Assembly: GCF_022376445.1 (NCBI RefSeq)
Contig: NW_025955098.1
Span: forward strand, 48,758-112,757
Reading direction: 5' to 3'
Origin: Fomitopsis serialis
Lineage: Eukaryota > Basidiomycota > Agaricomycetes > Polyporales > Fomitopsidaceae
Length of the DNA: 64,000 nucleotides
In this document: positions 1 through 64,000 of the stretch, in pieces
How the letters are laid out: the number at the start of each line of letters is the position of its first letter
How positions within the stretch are numbered: position 1 is the stretch's first letter
Translations under genes and position numbers: made by a program
Notes under the pieces: generated by a model
Seen by the model: only the letters and a program-made list of their open reading frames with translations
What the model was told of the DNA's origin: nothing
Databases searched by the model: none

Positions 1-3000
1 TGGTTTGTGTTGATCACTGATGAATTGAAGGTACATAAGAGCACAGAAGCAAGTGCTAGATGAGTCAAATGTTTCTCTTAGGGATGCTCCTTTTGTGCAT
101 TTCCCAAGTGCACTCCCTCTTAGCTACATAAGATACTTCATAGAATCCAAATAGTAGAAGACTCAGTACACCACTTTCCCAGGCCATTCAAGATGCACAA
201 TAAGGCTCAAAAAGTAGGGAAAAAGCAAGGCAAGGGTATGTGTGTTAATGATTGCCACTGATCATCAAGCATGTGCTCTGTGAAACATGAGGGACCACAT
301 GGATGTTAACCTGAAACACTAGTGTAGCCCTATGAAAACTCAGAAATAGTGTACAGCTTGATGAGCCACTCATAGATTGCCTGCCAGCTGGAATATTATC
401 ATCAATATTCTGAGCTAATAGTCACCCAGTAACAGCTTTCAGATCATCTGGTCACAAGGGGCCTAAGGAAAGTACTAGGAGCCTGGTAATAGTCCAGTCA
501 GTACATACACAATCAAGTGCTACAAAGCATGACAATGTGAGAAACAAAAGATCACCTGAATGTGGTGAGAAGGCACTGTGAATACTACAGCGAAGTCCAT
601 TAAAAGGAAATGAAATAAAGATAACAAAGTGCAGGAATGATAACAACTGCTGCTTATCCTATTCAAAGATCACATGTGTGGAATTCCTTGTGAAAGTTCC
701 TTGCCCCTAACAACAGCCTGCATACTAAGACTTGCACATGGGGTCATTGTAGCCTCTCCTGGGTATTCTAGCAATGCCTATTATCAATGGTCATGCACTC
801 TGGTCATAAGTCAAGGGATTTCTATATCTCCAGACACACTCCCAAGGTAATTATTTACCAGTGTCATTTTCTGGCTGACTGTGTGTGCACATAAAATGGT
901 ACTATATTGGGATTAGACACCATATGTTGATATTGACATTCCTCTGGGCATGGCAGATACCATCCAGGATCAACTGCCAAATTGGGTGCTAGTAGGCACA
1001 CTGCCACATATTCATATTTCCAAAGCTGTTCATATATCAAACATGTTCACACCCTGGTCTAAAGTGCTATTGTTCCACTTCCCATATAACATGAAATGAT
1101 TGAGCATGAGTAGCTGACATTTTATAATCACATGTAAAAGGAGACAGTTGCAGCAAATGAGAGTACTCCTGAAGGCATATTACTGACTAGAGAGCTATAA
1201 AAGGACAGCCTTATATTGGCTCAGAAGTCCATTGTAGTATGGCCTCTTCACTGTTGCTTAGTAAGCAATGCAAGTCTGCATTATTTCCAGAGCAACCATG
1301 GATGGCTTTTTCTGAACCCAATCAGGAAAAAAGCTGCCTATTCTATCCCCACATACCAAGGGCCATTGCATGAGAATAGGATGCTGGTAGTGCATACAGA
1401 GGTTAGATATGTTCCAGGCAAAAGTCATCTGAGGGACTAACAACCAAGCATAGCACCATCATACTATATAAATGGCACTGCTTCATATTGACAAGATTAG
1501 TCAAAGACATGCTTATACTGAACTGCTACAATAGAGCTCCTGACATCAGGCTATGTGCAGATGCATTAGCACATGTGAGATCTACTGTCTTGCATTGGCC
1601 TACAACAGTCAGCACAATGTGAAGTCATGGGATTGTCTGAGTTTATCTTATTTCCTACTATTTATCTAGCATTGCAAAGACCATCAAGACTATATACGAT
1701 GTGTGGTAGTGTGGTGGCCCCACTTTATGACATTGCTAGCCTATAGACTTTCTCACAACAGTAGTAACTCCACAACACAACTTGTACAATGTCTTTGTAT
1801 CACTTTTTAGGATCAGTACAGTGTGAAAAAGATCTGTGGACCCACAATTCTGATGGCTATGCTATTGACATGTGACACAGAGTGAGTATTATGAACATGC
1901 TCAGCATGAACTGTGGCCTTTGTGCCACAGGTGTCCACCATTTTCTGAATACACCATAGCCTGCCCAAGGGTTCAGACAGAAGCCAATCACTACTCACAG
2001 CAAGCAGTACAAGGTGAGCCTGAGTGGAATCATTCAAAATATTCTCTTGTTTTATCCGCATTTTCTGAGCACAGACACAGCAGGTAACTCAGACTTTCCA
2101 TTTTGGGAATGTAAACTATCACATATAGCAGGTTTGGTCACACAATTCATAGGCAGTTGGTAAGTATCACAGGAAAAACAAACAATGTGAAAGAACCAGT
2201 GTTCACAGAGCCATATGCTTTGTGACTGGCACTATATTTATATGAATCTATGGGAACACGTACTATGTAAAGCCTCTCTGACATCATATACATGACTGGT
2301 AGTTTTCCCAATCGTTTTTGATTTTTTGGGAGACCATAGCACAGCAAATACAGTGTCACTAATGAACTTGTGACTTGCATTCAGACTCAGCCCAACAGCT
2401 TGGAAGCCTGCCTTTTCAGGGCCTATTGAATAGCTGAACCAAACAGAATAGCCTAGGATCCTGTCTGGAATTGCCAGTCCCTGAGAATTCCAGGTGATAC
2501 TGATTCTTACAAGATGGACTAACAGAGTGGCTTGTATCAGGCTATGCATGGGTCATTCTGCACTATCATATGTTTTCTGCCATATTGGAGCCTCAACAGT
2601 CAACTCAATATGAATTCATAGTACTATCTGATTTGTCCCTGATTTTTCTGCTATTTATCCAGTCCTGCAGAGGCCATGCATGGCCAACTTCCCAAATGGG
2701 CAGGGGACTGACCATATATGGCTGTTTTGTATGTTTGATATCCCCCACTTCACAGAGCCTCTCATACATGTGGAACTGTCTAGTACAAGCATCATACACA
2801 CACCAAGATCTGCTTATATGCCTCAGTATCATCACTTATGATGGTCAGTACTCTCAAAGATACCTAATCTGGACACTGCTATCAGTACACAAGGGGCATT
2901 GCATGGAGAGGTAATATTTTGGGATTTCTCCGCATTTAATGGGGCTCTAGGAAGATTCGGCAACGGGCGCTTAAACGGGCGCTTAGTAAGCGATGTAAGT

Positions 3001-3120
3001 TCAGCCTGTTACTGCAGCAAATCTGACTTGTTTTGGGCTCAGAAAAGTCCAGGAAAATCGGATAATATTCCAGGAGATCTGTGGAGCATTTATGAGCATA
3101 TTCACAAGTAGAGAGGATTG
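1..3120. repeat. CpG-depleted direct repeat, copy 1
   Basis: This block matches about 7715-11240 in the same orientation. Shared landmarks are the tgatcactgatgaattgaag start (10 and 7718), the ttgcttagtaagcaatgcaa motif (1255 and 8799) and the ttcggcaacgggcgc stretch (2956 and 11090). Copies differ by many substitutions and small indels, so the duplication is old. Only two CpG dinucleotides occur in the first 1.75 kb (591 and 1697). The small ORFs here are chance openings: none is conserved in frame between the copies. I see no gene. Confidence 0.75.
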
Positions 3121-3640
3121 TCCTGTATAGTTATTCAGTGCTGGGACATCAACACATACTTGCTATGACAATATTTCTCCATTTGTAGCACTGCTGTGCA
3201 TGTTTCAGAGACATCAATGTGTTGGAAACTATACACTTGGCTGTAGAGGACATCTGTCATGTGTTTCAGATGCAACAGAACACATTCATATTCACAGAGT
3301 CACTTCTGTTTTATGTCAGCATTTTGCTACTCATTCAACCACTCTCAAGAAACTATGACAGACACTATGAATGAAGGGCTATGAGGTGAGCTTATTATAT
3401 TTATCACAGTTGGTTGGAGCTCAGTCAGTGTATACCAGTCAAATGCTACCCAATCATGTCTACAGAGGTAGGGGTATTTCTCTGCATTTTGGATTTGATA
3501 CATGGGCAAGCCATACTGGTCATAGCCTCTGGGGGTGCCATACTGAATTAATGTCTTACATACAGCAGGTACTACAAGTGAGTCCAATTGCACACAATAT
3601 TCCCTGGTTTTATCTACATTTTCCGAGCCCAGACTGAGCA
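3030..3640. repeat. Short inverted-terminus repeat unit, copy 1
   Basis: The unit starts with a gggctcagaaaa-type stretch followed by an aatattcc box and ends with the reverse complement of the same pattern (near 3595-3640). The imperfect terminal inverted repeat is about 35 bp. A homologous unit of similar length lies at 11165-11757. No ORF is shared. It could be a degenerate non-autonomous DNA transposon. Confidence 0.5.
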
Positions 3641-4816
3641 GCTGCATGACAAATTACCATTTGGGGAAGGTTAGCTACCCTTTATGGCAGGTTCCAGATG
3701 TCACCAAGACATACAGAATCTATGGACAGTCTACAGGCATCAAAAGAGTCCCTTTGAAGGTGATGGGTATGGGTATACCCATGCTATGCACTACTTGAAG
3801 TTGAGTATGAGCTATTTTTGTCTCATCTCATCTCATCTTGTCACAGGAAGCAGTCATGAATACCCACAACTGCATGTTGTCTCTCACCACTCACCAGCAC
3901 TGTCAGCACAATGTCAGAGCATAGTGCCCCCACATCCTCCTCACACAATCATCAGGATAGGTACCCTGTGAGGCTAAAGGAGCCTTGTGTTTGTAAACAT
4001 ATTCTGCTTGATCACACAGGATCACTGACAATTTGCAGAATGTACATGCAAATCACATGGCAGATCTCAATCCAGGGAAACCTGCAATTGACTCAACTTG
4101 GACTTGAAGAGATCAAGCACCACCAGTGACAGGATATGACTACAGTCATGATCCCACTGTGATGCAGGTGAGTATGAAGTTGACCTACTTAGACTAGTCA
4201 CTGAGTCACGGGTGTGTAGGGTGCAGTGCAGAGCCAATGCGACCACTCTGTGGCCCCGCACTGAGATGGCCTCACAAATGCATTCAATGTACTCCCCTTC
4301 ACACAGCAAGAGCCACAACTCAGGGAGTTTGTGGTTGGTGATCAGGACCCCAACACAGCCACTGAAGAAGGCCAGTTTGCAGCTGCCCCACAGGAACAGT
4401 TTGCAGCTGGCACCCCACATGGCCAGTTTGCAGCCAACCCACACAACCATTTGTGCAGCTGCCATGCAAGGTGAATTTGCAGCTGCCACTGTACATGACC
4501 AGTCAGATCTGGTGTTGTGTCCTGGCATGACCATGCACACACTGGCACAGATCAGGGCAGTAATGATTCTCAGCACAGTAGTGTTGGTGCAGATCAGTAC
4601 TGATCTTCTAGTACAGCATACTACCATCCCTACATGATTAGTAGTTGGGGTGGCAAGTGATTTCAGCCTGGGCCCCTCCAATCACAGGTACAATGTGGGC
4701 TTAGTTGGGTCATGTTAACTCATGTCAGTTCAAGGGACATCCTTCAGGCACAAAGGGGGGATCTTGGTACCCTGCAAGACGCCTGGCATCAGGTAAGAAC
4801 ATTGATTCAATCTGAA
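3641..4816. other. AT-rich interval without a recognisable gene
   Basis: Two overlapping open frames lie on opposite strands (4067-4681 minus, 4212-4637 plus). They coincide with imperfect repetition of a gcagctgcc/gccagtttgcag pattern at 4370-4490, which removes stops by composition. No domain is recognisable in either and codon use is unstructured. I treat both as non-coding. Confidence 0.55.
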
Positions 4817-5198
4817 TTATGATCCCTGAGGTATGAAGGAAACATTCTTATGACTGGAGAGGATGTAACACTTAGCATGGAGCCCAATGTGGCAGGCTTT
4901 TCCCACAGTGCATGTGACTGTTTGGGCACCAGATAACCAAAGGTAAGTAACTGTTGACATGCCCCCGTTAGCTGAGTTTCCAATTTTAGACTCCCAGATG
5001 ACATGACTTGCACCAACACACCCAAACAAGTGCTGTGGCTGAAGATTCCCCATGGACTTGGGGCTCCTGTAACATCTAGTGTGGAGCCCAATATGGAAAG
5101 TGGTGAACATGGCATGTGACCTAACCAGCAGCACTGGGCTCCATTAGAATATAATCAATCACTTTTGGCAACAGTAAGCACCCACAAATGGATATGGC
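4817..5198. repeat. 382-bp dispersed repeat, copy 1
   Basis: It is closely similar to 37184-37560, in the same orientation, from a gatccctgaggta start to a cacccacaaatggatatgg end. Outside these limits the two loci diverge completely, so the boundaries are sharp. There are no terminal inverted repeats and no poly-A tail. The class is unknown. Confidence 0.7.
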
Positions 5199-5214
5199 AG
5201 TTAATTTAGTGCAT

Positions 5215-5330
5215 TGCATGGGTATGGATTACCCATGTGGGTCATGGGTATGGGTATGCATGGGTATGGGTATGGGTAGCCAAAATCTGACCCATGAACC
5301 CATGTGACCCATGGACTACTGCAGTGCTAA
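5215..5330. repeat. (ATGGGT)n simple repeat, both orientations
   Basis: A run of atgggt and acccat hexamers in both orientations, with local palindromes. A second, similar block lies at 6739-6862. The 1.4 kb between them is AT-rich, with no gene that I can support. Confidence 0.7.
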
Positions 5331-7714
5331 TCCAGCAGTAGAATATGGTAACTGCTAGTCAGATAGTCTGTGCTGTGTATACATAGACTGCTGAAGTTGT
5401 CAAAATGATGACAACAAGTGCATTACAGTGTGGGTGCCATCATGCTGACCTCATCTTTCTAACTCACAATGATAGCTACTCCAGTGCCATGTATTCATGA
5501 GCTGAAATACAAAATATGACCAGACTGAATCTTACCATGTAATTGTCCATGTTGGACAGCCAGTGATACTGTTTACTTTAATCTTTTGCTAGGCATCTGT
5601 GACATGGCCACTCCTGATAGCATAAGAAGGATCAGTATGGATACTGTGTCAAGGCCCTTTTGAGATGAACACTAGACCTGCAGTTCCAGCATTGTTAGTT
5701 AATTCACTAAATCCAGGATTACAGCAATGTAGTAGGGCTAAGAAATCATCGTCCCAGTTGTGTCACTTACTAAGTAGCAATGTGTTAAGCTCTCAATGAA
5801 AATGTCCACATCATGGGCTGGTCATGTTCATCCCCCAGCCCTATTTATCATATGTTGGTGAAAAACCTGTGACATAAGGCAGTATTCAGTGATGAAGATT
5901 AGTAAATCAACCTAATATGCTCCTCTTCTCTGAGGCTAGTCTATGTGGCAGACTATTCATATTCATTGCACAATGCCACATCTTGCCTGTGTTTCAGTTA
6001 AATTGTTGTCTACCCTGAGTTTCTGCTCAATGTTGACCACAGTAATACTGCTACATTGGGGTGACCCATTGGGATATGGTGAATTTTAAAAGGCTCTGCC
6101 CATGGCATCACTATCCCTCTGTGTTGTGATGTGCATTTGTGTATACAGCCTTGCTATCCCCCAAATATTGTGGTCTCCCCACCTAAGATATGTACTGGAA
6201 ATAAAGGTACAGTCACTGTTTATCAGGTTCTTTGATCCTTTGTCACATTTTGGATGATTTTGTCATGTTACCTTGCTTTGACCCATTTAATTGACCTCTC
6301 CTCTCCATTGTTCTTGCATGTATATAAGTTGCTTGCATAACAGCCTACTGCCCTCATGTAGATGCCTCCCATCTAATTGATGTATGTCCTGGCTTGCAAA
6401 ACTGGAAACTCCACCTTCTATGTTGTGATTGACCATGCAGTCAGTGGGGTTGTTCTCAAAGTGGTAGCAGTAGATATGCACCATAAAACTGTCCTGCTTT
6501 GCTGCCCCATCATTGGACTGCAGGCTGTCCAGGACACTGTTCAAAGAGAACAGCCCCTAGTCACATCCATCTCCATGGCCCAGTGTCAGCTCTGTGGGGT
6601 TATTCATCCAATTGGCAAGCCAGTTGTGAGTCTGGTCCGAGCTCACTTGGCCAGTATGATACTGATCAACACACCCCATATCTTGCCAATTATGTTACCC
6701 ATCATGCAAAATTATGAGTACAATGAACTGCACATAGATCTACCCATGATGGTACCCATACCCAAAGGTACCCATGATACCCATGCAAAACCCATACCCA
6801 TGCCATGGGTATGCAACCCATGTGGGTATGGGTATGGGTATGCCCTCAGACACCCATGGGTACTTGCTGGGGAGAGGGCCATAGCTGGCAGTATGATCCC
6901 TTTGGTAGGAGATATGTCAATTTATGAACAACTTCATGCTGCCTGCATCAGAAGTCATGCTTGGCAAGACTGCTAGTATATTGCCTATCCATAGAGTACT
7001 GACATATCTTCCACATTTTGCACTTCAGAGTAGCCTGCTAATTTATTAGGTTGTTGTAATATGAGCATCATAGCTTGCAATCATGAGCAACAGACATTAT
7101 GGATCTGTTTCTTACTTGGTAAATTGCCAAGTTGCTTATCAATATGATCTGAATACTAATGAGCAGTGTTACTGGTTTGTATTGATAGTAACATAGAGCA
7201 AATAGCTTGGGAATGTTGCAAAGAAGTAAGGAGAGCCTCTAGATCAACTAGAACTCAAGGAAGGGGAATCTGGGGGGTTGACTACAGTAACCACTACTCA
7301 GTTGGGACTTGCTGTCAGTGCTGTTGTACAAGTATTAGCCCTTGATCAGAGAGATTCTGATACCAAAGGATGTCTTTCAGTAGATTGTTAACAGTACTTC
7401 CCCAAGTCCAAACCAATCAACAGTGGAGGATGGAACCAATATACAGAGGAGAAGTATACCAGTAAGGAATTCTGAAAAATGCCTGTCAAGAATTGATGTG
7501 TTATACAAGGAATACAACCAAAGAATGTGCAGTTTGCTCTCACCATAAGTGAACAGTTACCAGACACTGACCAGTAGTACAAAGCCATACTAAGGTATGT
7601 TACTGGATTGGAGCTCAGCTCCTGATTCAATAGTAATGGGCTCATGTAGTACAATGTGAAGCAATGTATCACCATAGTAAGTGCCATCAAGACTGATAGA
7701 GTCATGGGCAAGAT
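5331..7714. other. AT-rich, CpG-poor interval without a recognisable gene
   Basis: Apart from the hexamer repeat at 6739-6862, I see only scattered short open frames. The longest (6377-6976 plus) runs through the acccat hexamer block and shows no domain. No RNA gene or clear transposon terminus is visible. Confidence 0.5.
6739..6862. repeat. (ACCCAT)n / (ATGGGT)n simple repeat
   Basis: Tandem and inverted acccat/atgggt hexamers that can fold back on themselves. Composition matches 5215-5330; the two may be remnants of a pair of termini, but I see no supporting target duplication. Confidence 0.65.
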
Positions 7715-9912
7715 TGATCACTGATGAATTGAAGGTACACTGGCATAAGAGTACAGAAGCAAGTGGTAGATGAGATAAATGTTTGGACTTGCTCATAGGG
7801 ATGCTCCTTTTGTGCATTTATGCACAGCCTTTTAGCTACATAAAATACTTCATAGAATCCTACAAAATAGTAGAAGACTAGCACAGCCTTATGAACACTA
7901 GTCACTCATAGATTGCCTGCCAGCTGGGATAATATATCAATAGATAACATAGTCTGAGCTAATAGAACCCCAGTAATATCTTTCAAAGCATCTGGTCACA
8001 AGGAGTCTAAGGAGAGCACTAGAAACTTGGTAATAGTCCAGTCAGAACATACACCAATAGGTGCCACAAAGAATAACAATGTGGGAACAAAAGATCACTG
8101 AAATCTGGTCAGAAAGCATTGTGAACCCCAAATGAAGTCCATTCAAAGGATCTAGAATAAAGATAACAAAGCCCAGGAGTGATAACAATTCCTGCTGCCT
8201 ACCCTATTCAAAGACCATATCTATGGAATTTCTTGTAGAAAAAGGGGTTTCAATGCCTTGTCCCTAACAACAGACTGCATACTAAGACTTGCACATGGGC
8301 CTTTCCTGGGTATTCTAGTAATGCCTACTATCAATGGTCATGCTCTCTGATCATAAGTCCAGGGATTTCTATATCTTCAGACATACTCCCACGATAATCA
8401 CCAGTGTCATTTTCTGGCTGACTGTTCATTTTGTGTGCACATACAATGTATGGTACTATATTTGGATTAGACAATATATTTTTCATGTTGACATTACTCC
8501 AGCGCAGATACCGCCCAGGATCAACTGCCAAATGGTGTACTGGTAGGCACACTGCCACATATTTCCAATGCTGTTCAAATATCACACATGTTCACACCTG
8601 GGTCTAAAGTGTTATATTTCCACTTTCCATATAACATGAAAGGACCCAACATGAGTAGCTGATATTTTATTGTCACATGTAAAAGGAAACAGTTGCAGCA
8701 AATGAGAGTACTCCCAAAGTCATATTATTGACTAGAGATCCATAAAAGGACAGCCATATATTGGCTCAGAAGTCCATTGTAATATGGCCTCTTCACTGTT
8801 GCTTAGTAAGCAATGCAAGTCTGCATTATTTCCATGGCAACCATGACTTCTTCTGAGCCCAATCAGGAAGAAATCACAGCATACACTGCAATATGAGTGA
8901 TAGTAGACATTGCACAAACAGACACCACTGTCAATACATTTTTGCCCATATGAACAAGCCAAGAGCTGCCTATTCTATCTTCACATACCAAGGGCCATTG
9001 CATGAGAATAGGATGATGGTAGTGCATACAGACATTAGATATGCTCCAGGCAAAAATTATATGAGCAATTAACAACCAAGCATAGCACCATCATACTGTA
9101 TAATTGGCACTGCTTCATATTGATACAATCAGTCAAAGACATGCTTATACTGGACTGGGACAATAGAGCTGTAGACATCAGGCTGTGAACTCTGCATCAG
9201 CACATCTGAGATGTACTGTCATGCATTGGCCTACAACAGTCAGCATGATGTCATGGGATCATCTGATTTTATCTCATTTCCTACCATTTATCTAGCATTG
9301 CAGAGACCATCAAAGCATTTGATCACCTATGTGTGGTGTCCCTACTTTATGACATTGCTAGCCTATAGACTTTCTAGCAACAGTAGTAGATGCACAACTT
9401 GTACAATGTCTTTCTATCACTTTCTAGGATCAGTACAGTGTCATAAAGCTCTGCGAACCCATAATATTAATAGCTATGCCATTCACATGTGAGACAGAGC
9501 CAATATTATGAACATACTCAGCATTAACTGTGGCCTTTGTGCCACAGGTGTTCACCATTTTCTGCATATGCCATTGCCTGCCAAAGGGTTTAGACATGAG
9601 CCAATCAATACTTATAGCAAGCAGTACAAGGTGAGTGGACTCATACAGAATATTCCCTTGTTTTATCCACATTTTCTGAGCCCAGACACAGCAGATAACT
9701 CGGACTTTCCATTTTGAGAAGGTCAGGTACCACATATGGCATGTTTCATTCAGGTCTCATATAGCCACACAATCCATAGGCAGTTGGCAAGCATCACAGG
9801 AAACACAAACAAAGTGAAAGAACCAGTGTGTACAGAGGTATATGTATTTTATTTTGCTTTGTGAATGGTGGGTGCCATGTTTATATGAGTCCATGGGAAG
9901 GCATACTATGTA

Positions 9913-10222
9913 CACAGCGGACAAATCACCTTGTGAGAAATGCTTACATAGCGCTCACAAACCAGGAGTGAGTATTTTATTAGGACTCGGTGTGAGGGGT
10001 TCTAACATAGGAAATGCACTTCCCTTGTAAGGCCTAACATTGCTTATGTTTGGAAGTCCGCAATGTTAGTATCTATGTTCTTTCCATGTTCGGGCTTTCA
10101 CGCTATGCACTGTCTCTTTACTTTCAATGCGAGGACTTCTAACTTTGCGACTAAAATAAGTACTCAATCCTCCTTTGTAAGCGACATGTAGGCACGTCGT
10201 ACAAAGGGTTTTGTCCGCTGTG
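9913..10222. mobile_element. 310-bp MITE-like element with GTA target duplication
   Basis: The element begins CACAGCGGACAAA and ends with the reverse complement TTTGTCCGCTGTG. GTA precedes it (9910-9912) and follows it (10223-10225). The corresponding position in repeat copy 1 (about 2264-2275, actatgtaaagcctc) has one GTA and no insert, so the paralogue acts as an empty site. The insert carries many CpGs while its surroundings carry almost none, which suggests a young insertion. A 3-bp duplication would fit PIF/Harbinger-like elements, but a TA duplication with slightly unequal ends (Tc1/mariner) cannot be excluded. It has no coding capacity. Confidence 0.75.
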
Positions 10223-11044
10223 GTACAGCCTCTCTGACATCATATACATGACTGGGAATATTCCCAATTGTTTTTGATTTTTTGGGAGACCATAGCACAG
10301 CAAATACATTGTCACTAATGAGCTTGTGGCTTGCATTCAAACTCAGCCCAATAGCCTGCCTTTGCAGGGCCTATTGAAGAGTTGAACTGAACAGAATAGC
10401 CTGGGATCCTGTCCGGAGCTGCCAGTCCCTGAGAATTCCAGGTGATAATGGTGCTTACAAGATGGACCAAGACTCATTGAAAGAGTGGCTTGTATCAGGC
10501 TATGCATGGGAAACTCTGCATTATTATATGTTTTCTGCCATATGGCCTCAACAGTCAACCCAATACAAATCCATAGTACTATCTATTTTTTCTCTTATTT
10601 TCCTGCTATTTATCCAGTCCTGCAGAGGCCATGCATGGCCAACCTCCCAAATGGGCAGGGGACTAACCATATATGGCAGTTTTGTATGTTTGATATCCTC
10701 CACCTCACAGAGCCCATACATGTGGAACTGTCTTGTACAAGCATCATACACACACCAACATTTGCTTATATCCCCAGTATCACTTGCCAAGGTCAGTACT
10801 CTGTGAAAAACAACAAGAACACCTAATCTGGGCACCCTTGTCAGCACTCAAGGGGCATCTCATGGAGAAGCAATATTTTGGGATTTTTCTGCATTTAATG
10901 GGGTTCTAGTAAGAGCTCAGTTAGTGTGGCTTGAAGCCATCAAAAAACTCGGCATGAAGAGCTGAGACCGAAAGATTACTTTAAAAGGGAACATTTGTCA
11001 GCATTTTAGCCAATGGGAGTGCTCCAAAATCCCCTTTGAGTGAC

Positions 11045-11088
11045 CGGAGTCGTCGACAGGCCGGAATTCCGGCCTGTCGACGACTCCG
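11045..11088. repeat. Perfect 44-bp palindrome
   Basis: Two 22-base arms meet at GGAATTCC without a spacer, with GTCGAC sites in each arm. It lies in a CpG-bearing island absent from repeat copy 1, so it is part of an insertion in copy 2. The sequence could extrude as a cruciform. No protein-binding family is recognised. Confidence 0.85.
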
Positions 11089-11164
11089 CTTCGGCAACGG
11101 GCGCCTAATCGAGCGCTTAGTAAGCGATGTAAGTGCACACTGTTACTGCAGCACAATTCACTTG

Positions 11165-11757
11165 TTTTGGGGTCAAGAAAATGCGGATTAATCAGACAAT
11201 ATTCCAGGATATATGTGGAGCATCCCTGAGCATATTTACAAGTGGAGAATATTGCCTATATGGTCATTCAGTGCTGAGACATCAAAACACGCATGTTATT
11301 ACCATTTTTCCCCACCAATAGCTGTGCTGTGCAACTTCCAGACACATCCATGCATTGTAAACTATGCACATATCTATACAGGTCACAGGCAATGTGTTTC
11401 AGAGACAACAAGCCATTCATATCTGCACAGTCACTTGTGATTCTCTAAATGTTGTCCTTTGTTCTTCATTCCTCCAATTTATGATCAACCCTTGAAATGA
11501 TGGGCTATCAAATGAGTTTATCATCTCTATAACCTCTATAAGAGTTGATTAGATGTCAGTCAGTGTATCCCAGTCAAATGCCACATTCATGCATGTGTTT
11601 CTCTGTTTCCTGAATTTCAAACAACTGGGCAAGTCATACTAGTGATATATTGTGGGGGCCTCCATACAAGATGAATTGCCTTCATATACAAGGCAATACA
11701 GATGAGTCTGATTACACATAATATTCCCTGATTTTATCTGCATTTTGTGAGCCCAGA
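11165..11757. repeat. Short inverted-terminus repeat unit, copy 2
   Basis: Homologue of 3030-3640. The left end reads gggtcaagaaaatgcgga then an aatattcc box; the right end is the inverse of the same pattern (aatattccctgattttatct and onward). Internal sequence is AT-rich and non-coding. Confidence 0.5.
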
Positions 11758-12738
11758 CTGAGCAGGTTAAGCAAAATTACCATTTTAGGAAGGTCAGCTA
11801 CCCTATTTAGCAGGTTTGAGATGTCAGAGAATCTGTGGGCAGCATATAGGCTTCAAAAGAGAGACTTTTGAGGTGAAAATGTATGCACTCATGTGCACAG
11901 AGGCATTTGCATGTTTTTTTTGTTTTGTGAGTTGTGCCATGACCAGTGAAGGTAATGGGCAAGTCACAGCAGCTATAGACTCTATGACATCATACCTATC
12001 ACAGAGATTATTTTGGGAATTTTCCGCATTTTAGTGAGGCCACAGTACAGCAGGTACAGTGCCACTAAGGAGCCTGTGGCTGAGATCCAAACTCAGCTCA
12101 AAACCTCGGCAGCCTGCCTGATTAGGGCAGAAAAGGGGCTTGTTGCACCAATCAGAGCAGCTCGGCATCCCTCTCGTGCCGTTCGGAGGTGCAACCGTGC
12201 CAAATGTCCGCACGGTTGCACCTCCGAATGGCATCTGGGCGCTTGATGGGCGCTTAGTAAGCGATGTAAGTGCGGACTGTGACTGTGCTTAAGAGAGCTT
12301 GTTTAGACTCAGAAAAAAGGGGAAAATTGAGACAATATTCAAAATGATCCAGGCAATGTGAATGAAGCTGTATATTGCATGGGTTCGACATCAGATCAGA
12401 TAGCATTCTCAATAACCTAGTAAGATGGTTGCTGTGGCCCCAGTGAGCTTATATAAGCCTGCTACTTCACTCTTGGAACTGCTCATGTACTGGACAACCC
12501 TATAAGATGGTAGTGTATGTACACATTCAGGTATGTATCCCTAGATTGTGTCTGTGAGCAAGACAAAGCCAGCAGTGGATGCATAACTACCATATGGAGT
12601 ATGTGACCTTCCCAAAGAGGAATCATACACAAACAGGGGCATGTAGGGCTCAGAGAAATGCAGAAAATCTATGAAATATACAGACACATCAAAGACAAGT
12701 GTATGATTGCCTTGATTTGCAATGGTTACCATTACATT
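11758..12738. other. AT-rich interval with one hairpin, no gene
   Basis: The interval contains the hairpin at 12177-12233 and a further copy of the gcgcttagtaagcgatgtaa motif (12250-12269). The remaining sequence is CpG-poor repeat-like DNA; short open frames show no domain. Confidence 0.5.
12177..12233. repeat. Inverted repeat with 24-bp arms
   Basis: Arms 12177-12200 and 12210-12233 are complementary with one mismatch, around a 9-base loop. The gcgcttagtaagcgatg motif follows after about 17 bases; the same motif also follows the 44-bp palindrome at 11045. It resembles a small foldback insertion or a transposon end. Confidence 0.75.
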
Positions 12739-12789
12739 AGGCACTGGAGGGAAAGAATGAAGCACAACGCTGCTCGGATACTTCAGAAG

Positions 12790-13060
12790 TACTCACATAG
12801 TCATAGTATTCCCCGAAGTGATCCTTATCCAGGCAGAGCACCGTAACGTGGTTGATGTTTGGGGCTATGGGGCACGGTGTTGCGTATCTGCAGTTGGCTT
12901 CAAATCCGTAAAGTGTGTCGTCGGCAATTATGGAGAGAAGACGACTGTCAACGATCGGCGATGCAACCATAGTGAGATGAAACGGGGAGTGAGCAAGTGT
13001 TGGGATGTGTCGAAGAAAGCTTGCGACCACTTTGAAGACATTTGAGTTGCAGATAATCAT
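12790..13060 (-). pseudogene. WPVG-family gene, first exon only (copy A')
   Basis: Reading on the minus strand from 13060, this encodes a segment ending in HVTVLCLDKDHFGEYYDY followed by a gtgagt donor. It corresponds to exon 1 of the gene at 61172-62356. Exons 2 and 3 are missing because the duplicated block ends at 12740, where AT-rich repeat begins. In this copy an ATG at 13060 precedes the family start and adds residues MIICNSNVFK and onward; the other copy has ACG there, so I do not regard it as the real start. Function unknown. A non-functional remnant. Confidence 0.7.
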
Positions 13061-13340
13061 TTATAAGCAAGTTCTCACCTTCAAGCGCCGAAGCCACACA
13101 AGGCGCTCGGCCACATCTCAGGCGCCCAGAAGACCATTGAGATCTTGAGATGTCGCTCCGGTTTGGTGCTTTGATTCACCTGTGCGCCTCTTATGGGCCT
13201 GCCATCTTATGTCTCAGTAGGTTGTTGTTCACCACAAGCATGTAAGATTTCAATGAAAGCAATCAATACAATAGACATTACAAAATCTTAGCTTTCCCCC
13301 CACAAATTGCACCTCTTCCGTCCCTACACCCCTCTCCCAT

Positions 13341-14682
13341 TCAGACTACAACGATGGGGTTCTCCATGTCCAAGCCCAGTTTAATGAGCTTCTCCCAGTG
13401 CACCTCCTTGCCCTCGCCTGCCCGTTGCACCTGACACCCCGGCTGTCCAGGTCGCGGACGCACTGCCACCAGACCCATGGGATCAGGCATCCTCACCACC
13501 TTCCACTCTGCCTCCAGGTATTCGCGAGGCTTGGCAAGTCCTACCGGCCAGATCCAGTCCACTTCAATGAAGTTGCACTTCATCGAGCACATGGGCAGCA
13601 TTGTGAGCACTCTGGCAGCATAGTCCATCACGTACGGTGTCATCGCAATGCTCGAGAGCTTCAGCACCGGGACACTGGTGAGAGGGAGGGGAAGACGAAG
13701 ACAGAAGAATCAGCTCGTCTTTGGCAGACCAAATGTCTCCAGGGCCGGGTCGTAGACGTCGAGGCTTGGGACGGGACAGGGGCCTGATCTTGGTTGTCGT
13801 TTGAACGGGTTCAGACCCAGAACAAGCTGCATTAAGAGGGGCTGAAAGCTTGGCCCTCGTATGATCATTTCCAATCCCGCATTGTTGATCTCCCCCAGGA
13901 GAGGCATGGGGATCAGAACGAACTTTGTCTGTTCGTCACCCACACGTTTGTAAGTAGTATGCAGAGATTAGAAGAGGATTGCCACGCACATCAACGTAGA
14001 TCTGGGCCTCCACCAGTGCTGTCCACCCTTCCGCCCACGCACTGCTTGGGGAGAACAGGGATAAACAAGCCTTGCCCCTGTTGGTCTCTTTCCAAAACTC
14101 GCGCATCATCCCCATGTATACCCATCCGCCAAACCTCGGGGACCGCCTTTGAGTTCCTTCGCACGCTGGAGCATGAAAGCTCTCTCCTGTTCGGACGACT
14201 GGACACGACTGAGCTTCATGGGGCAACGAGAGTTGTTGGGCAATAAGCACTGAAACATGACATCATGTCAGACAGAAGTTGTGTTGATGAGTACAGACTT
14301 AAACCCCCCGATGGGTCAGTACCCCCCAATGGGTCACCTTCCATATCAGGTGATTGTATGACCAAATATGGAAGTCGGTACACCTGTCCGCTGGCACTGC
14401 CTCGGGGATGGCTTGGCGTACCTCCAGATTTGGAAGGTGGCCCCAGGGTGACCCATCGGGGGGTACTGACCCATTGGGGGGTTTAAGTCTGTAGTTTGAA
14501 CTGGTACTCACATAATCAAAGAGCATGCCAAAGTGCGCCTCCTCTAGGCACACCACGGTGACGTGGTCAATCCCACGGCAGACCATGCACTCCTGCAATC
14601 TTGCACAGGCCAGCTCAAATCCAGGTCCATGCTCACTGAGGATGGCAATGAGGTTTCAGTCAACAGGAATCGGGGTCGACAT
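13341..14682 (-). pseudogene. WPVG-family gene, decayed copy B'
   Basis: Three-exon member of an unrecognised family, duplicate of 62727-63868. Exon 1 starts at ATG 14682 (MSTPIP) and contains HVTVVCLEEAHFGMLFDY; exon 2 contains RFGGWVYMG; exon 3 (13341-13925) contains CSMKCNFIEVDWIWPVGLAK. It is broken in at least two places. An in-frame TGA lies at 14656-14658 where the paralogue has CGA, and one G is lost from a G run at about 14147, shifting exon 2. Intron 1 holds a 198-bp MITE. No function can be assigned: I see no signal peptide, membrane segment or known catalytic motif. The pattern of damage fits methylation-driven CpG decay. Confidence 0.75.
14294..14491. mobile_element. 198-bp MITE with TA target duplication
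   Basis: Both ends begin CAGACTTAAACCCCCC followed by two GATGGGTCA/AATGGGTCA-type blocks; the inverted termini extend about 45 bp with only a few mismatches. TA flanks both ends (14292-14293, 14492-14493). The duplicate locus at about 63680 reads gagtagtttg with a single TA and no insert, a clean empty site. TA duplication and CAG-type ends fit the Tc1/mariner superfamily. There is no ORF. It sits in intron 1 of pseudogene B'. Confidence 0.88.
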
Positions 14683-14971
14683 AGCGTGATGGAGGTTGAG
14701 TTGAGAGATGTCTGAGAGTGATGTCAAGGCCTTTGAGTGAATGCCCACCCTTAAGCCCCAATGAGAAACGCACCTGCCTGAGGCTGCCCGGGGATGCCCT
14801 GAGCTGCCCGGTGGGGCCGCTGTCAACGGGGCATATTAGGGCATCCTGGGGCATCCTGGGGCAGCAAAAGTGGACTTTAGGCATATTAGAAATGCCCGGA
14901 GCTGCCCCACAATGCCCAGCAACTTGCGGGCAGCTCTGGGCAGCTCGGTGGTTCGACCCTATGTGCTGCAA

Positions 14972-15118
14972 TATTGCCGTAGCTGCCCCGGCCTGCCCAC
15001 AATATCCCCGTAGCTGCCCACAATATTCCCGTAGCTGCCTGCAATATCGCCGTAGCTGCCTGCAATATTGCTGTAGCTGCCCACAATATCGCCATAGCTG
15101 CCCTCAATATTCCCGTAA
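14972..15118. repeat. About 20-bp minisatellite near the left end of the insertion
   Basis: Seven or so imperfect units of the form CCGTAGCTGCCCACAATATT, preceded at 14775-14960 by more loosely spaced GCTGCCC and GGGGCATC boxes. The array lies within 400 bp of the left terminus and shares GCTGCCC with the right end. In CACTA elements such subterminal repeats bind transposase; that role here is inference. Confidence 0.8.
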
Positions 15119-15905
15119 AATGCTCGTAAAATTGCTACATCTGCCCTAATCTGCCCTCTATTGTACACGCCTATTTGCCAGTCTAACCCAAGTACTGTCC
15201 AAAACACTTACAAAAGTGCAGTAACCACTGATAGTTCTACTTCGCATTCCTCTTCGCCTTCGGTGGTTTCGCTGACTTCGCTGACTTCATAGGCTTTTCT
15301 GGCTTTGCAGCATCTATGATTCAAAGGCACCATCAGTTTTATGAGACGATTTGTGTGTCAAATCAATCTACATACTCATGATTGATTTGAAGTCGGGCAC
15401 ATCAAGTGATTTCTTCCCCGATGCGCGCTATTCGGTAGGTAATGAGATTGTGCGAGTTATCAAAAGACAGGTTCGTGGGCGTACCAGATTTTGAGCTTCC
15501 TGTTCATACGGCTGGGATGGTCACGGAGCATGATCTCAGCTCATGTTGCAATCAGACGGGATCAAGCAAACAATTCATACCTTCTTTGCTTCATTCAACA
15601 GGCTATCAAAATGCTTCTTGAAATCGTCAGTCATCTTGAAGAGGTTCGTGTTGCCTTCTGCGAGCTTCCATTGTGATCCGTATATATTCCTGCACCGTGA
15701 CGAGAAGTGAGATCAGGACTGCAACAGGCACACAATTATGATGGAATGAGGTACTTCGCATTTACAGCCGTACCAGGCATATACACCCGTGATTTGCTGT
15801 GCAGTCCTGTGCTCTCTTCTGCAGTGCAGACGGCCTCGGCTTGCTCGCTATGAGCGGCCACATCGGCATGGTCGGTGTATGACGATTGATCTGGCCCAGA
15901 TTGGA
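15119..15905. other. Unassigned sequence inside the insertion
   Basis: There is no convincing reading frame. It may hold the 3' exons or untranslated part of the minus-strand gene that starts at 17905. A short direct cttcgctgacttc repetition occurs at 15270-15290. Confidence 0.4.
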
Positions 15906-17905
15906 TCACTGTTGCATCTGGGATTTCATAAGCAAAGTCGAGGGAGTATCACGAAGCGGTACACTTTGCGTACCATGAGCAGCTGTCCCGACGGAGTCTG
16001 CATCGGCGGACACGGTATTGGCCTGGCGCCCACTAGAGCCTGACTCGGGAATCTCCAAAGTTGTCGTGTCAGTGGGGTGGGCATCATCAGACGGTGGAAT
16101 GATCTGTGGCACCACAGGCAAAGGGGCTGTGCATACTAGTACTTAGAAATGTCTGCAATAATGGGACTGATTAACACGTACAATGTGACGGCGCAGTAAC
16201 ATCAGGGCTAATCTGAGAAGTCCCTGCCTGAGAGGCAGTGTTCGATGGACCTACTGAGAGTAAGTGTCACAACTACAATATCAGCGAAAATACCATACCA
16301 GGAGTACAGTTTATTGTGACTGTCTTGAGAGGATTTGGTGAGGTGGCGTCGCCCGAATTGTCAAACACGTGCACTGCAGGTATTTTGTGCTCACTTCGAG
16401 GATGGAATACAGTACAAGATGATCACTCACAGGGCACTGGCAAATTTCTTTCGCGGCCACTGTTTCTTTTGCTGTGGTTGCTTCGGCAATGATTGCGGAG
16501 TAATGTGAGGAGAGGGAGCTGCACGGCGCTTTCCCAAGGTGGTGTCCACATCTGCATGGGGCGATACTGGACTTGCAGCCTGAGCTGACGTTGGGCGAGG
16601 ACTCGGTGTCATACTTTGTGATGTAGAGGCTCCATCCACAACACGATTTGTTTGGCTCAGGCAGGAGACTTCGCTTCGTGTTTGGAGTATACCTGCACCC
16701 ACTCCATGTCAGCAGTCTTTCTCGACACACTTAGAAGATCACACTAGATGCACGCTCGTGCTTCACCTGCGCCTGCTCTTCCTTCAGCTTGCGTTTCCTG
16801 AACCAAGACGGATACAACTTGATCGGGAAGTAGTCGCTCTTCCAATTTGCAGCACAGAGGCGAAGTTGCTCGAACTGCGCCTCTAGCTCATTGCGAAATG
16901 TGATACGAACATCATGATGAATACCCGGTCCCAGGTCGCAGGAGCAGTATCGGTTTGAAACATTGTCTCGAAAAAGCTGCACACAAAAGAGGTGATTTTC
17001 TTGATACGGTCGCGGCCAATGAAGGTCCCATCCTCGTCTTCAACGAAGAGCCAGTTCTTCAAGTTGTCGTCTTCGTCTTTATCAATTGCACGGCCTGATG
17101 GCCTCGTAGAGATTTGCTTCTGCGCTCGCTGTGAGTCCCAATCCGCTCGATGCCAGTACTTGATGCTAGGATATTCTTCCCGTCTGAGTGGCACACGTGT
17201 TTGCATGTTGAGGCGAAGCGGGATGATCACTGATGCAGATGCATGACTTGATGTCCGACAAGAGACACTGCAGGTGTGCTTGCAACTGCAGACCTATATG
17301 GGATCACAGATTGATCAGATATGCCGTGTGATTGTAAACTGGGGAATCAAACTCGTGTTACCGAATCCATCTTCTGGAGCATGTTGTGGTAGAAATGGCT
17401 GGGCATAGTGGTTTCGATTTAATACAGGGGATTAAATCGTAGAATCATTACTCACGAGAACTCTGCAATCTGGCTCTGGAGTCGCTGGTTGTCTTTCTCA
17501 AGCTGCTGGTTCAAGGTCGACAGCTCAACATATGCATGATTTCCCGCGCATGTCAATTCACTGTGGGTAGCATTTGCGAGCATCCGAAGAAGATCTGGAC
17601 GCTGTCAGTATGATGGGTGAGCGTATATGCATGTGTCCGGCTGAACAGGATCTTGCGCTGGAGGTATTCAGTGTATCTTCATAAAGCGTGGCATCAGCTG
17701 CATTACTGAGCTGTTCAAACGGTGTCAGAGTGCTGCTCCTCGAGGTCTTAGGTGTAATTCTCATGTGAGAGTGTGTTGTGCGGGGCTGAAACGGTGGACC
17801 AAGCGAGTGACCGCACATGTCGGGTGTCTGCGCATACTGCGAAGACGAAGCTCGGTGTTGGTGGGGGAAGGTAAAATTTGGGAATCCTTGTGAGTTTTCG
17901 TCCAT
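15906..17905 (-). CDS. Multi-exon coiled-coil protein of unknown function (transposon cargo)
   Basis: I start it at the ATG at 17905 (MDENSQGFPNF). Minus-strand exons join through short introns: a Ser/Thr-rich N-terminus, a heptad-type coiled coil (STLNQQLEKDNQRLQSQIAE, coded at about 17455-17520), a central acidic and basic region (17230-16990, with NWLFVEDEDGTFIGRDRIKK), then a conserved-looking block (LRLCAANWKSDYFPIKLYPS, about 16800-16870) and a Pro/Ser-rich tail. The central pattern of an EDEDGT motif, then a CAxNWK..YPSW motif, is one I associate with uncharacterised proteins common in basidiomycete transposon-rich regions. No catalytic motif is visible. Exon borders after 16427 are uncertain. 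A plus-strand ORF starts 182 bp away, suggesting a shared bidirectional promoter. Confidence 0.55.
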
Positions 17906-18086
17906 GCTAGTGATTCTACAAAAGCGGCGACAGAGTGGTTCGCGGTCAAGATGCTCCTGGCGGATGAGAGTGACGCCGCGCACGAGCAGATTTGGTAATG
18001 TCATGTGATGCGTCAAGACGATCGTCCTCAAATTACTTGCAGCTCCGAGTCTGCAAGCATCTCTGTGCTCTTGAACCTATTGGGCA

Positions 18087-18506
18087 ATGTCATTCGGCTT
18101 TGGAAGACCTCTGGAACTGAAAAAATTCGATGATACTACCACGGGAATCCAAGAGGAGCTCGCGGCTTTAGCGCAAAATATGAAGTCTCTGCGAAATGAC
18201 CTATGGGATCTTCCTGGACCAGACAGCGACTCTACCGACCCGGACACAATCTCACCTGGACGCGGTCTCGCGTTGCTCACTCTTCGTGACCTAGTCCAAA
18301 TCTTGTACTATTCTTGCGACCTCGCTGGCAAGCTCTTGAGAACACTAGATGCTGATGACCCGACACAATTCTTGAAGCCGATCTACGAGAATACTGCAGG
18401 CACCCTTGCCTCAACGCTTGGTCAGCTCAATGATTACGAGCGCAGAATGCATTACCTGGAGCGGACTGGGGTCGTGGACATCCCTAGAGCCTTCTCCGTT
18501 GGGTGA
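18087..18506 (+). CDS. Small acidic ORF, 139 aa, unknown (transposon cargo)
   Basis: It is an ATG-started open frame beginning MSFGFGRPLELKKFDD, mostly helical in character, with a LTLRDLVQILYYSCDLAGKL stretch in the middle and LGQLNDYERRMHYLER near the end. The gene may continue through introns into 18660-18970, where an open frame with YTELSATQITQIRKMDSA and a His/Cys-containing part follows. It is transcribed away from the coiled-coil gene at 17905. I do not recognise the family; a partner protein of the neighbouring gene is possible but only inferred. Confidence 0.45.
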   Translation: MSFGFGRPLELKKFDDTTTGIQEELAALAQNMKSLRNDLWDLPGPDSDSTDPDTISPGRGLALLTLRDLVQILYYSCDLAGKLLRTLDADDPTQFLKPIYENTAGTLASTLGQLNDYERRMHYLERTGVVDIPRAFSVG

Positions 18507-19074
18507 GGCCTGCATATATCCTACAAAAGTAATAGAAAACTCAATATCGAGTCTGCAGTGCTTACCGCCAGCATCCTGGAGTCTCCTCGAAGGATGGAGT
18601 GGTGCAAGACCGCGAGGTATGTGCCACATATTCTCCAATTGATGTATATGATGACATCACTATTCTAGCCTTTCCCCATGTATACGGAACTGTCTGCGAC
18701 TCAGATAACGCAAATTCGCAAGATGGACTCAGCAAGTCAAGTCAAACGCGCAACAGAGATACACACAGAGCATGTACTCTCTTCACCATCCTACTGCCCG
18801 CATGGCATGATGGTGTGCCCCAACTCGAAAGGCGCATGTCTCCTCCGAAACAGAGGCACTCTTACTTGCACGGCCGACCGTACGAAGGAGAGCCAGCCGT
18901 CGCAAAAGCTTGGACCGAATCAAAGGAGAACACGGACACACTTCGCCGCAGATTGGGACTCCCTGTAGAGATGCAATGAAAGAACTCGCCTTCCTTTATT
19001 TCGGTATCATGAATGGATTGTCTGTAGAAGTGTAATCGCTGCAGATGGCATGTGCAATTGTATTAAGGTACTAT

Positions 19075-19640
19075 TTGAGCACAAACAGAAGCCCTGCGGG
19101 CCCTTGTTACCCGTGCGCACACTCGCCTAGAGGTACGTGAGGAAGTCGGGCACGAGGATGTCCCGGGCCCAAACAAGAGTGCCGCGGTGAGCACGAAGCA
19201 GTCCCGCGGCGTGAAGCGGTTGTACGCGAGCATGCGCACACCCCAAACCACGACGGACGCGAACTGGAGTGTCGTCACGCCGCCGAGGACAGGGTTTGGG
19301 ACTGCATACGCGTGGCGGTCAGTGGGATGTGTGGGTGGAGTGGTGAGGGGACGTACTTGTGAGGAAGACGCCGGAGATCTTGCCGAGGACGCAGAGGATG
19401 AGGAAAAAGCAGGACCACCACCCTGTGTTCCTGTTTGCGCAGCGTGTGACGGCGATGACGCTGTACCCGGATCCTGAACGTCTTCACCCACAAGAACGTG
19501 ATGCCGGGCACGGACACGATTGAGGAGCCGTCAATGCAGCCCGTGGCGCCGGCGACGATGCAGCCGACGGAGAGGCCAACGATGATGGAGATGTTCTTGA
19601 GAAAGGGCAAGCCGAAGAGCTCATCGAGACGAACGAGGGA
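19075..19640 (-). pseudogene. Purine (xanthine/uric acid) permease fragment
   Basis: Minus-strand translation gives FLKNISIIVGLSVGCIVAGA and then FLWVKTF, followed by VIAVTRCANRNTGWWSCFF, LGKISGVFLT, a 55-bp intron (gtacgtcccc to gtatgcag) and IPNPVLGGVTT with LAYNRFTPRD. These match the order of conserved segments in fungal UapA/UapC-type NAT/NCS2 transporters (Xan_ur_permease), which carry purines across the plasma membrane. The stretch between the VKTF and VIAVTRCANR blocks, about 70-80 residues in the family, is missing, and the frame changes at the junction near 19470. N- and C-terminal parts are also absent. A genomic fragment captured by the transposon (the intron is retained, so not through mRNA). 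Not functional. Confidence 0.75.
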
Positions 19641-20112
19641 TGCATAGGTGGTCGCCTGGGCGGATCACGTGGGTGAGTCGGTGGCCAGCTGGCCGAGTAT
19701 ATGAGCACGTACAAGACGGTGCATGCGAGAGGTGTGGGTGGTTTTTGCTTAGGCTCGCGACCTTCTTTGCTTTTGCGTGCTTCCGGTGGTACGCAGAGGA
19801 TGCAGCGTCGATGGCAGAGATTAAGAGTGAGATGGCGAGCCAGCGAGATGGCTGGCGAGGAGGACAGCGAGATGGCGGGGAGCGCACGCGTGCGCGAGAA
19901 GTCGGGTGTGTGAGCACGAAAGGGCAGGTACAAGATAGCGGTAATGTGAGGGCGCGAGAAGGCGGGAAAGTGGTGGGCCAGAGGGGCAAGCAGAGTGCGC
20001 GGACGAACACACAGGCATTTGCGGCATGCAGGCATATGGGTGGGGTGTGCAGACTGGTGGGCAAGGCGCCGTACTCGACCGCGGTGACTAGCATGGGGCC
20101 TGCGCGAGGTGC
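19641..20112. other. GC-rich interval without a supported gene
   Basis: Open frames run on both strands because of composition (repeated gcgag/gagatggc patterns at 19800-19910). No domain is visible in any frame. Confidence 0.45.
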
Positions 20113-23100
20113 CACCATCAACCACATTACTGAGTGGAACTTGACCGTTTCGAACGGTCCACCCGGAGTGCATTTGGCCCGTTTCTAACGGTGTACCCGG
20201 GCTCGGCCGGAGCACTCCAGGTCTACCGTTTGGAGCGGCCGCCGCCAGCAACGAACCGGCCGGAGGAAGGGTGGTGGTTTGGAATGGTCCGGCCGGAGTG
20301 TTGGGTAACGTTCCGGCCGGAGCTCTGGTGAACGTACCGGCCGGAGGCCTTGAGAAATATGGGTTTCCTACGGTCCGGCCGGACTGTTATCCAACGTCCC
20401 GGCCGGAGCTCTGGTCAACGGTCCGGCCGGAGGCCTCGAAAGATTTAGGCTTCCTACGGTCTGGCTGGACACATACCCAACGTTTCGGCCGGACCTTTGA
20501 TCAGTGTTCCAGCCGGAGGCCTCGAAAATTTGGGCTCTCAACGGTCCAGCCGGAGCACTCAGCAATGGTCTGGCCGGAGCACTCAGCAATGGTCCGGCCG
20601 GCGCACTCAGCAATGATCCGGCTGGAGGCCTCCAAAGATTTGGATTCTCAATGTTCCGGCCGGGACCGGGGTTGGTTTCTAACCTTCCGGCCAGACCCCA
20701 GATGAAACAGTCCGGCCAGGCAAAATTCCACCTTCCAAACATCCGGCTGGAAGCCTTGCGGAATCTGGGCTGTAAACAATCCGGCCGGGCTAGTTTGTAA
20801 TCATCCAGCCAGCCGGACCCCAGATGAACAGACCGGCCGGGCTTCTCCAAAACCAGCCAGACCCCTCAGAATTGATCTGCCGGTGATATAACAACAAGAA
20901 TTGTTAACCCCCAAGCTCAGCTGGAAAATGACCAAGGTTGTATCAACCAAGCTCAATATTTAACCACCCACCGAGCTCAGAGTTGAACCACCGAGCCCAG
21001 AGATGAGCCACCAAGCTCGGTATCAAACCACCGAGCTCAATAGTGAGCCACTGAGCACAGTATTGAACCACCGAGGTTAATCAGCTAGGCTCGGTGGCCG
21101 AGAAAAATTGGCCGGGCTCGGCGCAAATGGCCGAGGCTCGGGCCGAGGTTTCGAGCGCCGAGCTCGGTGAAAACCGCCGAGGTCAGTATCAAAGCATTGA
21201 GCTCAGTGTTAAGGGGCCCAGTTAAAGGGCCGAGCTGAGTGTTCAATGACCGAGTTTGTTGTTGAAGCACTGAGCTCGGAAATGGCCGAGGTTAAACCAC
21301 CGAGCTCGGTGAAAAACAGCCGGGCCGTCAGATTGCCATATAAGGAAATTTGGTATCATCTGGTAGCCCTTCATTCACAGAGTACAGTATATGTTCCCTA
21401 GTGTACAGAAATGCCTAGTTAGGTCAGAGAATACAAAATAAAAAATGCTCACAGGCTTCTCTGAGAACATACTATTCAACTCCTGAGGCCAGTTTTCTTT
21501 TCCCACAATGTTTGACTATCTAGAATGTGCTATTTCAATGCACAGACTACATCCCCAACAGGAATAGTCTTATTCTTTGAAGCTGAATGCAGGACAGGAG
21601 ATAAGGGGTATACATGTTGGATAATGATGTTCACTCCCTGCAGCCAATATTCTTTCCAAATAGTGTTTGACTATCTAGAATGATTCATTTCCTCCCAATG
21701 AGTGAGTCCTCCAAAGGAATAGTCTTATTCACACAAGCTGAATGCAGTACAGAGTTAAGGGAATCTGGTCTCATATGAGTATCACTCAATTTGAACAATG
21801 CTGATCATCACTTCTGTATCCATGCATGATATAGCTGAAGAGTCTATACATTGGACAGATGTGTTGCATTTTGCTCTTGCTGGCCTAGGACAGTGCACCG
21901 GCCGGACCGTTTGCTACGAGCAATGGCCGGCCGGACCATTGGCAATGAGCATTGTCCGGCCGGACCATTACCAATGGAGAGATGTTTCTGTGGCCAGTGC
22001 GCATCACAGTTTGATACAGACAATCATTCAAAGCAGGCCCCATCATGACACAATAATGCATGTTCCCCTTAGCTCCATGCTCAGTTCAGCTAGGAAGAAT
22101 AAGACTATTCCTCTTGAGGACTTTGCTGTTCATGTTGGATTAAGCCATTCTGGTTTGTCAAACATTGTGGGCAAAGCATATTGGCTTTACAAAGTAAACA
22201 TAGTTCACATGTATCCCACTCCACCCTTGACACCTTAACTCTGTACTGCATTCAGCTTGTGTGAATAAGACTGTTCCTTTGGAGCACTTACTCCATGTGA
22301 GTAAATGAACCACTCTAGATGGTGAAACCCTATTTGGAAAGAATATTGACTGCAGGAACCAACATTCAAGTCAGACATGCATATCCCATACCTATATGCC
22401 CCTTATCTCTTGTCCTGCATTCAGCTTCAAAGAATAAGACTATTCCTGTTGGGGATGTAGTCTGTGCATTGAAATAGCACATTCTAGATAGTCAAACATT
22501 GTGGGAAAAGAAAACTGGCCTCAGGAGTTGAATAGTATGTTCTCAGAGAAGCCTGTGAGCATTTTTTATTTTGTATTCTCTGACCTAACTAGGCATTTCT
22601 GTACACTAGGGAACATATACTGTACTCTGTGAATGAAGGGCTACCAGATGATACCAAATTTCCTTATATGGCAATCTGACGGCCCGGCTGTTTTTCACCG
22701 AGCTCGGTGGTTTAACCTCGGCCATTTCCGAGCTCAGTGCTTCAACAACAAACTCGGTCATTGAACACTCAGCTCGGCCCTTTAACTGGGCCCCTTAACA
22801 CTGAGCTCAATGCTTTGATACTGACCTCGGCGGTTTTCACCGAGCTCGGCGCTCGAAACCTCGGCCCGAGCCTCGGCCATTTGCGCCGAGCCCGGCCAAT
22901 TTTTCTCGGCCACCGAGCCTAGCTGATTAACCTCGGTGGTTCAATACTGTGCTCAGTGGCTCACTATTGAGCTCGGTGGTTTGATACCGAGCTTGGTGGC
23001 TCATCTCTGGGCTCGGTGGTTCAACTCTGAGCTCGGTGGGTGGTTAAATATTGAGCTTGGTTGATACAACCTTGGTCATTTTCCAGCTGAGCTTGGGGGT

Positions 23101-23888
23101 TAACAATTCTTGTTGTTATATCACCGGCAGATCAATTCTGAGGGGTCTGGCTGGTTTTGGAGAAGCCCGGCCGGTCTGTTCATCTGGGGTCCGGCTGGCT
23201 GGATGATTACAAACTAGCCCGGCCGGATTGTTTACAGCCCAGATTCCGCAAGGCTTCCAGCCGGATGTTTGGAAGGTGGAATTTTGCCTGGCCGGACTGT
23301 TTCATCTGGGGTCTGGCCGGAAGGTTAGAAACCAACCCCGGTCCCGGCCGGAACATTGAGAATCCAAATCTTTGGAGGCCTCCAGCCGGATCATTGCTGA
23401 GTGCGCCGGCCGGACCATTGCTGAGTGCTCCGGCCAGACCATTGCTGAGTGCTCCGGCTGGACCGTTGAGAGCCCAAATTTTCGAGGCCTCCGGCTGGAA
23501 CACTGATCAAAGGTCCGGCCGAAACGTTGGGTATGTGTCCAGCCAGACCGTAGGAAGCCTAAATCTTTCGAGGCCTCCGGCCGGACCGTTGACCAGAGCT
23601 CCGGCCGGGACGTTGGATAACAGTCCGGCCGGACCGTAGGAAACCCATATTTCTCAAGGCCTCCGGCCGGTACGTTCACCAGAGCTCCGGCCGGAACGTT
23701 ACCCAACACTCCGGCCGGACCATTCCAAACCACCACCCTTCCTCCGGCCGGTTCGTTGCTGGCGGCGGCCGCTCCAAACGGTAGACCCGGAGTGCTCCGG
23801 CCGAGCCCGGGTCCACCGTTCGAAACGGGCCAAATGCACTCCGGGTGGACCGTTCGAAATGTGATTTCCCACTCATTAGGCTCCATCA
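20113..23888. mobile_element. E1: 3.7-kb near-perfect palindromic foldback element
   Basis: Position x pairs with 44007 minus x without an indel from 20148-21602 against 22405-23859, about 1.45 kb per arm; a 160-residue reading frame in one arm (20368-20850) is repeated exactly in the other (23157-23639). Less similar pairing continues to about 21770 and 22230, leaving a loop of some 450 bp. Arms are built from arrays of CCGGCCGG boxes about 50 bp apart, then CCGAGCTCGG boxes, then an AT-rich part with a gaatagtcttattc box. The outermost part reads CCGGAGTGCATTTGGCCCGT. The loop and arms carry no gene. Long frames in the arms are shadows of the repeats. The structure fits a non-autonomous foldback transposon. 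Confidence 0.85.
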
Positions 23889-24996
23889 ACGGAGACAGAT
23901 CTTTGTCATCAAGATGGGCACGGGCTGAAACACCATGCACCATTGGTTGGCTTTGCGGGCTTGGTGACGGACGTGGTGACGGACGTGTGCGAGCCCGTTT
24001 GGGCATCGCTAACGGTGCGAGTGTGCACGAGTGAGGGTTTTGCGCGGGGGCTGGCACCAGAGCACGTCCAGCACGCGCGGGAATACCATCCCTGGCTGCA
24101 AGATCAATTGTGCCGGCTGCATGAATGCACAACTCACACGTGCGCGTTGAATTGGCGTGCTTCGCCGCGGAAGAGCGGGACGGGGAGAGTTTCGGAAGTG
24201 ATGGTGCGCGCCGAAACGCAGCTGCTCGCCACAACAACTGGTGGGGGCCTCGGTATATGCAGCAACTGGCCAGTGGTGGCAAGGGCACTGGGCGCGGTAA
24301 ACCCTGCACGAGTTGTGGTGCAGGTAAATGCAGAGTAGGCAGTGCTCGAGAGTGGTCGTTTGCGCAATGTGAATGCTCGAGGGTGGTCGTTTGCGCGATG
24401 CAAAAGCCAACAGCGGGAGCGCTCGCCGGCTTAGCCAGGCGAGTATCCTCAGCTGCGGCGCTGCGTGGCAACAGATCCACCACAGGAAGAAGGCAACAGC
24501 GATGAGGAGGATTAGAGGCGGTGTTGCGCAGGTCGCTGGCGAGCGAGGTGAATGATGATGATCACGGCAGTGGTCTGGCTAACTCCCAAGAGGGAGGTCA
24601 GCATTCATCCCCGAAGGGTCAGAATGAAGCCCCGCGCTGCTTGTCTACAAGCCAGCCTGAACGCAGCGCAGTGACCTAGCAACCTGCATGACCGATGATC
24701 CAAACCCAGCGTGTTGCGGTTCAAACCGGCTAAGCTCATGCATGCCTGGATGCACCACAATCAGGATTAATAGACATCAGAAGGCCAACTTTGACTTACC
24801 TGTGCAACATATATCGCCGCTCAATGGAGGAGGACCCAAGGCGCCGCGGCATCGCTGGTGCTGCAAACTCGCAAGGATACAACCACGTGATTGAGATTCA
24901 CACGACTGCTCGCACCCAAACCGCGTCCGAAAGCGAGCAGGTCAAAAATACTATCTGTACATGATATGTAGCTCATTGGCCTAATACTAGTTTTAA
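23889..24996. other. Unassigned sequence between E1 and the transposase remnant
   Basis: GC-rich, no recognisable coding sequence. A minus-strand frame of 393 codons (23302-24483) runs from here into E1 but is Ala/Pro-rich and follows composition. A 33-bp unit (ctcgagagtggtcgtttgcg and onward) is repeated in tandem at about 24343-24405. Confidence 0.45.
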
Positions 24997-27900
24997 CTAC
25001 TCTCCGTCCTCATCTTCATCGTCTGGCATATTCACAAGTGGATTGTGGTACCTCTCAAGACCCAGCTTCTCCACGAGGAAATACCGACCCTCCAAGTCCT
25101 TGCTGTATGGTCCAATGCGCTGCGGTGCGGGATCATCGCCACCACGGAGGTGATATGTTTGGCCTCTACGACGCGGATAGGGCATGTGTCATCGTGGACA
25201 CATGAGTACAGAGTTCCATGTGACTGTCGTAGCAAGTCAGCATCAGGATCTGAGTACAAGTGTACGACTGCAAGGGCGATGCTCGTCTCTTCAGTTTGAG
25301 AAGAAAGAAGTAGCAAGCTTCCCCAATACTGATCTGCCCATTCTCGGTTATCTAAAACAGTCTATGAGCCCTTGTACTGGATATCCCATCCACGTTGTGA
25401 ATTGATGTCTCGAATACACACCTTGACGTTACGAGCAATGCGCAGGCGGTCCAGAGGTCACTTGTGCTCCTTCCACAGAGAACGAGCAACCTGCCCATTT
25501 GGGAGACCAGTCGAGCCCATTGAACTATGGATGGACCCTCTTCCCAATTGTCCATGGGGATATTGTGCTCATCCAGAAATGCGATGATCGCGACTGCCTC
25601 TTCCTCCGTGACGCTGTTGTCAGTCTTGTCCTTCGCACGACGCAGCGAGTAGCCGTCACCTAGATCAATTGCACGTTTTGGTATTGACTCCACCTCCCAA
25701 ATTCAGGATACATTGCTCGCAATGCATTGACTCGGCATCGGCGTAGCCCTGCTCAGCGAGATTCGCAAAGGGGTTTGAGTGCTGCCGCACCTCTCCGCCA
25801 AGATTGCCGATCGTCCGCTCCAAGGTCCACTGAGAGAAGTTCGCATATGGTCCGCAGCGCTCTGTCTCGGAGGGATAGTGGGTGAAGCCATGGACACTCT
25901 GACGGACAAAGTGCAAGCGCTCCGGCTTTCGTTGATAGTACTTCTTCTCAAACTCCTCTGCCCGTGTCACGAGCTGCCCGTGTGCCAAGACCAAGTTTTC
26001 CGAAGCTATCTCATGACCAGCAATCATCCGGTAGCCAGAGACCATCTTCGTGAAGTGTGCCAGTAGTCCAGAGGTACTGTCTGATAGAACAAAGCTGGGC
26101 ACATCCCGTACAGATGAAGCTGATGTTCACAGGCCTTGTAACCACTTGAGATCTTCTCTGCTGGATTGTGTGGTGCTTGGCCAAAGGAGCCAGGGAGGTA
26201 TGGGGTCATCACCGCAACAGCTGTGCCATGCTTCTTCCACGTGATCAAAGTTGCCCAGTCCCAAGAAGCCTTGTTGTTGTTCTTGTCGCACTGGATTGTC
26301 CTGCGGAACAGACTCAGCTGGAGATCAGGTATGTTCAAGCTCCCGTGGTGCATGATATCGGCAGGGAACATGTTTGGGATCCCTAGTGTTTGTCGAGCTG
26401 GAAGACCCATAAGAATACTTGGCTTCGCAATTCCAGTCTCCAGGCGGAGCTTGGCGTACTCGCGTTGGGTTTTCGCGCCCATTAGGCGTGTTAGGTTCGC
26501 TGCATAGTGGTGCGATGCCTCCACCATATTGAGAGGTGCACGAAGGCTGATGTCTGCGTGGTTGGAGCCATCAACATCGTATCCATGTGGCTTCAGAGTC
26601 GCGGATAATAATGTCCGACACCAGGCTTGTGCCACCTCGTGTTGCGCAGTACAGTCGGCAACCCAGACCGCCCGAGTGTCCCACTAAGCCACTGAGGTAG
26701 GCCATTCCAGGTATATCAGCCATGGCGAACAAGAGGAAAAGGTCGGACAGGAATTGTGCGGCTCGCTCAGCATCCCAGAGCCGGAGCCCTTTGCGCATGA
26801 GTGCAGCCACATGGCGAATTCCAGGGAACACGAACGAGTCTATGTTTTGAGGTTTCTTCGGGATGAAGCCTCCTGGGAGTACATGTGTCTTGCGATACCT
26901 GACGTCGGGGTGTAGTCACAGATCACCCAGATGTATATACATCCAGAAATCCATGACCTTGTTGGCATAGAGCTGTGCACCATCGAGCGAGAGGATCAAG
27001 ACAGTATCGTTGTCTTTGATATCACCAGCATCGACACGCGCAAGATAGTCAAAGCCATGAACCAAGTCAGATAGAAGAGGTAGCCTATCACCATGCATGT
27101 CCAACATCCGCAGAGCATCCCGAGTCGCTTCTGCACGATACTTGGCTGCCTGAGCACCCTCCGGAGAACGGCGCATGGCTTGAATCATTGGGCCAATCGG
27201 TATAGTGGTAAACTGCTCTGTGCGACCCGCTTGCCCTTCAGTAGCTCATCGCGGTAGTGGGATCATTGCACATCACACATTTATCGAGGTGGGCAAAGGG
27301 GCCAGTGTAAGTGAGACACCCATTTGGGCACATATCGTGTTTGATGGCGTGAATCCCAGTGAGATTGGTGGCAACCTGTCGAATGCGGTGGAACAAGTAC
27401 ATCTGATGTTGGGGGGACAGTGTGCCAAAGTGTTCCAACACTGTCATAGATGACTTGCGCGCAGTTATCCAGAGCCAGGTATACCTCGAGCGAGAGCACA
27501 AGCACCGGGTCATCCAGATCAGGACAGTCGTGAGGGGGTTTCTCAGGGTATCCAAGAGAGCGGGATCGTCTATGTCGTCTCAAGAGTCGCCTGTCGTAGA
27601 AGATCAATCATCTCTTTTGTGCGGCGGAGATCCTCTAGGTGGATGGTACTAGGCAGTGTCAAGTCCTCCATGTCCGAGTCACTAGCAGTAGAATCTGGGT
27701 GTGAACCGCCCGAGGTGGCATTCGTGGGAGGCTGTGCATGTTCTTGTTCTGCAACCTCGGCTTCTTGTGCTGAGATCTCGGCCAGACTTCCTGGATCGGC
27801 TCTCAGGAGCGATACTGATGAACCGGCGCTGAGAGGGCCGCGCAAGGGTATGCCTTCACTGCCTTCAGTGCTGCGGTCCAAGTTCACCTCCTCTCCCGCT

Positions 27901-28800
27901 TTGCACGAACATCAACTGTCAGTATCTGGGCTGCTAACAACACATGAAAGTAAATGCTCACCTTCTATCTGCTCCGCAGACTCCGAGTCGGGTGCCACGT
28001 CTGCCGCAGCGTCACATTTGTGGATGAATCAATGAGCTACTAGCAGAACAGTCATTGACCTGCTCGCCTAAAGCTTCATGTGAGACTCAGCTTGTCACCA
28101 CATCTATCAAGAGAGTGATCTCACTGATTGTCTGTCACATGCAGCCTGGGAGGCTTCGGCGACACCGAGTTGGCCTAGACGGTGTCTATGAGCATTACAG
28201 ATCAAGATATTTGTCGTCAATTATACCTTGTGATGAGATCTCAGGCTCCTTGGAGTCATCGATCCATGAGCTGCAGGAGCTATCCGCCAGAGATCTGTTA
28301 TACAATGTTACAAAATGATGCTCAGGTACTAAGGTAAAGTGGAGGCGACACACCTCGTCTCTGTGCGCGTATATTAGCTCGTTTCCCTAGATGGCTATCC
28401 TGGATGTCGGGCTGTAGTCGTTCCACTTCACCGAATTTGCACTTCGTCCCATTGACCCTGTAGGGTGATTGCCTGAACCGTGTTCTCGTGAAGGACCAGC
28501 CACTGGAGCACTGTGCGAGGAGCATTTGCCTGGGAGAGAAGTAGTGTGAATCCAGTGGTTGCAGGGCCAGAGGTGGTTGTATGCGAGAGACTCGAAAGTC
28601 CTTGTGTGCATGATATGTAGATTTACTGACCGGAGTTGGCGTTGATCCACAACGCTGAGCGCAGTCACATGTGTAGGCTTTCTCTGGTTCATCTGGACCC
28701 AGCTGAGTCGCCTTCTGCTTCCCCTTAGATGATCCCGAGCCGCGATGGAAGAGACGGCAGAGGGCATGATGCTTAGATGACAGCGACACTGGGATGAACA
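24997..28800 (-). pseudogene. CACTA/Tnp2-like transposase, degenerate
   Basis: Reading from right to left on the minus strand: a Cys/His segment (YTCDCAQRCGSTP then TYHAHKDF, about 28600-28690), KHDMCPNGCLTYTGPF with CVMCND (about 27260-27340), VLILSLDGAQLYANK (about 26960-27010), FPGIRHVAALMRKGLRLWD (about 26770-26830), IPGMAYLSGLVGHSGGLGCR (about 26660-26720), MPNMF..HHGSLNI (about 26340-26380), WTLERTIGNLGGEVRQHSNP (about 25780-25840) and a C-terminal FLVEKLGLERYHNPLVN (about 25030-25090). This order is that of Tnp2-type (Transposase_21-like) proteins of mushroom genomes. The frame changes several times and stops intervene, so no transposase can be made. It ends about 300 bp from the right terminus of the 14.3-kb insertion and is probably its original transposase. 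Confidence 0.75.
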
Positions 28801-29072
28801 AGAAATGCACACCGTTACCTGAGTGGAGCACACAGCAAAATCACTTAGTGCGCACAGCGAGCTTATGGATTGCGATGTGCGGCAGCTTGGGGCCGCATGC
28901 CAATGTGTTACACAGAGAGCAGGTGCTAAGAACAACAGCCTAGCATAAATGGCTGTTATCCACGACACCGATTGATGTCATTGGCAGGTCGGGGCACATT
29001 CGGGCACATCGGCCCATTATGGGCAGGTTGGGCAGCCCAGGGCAGCCCCGGGCAGGTGCGTTTTTCATTGGG
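28801..29072. repeat. Right subterminal and terminal region of the 14.3-kb insertion
   Basis: From about 28985 the sequence has closely spaced GGGCACAT, GGGCAGG and GGGCAGC boxes, the inverse of the boxes at the left end, then the terminal inverted repeat ending in CATTGGG at 29072. Confidence 0.75.
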
Positions 29073-29227
29073 CTTAAGCGCCAATATCGCTGGCCACTCA
29101 TAGGAGATTGTTCAGCTCATGAGTCCTCAGAAATTGTAGAATATGAGAAGCCTGGCATCAATAGCAAGTAATACACCGTAATACACAATCAGAACTGTCC
29201 CCTACTTCCAGTAGTCATTGCAGAAAT

Positions 29228-29885
29228 CTATGCTCTGTCTACGCTGAAGCGGCCCTCCCTCCCTTCCGCTGCAGTCCTCACAACACAGCCCACTTCCCCC
29301 ACTTGTGCCCGCTCTGCCCCTATGCCCATCGGAGCCTCTCTCGTCACCACGGCCCATTTAGCCTCCATGATCTCGCGACACTTCCCCAGGCCTACAGGCC
29401 AGATCCAATTCAGCTCGATGAAGTTATACTTCATCGAGCACATCGGATGAACGGGCTGTTCCCCCGTGGCGTAGTTCTGGGAATACAGCGTAAGCTGCAC
29501 CGTCAAATCTTTGAGGACGAGGATGTTGTCCAGGGGGAGGGGGAGGCAGATTGGAAACATCTGGTGCAGACACAACAGCTCAAATGTCTGCGTCAACACG
29601 TTGTAATGGTTGAAGGTCATTACTCGCGGCTCGAGCATCTCAGTGTATGTTGGGAACTCCCGTGGCTTGAATTCATTCAGCTTTGGGAACATTTGAGCGA
29701 GCATCGGTTGCTCAGACAGTCCCGGTATCACAATCTCCGAGCCCGTCGCGTTGACTTTGCCGATGAGCAGAACAGATACAGGTGTATAGCCGTTCTGTAC
29801 ACGGTGTTCAGTGAGCGCGCCAACATCAGTGAGGGTTACCACATACCTGAACGTAAACCATTGCCTCAACCAGCACTGACGACAC
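29228..29885 (-). pseudogene. WPVG-family gene, 5'-truncated copy C
   Basis: Exon 3 is open from 29228 to about 29840 and includes VSVLLIGKVNATG, CSMKYNFIELNWIWPVGL and a REGRFSVDRA end. A short piece of exon 2 (SSVLVEAMVYVQ) precedes a gtatgt donor at about 29850. Upstream (rightward) a TGA interrupts and the E2 foldback element begins, so exon 1 and most of exon 2 are lost. Its 3' flank (29155 region, atcaatagcaagtaatacac) is shared with the 3' flank of gene A at about 61030, and the next upstream segment equals the spacer at 63950-64000. It once belonged to the same tandem array. Confidence 0.75.
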
Positions 29886-30321
29886 TTTCCATCACATTAT
29901 TCAGTGGTACCTACTCGATACTAACGGTACAGCCGGAGTGCATTTCAACTGTTGCAAACGGTAAAGCCGCCTCCGTCCGGAGCTGTCATTTCCTCGTTGC
30001 AAACAGGCCGGCCGGACTGGTTTCAAACAAGCTGGCCGAGTGTATCTCAAACCAGTTCAAACGGTCTGGCCGGTGTATCCCTAGGGCACCTATTTTCTGT
30101 CTGAACAGGGGGGCCATTTAGTGTCTTGCTGGCAACGGACCGGCCGGGAAATGAGGGGTTTTAATTGTAACAGATCAACCGGGATACTCTTTCTCCTATG
30201 GTAACGAACCAGCCAGGAAATGGGATCCTTCATTTGTAATGGGCCGGCTGGAGTGCATAGTTCACCAGTTGCAATGGGCCGGCCGGAGCACATGCTCCCT
30301 GGCTAATAACAGACCGGCCGG

Positions 30322-33300
30322 CATCAGGAAACCTACCCCACACGAATTTGTGGAAATCTGCACAAATTTGCACAAATTTCCTGGAGACCCCATTTACTTG
30401 ACCCCCCCAATTCCCTCGCTCGAATTTGCGTGAATTCACATCCAATGGCTGTGAATTGCAAGGAAATACTAGCTCGGCCATACAATTTGGGTACTTCAAT
30501 TCACATTGTATTGCACGTATTTACACGCTTAGCTACTACGTCCACCCTACTCCCATCAGTCTCCCACTGGCATCCTTTATTCATGCGCGCATGGTCCGTT
30601 CGTCGGCCGTGTGCTCCCGTGCTGGGCATTCACCTAGTGCGCTCGCGGTTGGCGTGTGTACCGTCGCCTGCTCGCCCGCCGGCCCGTTCATCGGTCGGCC
30701 ATGTCTGCGTGCTGGGCATTTGCCCAGCGCGCTTGCTGTCACCGTGCGCGTGGTGGTCATCCGCGCCCTATGTCCGTGTGCTTGCCCTCTCGCCCTCTCG
30801 CCCTCTCGCCCTCTTGCCCTCTTGCCGGCTCGCGCACCCACCCGTCTTCCTGCTCACCTACTCATCCGCTCACACCCTATCGCCCGCCGGTCTGCCCGTC
30901 TTCCTGCCCGCTTGTCTGCTTGCCCGGTACCCGTTTGTTGGCTCGTCCATCCACGTGCGCGTGCATTCGCCGGCCGTGCGTGCGTGCTGGGCAATCGCCC
31001 AGCACGGTCGCGGGTGGCGTATGCTGTCGTCTGCCATTTGTCCACCCACCTGCGCACTCGTCCACCTAGCGACACACCCGCGAGTACACTCGTCAACCCA
31101 TTAACCCGCTCACCCACTCACCCGTTTGACTTCCCGCCCGCCCGCTCACTCTCCCGCCCCTCGTCCACTCGTCCGCCCGCCATCTGTCCGTCGCCCGTGC
31201 CTGCACGCGATGCATTGACCCTGAGTGCTCGCGGTCGTCGCGCCGCACCATGCCGTGTTCTGTGTCTACGTTAGTGGGCTCGTTCGCATGCATCTGCACT
31301 CACCAGGGGACTCTCGCCCTCGCCCGCCCTCGCCAGCCACAACCTTCCCTGTCGTCCGTTCGTCATCCGCTTGTCATCCCCGCTCGTCTTCGGCGCCCGA
31401 CGTCTGCTCGTTGTCCACGCCCGCCGTCGCGACACTGCAAGCAGATGGGCGAGAAGAAGTGGACGGAAATTTTCAGTAGGTATGCTACTCAACGCTTTTT
31501 TTTTTCGTGGCTGTGTTTTCCTTTCGTTCAATGCTCCTGCCCCTCATTCCCACTCATTCTCGCATACGCCTCTCTTCTATCTCTGCGCTTGTTGCACTCG
31601 GGCTTGCACTTGCGCGCTCGGACTCGTGTTCGGGCTGTGGGGCGGCCCGAGTGGCATTGATGCGTGGTCGTGGTTATCTGCATCGGTGGACGAGCAGATA
31701 GGCAGACGGCCAGTCGGATGCGAGAGCAAGCGGGTAGTCGGGCGGACAGACGAGAAGGCAGATGAGCACACAGACGGCCGTATGCGAAGGGGCAGCCTGG
31801 CGTGAGAGAGCGAGCGAGGGAGCGTGCCATAGAGTGGGTGCCAGAGGCAGCAGACCGCTGGGCAGGCGCACGGGCGGGAGAAAATGCTGGCATGTAAAAG
31901 GGTAGTCAGGTAGGCAAGGACAACGATCTCACCTCTGAACGTTGAACCTTTCTGCTCTTCGAATTTCCTTGCTCCTTCGTCGTCTTGTCTTCTCGTCGAG
32001 TTCCTGCGGCACCCCAACACGATCGCTTTGGACAGATAAATTTGCTCGACGACTGGATGTGCGACGTGGCCAGGTGAGTCATGTGACCGATTTCACTCAG
32101 GGCAGGCATATTGCGACTTGTCTGACTTCGTTTCACGCTGCTCCCTTGCTCAGGCTAATCCCTTGCTCAGGCTGCTCACCGTTCTATGCTGCCACAACAC
32201 TGGTACGCTCACGACCAATAAGCTAAGTCTACTCGCTGAATTTGCGCTGATCGTCTTCGAGGCTCGCCCAACTCGATTCCCGCCCTCTCCCTGTCGAGCT
32301 CCTTTACGACGAGCAGCTCCGATAGAGCTCTGGACGACCCCTGGCACCAACTTCGACGATGCATTGCCACACCTGCCGCCACGCAACACACCCATGAGCA
32401 AATAGGTCTTCAGTCACCGACGGTGCACTCCGAGTTCGGCCACTGTGCGAACGAGCTGCGCGTGCTCTAGTGAGTCCTGAAGTAGGCTGGGGATCGGATG
32501 GTAGTGAGGTGTGGTCAATGGACAGGTGAGGCATGACGGATGCAACACGGCCCGTCTTGCACGAGCTACTGACTGCTCTATCAGGCGACGGGACGCACGT
32601 ACAAGCCCATGGCTTCGAGCTCAGTGAACGTGCGACGCGTACCATCGAGCGCGCTACACCCACCCACCCGCATCGCCTGAACGGGCATGATGCAAGCGTG
32701 GAAGTTACGTAGTCAGCACATGCACTCAGGAAGTCGCAGGACACGACGTACCGTCAGTTACCTGCTTGCCCATTGGCCACCCACTCGCCCACCTACTCGC
32801 CCACTAACTTGCCTGTCAGTTTCCCTGCTGTCTCGCTCGGCCATTGTTCTGGCCCGCCATCTCGCTTGCCCGCCATCACCCTATCCCCGTCGCACGCCCC
32901 CGCCGTCTCACCAGCCCGCCGCCACATAGGCCTGCCATCTCGCTTCCCCGCCTGCTGTCCGTCTCGCCCACCGGCTCGCTCGCTCTTCTTCTCGGTCTCC
33001 TACTGTCTAGCCGCTGTCTTGCTTGCCCAACGCCTCGTCTGTCCATCGTCTTGCTCACCCGTCGCCTCGTCCACGCGCTGTCAGGCTTGTCTGCTGCCTC
33101 GCCCGCGTGTCGTCTTGCCCGCGCCCTGTTGCTCGTGCGCTCTCGCCCACGCGCGTCGCGCTCTTGCATGCAGCGTCGCATGCACCCCCTCGCTCGCGCT
33201 CTCCTCTGCTCGGTCGGCTGACCACTCACTCGTCCACACAATTGCCCACGTGATCGCTCGCTCGTCCGTGCGCCCACTTGCCAACAGACCTGCTTCCTGC

Positions 33301-33820
33301 CCGTGGACCCGCGGACCCTTGGCCTAACCGCGAACAATTCACCCGTCGCGCAACAAGTAGTCGGGATACGCATACCATTCAACACGTGGTACGTACCACA
33401 CCCGCGATAGCCGCACCTCGCGACTGTGTCGACCAGATGCACGACGGTCTCCGAGTTGACAGGCACGCAGTGCACCCACGGTGGTGGAGAGATTTTGACA
33501 AGGGTCTTCGCACGACGCGACCACTGGCTCCTTCGTCCGAGCGAATTCAGTATACAACAATCACGACAGGGGCAGGAGGAGAGACAATGGAGCGAAGCTG
33601 GACGAGATGAGCTGTGTGTACATTTACTGTTGTGTATTGTAGTCACAGCCAATCGAGGCATCTGATGTACATCAATTTTTGACGTGTGTGTATATGAAAA
33701 TATATTTCTGCCTGTTCGGGAGGCATTTGCACTGATTTACAAGCCATTCGGAGTGACAGGCGCGGCTGCGGCGATTTGACGCTGATTTGCGCCACATTCG
33801 CGCAGGGGGGTTTCCTGATG
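30322..33820. mobile_element. Nested 3.5-kb C-rich insertion within E2
   Basis: The left end reads CATCAGGAAACCTACCCCAC and the inverse of the right end reads CATCAGGAAACCCCCCTGCG, followed on both sides by CGAAT.TGG and AAATC. Imperfect terminal inverted repeats are about 35 bp. The interior from 30590 to 33330 is strongly C/T-rich on the plus strand (cgcccgctcgccc patterns), which keeps several long frames open on both strands. None has a recognisable domain. I cannot identify a target duplication, so the class is open. Confidence 0.45.
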
Positions 33821-33914
33821 GGGTTGCATCATCTCTTGCTGGCAACGGAGCGGCCGGACCATTTTTCCACATTGATAGCAGGCTAGCCAGGCCATATAAT
33901 CTAGCACTCCACAC

Positions 33915-34005
33915 TGGTAATGGTCCGGTCGGGCAGTGGCACCATCCATTGGTAATGGTCCGGCCGGGCAGTGGCACCATCCATTGGTAATGGTCCGGCC
34001 GGGCA
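33915..34005. repeat. 35-bp tandem repeat, 2.6 copies
   Basis: The unit begins tggtaatggtccggycgggc and ends caccatccat; units start at 33915, 33950 and 33985. Only one base differs between the first two. It contains the CCGG box typical of the E2 arms, so it is an arm subrepeat amplified in tandem. Confidence 0.85.
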
Positions 34006-36407
34006 ACAGTATTGTGACCCAGTATTGGCTGGGCCAGTCAACAATAGACCATACTCCCTTAGAACAGCCTACTAGTAGCATGTATTATATGTCCACAGTG
34101 CATGCCCTATCACATTGCCTGAGCTGTTAGCTCACTGGCCAGCCATGAAAACACTGGCCGAGGGCATTCAAAAACCTTCGGCCTATTGTATTATGATACA
34201 GAGTGTGATTTGAATGATTGTATATGTAAGACCATCACTAATGGAGCCCAACATAGTGTTCCCACATTTTAAAGGGGCTTAGTGAAGCTGCCACCAGCCA
34301 AATTAAATGGCCGGACATCTCAAAACATCGGCCGGGCATTTTAGTTCATTGGCCGAAGCTTTTAATTCATTGGCCGAAGCTTTTTAGGTGCTCGGCAAAA
34401 ATGGCCGGCCGGTGGGCAAAACCGGCCGGGCTGTTGAATTACTATATGTGGAAATGTGGTATTGTCTGGGAGCCCTTCATTCGCAGAGTCTAGTATCAAT
34501 TTCCTAGTTTCCAAGAACACATAGTTAGGCCAGGATATGCAAGACAAGATTTACTACTCACAGGCTTCTTTGCAAAACATGTTATTCAATTCCTGAAGCC
34601 AATATTCTTTGCCCACACTGTTTGACAATCTAGAATGTGTTATCACAATGCATAGAGTAGATCCCCAAAAGGAATAGTCTTATTCTTTGAAGCTGAATGC
34701 AGGACAACAAATAAGGGGTATACAGGTATGGTCTACATGTTGACTTCCTGCAGCTAATGTTCTTTCCAAACAGTGTTTTACCATCTAGAATAGTTCATTG
34801 ATCCACAAGGAATCAGTCCTCCAAAGGAATAGTCTTATTCACACAAGCTGAAGGCAGCACAGAGTTAAGGTGAGGGTGGGTATATGGGTATACATGTTAT
34901 ACTGTGTTCACATCCTGAAGATGCTTTGCCCACAAGGTTTGGCAATCAAGAATGGCACAGAAACATCTACCCACTGTTGGTAATGGTCCGGCTGGCCAAT
35001 CCTCATAGGAGATGGTCCGCCTGTGCATGACCCCCTTAACTCTGTACCACATTCAGCTCATGTGAATAAGACTATTCCTTTGGACGACTCACTCCTTGTG
35101 TATGAACCATTCTAGATTGTGAAACTGTGTTTGGAATGTAGATTGGCTGCAGGAAGTCAACATTGTTTGACATGTATACTATACCTTACCCCTTATCTCA
35201 TGTTCTGCATTCAGCTTCGAAGAATAAGACTATTCCTTTTGGGAATCTACTCTATGCATTGAAATAACATATTCTAGATAGTCAAACAGTGTGGGCAAAG
35301 AATATTGGTTTCAGCAGTTGAATAACATGTTTTGCAAAGAAGCCTGTGAGTAAATCTTGTCTCGCATATCCTGGCCTAACTATGTACCTTTGGACACTAG
35401 GAAATCAATACTAGACTCTATGAATGAAGGGCTTCCAGACGTTACCACATTTCCACATATAGTAATTCAACAGCCTGGCCGGTTTTGCCCACCAGCCGGC
35501 CATTTTTGCCCACCAGCCGGCCATTTTTTGCCGAGCACCGGCTGTTTTTGCCGGCCGGTGAAGTAGAAGCTTCGGCCGGTCAATCCAAAGCTTTGGCCGG
35601 TGAAGAAAAGCTTCGGCCAATGAAGTAAAAGCTTTGGCCAATGAAGTAAAAGCTTCGGCCAATGAACTAAAATGCCCGTCCAATGTTTTGAAATGTCTGG
35701 CCTATTGATTTGGCCCTGTAGGGACAACCTGGCTAATTTTATGGCCAGTAAAGCAAAAACCTGGGTGAGTGAAATCTCTGGCCAGTTAATTTGGCCAGCC
35801 AGTGGGGCTGTTTTGTGTTTTGCAGCTTCACTAGGCATCCCTAAGTCATGGGAAAATTATGCTGTGATCTACTAATGATGGTATACCCTATAGGTGCATA
35901 ATACATATAGTATTTCACTAGCCCCCAGGGGGCTGTGACCGGCTGGACCATTTGAAGCAGGACAACTCCTGACCGGCCGGCCTGTTCGTGGAGTCAGTTT
36001 GTTTAGGCTGGCCAACCCATTCTGGACCAGATAGACTTCACTCCGGCCGGTCCACTTGCAATGAAGGGATTTTATCCTGGCCGGAACATTTGAAGTGGTG
36101 GGGCCTGAGTCCGGCCGCTCTGTTTGCAACGTGGACCGGCCGGCCGCTCCGTTGCATGTGCTAACCCTGCCCTCCACCCGGCCTGTTTGCAGTGATGTTG
36201 TATGGGTCCGGCCGGACCGTTGCCTATCCAGCCGGACTGTTTACAACAGGTACATTACCCCGGCCAAAAGCCCGGCTGGCCTGTTGCAAGCGGTGCATTG
36301 TTGCTAACGGTAGACCTGGACTACTGCGGCCGGAGGCGGCTCTACCGTTTGCAACGGTCAAAATGCACTCCGGCTGTACCGTTAACAGCGAGGTTTTCCA
36401 CTGAATG

Positions 36408-37045
36408 GGCTCTTTCCATCCCCCTTGTAGGGGTGCTGGACTGGCTCCAGACCAAGGGCACCATACCTGGGCCATCCCAGCAGCCCGCGCTCGCCCAGGT
36501 ATTCCCGTACTTCAACCCATACCAATTGCCGAGGGACCCAGACGAGTGGACTTCCTTCGACCAATACAAACCCACGATGCAATCGTTTCTCCCCGTGCGG
36601 ATTGAGGATGCTTTCCCCATCAAGTTCAATCCGCGATGGATCACCGCCCCCCCAATCCTCAAGGTCTCTGGCATTGATGTGACCATGGCCCTATTCGACT
36701 GCGCCAACGGGGAGTTTGCGATGGACACGATGTGCTTGATGAAGCACAAGTTCATCAAGTACAAGTGGCTCTGGCCGGTTGGCGTGCCAGAGCTGCGCAA
36801 GGTTATGGACGCGGAATGGAGCATCCTTTGGATGCCGGACGGTGAGGACAAGTATGTCAACCTTGTCATCCGCAGTCCGCCCGCTGCTGGGAGCACCTGG
36901 GTGCCTGGTCCATTGGGCCTTGGATGGGACTTTGGTGGGCGGGGCCAACAAACAGAACACAATGGAGGCTGATGTTGAGGACAAGAAGGACGAGGACATT
37001 GCCTTGGACAAGGACGTGGAGTTGGACCGTGAGCTGGGCTGGTGG
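36408..37045 (+). pseudogene. WPVG-family gene, third exon only (copy D)
   Basis: The homology starts at ALSIPLVGVLDW, which aligns with VSVPLIGVVDA of gene A, directly after the E2 terminus. The conserved core reads MCLMKHKFIKYKWLWPVGVP at about 36730-36790. An acidic tail (EADVEDKKDEDIALDKDVEL) ends at TAG 37046 but lies in another frame, so a frameshift occurs near 36940. Exons 1 and 2 are missing. It is the most diverged copy in the window and lies in the opposite orientation to the others. Confidence 0.7.
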
Positions 37046-37183
37046 TAGCCGGGCTGGTGGGAGCACAACTGGGAGATGTACGGTCACGGCGTCTGGCCGG
37101 TCTACCACTGGCAGTAGGGCAAGGAACATTCTGCATATGTGGTACTCTTTCAGCTGCATTCGTCCAGGACTCCTGCAGCCCAG

Positions 37184-37560
37184 TTACGATCCCTGAGGTA
37201 CGAAGGAATCGTTCTTATGACTGGAGAGAATGTAACACTTAGCATGGAGCCCAATGTGGCAGGTTTTGCCCACAGTGCATGTGACTGTTTGAGCGCCACA
37301 TAATCAAAGATAAGTAACACTTACTATGCCATCATTAGCTGAGTTTCAAATTTCAGACTCCCAGACGACATGACTTGCACCAACACCTGCAAACAAATGC
37401 TGTGGCTGACAATTCCCCATGGACTTGGGACTCCTGTAACGTCTAGCTTGGAGCCCAATATGGAAAGTGGTGAACATGGCATGTGACCTCACCAGCGACA
37501 CTGGGCTCCAATAGAATCAATCACTTTTTGCAACAGTAAGCACCCACAAATGGATATGGC
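37184..37560. repeat. Dispersed repeat, copy 2
   Basis: Partner of 4817-5198, same orientation, sharp borders from cgatccctgaggta to cacaaatggatatggc. It lies 140 bp downstream of the copy D gene fragment. Confidence 0.7.
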
Positions 37561-40457
37561 TATTATAAGGCAACTTGTAGCCCTTGTTTCATAGAGTCTA
37601 CAGTAATTTTGTTGGGCCCCAATAGTGGCTAGTTAGGCCAGGAAATGCAAAATACAAAAGAAAACACAAGAGACTTTGCAGAATTTGAACTGCTTATTTT
37701 CACCCCAGATGTGGAGCACATGACCTATACAGTGTAGCCATGTGTGTCAGACATCATGAAAATGCTTTATGGTGCCACAACAGAGCTCAGAATGGGCAAG
37801 GTTGGCTGATTTCATGCTTGCACAAGGTATTATAGCTTACATTCCATATATGGTAACATATTGTAAATGGCACATCCGTCATAAACATTTCATAGTGTTC
37901 TATGAATATCTTCTGATTTATCTGCAATTTATGAACCACCAGACATTCACTTTATGAAGAATTACTGGATTTGGAAGGTTGCTCACCATTTAGGGCATTG
38001 TGAGCTTTTGTGATACTTCTTGTGCAATAAGCCCTCCCACAACTTGCCTGAAATGTACATTTCCATGGCTCACATTAGCTACACATCACTATCTTTGTAT
38101 ACATGTCTCTTTTGTACCAGAACAGGCACAATAGCCACTAGCCAGTCACATGACCAATGACGTGGGGTCGCAACACTCGCAGCGGTGTTTTCGCTGCAAC
38201 CCCACGTCATTGGTCATGTGACTTCGAAAAAGCAGTACAAAATGCGCAGAATATTCATTCTGAGGACAAAACCTGCTGATTTGGGCCCAGAAAAATCACA
38301 TAAATCCCCAATAAACTGGGGGACCTCTCTGTAGCTATCTTAAAGTACTTCAACATTGTATGATACCAATTTGTCTACAATCACAGGTGCCACAAGGCTG
38401 CCAATCAGCTTTCATGACACAATAATAACAGTACCACATTGAGTGTTACCTGTGGCCACTCTATGATATCTTGGAGTGAATGCTCAAGATGAGAGCACAA
38501 TGTTTGATGTTTGAGGATTCAGACAGTATGACATTGAGGTATCCAGTACATATGTAGCCTGACATGTGAGAGTATGCACATCTAACAATATCACTAGACA
38601 CAGCCATGTGTGTGCTCCCAATATGTCTGATATATGCTCACAATCACAACAGAGTGGGTCTACTATTTTCCCCAGAAATTGCATTACATAGCACCCTGTG
38701 CCAATGAGTGTAGGAATGCATACTGTGCTAATTGTCATTGATACAGACAGAGAGCACAATTGAGAAAATTTCAAAGGCCAATAACTATGGAAAGATGCAA
38801 AATGGGTCACATAAAGCACTGTAATCCATGAGAAGGAGCATTAGCAACTTTGAATGTCTCACAATAGCATTTCAAGAACAGGACACAGGACACATAAAAT
38901 GCATGTATGCTGACTAGGCCCACAAAGCATTGCCCAGTGTGAGATTGCCAATTGGGAGGGCACCTGCCATATGTAGTAGTAATCATGATTGTGTGATAGC
39001 TTCTTCACAGACCTCCTCATAATTTCCATAGCCTTCATATGGAACAAAGCATGAACATGTGCAGGATATTCATTTTGAGGCCACTTAACCTCCTTGTGTA
39101 GGCTCAGAAAGAAATCCCAAACTCCAGAAAATCAATGAAGTACTAATGAATGACATATGTGGTCATTTTGCTCACCCAAAGCTCTGGACTACAGCTGATC
39201 CATCTGAAGGAGTGAAAGACTTATGCAGACTGCCTGCTATTGTGCAAGAAAAAAACAGTGATGTTGATGATATAATTCTTATTTACAGGTTCTTGCTCTC
39301 CATTGAATATTTGTAACAATGTCTGGGTCAGATTGTTGCTAGTAACTTGTTACATATGTCTGTAGTGACAGAGACATGCTATGGAATGGTGTTGGGACAA
39401 GTGATGAGGAGGAATACAGATGAGAATTCCAGTATACTGTATCTTGGCCATGTGACTGACTGTTTTTCCACAGCATGAGCTAAAATTCAGGAACAAGGAT
39501 CATGAATGTACCAAACTTAACCTGAACAGACTTTGACATTGGGAAGGTCTAGGCCAGTATAGTAACAATTTGTAGGGAAGTATATGACTCCCTACCCAGC
39601 TCAAATGGTACAATGAACTCTAATAATTATCATTATTCATTCATTAGCATGCTCTACACAGATTACGTAATAGAAAAGTCTGCCAGTTTGAGGTGGTATC
39701 ATTGTTCAGTGTTTGAGACAGTACATTATATCCCAGACATGATATAACAGGACAGCTTAGCTACAGTTAGGCAAGAGCAACTGTGCAACTGCACATATCA
39801 TTGGGTAATGGCTGTATAGCAATATTGGCATAGCTACCTGGAATCAATAATTTTTTTGGAAATGTTATGGATTGTCTAGGACACTTAGGACTCAGGATTT
39901 GTGTTACCACATTAAGGATGATGAGCTGAGCCATATGAATGTAAACATCTCTGTTACTACTATGATACTCCCTGATGAATAAAATTTGGCTGGTGCAAGG
40001 TTAGTATTATTGTTAAAGCTTGACAACTGCTTGGTCTAGTCAAGCACAGAAGTTAGTCTCACAGACTAGTATGTATCAATACATAATACACAAATCATTG
40101 ACAAGTGAGCTTGAAGTGATAATTTGATGAACCAGAAAACAAAAGACACAGACAACACAACTGGGATCGTATTGCCATACATGGCCCACTCCCCAGCAAG
40201 TAGCTTAAGTGGTCTTTACAAGAACATTGGGTACGTTTTTGGACTTTATACTCTTATATATGCACCGGAATACCCAAAAGACACGTTAGAGTACTTAAGA
40301 TGGGCCTTGGGTCACTGAAGGCACATCAGTCCGCTGGCTTTTGCTTAAGCCGACACCTCAGAAGTGAGTTTATGTCACACAAGATTCCGAGTATCGGTGT
40401 TCGCACTCAAATTCACTTTGAGGCCCCAAATACAAGATCTACTATGTGCATGAATTA
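37561..40457. other. AT-rich, CpG-poor interval without a recognisable gene
   Basis: Composition matches 1-12.7 kb. The gggcccagaaaaatcac/aatccccaataaac pattern near 38278 and gctcagaaagaaatccc near 39103 are diverged copies of the short inverted terminus described at 3030 and 11165. Only short open frames occur. From about 40120 CpGs reappear, which may mark the edge of the Plavaka element; no terminal repeat was identified. Confidence 0.5.
38144..38223. repeat. 80-bp hairpin with perfect 25-bp arms
   Basis: Arms 38144-38168 and 38199-38223 are perfectly complementary (AGTCACATGACCAATGACGT and onward), around a 30-base loop with further short pairing. It is a CpG-bearing island in CpG-poor DNA, like the structures at 11045 and 12177. 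It contains an inverted CCAAT box and a TGACGTGG, but a regulatory role is not supported; it looks like a small foldback insertion. Confidence 0.85.
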
Positions 40458-43400
40458 CTACCACAGAGTCTGATATGCGTAAGAACTCGCCCAATTGTTA
40501 AGTAGAAATTTAGATGCAGTGTCCAGTACAGTATTAGTGTTCCAATCAGTAGGTAATTGCTCAGCCTTATCACCTACAGAACCAGGGAACACAGGTATCA
40601 ACTGGCAAGATTGCCGTATAGTACTGAGGGGAACAATGTCTGCAACAGGCTTACCATCTGAGCGCAATGGGGATTTATTGACCCCATACATCATATGCGT
40701 AGGGTCAGCAGCCAAAGAGAGCTTGGAGTACCACTCTACATAGGCCAATGGCCCTTGTTCTGCCCATGATGCTGGGGCGCTCAAGGGAACGCGAGTGCGC
40801 GGGTCTGTAATATGCTCTGGAAGTCTGAATATGACTCTAACGCGTCCAATTCTCGTGCCTGATGGTGGCCATGATATGAGTAAGAATCCTCGACACAACA
40901 ACTGAGAAACATACTTACCCTGTAGCCCAGTAGCCTCAGCTTCTTCATCTTGTAATACCACCACCGTATCAAATCGACCGGTTTGTTCTCCAAATGAAGG
41001 TCGCGCCCTGACTGCGTCGGTCTCGTTTTTGCCATCTGTCAACGGTTCGGGCGCGAACTTGAACCCATGAAATACGTCGACACGATCGAAAGGCATGTGG
41101 GATACTGCTGTATGAAGCTGAACAGGGGTGAGACGTCGATTGTTTTTGAGCGTATAGATGTACTGTGCTAGTGTGTTCTTGAACCCAGGTGCGTTGTGTC
41201 TCTCTTCAATTCGATCGAGGGACTGCATGGGAACCGTTGGATGCTTCGGCAGTTTGATGCTCGTCTTGCCAGTGTGTTCTACAGCTGGGCGCGCCTCATC
41301 GACATCATCATCGTCATTGTCGTCTTCTCGGTAGTCCCTGCGCCATTCGAGTCGTCTATGCATGGTCGAGCTGAAGATGACCATCTTCTCCTGGCGTGCA
41401 AGCCAGGTCACCATTTGTGGGCGGGTGTTCCGATGATTCGAGGCTCTCCAGCCATTCTTAGCGTAGTCGATATGCAGGTGTTCGAACACCTCGGTATTGT
41501 AGTTGTTGGTTGTACCTAGCAGGCAAATCGAGTCCACGTAGTGTAAAAGAGAGTGGAACTTAGGGATGTTCAAATGTTCTCGAACACCGAGATTGATGAG
41601 AACTTGCTTATTCTTGTGAAAAATCGCGATCACATCCTCCATGTATTGCAGGGTGGTGTTGTTGTGTGTGGGGTATTGTGCTAGGTAGATGAAATCAAGG
41701 ATGGATCGGAATGCAATGATTGCATTCCGAGGGAGTTTTCCAACCAGGCATCCAAGGAGGATACACGCCATATACTTGCGTTCAGTACCGGAGACCTGAG
41801 ATAGAGCGGAAATGCCATTCTTGAAATGACGAGTTCCGTAGGCAGGCGGTAGGCATCGAATGCGACGGTCAAGCTCCTGTTCATCAACCAGTTCAGTACA
41901 CCACTGGACTATGTGTTTGAACACGCCCTGGTATAACTGGTGCAGAACATCGGGGGTGATACAGGTGTGAATGGTGGTGTACGGTAGGTCGCGCCAGAAT
42001 GGACGTACGACGTAACCGCACACGTTCAGCTCATTGCACGCTCGAGCGTACGCAGGAGAATCCTTCTTTCCGCCGCTGGTATCGGTTGCGAGGTGCAGAA
42101 CGTCCAGGGTCCATAATGATGTTCGAGATGTGCCAGGAGTGGGTGAATCAAGCTTGTCTTCCGGTAGTTGACATTTCGGACAAGTCCCGTACTTTGAGCA
42201 TGTAACGAGACATTGCTCCGGGTAGTCAGCGACGTACGCGGCTAGAATCGGGTGCACCCTGCGCACCACACCATCCCCACCGGTCACATCGATCCCACGT
42301 TTTCCAGCTTCAACAAGCGGTTCGAGGATAACACGTACGGACGTGTGGAAGAGTTGCTGCGCGAGGGCCCGTTGCTTGTGTTTCGTAATACCATCCGATT
42401 CGATTTTGTCCACGGAGAGATATCCGATGAGGATACACGTGTGTTCTGACGGTTTGCGTCTCAGAGCGCGCGGTAGGTTGCCTAGCATCATATAGACAGG
42501 GTAGGCAGATTTTCCGCCAGAAAACTGTGTTAGTTGGGTTTTGTCTGTAGCAATTATGACAGGCACAACAGCAGCCCCGTCTGGCAAGAGACTCTGACAA
42601 ACAACAAGGTAAACATCGGTGCATTCACTGACGTACAGCAAAAGCAATGCTCACCTGCACAGCATGCCACCAACGTCCAGTCCACATCTCATGGTAGATG
42701 TGATTGGTTCTTGAGGTGTCACTGAATATGCGTCTTGGACGGTAAACGATCTGATTTGCATGGGCAGGGTTGCCCAACAACGTTCAAATCACCTCGATTA
42801 TGTCCCGGAACTGTACTAGATGTCGCTCATTGGGTCGGTCCTTGAAGGTGAGCCACCTCTCCTTCCATTCGGCGTGCTCTGGAAGCGAGTCCACTCGCTG
42901 AAGCAGGGCTCGTGAGTTGTGATAAGACAGCCCTAGTCATTCCTGGAACTAGGGCGCCACAGACGCAAAATGAGTTAGTACATACAGCTTGAGCTGCAAC
43001 GCAATACTACTCACCCCCGGTATCTCCAAGACTCTGTCTACAGAGCCTTGACTTAGGCCCTCCTGAACTGCCCACGATGCGAACCTCCAGTCCATCTCGG
43101 ACTGGAACGGTGCCCATGGGTTTGGCGCTTCTTCAATATCTTCAGGGCCTTTGTCTGTGCAATGAGGTCTCAGTAACCTCACAGGACGTAACATCGTACT
43201 GTATGCAGCAGCTCACCTGGTGGTTGCACCTCCCTGTCCTTCCCCTGCTGCTCCTGCCAGCTCCTCTGTACGTCTTCGTCAGTTTGAATAACTGTTGCAG
43301 CATTCGTATCTATGTCTTCAACTCGATTGTCTTCGTTGTCGTCCAACATGATGTCATTTCATCTGGAGTGACTAGAAGACAGTCCGCCAGCGTTTGAGGG

Positions 43401-43851
43401 ACCTTCCGGTCTTGGTGCAGAGACCTTGATAAAGTCGTAGACGGACCCGAGGTCAGCGACATCCTCTGGGTCTTCATCTGAAGAAGGTGGGGAGTTGATG
43501 GGGGTCCTGCGACGATCAACTTCTGCGCGCATAGTCAAATCGCTTCCACCTTCGCCTCTGTCGTCTGGGTCAACATGGCTGGACGACCTGTAGGAGTACA
43601 TTACATATGTCACTGTCATAAATTGAGAACTCTTACAGTCCTAGTCTATTCGCATCCTGAGGGCCTTCATCGTCGGAATCTTCGAAATTGTCGAAGTTGA
43701 ATACCTCCTTTAATTTCCCCTTTTTATACCATGCACATTTTTTGCTCATGCTTTGATGTGCGGAGAGGCCCTGCATCGTGTCGAACCCTTCATTGCATGC
43801 CGAGCACGTTGTAGAGAGCACGTCTTCCAAGCTGTGTCTTCTTTTTCCCAT
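40458..43851 (-). pseudogene. Plavaka transposase with two nonsense codons
   Basis: DDE-type transposase of the Plavaka family (CACTA-related, common in Agaricomycetes). Start MGKRRHSLEDVL at 43851; an N-terminal C2H2 zinc finger (CSACNEGFDTMQGLSAHQ) in exon 1; an acidic exon 2; NPWAPFQSEMDWRFASWAV at about 43060-43130; IYHEMWTGRWWHAVQ before an intron at 42594-42654; then one long exon (42593-40458) with VIIATDKTQLTQFSGGKSAY, ILAAYVADYPEQCLV, CPKCQLP, TPDVLHQLYQGVFKHIVQW and HLHIDYAKNGWRASNHRNTR. Length and order are those of the full-length family. Two in-frame TGA codons (43359-43361 and 42784-42786) interrupt it; the second sits where the family has Arg, as expected from CGA decay. All introns keep GT..AG. 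It is recently dead, or readable only with those two stops suppressed. Confidence 0.85.
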
Positions 43852-44539
43852 AATCTGTGATAATTAATTCGTGTGAGAGTCGCCAAAAATTCAGAGGACA
43901 GAAGGAGAGACTCACATTAGCTTAGAACTAGAGGAGAAGGAGGAAAAGACTGTGCAAGACGTACGCATTGCGCGCCTGTAGTACGTTGATCTCCCCCTGG
44001 CCGGCCTTACTCAATTGACCTTCTGTTACATAAAGGTCTTTGACGTGCGTATCCGCGGGACCGAATATTCCCACAGTGCGCCTGCGACACTTCGTTGTCT
44101 CACCTTCCATCTCCTACCGTCTGCCTGACTCCTCAAAGCGATCCTACTGCTCACCGGCTCCTCATCAGCTTGCAAAATCTTTCTGGGGTCTGTGACTTTG
44201 GGTTGTCCTAGGTCAGACAAACTTCTCGCGCACGGTCGATCGTTGATCGTGGGTCGCCTAAACAGATATATTGACAACTACGTGAGTCCTACCTTTGCAA
44301 TGTGTTTGCTCTAGCTCTGCGATCTACCTCTTGTTACGGACATACTACCTGGCCCGTAGCGTAGTGGCGTGGGAAAGTGCGTGGAGTCGCACGCTTCCCA
44401 CGGCTCGGCCGCCTACGATGAGTTCGCATTAGGTGGGATCACAATAATAGAGGAGTCCCAATCCCTATGCTCAGGTCCCGGTCACCGTTCAAGAACTTCC
44501 CTGTTCTATTGCTTCGCTTTTCGTCCCTGCGCATGCACC
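43852..44539. other. Intergenic region between divergent genes
   Basis: It separates the minus-strand transposase from the plus-strand gene at 44540. Short minus-strand frames at 43928-44277 show no domain. It probably holds both promoters. A short inverted pair (gtgggaaagtgcgtggagtc / cgcacgcttcccac) lies at 44370-44400. Confidence 0.45.
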
Positions 44540-46568
44540 ATGGCTTCACGCCCTCCCGCTCGGCGTGTGGTCTCTCAGCCATACATTTCCTCTTTCTACG
44601 ACACAGCAGACCTCGCTGACGGTGTGAAGTCGGTCAACTTGGAGTATAGGGAACAGAACTTGAGAGATCTCAGTCGCGAGGATAGCTTAGAGGGCATTGT
44701 CGTTTCATTGGACGACCTTGAATCAGACAGCGGTCAAACACACAGTGAGTGAGAGCCTCCTTTCCCCCTTGCCAGACTGCTGATCATTGCTCAGAGTACG
44801 CAGAGTCCGAAGGACATTCAAGTGCAGATACCGGCAATTTAGCAGACCTTGCGGACACTAGCATCAGCGACAGCAACACTGATCTGGAGCATTCGGAGGC
44901 TGTCATCAAGAAGGTATTCGGAGGCTTAGTCGACGATCCTCTGTGGCCGTATCTCCACGATGTTCAGGTGGTAAGTCACCACTATCCTACGACATACAAT
45001 CTTAGGCTAATCGCACGGTAGACCGTTCAGCTTGAAAGCACTGATTGGGACAAGCTCCTTGAACTTGTGCAAGAGCATAACAACGTCTATCAGCTCTTCT
45101 CATGAGTGCTCCATGTGCGTCGAGGGTTCAAGCTGCGTTGGCTGAACGACCTCGCATGCGATAGCTTCCACTACAACTACGACAGCCAAATCCTCACCAT
45201 GTCAACACCTACCAACATTCACGAGCGAGTCAGCAACCTCTTCGGCGACTTGCTCGCCGTCCGCTACGGCGGTCCATGCGTCCTGAGTCTGCCGGGCTTC
45301 AAGGGCGTGCTCACGGCGGACACAAAGAGGAAGTTTGTAGGTCCTCTGCCCACACCTGACGACCCTTCACGCCACGTTCGCAAGTTGGTGGGACCGGCGC
45401 TGTTGATACCGGATGGGGCCGTGACACTTACCTTCCCGGCTCTGTTGCAAGGCGGCAACTACAATCTGCGAGTCAACCACGGAGAGCACATTGTCGGAGT
45501 CTTCGAGAAGGGGTTTAATGAGGCGTGGGATCATCTAGTATTTCGTGTACGTGGTGAAGTTATCGCGAGTTGATGTTTAGTAACAGCCTTGACAGTTCGG
45601 CCAATACAGCAGACTGCAGACGCTGAACAGGAACCCAGACGAGCTGCCGGTGTTCATGCTCAGCGTCAAGGTCATCGAGCACCCCAAGTACAAATCTCCG
45701 CATCCGTCCAGCAAGTCCACGCCCGAGCAAAAGAAGGCGTTGAAAGACCACTGGATGCCGATCACCGACAGAACACTCACCGAGCGCGAACCGAAGATAC
45801 CAGATGAAATGTTGACCGGTGAAGTGAAAATCGGGGATTACACGTTCTGCGGGGAGCTCGAGGCGTACATCGTGATCATCGGCTTCTTCAACCAGCACAG
45901 AGCTGCTTTGGTGGAAGGTTACCTAAAGCAATGGCCGGTGGAGAAATGGGTGGAGGAAGGTTACGGAATAGTGAGTCCTACAACGGCCTCTTTGCTGCAC
46001 TTTGAGCTGACAACTGCACAACTTCTAGAAGGTTCGCAGGAAGTACAAAGGCGACGAGGCACAGAAACTGAAGGACTTCACGAACATCTGGAAGTCTGTG
46101 TTCACCAAGTACAGAATTCGCATCTGGGAGAAAGGAGGTGAGGCTTGGCGGGCCTACGTCAAGGCTCAGCTGGTGAAGGGCGTGGACGTCTACTCACGCG
46201 AGGGCATTAGGGACGCCTGGAAAGAGTACCTCATGTCTGCGCCATTCAACAAGTCGGAGTCGGAGGCGGATGAGCTGCCCATGAGCGATCTCATTGACGC
46301 CATCGCGGCCGGGGCAATTACGACGGCTATGGAACACTTCGAGACCTTCAAGCGACAGGTCTGTGGCTCCTCGCCGGATCCGCCTGCTCTCGAGATCGCC
46401 CAGGGTGTTAGTGTCGCGGACGAGTTGCAGGACGATGTGTCGAGTGTGAAGCGTAAGTTCCAGGAGTGGATGGAAGAGGCCCTCCAGGAGGCGGACGTCC
46501 AGGAGCCCGATGTTGACGAGGAGCCCGATGTCAAGCGTCCTCGTCAAGTCGACGAGGAATCACTCTGA
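44540..46568 (+). pseudogene. Multi-exon gene of unknown function, one nonsense codon
   Basis: Exons join with short GT..AG introns: MASRPPARRVVSQPYISS and onward (44540-about 44745), AESEGHSSADTGN to WPYLHDVQV (about 44794-44970), ESTDWDKLLELVQEHNN onward (45022-45548), FGQYSRLQTLNRNPDE to EKWVEEGYGI (45596-45969), and KVRRKYKGDEAQ to the stop at 46568. The last exon has a WKSVFTKYRIRIWEKGGEAW stretch and an acidic C-terminus. The third exon has an in-frame TGA at 45103-45105 between FS and VLHVRRG, where CGA would restore reading. The block from THERV to VFEKGF looks like a folded domain with alternating strands, but I cannot name it. It lies between the transposase and the dioxygenase and may be element cargo. 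Confidence 0.6.
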
Positions 46569-46572
46569 GGAG

Positions 46573-46650
46573 TCATCGTCGTCGTCATTTGTATTGTCGT
46601 CGTCATTTGTATTGTTGTCGTCATTTGTATTGTCGTCGTCATTTGTCGGC
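46573..46650. repeat. 18-bp minisatellite, 4 copies
   Basis: Unit tcgtcgtcatttgtattg repeats four times with one mismatch, just after the stop codon of the preceding gene. Low-complexity 3' flank. Confidence 0.85.
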
Positions 46651-46918
46651 CGGTGGTCGTCGTATGTACGGTGTGACCTGTCGTCTCCCGTATTCTCGTC
46701 TCCCGTATTCTTGTACTCGTCACATCATTTCAGCGTCTCCTGGTCGCCTGTGTTGTTGTCGCCACACATGTCTTGTATGATCGTTGTGTCTGTTGTACGT
46801 TTGTGTACCCATGTAACATTACTATCCATCGTGTTGTGTTCAAATTTATGTTGTTAACGTACAGTGACTACTATTGTCAGATGCATAACACTGGCTTAGG
46901 ATGTGTTGATGTGTCCAC

Positions 46919-49900
46919 ATGACGATGCATAAGAGTGACGCTCTGTCTGTGATAGTACTGTATCAACTCCCTCTTGAGAAACCATACAAACTCTATTCTG
47001 CTGTGTTGCACCGCGACATGCAACTCACTGATACTGAGGCCCAAGAGCTTCTGGAGCTTCTTGTCACAGCACCTGCACTGAGCGATACATTGTCTGCCTT
47101 ACTGGCACGTTTACAAGACGTCTATCTTCCGTACACTAGCAATTGCACCTCTCAATCTATCGAAGTACCTCTCCCTCAAGACAAGCATGGCCTTGACGAT
47201 CAAGCATCCCATGAAGGGAGTGATGCACCTGGAATTGCGACAGGTGTTACAGAGCGTGAGGTTTCTGTTGTCGACTCACTGTTCTTGCTTACACTGAAGA
47301 CCAGACACAGACGTAGACGCAGACGTAGACATAGACACAGACGTAGACTTCCCAATGTTGTCGAACACTGCCAGTGACTATCATAACGAAGCTGTGTCAG
47401 ATAACTCGACAGGTGAGTCCTATTAAGAACAATTCTTGCATCTGATACCTAATCGTTCTCAGGGAACTTGGGCCCTATGCGTTCTCGGCGTCGATGCGCC
47501 CCTAAGTACACGCCTTGCCCAGTTCCAGGGAAAGATCGCGGAACCACTTCAAATGACGCAAATGTAGCCTTATGGCCCTTACCTCCCTGTCCTCGCGGAG
47601 GCATCGATTTCATTTGTGCCCCAGCAGGATCAGTGGAGGCTTCCTGGGAGGCGAGGATCGATGCGCAGTTCCAAGCGGCACAACCAGCAACTACCAATTT
47701 CATTGTTGGTCTCGCAGCAAACTTGGACACAAACCAAGTCCTGGCTACGTCTCATTCGATGTGTCGCGTTGTGTTGCCGAGGCCAGCATGTCGGAAGGGA
47801 ATTGTCTTCCTTCTGAATCTCTGGCCAGCTTGGTGCAACACTGCGCAGCACTTGAACGCAAAGGAGCGGCACACGATTTCATGTCCATGGTTGCACTTAT
47901 ACAACTGGTGTATAAGTGCGCAAGGTATATCAGTTTCTTTACTCACCGATGATTGTTTCCTAACTGCTAAGGTTCAGTATTTCCGAGCCAGGCAAAGTCA
48001 ACGTTGCGAGAATATGGAGGGTTCACATATCAAAAATAGTGGATCCTCCTCCCAAACCACCTTCCAATCGTGGTACACGTTGGGCACTCGGTTCGCGAAG
48101 GTAGCTGAAGGAGGTCAGTCGTTTCATCGTCAATATACAATGCACCTCACAGCCTCTGTAGGATCCATTTATGCTCTGATGCTGATTGCAATCAGAGGTT
48201 TGCGTGTACGTCTTGCAGAAGCTGAGGGTGTCGTTGGCGATGAGATAGGCAACATTCTGAAAAGGCCAAATACGAGTGAGTATACGTCTCTGGGCCTCTT
48301 GCACATCAGTACTTACTATCCCATACAGAGACACAAGCAGGACGAGCAGTACTGAACACTCTCATACCCTTGGTGGCTCTGCTGAGGGTGGAGTGTCCGT
48401 TGCGCCTTGCGGACTTGTTTGGTTCAAATAACGTTATCTCACAAGGAGTTTGGCGTACTCGCGTTGTGGTGATCTTGACAGCTCAGATGCGTTCTTCAAG
48501 GGTATTGCATCCAAGTACGTAGTTGATTTCCTTATCTAATGTCTGCTAGCCTGAGTTGAGTGATCTGTAGCTCGTTTGCCCTCCTGCCTCGAGATACTGT
48601 TGCATGGGCGCCTTGCAGTAGCATCGTCAAATTTACCCAAGCTCTATCGCATTTGAAGGTCCCGCCACTGAAGGTCTCAGGAAGTGTCTCAGGAAGCTTC
48701 TGGGGTCTTTGATTCAAGAGAATTGTCACCGTTGTCGCCGTTGACACCAATCTCACAACTTTGTGAACTGGAAATGGAACAGCCTGACTCAAGTGCATCT
48801 AGTACCTGCACAGTGATCAAGACGTCATACGACATTCTTCATGAGCGCAATCGACGCTTCTCTGCGTCCAGGGACAGGCAGAAAAACACTGTTTGGACGG
48901 AGCAGAGACGTCTGCTAGCAGGACAAGCCAGTACTCCCGCGACTCATCAAGTGCTAGAGCTAGATGTAAGTGCCTGATCGCTGTAACAATTCATACAGAA
49001 GCTAATGCATTGCAAAACTGTAGCTGCAGAACATGTACTGTGATGGCTGTAGATCGGACTACAAGCACTACGTCAAAATAGGACCGAATACGTTCGAGTG
49101 AGTGTGACCCTGCTGTAGTTTCAAGTCATGGAACTTACGCCTTGGTAGAGATATTCTGATTCTGGAGGATATTCGCTCAGATGCGATTGCCGGCATATGC
49201 ACTTCCATGCCAAACAACATGCGCGAGCACCTGACCGACCGTCTCACAGCCTGTTTTCCTTTCGACCCATTGAAGACGATTAGCACCGCATCATCAATCG
49301 GCGACATAACATTTGAAGTATTGCACTTCTCGTGGTATAATCGCCATTGTACACAGGTAGGTATTGAATCCTAGCTTTTCACGCTAGAAGCATTTTTGAT
49401 CGCCATTCCAGGGCAACACTGCCCCTACAGATGTGCCTCCATTTATGCTCGGTCGACCCAATGGACTAAGAGTCAACTACGCACAAATGTTACCGTACAC
49501 ATCCAAGGATATGCGGGAACACGAAGACATATATTGCTCATTGAGAAATGTCCTTGGCGACGTCTTTGAGTGGCTTGATTCCAAGGTGAACTACTACTAC
49601 ATAATAATAGTCAAACATTCGCAGCTAAATGGTTGATTGTAGCTAGCAGCAATGTTCCCGAACTTCTACGTCAGACTGGAGCAGTTCGCGGAAATATTAC
49701 CGGGCAACAGCGCGCCCTTGTCCGCTCCATTCCTCGGTCTCGTGGTGAATTTAAACGTCGTCACCCAAGCACACCGAGACAGCAAAGACTACGATATGTG
49801 TCTTGTGCTCGCGGTAGGAGACTTCGACGGTGGGGAGCTCTGCCTCGATGAACCAGGCATTGTGCTCCCTCTCTCCTGTGGAGATTTCGTTGTTTTTCCC

Positions 49901-50035
49901 TCATGTCGCATCACTCACTTCAACCTCCACTACGAGGGACGTCGAGCCTCTATTGTTTTACATACAGACAAGGAGATCACTAAATGGTACGATGGTGATC
50001 GTAACGGCTGGGCTAACAACGAATCATTTAACTAG
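46919..50035 (+). CDS. TET/JBP-family 2-oxoglutarate/Fe(II) dioxygenase
   Basis: Known family members oxidise 5-methylcytosine (TET) or thymine (JBP) in DNA; fungal members have been reported together with KDZ-type transposons. The catalytic exons are open and in frame: NMYCDGCRSDYKHYVKIGPN (49024-49098), ILILEDIRSDAIAGIC (49148-49357), LRVNYAQMLPYTSKDMREHE (49413-49586) and 49643-50035. The last holds the HxD iron motif (HRD, codons 49772-49780), GGELCLDEPG, GDFVVFPS, the distal His in ITHFN (49916-49918) and the 2OG-binding Arg in GRRASIVLH (49940-49945), ending WYDGDRNGW. Upstream exons from ATG 46919 include an Asp-rich repeat (TDVDADVDIDTDVDF), GYVSFDVSRC and FAKVAEGG. Frames cannot be joined cleanly near 48440 and 48680, so a frameshift or unusual splicing exists there. 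The catalytic part itself appears intact. Confidence 0.8.
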
Positions 50036-50265
50036 TGTATCAGTAATGTAATCTGTTCTAATCGAAGCAGTTCTACTCGAAGAAATCCTACTCGAAGAAC
50101 CCTCATAAGTAAGTCTTAGAACCTGAGTCTCGAAGAGCCCTCAAGTTGATCGGATTCGATAACGCGAACTCCGCGAGTACGGCGGTCTTCGGAAACTGCG
50201 AAATCTCGCGCCGGGCACTGTGCGCTCACCTTCCTACAACCCTCTGCATTCTCCAAGCCCTCAAG
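50036..50265. other. Intergenic region with tandem ctcgaagaa units
   Basis: A short run of tctactcgaagaa-like units (50060-50105) between the dioxygenase stop and the next start. Both genes are on the plus strand. Confidence 0.5.
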
Positions 50266-53200
50266 ATGGCATCGCGAACTCGCTCAGCGACCAAAAAGCA
50301 AGCCCCAGGACATCGCCAAACATCGCAAGCAGCAACAAGCGCCGGTCAGAAGGGACGCGCGAGACGTCAAAATACTAGCGTGTCGCCTGCCAGTGAGAGC
50401 GACGTTGCCAACGTCGACACAAGCGGTCTGTCCCAGTCCGATGCAAAGGCCTTAGCGAGACTCCTCAAGAAAGCGAAGGTTGCGAAGGAAGCTGAGGCTG
50501 AGTCCCATGTAAAGAGTGAGTGCCAGTACGTATGTCATCGGACAAGAACTCTCACACTTACGAGCAATCCCCAACCCTAGACACTCGCAAGAGGGTGGTC
50601 GATATGATGAGGGATGAGGAGAGTGAAGACGAGCTGAAGCACACCAAGAAGAAGAAGAAGAAGACTGGCAACAGAGACTACGATGGCGATGCGGATGCGG
50701 ACGACGGCGATGCGGATGCGGACGACGGTGATGCGGATGCGGACGACGGCGATGCGGATGCGGACGACGGCGATGCGGATGCGGGCGATGGCGCTGTGGA
50801 GACGAAGGGCAGCGTAGGAGAGGACGATGAGCTGGAAGTTGAGGAGACTCGCGTTGATGAGCATAGGAGGAATCAGGGGAATCAGGAGAAGGAAATTCGG
50901 TCGCGACGTACGTTGTGCACAGCAGTGATATTTGTTGCTGACCTGACCACACCTCAGCCAAGCCGAGGCCAGCGTATAAGGGAGCTCCATCGCTCCCCCG
51001 AAAACCAGCCCATCTTGACAAGGAGGAGGCCAGTGTAGCGAAGTCACTTGGTGCGTAGAGTAGTACCGCGCTGTCATGGACACACTGATAAGTTGGGATA
51101 TTATAGGTGCTACGACGTCTTCGAGGGGCAAGAGTAAAGCTTCGCGTGTCAATGAAGACTCTGGAGACGATGGTGAAGAAGGTGAACAGGTTGTCCGGAA
51201 TATCAAGAAGTCCACTGGCAAGAGTAAAGCCTCGCGTGTCAATGAAGACCCCGGAGACGATGGCGGCGACGGTGAACAGGTCATTCGGAATATCAAGAAG
51301 TCAACTGGCTCCTCGTCTTCTGCGAAGAAGGTAGCACCGGTCAATCCGCCATCTCCGTCACAGGCCAAGCGCAAGGTATATATTGACGTGCCGATTGTGG
51401 TGAAGGTAAGTGAATCTCTGTTAGATTTGCTTAGTGCTAACCTCCCCTTGCTCAGTCGCCAGTGCGTGGAACAACCTCGAGGTCAGCCAACGACAAGGAC
51501 AAGCCGAAGAAGAAGGCAAATCGATTCCAGAACGCCAGCGGCAGCGACAGCGACAAGGACACCCACAAGAGCTCCGAGGATGCAAGCGATGACGACGACG
51601 ACGACGACGAGTATGCAGGGAGTGATGGTGGCAAAGGGAGTGACGAAGGAGGCGAAGATGTGGATGAGATCGAAGATGAAGATGATGACGATGGTGTAGT
51701 GGTGAGCCATCATCTTCTGGTACTTGGTTTGTAGCTCAGAGTACAGGTCTTGGCCGAGCCTGAGGGCAAGGCTAAGCAGAAGCGCTCCAAGGGTAGTCGA
51801 GGGCGCAGAGAACGAGCGAAGATAACCAACCTGCCCATCGCAGTCAGGCCCCTTGTCACAGCATCGCAAAACTGCCTTCGCCTGCGAATCGCGCTCAAGA
51901 CCGCGTGGACGGCGGAATCCTCAGTGAAAAGCGGACGACTTCCGAAACGAGATGCCTTAATCCATGACAGCTTGCAGGATGCCCACGAGATACGGGATAA
52001 GGACGGCAAGCGCATCAAGGCATTGAAGACTGCTTTCCGATTGATCAACGGTCCCAAGGACGAAGAGAAGAAGAGTGCGAAGAAGCGAACTGAGAAGGAG
52101 GAGAGGGAAGAGAGAGAGCGTCTGGCATTGCAGCAGGATGTCTTCACTGTGGTGAGTGTGTTATTCATGCGCAAGGGCTGGGACTCTGATTGTGTGTAGG
52201 TCTGGGCGTCCGCATCGCAGTTCCGAAATGAACTGAAGAAGAAAGCCAAGGTCGTTGTCGACCAGATGTACGGCTTGCTGGGTTTGAGTCCTGAGCAGCG
52301 AAGGGGAGTTGCTGTATGGCTTCTTAGAACGCACGCTACGGACGTCCTGGAGGGGGGTTCGCGAAACATACCGAACTTCGTCTTCAGCGACATAGACATC
52401 GTCTTCGACGAGCACAAGCGATTGGACGTGAAGGTGAGTGAGTTCCCTAATGCATATCAAGAAAAAACTCTGATCTGTGACAGGCTACTACGTTCAACCA
52501 GGATGAGCCCTTTCGCCACGGGGCTATAGCTGAGCTGGTCTACCAACACTGGGCGTTGGGAGCGCGTCCGGACGCTAACTTGCACGCGGCGATGGACGAG
52601 TTTCGCAAGGTCCCGGACAACCTTATTGCCGTCGTCTGCAATGCTGTGAGCAGCCATATTCTAATCACATCGCGTGGTTAATCATTGCAGCAGATCGAGA
52701 GTGCTTTGACGGACGTTGTGACTAATGGCCAGAACTTCTTCACTAACAAGCTGTTCGCCGCGAAGTGAGTTGCGATGTGCTGTTATTGGGGTGTTGTACT
52801 GACTCATAGCAGGTGGGATGGCCTGATGGCGATCCTTTCGACGCTCAAGGAAGAAGCGCCTGAGCACTACAAGGAGACTAAGTCGATTATCTGGGCTCAG
52901 ATCTCGTAAGTTAGTACATGAGCAGCTCATATGCAGGAACTCACTATCTATCTACAGCGTTCGCCTCAAAGCAACCACCGTGGAAGACGACACGTCTGAT
53001 AACGCGAAGGGCTCGAGCTTCCTCAAGATCGATCGTTTGCGTGCCAAGGTCGGCAAATCGTCTCCTGTACAAGAGAGGGGGAGAGCGACCTCCATCAGTA
53101 CGACACAGGCAGCGAGCGCGAGCGCGAGCACGGTCGTGAGGCAGGCGTCAAGCCCGAGGAAGTCTGGAGGATCTGGAAAGCCTCCGTCAAAGCCTTCGTC

Positions 53201-53477
53201 AAAGCCATTGTCATCATCCAAGACGGCCAGTGGCAAGACAGCGAAGTCTGCCGCCAATCATGATGTGGACGTTGACATGGACGGCGAAGGCGAACTCGAT
53301 GGCGACGGCGAACGCGTTCAGGGGGCGCCAGAGGCTTCTGGTAGCAAGGTCATGGAGCGTCCAAATGAAGAGGAGCACGTCGTCGATGAGACCGTGGGTC
53401 CCCAAAGTCAAGGTACGTATTCTAGTTTGCTGCACAGAATATATATTTGAATCATTTTCACAGGGACGAACGTCTGA
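50266..53477 (+). CDS. DUF6532-type protein with acidic low-complexity N-terminus
   Basis: It starts MASRTRSATKKQAPGHRQ; exon 1 ends 50515, exon 2 runs 50581-50907, exon 3 50958-51050, exon 4 from 51107; later exons continue to the TGA at 53475-53477. All joins are GT..AG and no stop intervenes, so it is intact. The N-terminal half is low-complexity: five GDADADD units (50685-50790), a 34-residue duplication (GKSKASRVNED.. at 51128-51330) and an Asp/Ser tract (51580-51690). The C-terminal half fits DUF6532: RNELKKKAKVVVDQMYGLL, NFVFSDIDIVFDE, DEPFRHGAIAELVYQHWALG, NLIAVVCNA and IESALTDVVTNGQNFFTNK. DUF6532 proteins are numerous in Agaricomycetes; their function is unknown. Lys-rich patches and length suggest a nuclear protein (inference). 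Confidence 0.75.
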
Positions 53478-54027
53478 ACGACAGGCCACGATATCCAACG
53501 TGAGTACATTGACTGGCTGTGTGGTTAGCAGGCTGGCTAATGCTCAGTGAAAGGGAAACACATCATCATACGCAATATCACCACATCTACTATCCCTTGG
53601 AATCGAACAATGTAGTAGTACGATTTTTCTTTGTTTGCTCAGGCTGTACTTGAATCGTCGTCCACATGTTGTGAATATGCTGTTGTTTGTTGTAACGATA
53701 TGAATGAATGCTTAGCATGCTTGCCAATGACTAAAGTGAAATTCAATAACCACGTACTGAAGTAAATAAAGACCAATAGTACTGGTGCAATAAAGACCAA
53801 AAGCAGGCTGAGACAGTGACTTCATATGAAGGAGGAAAGTAGTTGACGAAGGGGCAACTGGCACAATCTTTATTCATGGTCAAAGACATCCCAAGACTTC
53901 AATGCACTTATTGAGGGCATTGAAGATTTGGACTTGTCTCAAGCGCCTTTGGGTACTCAGATACACTTTGGTACCTCTACAAGACCATTTAAGACATGTA
54001 GGTTTTTCCTGATGTTGGTGAGCAACA
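53478..54027. other. AT-rich intergenic region
   Basis: Contains two aataaagacc repeats (about 53766 and 53790) that could serve as polyadenylation signals. No gene is recognisable. Confidence 0.5.
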
Positions 54028-54879
54028 CTACGAATAAGAGAAGAAAGATGTGTACTTCGGGCACCACCCGGTCACTATCCCTGATAGGACGACTTGCTCG
54101 GGATAATCTGCAATGAACGGCCCGAGTTGATATATCACTCGTCGGAAGTGACCGTCGGGGCAGCATACAACGTTGTAGGTTTCCATATAAGGCCGCAGTG
54201 GCGACATGATGTGCGCTATTGACACGTGGTACAGCTGTTTGCGGAACGTTCGGAACTCATCAGTCTCGGCTTCGCCTCGTGCAGCTGTGGTGAAGTCAAT
54301 GAGCTCGGATCTCCTTGCTTCGATGAAGGAAGCCTGTGGCAAAAAGACATACCTTTTGGTATCGCCAAGAAAGCGATCGGGATATTTGCATCCTTGTGTG
54401 CACGTCTGACCGAGTTGTGGACATTGCCCACTGACATGTATAATGGATGGAACTCTGAATTGCCAGTTCCAACAGATACAGTCGTCTTGTCAGCGCCGAG
54501 GATCATCGGGGACAACATCGATCCATGGCTCTCCGGATCCTCCGCAATCTTCGTCTGTGAAGGGCATCATTGAGAGTAGATACACTTCGTAATACGCAGT
54601 ACTCACTGCTTGTCTATACGCCCATTGCCCCGACATTGAGTTCGAGAAGCGTGTGATATTAGGGGCGCTGTACTCCTGATAAGGAGTCGTATCGAACCGG
54701 CCATTGAAGTCCTCGTTGCCGATCATGTTCCGAGCAACTTGTCGGGCATTGCGGCAGTGAACGACGTAGTCAGTGCGCTTCCACGACGGTGAGTCCTTGT
54801 CCACAGGCCCAGTGTAGCGAACTGTGAATGACTCCCACGGCGCGTTGACGCGACCGAAAAGAACACAAAAGCCACACAA
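54028..54879 (-). pseudogene. Plavaka transposase, truncated second copy
   Basis: Minus-strand blocks in family order: APWESFTVRYTGPVDKDSPS, DFNGRFDTTPYQEY with FSNSMSGQWAYRQA, then MILGADKTTVSVGTGNSEFH, LYMSVGNVHNSVRRAHKDAN, FRTFRKQLYHVSIAHIM and CPDGHFRRVIYQLGPFIADY, ending at GWCPK. The frame changes around 54330, and everything after the Cys-rich segment (the DDE core and C-terminus, some 500 residues) is missing. It belongs to a different Plavaka subgroup from the copy at 40458-43851, judging by the middle blocks. Confidence 0.75.
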
Positions 54880-55458
54880 AAACCCAACCGTGAGGTCGAG
54901 CAGTGGTATGCGAGGCCTCTGCGTCTATGAGATGTACGGGGGACTGTACAGTGGTCTAGGTAAGAAGGAGGAGGACGGACAAGACTCCGAACAACGTGGG
55001 AGAGCTTCGAAGATGTCGAAGACTGTTCGGAGACGAGGACTAAGCCTTGAAGGTAGGAGGGAGGGTTTCGACAGACGGGTCGAACGAACGGTGACAAGAA
55101 AGGCGAGCGACGGCAAGAGGAGAAGTGTAGAGCCTCTCGGGGCAACTACGAGCTGGCGAACGTACTGGCGAACTGACTGACTGGCTTCGAACGTACTGAC
55201 TGACTGGCTAACTTGCTGACTTCGAAAGTACTGGCTGACTGACGAACCTTGCCGGTGCGAGGTGAGATTGAGAGGGTAAGGGGGTCTCTGAGATTCGAAG
55301 GGAACAAATTCGAAGGGAACAAATCCCAGAGTATATACAGGAAAATACGGTCCGAAGACCAAGAGAGCCAAGAGAAATCCAAGAACTGAGGAATGAGAGT
55401 GATAAGGAAAATAGCCAATCGGAGACTGTCACAGCGCTCGACCCGGACCTACTAACAC
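54880..55458. repeat. Low-complexity region with gactgactggc units
   Basis: At 55140-55260 several gactgactggc/cgaacgtactg units are interspersed; nearby, ttcgaagggaacaaa is directly repeated (55296-55325). The open minus-strand frames here follow composition. No gene supported. Confidence 0.55.
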
Positions 55459-56140
55459 ATGAGAGAACCCAACTCGGCCTTCCGCAAGTTCCGAATAACG
55501 GGCGACCGTCCCCGAACGGCGAAGGTCATAACCGGAGCCGGTGACAGTCCTCGAGGATATGAGACAGCCGCAGGAGTTCGCCTGACTTACACGAACATGC
55601 CGCACCTCGACCCAACTTCCGAAGCGTATGCTGCCCGCTATTATCGCCTCCTAGAGGTCCTCAAGACCAAGGGACTTGTCGAACCGCGATACAATGCCAA
55701 CAGTCCCGGAGAGTGGCTGGCTTGGGCCCACGGAGTCCGTTGGATGATTGTACGTGCCTCCGAACTTAGACTATCCTTCAAACCATCAAACCGACCTTTG
55801 AACAGTGCTTCTTGTTCGAGTCCCGTAGCCGGGTCATCCTGCTAGCGAACGATACACTTCCTGCTCCAAGGTCGTTCCCTGAGATCAACGAGTTGATGTG
55901 TTACCTCGACGAGGTCTTTCACCGCGATGGCAACCACAATGGTCGAGGGGTTCGGGGGAACGTCGGCAGGCATCGAGGACTTCAAAGACAGTGGGGCAGT
56001 GGATGGACAAGGAGAGCGGGCTTGCGGAAGGGGATCTACAGGTGCGGAAGGAGTAGGGGCAGAGGGGAACGGGTGCCAGCAAGGCAGGAACATGGGAATG
56101 GTGGCGGAAGGGGGCTTAGAGGACGGGGCGGGAGGAGGAG
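55459..56140 (+). CDS. Short gene of unknown function, at least two exons
   Basis: Exon 1 begins at ATG 55459 (MREPNSAFRKFRIT) and includes AARYYRLLEVLKTKGLVEPR and GEWLAWAHGVRWMI, followed by a gtacgt donor at about 55750. After a short intron the reading continues as CFLFESRSRVILLANDTLPA and INELMCYLDEVF (about 55805-55920). Beyond that the frame enters Gly-rich low-complexity sequence (55930-56140). The alternation of aromatic and hydrophobic residues suggests a real small helical domain. I do not recognise it, and the 3' end is uncertain. Confidence 0.45.
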
Positions 56141-56946
56141 TTAGTTACCTACCACAACCTCTCAGGACTCCGTATCTAGGTTGCACCGGGCAATCTCAGG
56201 CTTCAGGTCTCGTCTCAGGCAGAAGTTCAGGCTAAGGAAGGTCGTCAAGGTTAGGCTCAGGCTCAGGAACAAGGAAGGTTCAGGCTTAGGACCGTCGGAA
56301 GGAAGATCATCGAGCCCAGTAGTAGGCTTAGGAACATCAGGAAAAACTGCCCGGGTGTCCAAGCACTTGTAGATCCCATGAGACCAGTTGTAGAGCGGAC
56401 AGACCAGCTCTCGAGCAGACATAGGCGCCCAGTACTCTACAAGACAAGTCCCTCGGTCTCAAGTGCATTAGATTTCATTTTTCATGTCTCAGAGAGCCTA
56501 TCAATTTATTGAATCACTTTGAGAGCTGGCTCAACCAAACAATCTTTGTAGCTTCCACACGCTCTCAGCCAGGTTGGGCTTACTATAGAATCACTTTGTT
56601 GTTTTCCTCGACCCCGCATTCCAAATCCAGCTCAGTATTCGCTGTCGACACATCTTCTTTGCAAGTTGTAGGGCACATCAATTATCCTCTTGATAATTGT
56701 AATACATGCACAGCACGAACAAGCACCTACACCCACTGATACAACACCTAGATACTACAACATAGATGGTATAGAGACAAGACACCAACGAGGCTAACAC
56801 AGCAACCCGCAGCAACCTACGGTCAGATCGGTAACACGGTATCCTATCGTACAGGACAGATCCACGAACTAGGCATAGTGTCAGTCTCACATAAGAGTGA
56901 TATTGTGTGGCTCCGACTACTTACCGTGTGTCCCGACGACAACATC
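56141..56946. other. Low-complexity and AT-rich interval
   Basis: 56190-56340 carries repeated ggctcaggctcaggaac / aggcttagga units. The rest shows no coding potential that I can support. The DUF6532 gene on the minus strand ends at 56947. Confidence 0.5.
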
Positions 56947-58573
56947 TTACTTGGTCTTGGAGCTGCTCGCGACTGGAGCGAGGGGGTACAATACATGCCC
57001 TGCCTGTGCCTGTGCCTGTGCACCCGAGACAGCGGACGTCGATGCCTTCTTCTTGCCCCATCGGCCGAGAACTGCCTTCATGTCAATGCCATCATCGAGC
57101 TCCTCGGCGTTGCCCTCGTCCCTCCGGTTCTTGTCGTGGGCAATGCCAGCAAAGGCCCTGTGTCACTTGTTAGCAAATTTGTTTGATGTAATGGGGATGA
57201 CTTACATGATGTTGGAGGCCATAGTGTTGTTCATTGATTTCACGAGCTCGGCAACACCTTCGTCGTACATCCTGCTGTTTGCATCCGCATGTCGTCGCAG
57301 CTTGTCTATGCCAGCTTTCAGGTGATCATGCCTGCCAGAACCAAGGTGATTAGCAGCTGAAGGCGGAACACTAAATAACTCACTCCATAGCATACGTCTT
57401 TTCATCGAAGTTCACGGTAGAATTGCCGGCCAATGCTTCATCGAATGCGACTAGAACCTGTCAATGTGTCGAATTATCTGATATCCATGCAGAAACTCAG
57501 GTACTCACTGCGCTACAGGTCAGAGCAATCATATTGCTCGACGGCGGCTTGACGTTGATGTCAAAGCGAGATCGGTTCTCGCGGCGGAGGGCTTCCAGGT
57601 GCTGCCCAAGCCACCACTGCCGCGCCATGATCTCCGCGATCACAACACTGTGGAAAGGCGTGTCAAGCTCCGGGTTGTCCCACAGCTTACTCATAGCAGT
57701 TAGCAGAATATGTCAAGCACTACAAGGCATGAATCTTACCTCAGGGGAAACGTCCGGGTCCGGCATCACTATGTTCCCGTAATGGAACGTATTGTGGTTG
57801 CGAAGGTATTTAATCCGCGCTTCCTTTGCCTTCTGCAACTTGTCATTGCGAGCAACCGCGTCGAGGCCAACATCGGAGATCTTGACTGATAAAAGTTCCT
57901 TCTCTACCACCCGTTTGGCTTTCTGCTTCAGCTCCTGCCGGACCTGTGCGGCAACTTTGTAGACCTAGGGGCTCACAAGATGACAGTCTACCAATGACTC
58001 GTAGCATGGTAGACACTTACAAACGTCTCCTGGAAATCATCAGCCTGGTACTGGGCGTTCTTCTCGACCAGCAGCTCGATAATGTCTTGAGGCACGTCGA
58101 ACTTCTCGACCCTCTGGCCCCGTTTGCGGGGGCACGCATTCTCGACCGCGATGTACACACGGAGCTCTTGCTGGGCCCGCTGCAGGAAGCTCTTCATGGG
58201 CTCCTTCGTCAACGGATCGTCGCTCGACTGTGACACGGTGTCCTTCGCACGGGGAGTCTTCGGCAACACTTTCTTCTTGCCCTTCCGGCCACTGTGCTGG
58301 TCAACGTCCTTGATGATCAACTAGGGTGCACGTCAGTAAAGTCAATAATGGCCTCCCATCACCCACCCCATCATCTGATCCATGCACCTCGCCCACATCT
58401 TCCTCACTCTCGTTGTCCTTCTCGTCGGCTGCCGGCTTGAAAGAACTACTGTCCTCGCCCGAATCGTCAATGTTGACGGGGGAATGCACCAACAGCGAGT
58501 TGGTCTTCTGCTTATGTGGCCGCTTTGTACGTCGATCGGGGCTGCTGCTTTCCGTAACACGAGGACCTTGCAT
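56947..58573 (-). CDS. DUF6532-type protein, second gene
   Basis: It starts at ATG 58573 (MQGPRVTESSSPDRRTKRPH) or possibly further upstream. Exons join by short GT..AG introns: an acidic Ser/Glu-rich exon; LIIKDVDQHSGRKGKKKVLP to DDFQETFV (58323-58020); VYKVAAQVRQELKQKAKRVV onward; LWDNPELDTPFHSVVIAEIM with ARQWWLGQHLEALRREN (57497-57690); FDEALAGNSTVNFDEKTYAM; HDHLKAGIDKLRRHADANS; and a C-terminal exon AFAGIAHDKNRRDEGNAEEL ending in a Ser/Lys tail. No stop or frameshift is visible. The HSVVIAEIMARQWW and following blocks are the DUF6532 core, though sequence identity to the gene at 50266 is low, so the two are not a recent duplication. Function unknown. Confidence 0.72.
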
Positions 58574-58777
58574 ATGGCAGTCAGTCGCGGAGCGGGTCGC
58601 GCATCAGCATTGTAGACCGTTGTGTAGGTTGCGAGTCTCCCGGGTCGGAAAGAGACCGGAAGGAATCGATGGTGTCGGTAGAAACGACGGGCGGGGGCTG
58701 TTGGCAAGCGGATGGGAAGGGGATGTGACGATTTGGGCCCGGAGGGGACGTACGAGCTCAGACACTCGTAGGGGCAC

Positions 58778-59309
58778 TGTAACACGGTCAGAGGAGGGTG
58801 GTGGAGTCGTCCCACAACGCAGAGACTCGGAATGAACGCATAGAAACTCGTTGAAGCCGGATGAAACACAGAGAGCCGGAAGGAAACACGGTGCTCATTG
58901 AAGGTGAACGCGGTGATCTATTCGCAACACAGTAAACACAGTAAACGCAGAACGCAGTCAGAAACGCAGGGAATCGCAGTTGAGCTCGCTCTCTACTCCT
59001 AGGTGGTAGGTAGGTAGGATCTCCCCCATCCGGTCCCTGGCTCCCTCCCTTATGTTCCCTCCGGCTTGCTCTCCCACGCCTCCGCCTCGCTGGCACTCCT
59101 CCCCGTATGTAATGTCGCCTCACTCGTCGTGCCCGGTATGCGCTGTACCCAGTCTCTATTCAAGGAGAACTGTCTACAATTGCATACATGGGCGGTGACG
59201 AGGTAAAAGGCTGAGGACTCGTAGGTGCACTGGCGCGCCATACGAGTCCTTGAGCAAACAAAGACAAACATTTAATGTAAGACATACCGTAACGGGAATA
59301 TCCGTTACA
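58778..59309 (-). mobile_element. LTR-like element, 532 bp
   Basis: Ends are TGTAAC..GTTACA, giving the TG..CA termini of retroviral-type LTRs. On the minus strand it starts TGTAACGGATATTCCCG and ends GACCGTGTTACA. Immediately before the minus-strand start is a purine tract (GTGGGGGAGGG), as expected of a polypurine tract next to a 3' LTR. The flanking 5-mers (ggcac, ccctc) differ, so it is not a simple solo LTR. No second LTR was found by eye. Confidence 0.5.
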
Positions 59310-59322
59310 CCCTCCCCCACTG
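59310..59322 (-). other. Putative polypurine tract
   Basis: Minus-strand sequence AGTGGGGGAGGG abuts the LTR-like element at 59309, the position and composition expected of the plus-strand priming site of an LTR retrotransposon oriented on the minus strand. Confidence 0.4.
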
Positions 59323-59493
59323 GACACGACCACGGGTCCCAGCGATAACCAGAGAAACAGATAGGAAAAGGAAAAGGAAAATGAAATGAGACATATGCAA
59401 CAACCCAACGGTGGTAGCAATTGGCAAACAAAGATGATGGTGAACATTGTCATACATAACTCGATGGAGTTATGCAACCAGGAACATAGACTA

Positions 59494-60600
59494 CTACTCA
59501 GACTCGGAGTAGTAGTCTACATCCTCCGAGTTACCCTCATCTTCGGCAGATAGTGCAGAAGAACTTTGGGTATCCTCCATCTCGGACTGCTCGTAGTAGT
59601 CGGAGACTACTACTGAGTTTGTCTCTTCAGACCCTGAACTTCGTAAGTACCACGAGCTATGGTGCTCGGACTCGGAGAAATACTCCGACTCAATCTGGTC
59701 AGGGTACCCCTCACGAGTGGTGGTATGAGGCTCCTCATCAGAGGAGTTATACCAGTCGGAGTCATCCCGAGGTTGACTGCAAGGTGGTACAACAAGCCAT
59801 CCCAGCTTGTTGTAGGCCCAATATCGCACCATCTCCATAGGTAATGGTGCAATGAGCAGAGGATCAAACTCGAGAGGAACCACTTCCAATTCCCTCTGGA
59901 AGTGGTCCCATGCTCGTTGAGCAGCACGAGAATATGTCCTCGGTCGCGGGGACATCTCCTCGATGGCATGCCCACAGCTAAGTGCTGACCTCTTGCAGTG
60001 AGCCCAAATGTCCCACTCGCCAGCACCCGCCGCGACATCGGCCTCATCAAAGTCGTGGTCAAGTTGGTCTGCAAGGAGGCTGAAGCATTCCTCGCGCGAC
60101 CTCTTGTCACTCGGCCATCGACTCACATTGACGGTTACTGGACGATCCAGTGCGGTCGATACTCGGTTCAGTCCCAGTACTTCGCGGCGCGAGGTACTGG
60201 CTTCCCGAGTGATGTCGTGGCTGCGACGGTCACCCGTATCCTGCACTTCGAGTCGATCACTCGATGCGCGTAGTACAGGTGGTACATGTCTCGATGTCCG
60301 ACGTGAAGCTCGTACGTCGAGCACTACGCTGGACGTACGGCCCGACACTACATCTGGTCCCAATACACCATTGTATGATGGACTGGCCACTCGCGCCGTA
60401 TCCTGTACCTCGCGCCAACTACTCGATGTGCGAGTAGCTGGCATTCGCGTCGAGTTCCCGTGGGTGGCCCGTACGTCAAGCTCACGGCTTGGCGTCCGTG
60501 TCGCTGCTGGGTCCGAGGCCAGTACATCTTCGTGTGATGTACTGCTTGTGTTGTGGAACGAGCGGCGGCCGTTCGAGGCCCCGCTCCCTTCCCCTCTCAA
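59494..60600 (-). CDS. Open frame, Ser/Arg-rich with acidic C-terminus; possible retroelement-associated protein
   Basis: The frame is open for 368 codons but its first codon is TTG, so the true start is unknown (an upstream exon or an internal ATG). The N-terminal half has loose repeats of the type SSxREVxD and LDVRAxxxxR. The centre has REECFSLLADQLDHDFDEAD and WDHFQRELEVVPLEFDPLLI with MEMVRYWAYNKLGWLV. The C-terminus is a Ser/Glu/Tyr-rich acidic tail ending YYSESE. It lies just inside the LTR and polypurine tract, so it may be a gag-like product of a non-autonomous element. A TGGTATCGAGACCG stretch (minus strand, from 60666) resembles a tRNA primer-binding site but no LTR end adjoins it. 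No protease or reverse transcriptase motif is seen. Confidence 0.4.
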   Translation of the reverse strand: MRGEGSGASNGRRSFHNTSSTSHEDVLASDPAATRTPSRELDVRATHGNSTRMPATRTSSSWREVQDTARVASPSYNGVLGPDVVSGRTSSVVLDVRASRRTSRHVPPVLRASSDRLEVQDTGDRRSHDITREASTSRREVLGLNRVSTALDRPVTVNVSRWPSDKRSREECFSLLADQLDHDFDEADVAAGAGEWDIWAHCKRSALSCGHAIEEMSPRPRTYSRAAQRAWDHFQRELEVVPLEFDPLLIAPLPMEMVRYWAYNKLGWLVVPPCSQPRDDSDWYNSSDEEPHTTTREGYPDQIESEYFSESEHHSSWYLRSSGSEETNSVVVSDYYEQSEMEDTQSSSALSAEDEGNSEDVDYYSESE

Positions 60601-61171
60601 GAGAGTACCCCCCTCGTAGAGGAGGTATCTCCTCCTTGCGCTCGCGCCGGCTCGGTCTCGATACCATCGGTAGTCGTTGAACGTCGTCGTTCACCCGAGT
60701 CCGATGAATCCAGCCCTCGCGGTGGATGTTCCCTTTTATGGGCGCGCGACGACGCCCTGCATCAGGAAAAACACTTGGGGCGCCCAACAGATTGGAAAAA
60801 CCTTCAACCCGTTGGGACACCTTCCAATGTATTGGAACAGGTCGAGAGTGGTTGCAAGGTTCTGTAACGTCTTGAGGCAGCTTCTGCCGTTTGTATAGCA
60901 ATGATAACTGGTTCTACCATCTGGTTTGAGGTTTAAAATGTTTCCGCTGCTGGTGCACTATAAAGCGCTTTGGCCAACCAAGTTCAATCATTCATCAAAT
61001 CAAGTCCAAGCATTGAACATCTCACGCATCAATGGCAAGTAATACACTGTTATATACAATCAGAACTACTGGACTGGTACAAATAGACGGACGTAGGACA
61101 CTTTATACTATGCATGCAGTTTGGAAGAATAGAAACACATACGTCACGGTAGAACAGAAACGTGAAGTAAA
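60601..61171. other. Interval between the retroelement-like ORF and WPVG gene A
   Basis: It contains a cccttttatggg motif (60730) and, at 61028-61066, an atcaatggcaagtaatacac stretch shared with 29155, which is part of the 3' flank of WPVG genes. No gene supported. Confidence 0.45.
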
Positions 61172-62356
61172 TTAGGCAGAGACAACTTGAATGTGGTACA
61201 ACCCATCCGAACCGAGCTCCCAGACCTCCTCTCCCCCCAGTTCATCGCCATCAATATCCTCCTCCATTTTCGGCTGCACGCCCGCCTCCACGCCTTCCCC
61301 TGCCAACTTCACAATGCACCCATCCTCTCCAACTTCCGGCCGAATGGCAATCCGCTTGTACGAAGGCCACCCCCGCACCACATGCGTCCAGGACGCCTCC
61401 ATGTAGCTGCGGCGCTCGGGGAGACCCACCGGCCAAATCCAGTCCAGGCCCATGAAGTTGTACTTCATGGAACACATGGGCTTCCTGCCCACAATCGGCC
61501 GGCCCGTCGCATACCTATGCGCAAAAACGGTCATCTGGACCTCCGATTGCCTGAAAACCGGCACACTCCGCAGAGGGAGCGTCAGGCGGATGGGGAACGT
61601 CTCCTCCATGCGATGCGGCCTGAACGTCTGCAGCGCGGGGTCGTACAGGTCGAAGGTTGCAAGGCTCTTCCCCTTCGGCACAGGCTTATCATTGTTTGCG
61701 TCCCGTAGTCCCTGACGCAGGATGGGCTGCTCGAGCGGCCCAGGGATGGTTATCTCCTTCCCAGTGGCGTCGACAACCCCAATGAGAGGCACTGAGACTG
61801 GGTCAGACCCGTCCTGTACGTTGCCAAAGACATGACTGTGAACAACGGAGCTATGTCGCAAGACATTTGAGACGCACCGACACAAAGAACAGCCCCTCAA
61901 CCAACACTGCTCTCGGTTGCCTTCGCGCCCCGGGGACTGGCGTCGGACTCAGAAGACGACGTAGGAGGTTACCGTCCCGGTACATGGAAGGGACGGCGCC
62001 CATGAAGATCCATCCCCCAAACTTGGCTGGGGGTCGCGCAGCTCGACAGCGCGCTCCAGCATCGTGTCGACGTCGTCTGGATTCGTCTGGTAAGAACTGA
62101 GACTCATCGGACATTGATCGGTTAGGCACTGGAGGGAAAAGAATGAAGCACGACGCTGCTCGGATACTTCAGAAGTACTCACATAGTCATAGTATTCCCC
62201 GAAGTGATCCTTATCCAGGCAGAGCACCGTAACGTGGTCGACGTTTGGGGCCATGGGGCACGGTGTTGCGTATCTGCAGTTGGCTTCAAATCCGTAAAGC
62301 GTGTCGTCCGCAATTATGGAGAGAAGGCGACTGTCAACGATCGGCGATGCAACCAT
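61172..62356 (-). pseudogene. WPVG-family gene A, nearly complete, one frameshift
   Basis: Exon 1 62356-62183 (MVASPIVDSRLL to FGEYYDY), intron 62129-62182, exon 2 62128-61878 (CLTDQCPMSLSSYQ to VEGLFFVS), intron 61814-61877, exon 3 61813-61172 (DGSDPVSVPLIGVVDATG, CSMKYNFMGLDWIWPVGLPE, an acidic tail, HIQVVSA end). About 355 residues when whole. A one-base loss in a C run near 62040 shifts exon 2 between VELRD and KFGGWIFMG. There is no known domain. The pattern of an HVTVLCLDKDHFG motif in exon 1, FGGW in exon 2 and the very conserved CSMKYNF..DWIWPVG in exon 3 defines the family. It stands in tandem, head to tail, with gene B. Confidence 0.7.
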
Positions 62357-63950
62357 AGTGAGATGGAATGGGGAGTGAGCAAGTGTTGGGATGTGTCGAA
62401 AGAAGGTTGCGACCGCTTTGAAGACGTTTGAGTTGCAGATAATCGTTTATAAGCAAGTTCTCACCTTCAAGCGCCGAAGCCACACAAGGCGCTGGGCCAC
62501 ATCTCAGGCGCCCAGAAGAGCATTGAGATCTTGAGACGTCGCTCCGGTTTGGTGCTTTGATTCACCTGTGCGCCTCTTATGGGCCTGCCGTCTTATGTCT
62601 CAGTAGGTTGTTGTTCACCACAAGCATGTAAGATTTCAATGAAAGCAATCAATACAATAGACGTTACAAAATCTTAGCTTTCCCCCCACAAACCGCACCT
62701 CTTCCGTCCCTACACCCCTCTCCCATTCAGACTACAACGATGGGGTTCTCCGCGTCCGAGCCCAGTTTAATGAGCTTCTCCCAGCGCACCTCCTTGCCCT
62801 CGCCTGCCCGTCGCACCTGACACCCCGGCTGTCCAGGTCGCGGACGCACTGCCACCAGACCCATGGGATCAGGCATCCTCACCACCCTCCACTCTGCCTC
62901 CAGGTATTCGCGAGGCTTGGCAAGTCCTACCGGCCAGATCCAGTCCACTTCGATGAAGTTGCGCTTCATCGAGCACATGGGCGGCATTGTGAGCGCTCTG
63001 GCAGCGTAGTCCATCACGTACGGTGTCATCGCAATGCTCGAGAGCTTCAGCACCGGGACGCTGGTGAGAGGGAGGGGAAGACGAAGACAGAAGAATCGGC
63101 TCGTCTTTGGTGGACCAAACGTCTCCAGGGCCGGGTCGTAGATGTCGAGGCTCGGGACGGGACGGGGGCCTGATCTTGGTTGTCGTTTGAACGGGTTCAG
63201 ACCCGGAACAAGCTGCATTAAGAGGGGCTGAAAGCTTGGCCCTCGTATGATCATTTCCGATCCCGCATCGTTGATCTCCCCCAGGAGAGGCATGGGGATC
63301 GGAACGAACTTTGTCTGTTCGTCACCCACACGTTTGTAAGTAGTATGCAGAGATTAGAAGAGGATTGCCACGCACATCAACGTAGATCTGGGCCTCCACC
63401 AGTGCTGTCCGCCCTTCCGCCCACGCGCTGCTTGGGGAGAACAGGGATAAACAAGCCTTGCCCCTGTTGGTCTCTTTCCAAAACTCGCGCATCATCCCCA
63501 TGTATACCCATCCGCCGAACCTCGGGGGACCGCCTTTGAGTTCCTTCGCGCGCTGGAGCATGAAAGCTCTCTCCTGTTCGGACGACTGGACGCGACTGAG
63601 CTTCATGGGGCAACGAGAGTTGTTGGGCAATAAGCACTGAAACATGACATCATGTCAGACGGAAGTTGTGTTGATGAGTAGTTTGAACCGGTACACACAT
63701 AATCGAAGAGCATGCCAAAGTGCGCCTCCTCTAGGCACACCACGGTGACGTGGTCAATCCCGCGGCAGACCATGCACTCCTGCGATCTTGCACAGGCCAG
63801 CTCAAATCCAGGTCCATGCTCACCGAGGATGGCGATGAGGTTTCGGTCAACAGGAATGGGGTCGACATAGCGTGATGGAGGTTGAGTTGAGAGATGTCTG
63901 AGGTGGCATAAAGGCCTATGAGCGAACGCCACCCTTAAGCGCCGATATCG
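62127..63950. repeat. 2-kb segmental duplicate of 12740-14757
   Basis: The better preserved member of the pair: it keeps CpGs that are TpG or CpA in the other block, has no MITE in the gene B intron, and continues past CTTAAG (63944-63949) into the spacer that in the other locus is found only beyond the 14.3-kb insertion. Confidence 0.9.
62727..63868 (-). pseudogene. WPVG-family gene B, best preserved copy
   Basis: Exon 3 (62727-63314) and exon 2 (63376-about 63637) are fully open, with RFGGWVYMGMMREFW, ETNRGKACLSLFSP, VPIPMPLLGEINDAG and CSMKRNFIEVDWIWPVGLAK. Exon 1 should start at ATG 63868 (MSTP) and end in FGMLFDY at about 63698. One C is missing near 63859 relative to the copy at 14672, which shifts the frame just after the start, and the intron 1 donor is gtgtgt instead of gtgagt. 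Full-length product would be about 340 residues. Function unknown. Neighbour gene A follows 370 bp downstream on the same strand. Confidence 0.7.
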
Positions 63951-64000
63951 CCGGCCACTCATAGGAGATTGTTAAGCTCATGGGTCCTCAGAAATCGTAA
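63951..64000. other. Spacer of the WPVG tandem array (unfilled insertion site)
   Basis: cgccgatatcgccggccact and onward matches 29079-29130. With acccttaag to its left it forms the uninterrupted version of the site that carries the 14.3-kb insertion at 14752-29078. Confidence 0.85.

Follow-up and report, generated by a model that had tools for sequence, protein, structure and literature searches.

TET+ elements have been described from eleven transposon lineages (Kojima 2025, PMC12730594). Among these are complete TET+ PlavakaB elements, with the ends CATCA..TGATG, from Agaricus bisporus and Gymnopus confluens, and the TET of the known Plavaka elements is of the PE type, whose hallmark is HxE. 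For Polyporales, the parts of that account covered here report TET+ Kyakuja alone. According to Kojima, a link between Plavaka and TET was implied by Iyer et al. (2014) for Fomitopsis pinicola and other species; in the species of that link, Kojima found a TET+ Plavaka element in A. bisporus alone (PMC12730594). The original prediction for the locus studied here presented the association of TET with Plavaka as new, and as an extension from KDZ to a second CACTA-related family. Kojima's account takes away both claims: the link is in print, and the CACTA-related CMCT clade takes in Plavaka, not KDZ. Oxidised methylcytosines have been reported at transposons in Laccaria and Coprinopsis (PMC8889193), and DUF6532, Plavaka and KDZ are merely listed among enriched domains in the covered part of another study (PMC8955403). 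The general concept of a transposon-borne demethylase is thus already published. Capture of demethylases by transposons as a means of escaping silencing has been proposed, without experimental validation in the literature covered here.

We analyzed a 64,000-nucleotide stretch of the genome of the wood-rot fungus Fomitopsis serialis (the window, whose coordinates are used throughout; the copy in it carries the contig label C44). Like the PlavakaB elements of A. bisporus and G. confluens, the element in the window belongs to a family with CATCA..TGATG termini, a 2-bp target duplication, and transposase and TET within one element (Table 1). Unlike those elements, whose TET is PE-type (HxE), its TET has HxD in 30 of 30 copies. 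Also unlike them, it is found in Polyporales, with a DUF6532 neighbor and a gene without known family (gene X); DUF6532 is not mentioned in the covered part of Kojima's account of PlavakaB (PMC12730594). The pairing of Iyer et al. in F. pinicola is the same gene pair, possibly from the same lineage in a congener, and is known as a gene association. In the papers that our literature search reached, we found nothing on TET+ Plavaka in Polyporales beyond that implied link, and nothing on DUF6532 as a partner of TET or Plavaka. A TET+ Plavaka in Polyporales, its HxD enzyme with a 5mC-type pocket, the recurrent DUF6532 neighbor, and a footprint of CpG mutation appear to be new.

Table 1. Features of the element in the window.
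Feature	Position	Strand	Basis or remarks
PlavakaB transposon copy, Fomitopsis serialis	40201..54014		About 13.8 kb; matches to C265 and C804
Left terminal inverted repeat, remnant, TAGCTTAAGTGGTCTTTAC	40201..40219		Complete left end in C265 and C589
Plavaka transposase gene	40461..43852	-	PF18759, E = 2.6e-85, 286.9 bits
Gene X	44540..46568	+	No family known; exon model by eye; protein of the C265 sister copy about 585 aa
TET/JBP dioxygenase gene	47018..50035	+	11 exons predicted; C265 and C804 proteins of 830 aa
Catalytic exon of TET/JBP	49643..50035	+	H 49772, D 49778, D (H+5) 49787, distal H 49916, Arg 49943
DUF6532 gene	50266..53477	+	PF20149 in exon 52200-52529
Right terminal inverted repeat, ending ...TAGGTTTTTCCTGATG	53981..54014		Sequence; junction vs. 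empty site in C288/C634
Target-site duplication TT, right copy	54015..54016		C589 left and C44/C265 right junctions vs. empty site

The order of the genes is transposase (minus strand), gene X, TET, and DUF6532 (all plus strand). In the window, the left terminus is short of its outermost 17 bases or so, and the right end is complete. The sister copy in contig C265 begins with CATCAGGAAAAACCTA; from 40201 onward, until the C265 contig ends, it is 98.9% identical to the window. Another copy, C804, is an independent insertion of the element, collinear with the window from 40200 to 54014 over nearly its whole length (five pieces, 73-79% identity), with both termini present and AC flanking each side. 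Both CATCA..TGATG termini are complete in C265, C804 and C29, and in all three of these elements, one pair of terminal inverted repeats encloses all four genes (13,778 bp, 13,768 bp and 16,287 bp, respectively). No match to the KDZ transposase domain PF18758 was found inside these three elements. A scan for the terminal 16-mer, with one mismatch allowed, found 69 sites, as compared to 1 for the reversed control. Inward-facing pairs of terminal repeats within 35 kb numbered four; besides the three complete elements, there is a pair in C237 (31.7 kb) that encloses Plavaka and DUF6532 without a TET match. The same genes are present in C264, with an internal inversion.

The insertion site could be identified as well. 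The first 1.1 kb of the window's element is also found in C589 (99% identity), and copies of the flanking repeat in C288 and C634 lack the element. The TT duplication was derived by comparing the left junction of C589 and the right junctions of C44 and C265 to these empty sites. At the ends of C29, we saw no clear 2-bp duplication. C44 and C265 have different left flanks, neither of which fits the right flank; the left junctions of both copies are rearrangements or assembly joins. In the window, the truncated left end abuts a 1.7-kb repeat (38500-40201), which has several copies (96-99% identity) that end at the same base. We assign the element to PlavakaB by its PF18759 transposase, its CATCA..TGATG termini, and its 2-bp duplication, where 2 or 3 bp are expected (TT for the window's insertion, AC for C804). 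We had also considered PlavakaA, with the right end read as TGT..ACA, and dropped it because C265 and C804, where the terminus is complete, show CATCA..TGATG. Overall, TET is part of a Plavaka element, and transposase and TET recur between a single pair of terminal repeats in other copies, both as originally predicted.

To see how often these genes occur together, we counted neighbors across the genome. The 104 exon matches for this TET (103 rows) merge to 91 loci, which include likely alleles and fragments and are not independent events. For Plavaka, 123 of 323 candidates were scored, so counts of Plavaka are lower bounds. At no fewer than 30 of the 91 loci, a Plavaka transposase sits upstream, at 7.1-8.8 kb and on the opposite strand, while the controls from the same scored candidates gave 0 (same strand) and 1 (mirror distance downstream). 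This bears out the expectation that other copies of the dioxygenase adjoin Plavaka. The other 61 loci have no match at this spacing among the scored candidates, and contig ends, fragments and the partial scoring may explain some of these. At 48 of the 91 loci, the same strand carries DUF6532 at 1.9-4.4 kb downstream; the control counts were 2 (opposite strand) and 0 (upstream). At a distance of up to 10 kb, at least 38 of the 91 loci have Plavaka and 4 have KDZ; of 39 other TET loci, at least 7 have Plavaka and 28 have KDZ. There are therefore two pairings of TET with transposons in this one genome.

The two genes have also diverged together. For the 14 copies with both gene sequences retrieved, the distance matrices of TET and Plavaka are correlated (r = 0.838), and they are still correlated with two near-identical copies dropped (r = 0.805, 12 copies). 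These values were reached in 0 and 1 of 20,000 permutations, respectively. The correlation is consistent with a single old association, as opposed to repeated capture. Most TET identities are below those of the transposase core in the 14-copy matrices.

The original prediction recognized the TET/JBP fold from HxD, a distal His, and an Arg, and this identity holds up. HxD and the distal His are present in 30 of 30 copies and the Arg in 29 of 30, in that order; HxD reads HRD in every copy. The TET proteins of C265 and C804 have no internal stops. The best fold matches for the predicted model of the protein are CcTet, NgTet1, TET2, and CMD1, above other 2OG enzymes. By sequence, the C265 protein had no match among PDB sequences up to E = 5, and our profile from alignment A1 gave just unrelated matches in the search for TET structures (E of at least 0.22). 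The expected match to PF12851 does exist, for the exon as well as for C265 and C804, and at 27.7-31.0 bits it falls below the curated cut-off of 34.9 bits; a relative (P0007) passes with 39.7 bits. As anticipated, purifying selection acts on the catalytic exon: its median dN/dS is 0.082, with a maximum of 0.20 (30 loci, giving 435 pairs, of which the 40 with a dS of 0.05-2 were used). Between C265 and C804, dN/dS is 0.22 for the whole protein and 0.11 for residues 561-830.

The pocket gives a hint about the substrate. The Asp at H+5 is invariant (30 of 30 copies). In the part of a structural study covered here, NgTet1 Asp234, hTet2 Asn1387 and CMD1 Asp350 bond the N4 of 5mC and block 6mA, while CcTet has Gly331 at that position of the pocket and uses Asp337 instead (PMC11040006). 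Because the invariant Asp occupies the position of NgTet1 Asp234 and hTet2 Asn1387, which binds N4 of 5mC, the pocket predicts that the substrate is methylcytosine rather than methyladenine, and that the enzyme is a conventional 5mC oxidase unlike CcTet. The AG-type pattern of CcTet (Gly or Ser at 331 and Asp at 337) is absent, given the invariant Asp; at the 337 position, we aligned the Cys at H+9 by eye. Identity to CcTet is 14% in a structural alignment, and identity to NgTet1 (from Naegleria) and to human TET2 is 11-14%, with neither described there as transposon cargo. Also, the partner transposase of CcTet and of the AG-type TET of Kyakuja/Zisupton is KDZ, and here it is Plavaka. A CcTet-like TET match (L004, C265:23462-23929, E = 5e-12) lies about 1 kb to the left of the element's terminus in C265.

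Relatives of the Plavaka-linked TET are found in Plicaturopsis, Artomyces, Bondarzewia, Serpula, Suillus, Heliocybe, and Gymnopilus, which represent several orders of Agaricomycetes. Of 28 database proteins, 22 include the site, which is HRDxxD in 21 and HREAGN in one, from Artomyces. For 8 of the 26 relatives that we retrieved, a precomputed DUF6532 domain is in the same gene model, which points to the same neighborhood, or to a putative fusion, in other fungi. In the Artomyces pyxidatus protein (P0015), the iron site is HRE and not HRD. This places the PE-type hallmark within the Plavaka-linked group and may leave room for PE enzymes having arisen from the Plavaka-linked HxD group. A wider search for homologues, starting from alignment A1, found 3 proteins, with no PE-type sequence among them. 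We put at about even the chances of a broader reading: this TET would be a fourth transposon-borne class beside PU, AG, and PE, with an NgTet1-like HRDxxD...C pocket; it would have co-evolved with PlavakaB transposases and a DUF6532 partner across Agaricomycetes; the CpG scars on these elements would come from the very methylation that the enzyme serves to remove; and this one genome would thus contain two independent TET arms races, one with KDZ (CcTet-like pocket) and one with Plavaka (NgTet1-like pocket).

Comparisons of close copies suggest that the elements' CpGs are modified. C44 and C265 (L039), which are copies of the same insertion, differ by 125 substitutions, of which 110 are CpG transitions. 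In 101 of these 110, C265 has CpG and C44 has TpG or CpA. Counted in 1-kb bins, nearly all of the substitutions (118 of 125) fall between 40.2 and 49.2 kb, with 7 in the 9.3 kb beyond, so the tract ends sharply near 49 kb. It spans the transposase, gene X and the upstream TET exons of C44, and C265 is open at the damaged places. We compared ten further pairs as well. CpG transitions account for most of the substitutions in C795/C190 (32/44), C3/C261 (13/15), C335b/C23a (17/21), C121/C779 (2/3), and C154/C768 (3/4), and for 2 of 4 in C23b/C156. There was no clear excess in C296/C223 (10/28) or C179/C642 (1/7), the diverged pair C296/C466a has 53 CpG transitions among 288 substitutions, and C154/C466b has no substitution. 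The bias is thus common in young pairs without being general, and it has the form that methylated CpG would be expected to produce. The genome has one match to a C5-methyltransferase (E = 4.1e-11), and a C-to-T bias at CpG and other dinucleotides is known in fungal transposons (PMC4352252).

The tract also explains the contrast that had drawn attention to the window's copy. There, the exon preceding the main exon of the transposase has two extra stops relative to the frames of C265 and C804 (the model upstream of the main exon was drawn by eye), while the main exon, 40461-42650, is open (a frame of 730 aa). Gene X has lost a splice donor relative to C265, and the upstream TET exons are broken, with five one-base losses. 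A dead transposase beside a live dioxygenase had been taken as a hint of a separate selective value for TET. We reject this argument as drawn from this copy: whether the tract is mutation or error, it is the tract, and not selection, that accounts for a dead-looking transposase next to an intact-looking catalytic exon. The tract hits the transposase, gene X and upstream TET alike.

Our preferred reading, which we consider probable, is that this is a cut-and-paste family of the PlavakaB class that has carried TET as cargo for a long time, usually with DUF6532 and, in a subfamily of its own, with gene X, and that TET counters silencing methylation. That the genes lie within one pair of terminal repeats, with a 2-bp duplication, a fixed order and spacing, and co-divergence, is observed, as is the purifying selection on the catalytic exon. 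The role of TET in demethylation is what we infer. The transposase would move the element; the TET protein would oxidize 5-methylcytosine at CpG in the element or the genome; and this would counter a methylation that keeps the element silent and exposes its CpGs to mutation. Alternatively, TET might ride in the element without serving it, with selection maintaining a host function or activity toward a different substrate (RNA, thymine, or methyladenine). The 14-copy matrices give TET a rate of evolution no lower than that of the transposase core, as a passenger might have. We nevertheless think this unlikely, given the fixed gene order, the co-divergence with the transposase, the low dN/dS in dispersed copies, and the invariant position that contacts 5mC; also, one would hardly expect a single host gene to be present in so many copies. 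It is far less plausible still that transposase and TET are separate insertions that happen to be neighbors in a repeat-rich region. The region is nested, with repeats on both flanks of the element, and the insertion site in C634 is within another Plavaka match. But collinear elements with both terminal repeats in other contigs contradict this explanation, as do the empty site and the counts at one spacing and orientation, so we rejected it.

A different doubt concerns the CpG differences between C44 and C265, some of which could reflect errors in base calling where bases are modified. If they were base-calling or assembly errors throughout, then the window's copy would really be as intact as C265. 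All five one-base losses in the TET exons of C44 (47760-48673) are at CpG, as are 5 of the 6 one-base indels between C335b and C23a; such losses are odd for deamination, which does not explain them, and may be errors of this kind. The sharp end of the tract near 49 kb also fits. On the other hand, 101 transitions in one direction that preserve length resemble deamination, and the errors would themselves need modified CpG. On balance, we lean against this explanation while giving it appreciable weight. With dozens of copies of two classes of TET in two transposon lineages, and predicted differences in the pocket, the F. serialis genome has close pairs that differ mainly at CpG, which makes the question of silencing evasion directly testable.

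The other two genes in the element are more obscure. Gene X has 8 matches in the genome, and the 4 database relatives among the matches listed are all from F. serialis. It has no match in Pfam; one of its proteins, P0029, has one weak NCBIfam match, far below that family's cut-off, and the predicted structure for gene X has low confidence (mean pLDDT of 38.1). Our guess is that the DUF6532 protein or gene X might be an accessory for targeting or DNA binding. The public gene model P0001 (B0H18DRAFT_1124959, about 48.8-53.5 kb) contains PF20149 (65.9 bits) and fuses TET exons to the DUF6532 gene. It omits the stretch of the catalytic exon that encodes the distal His and the Arg, so the annotation hides the enzyme.
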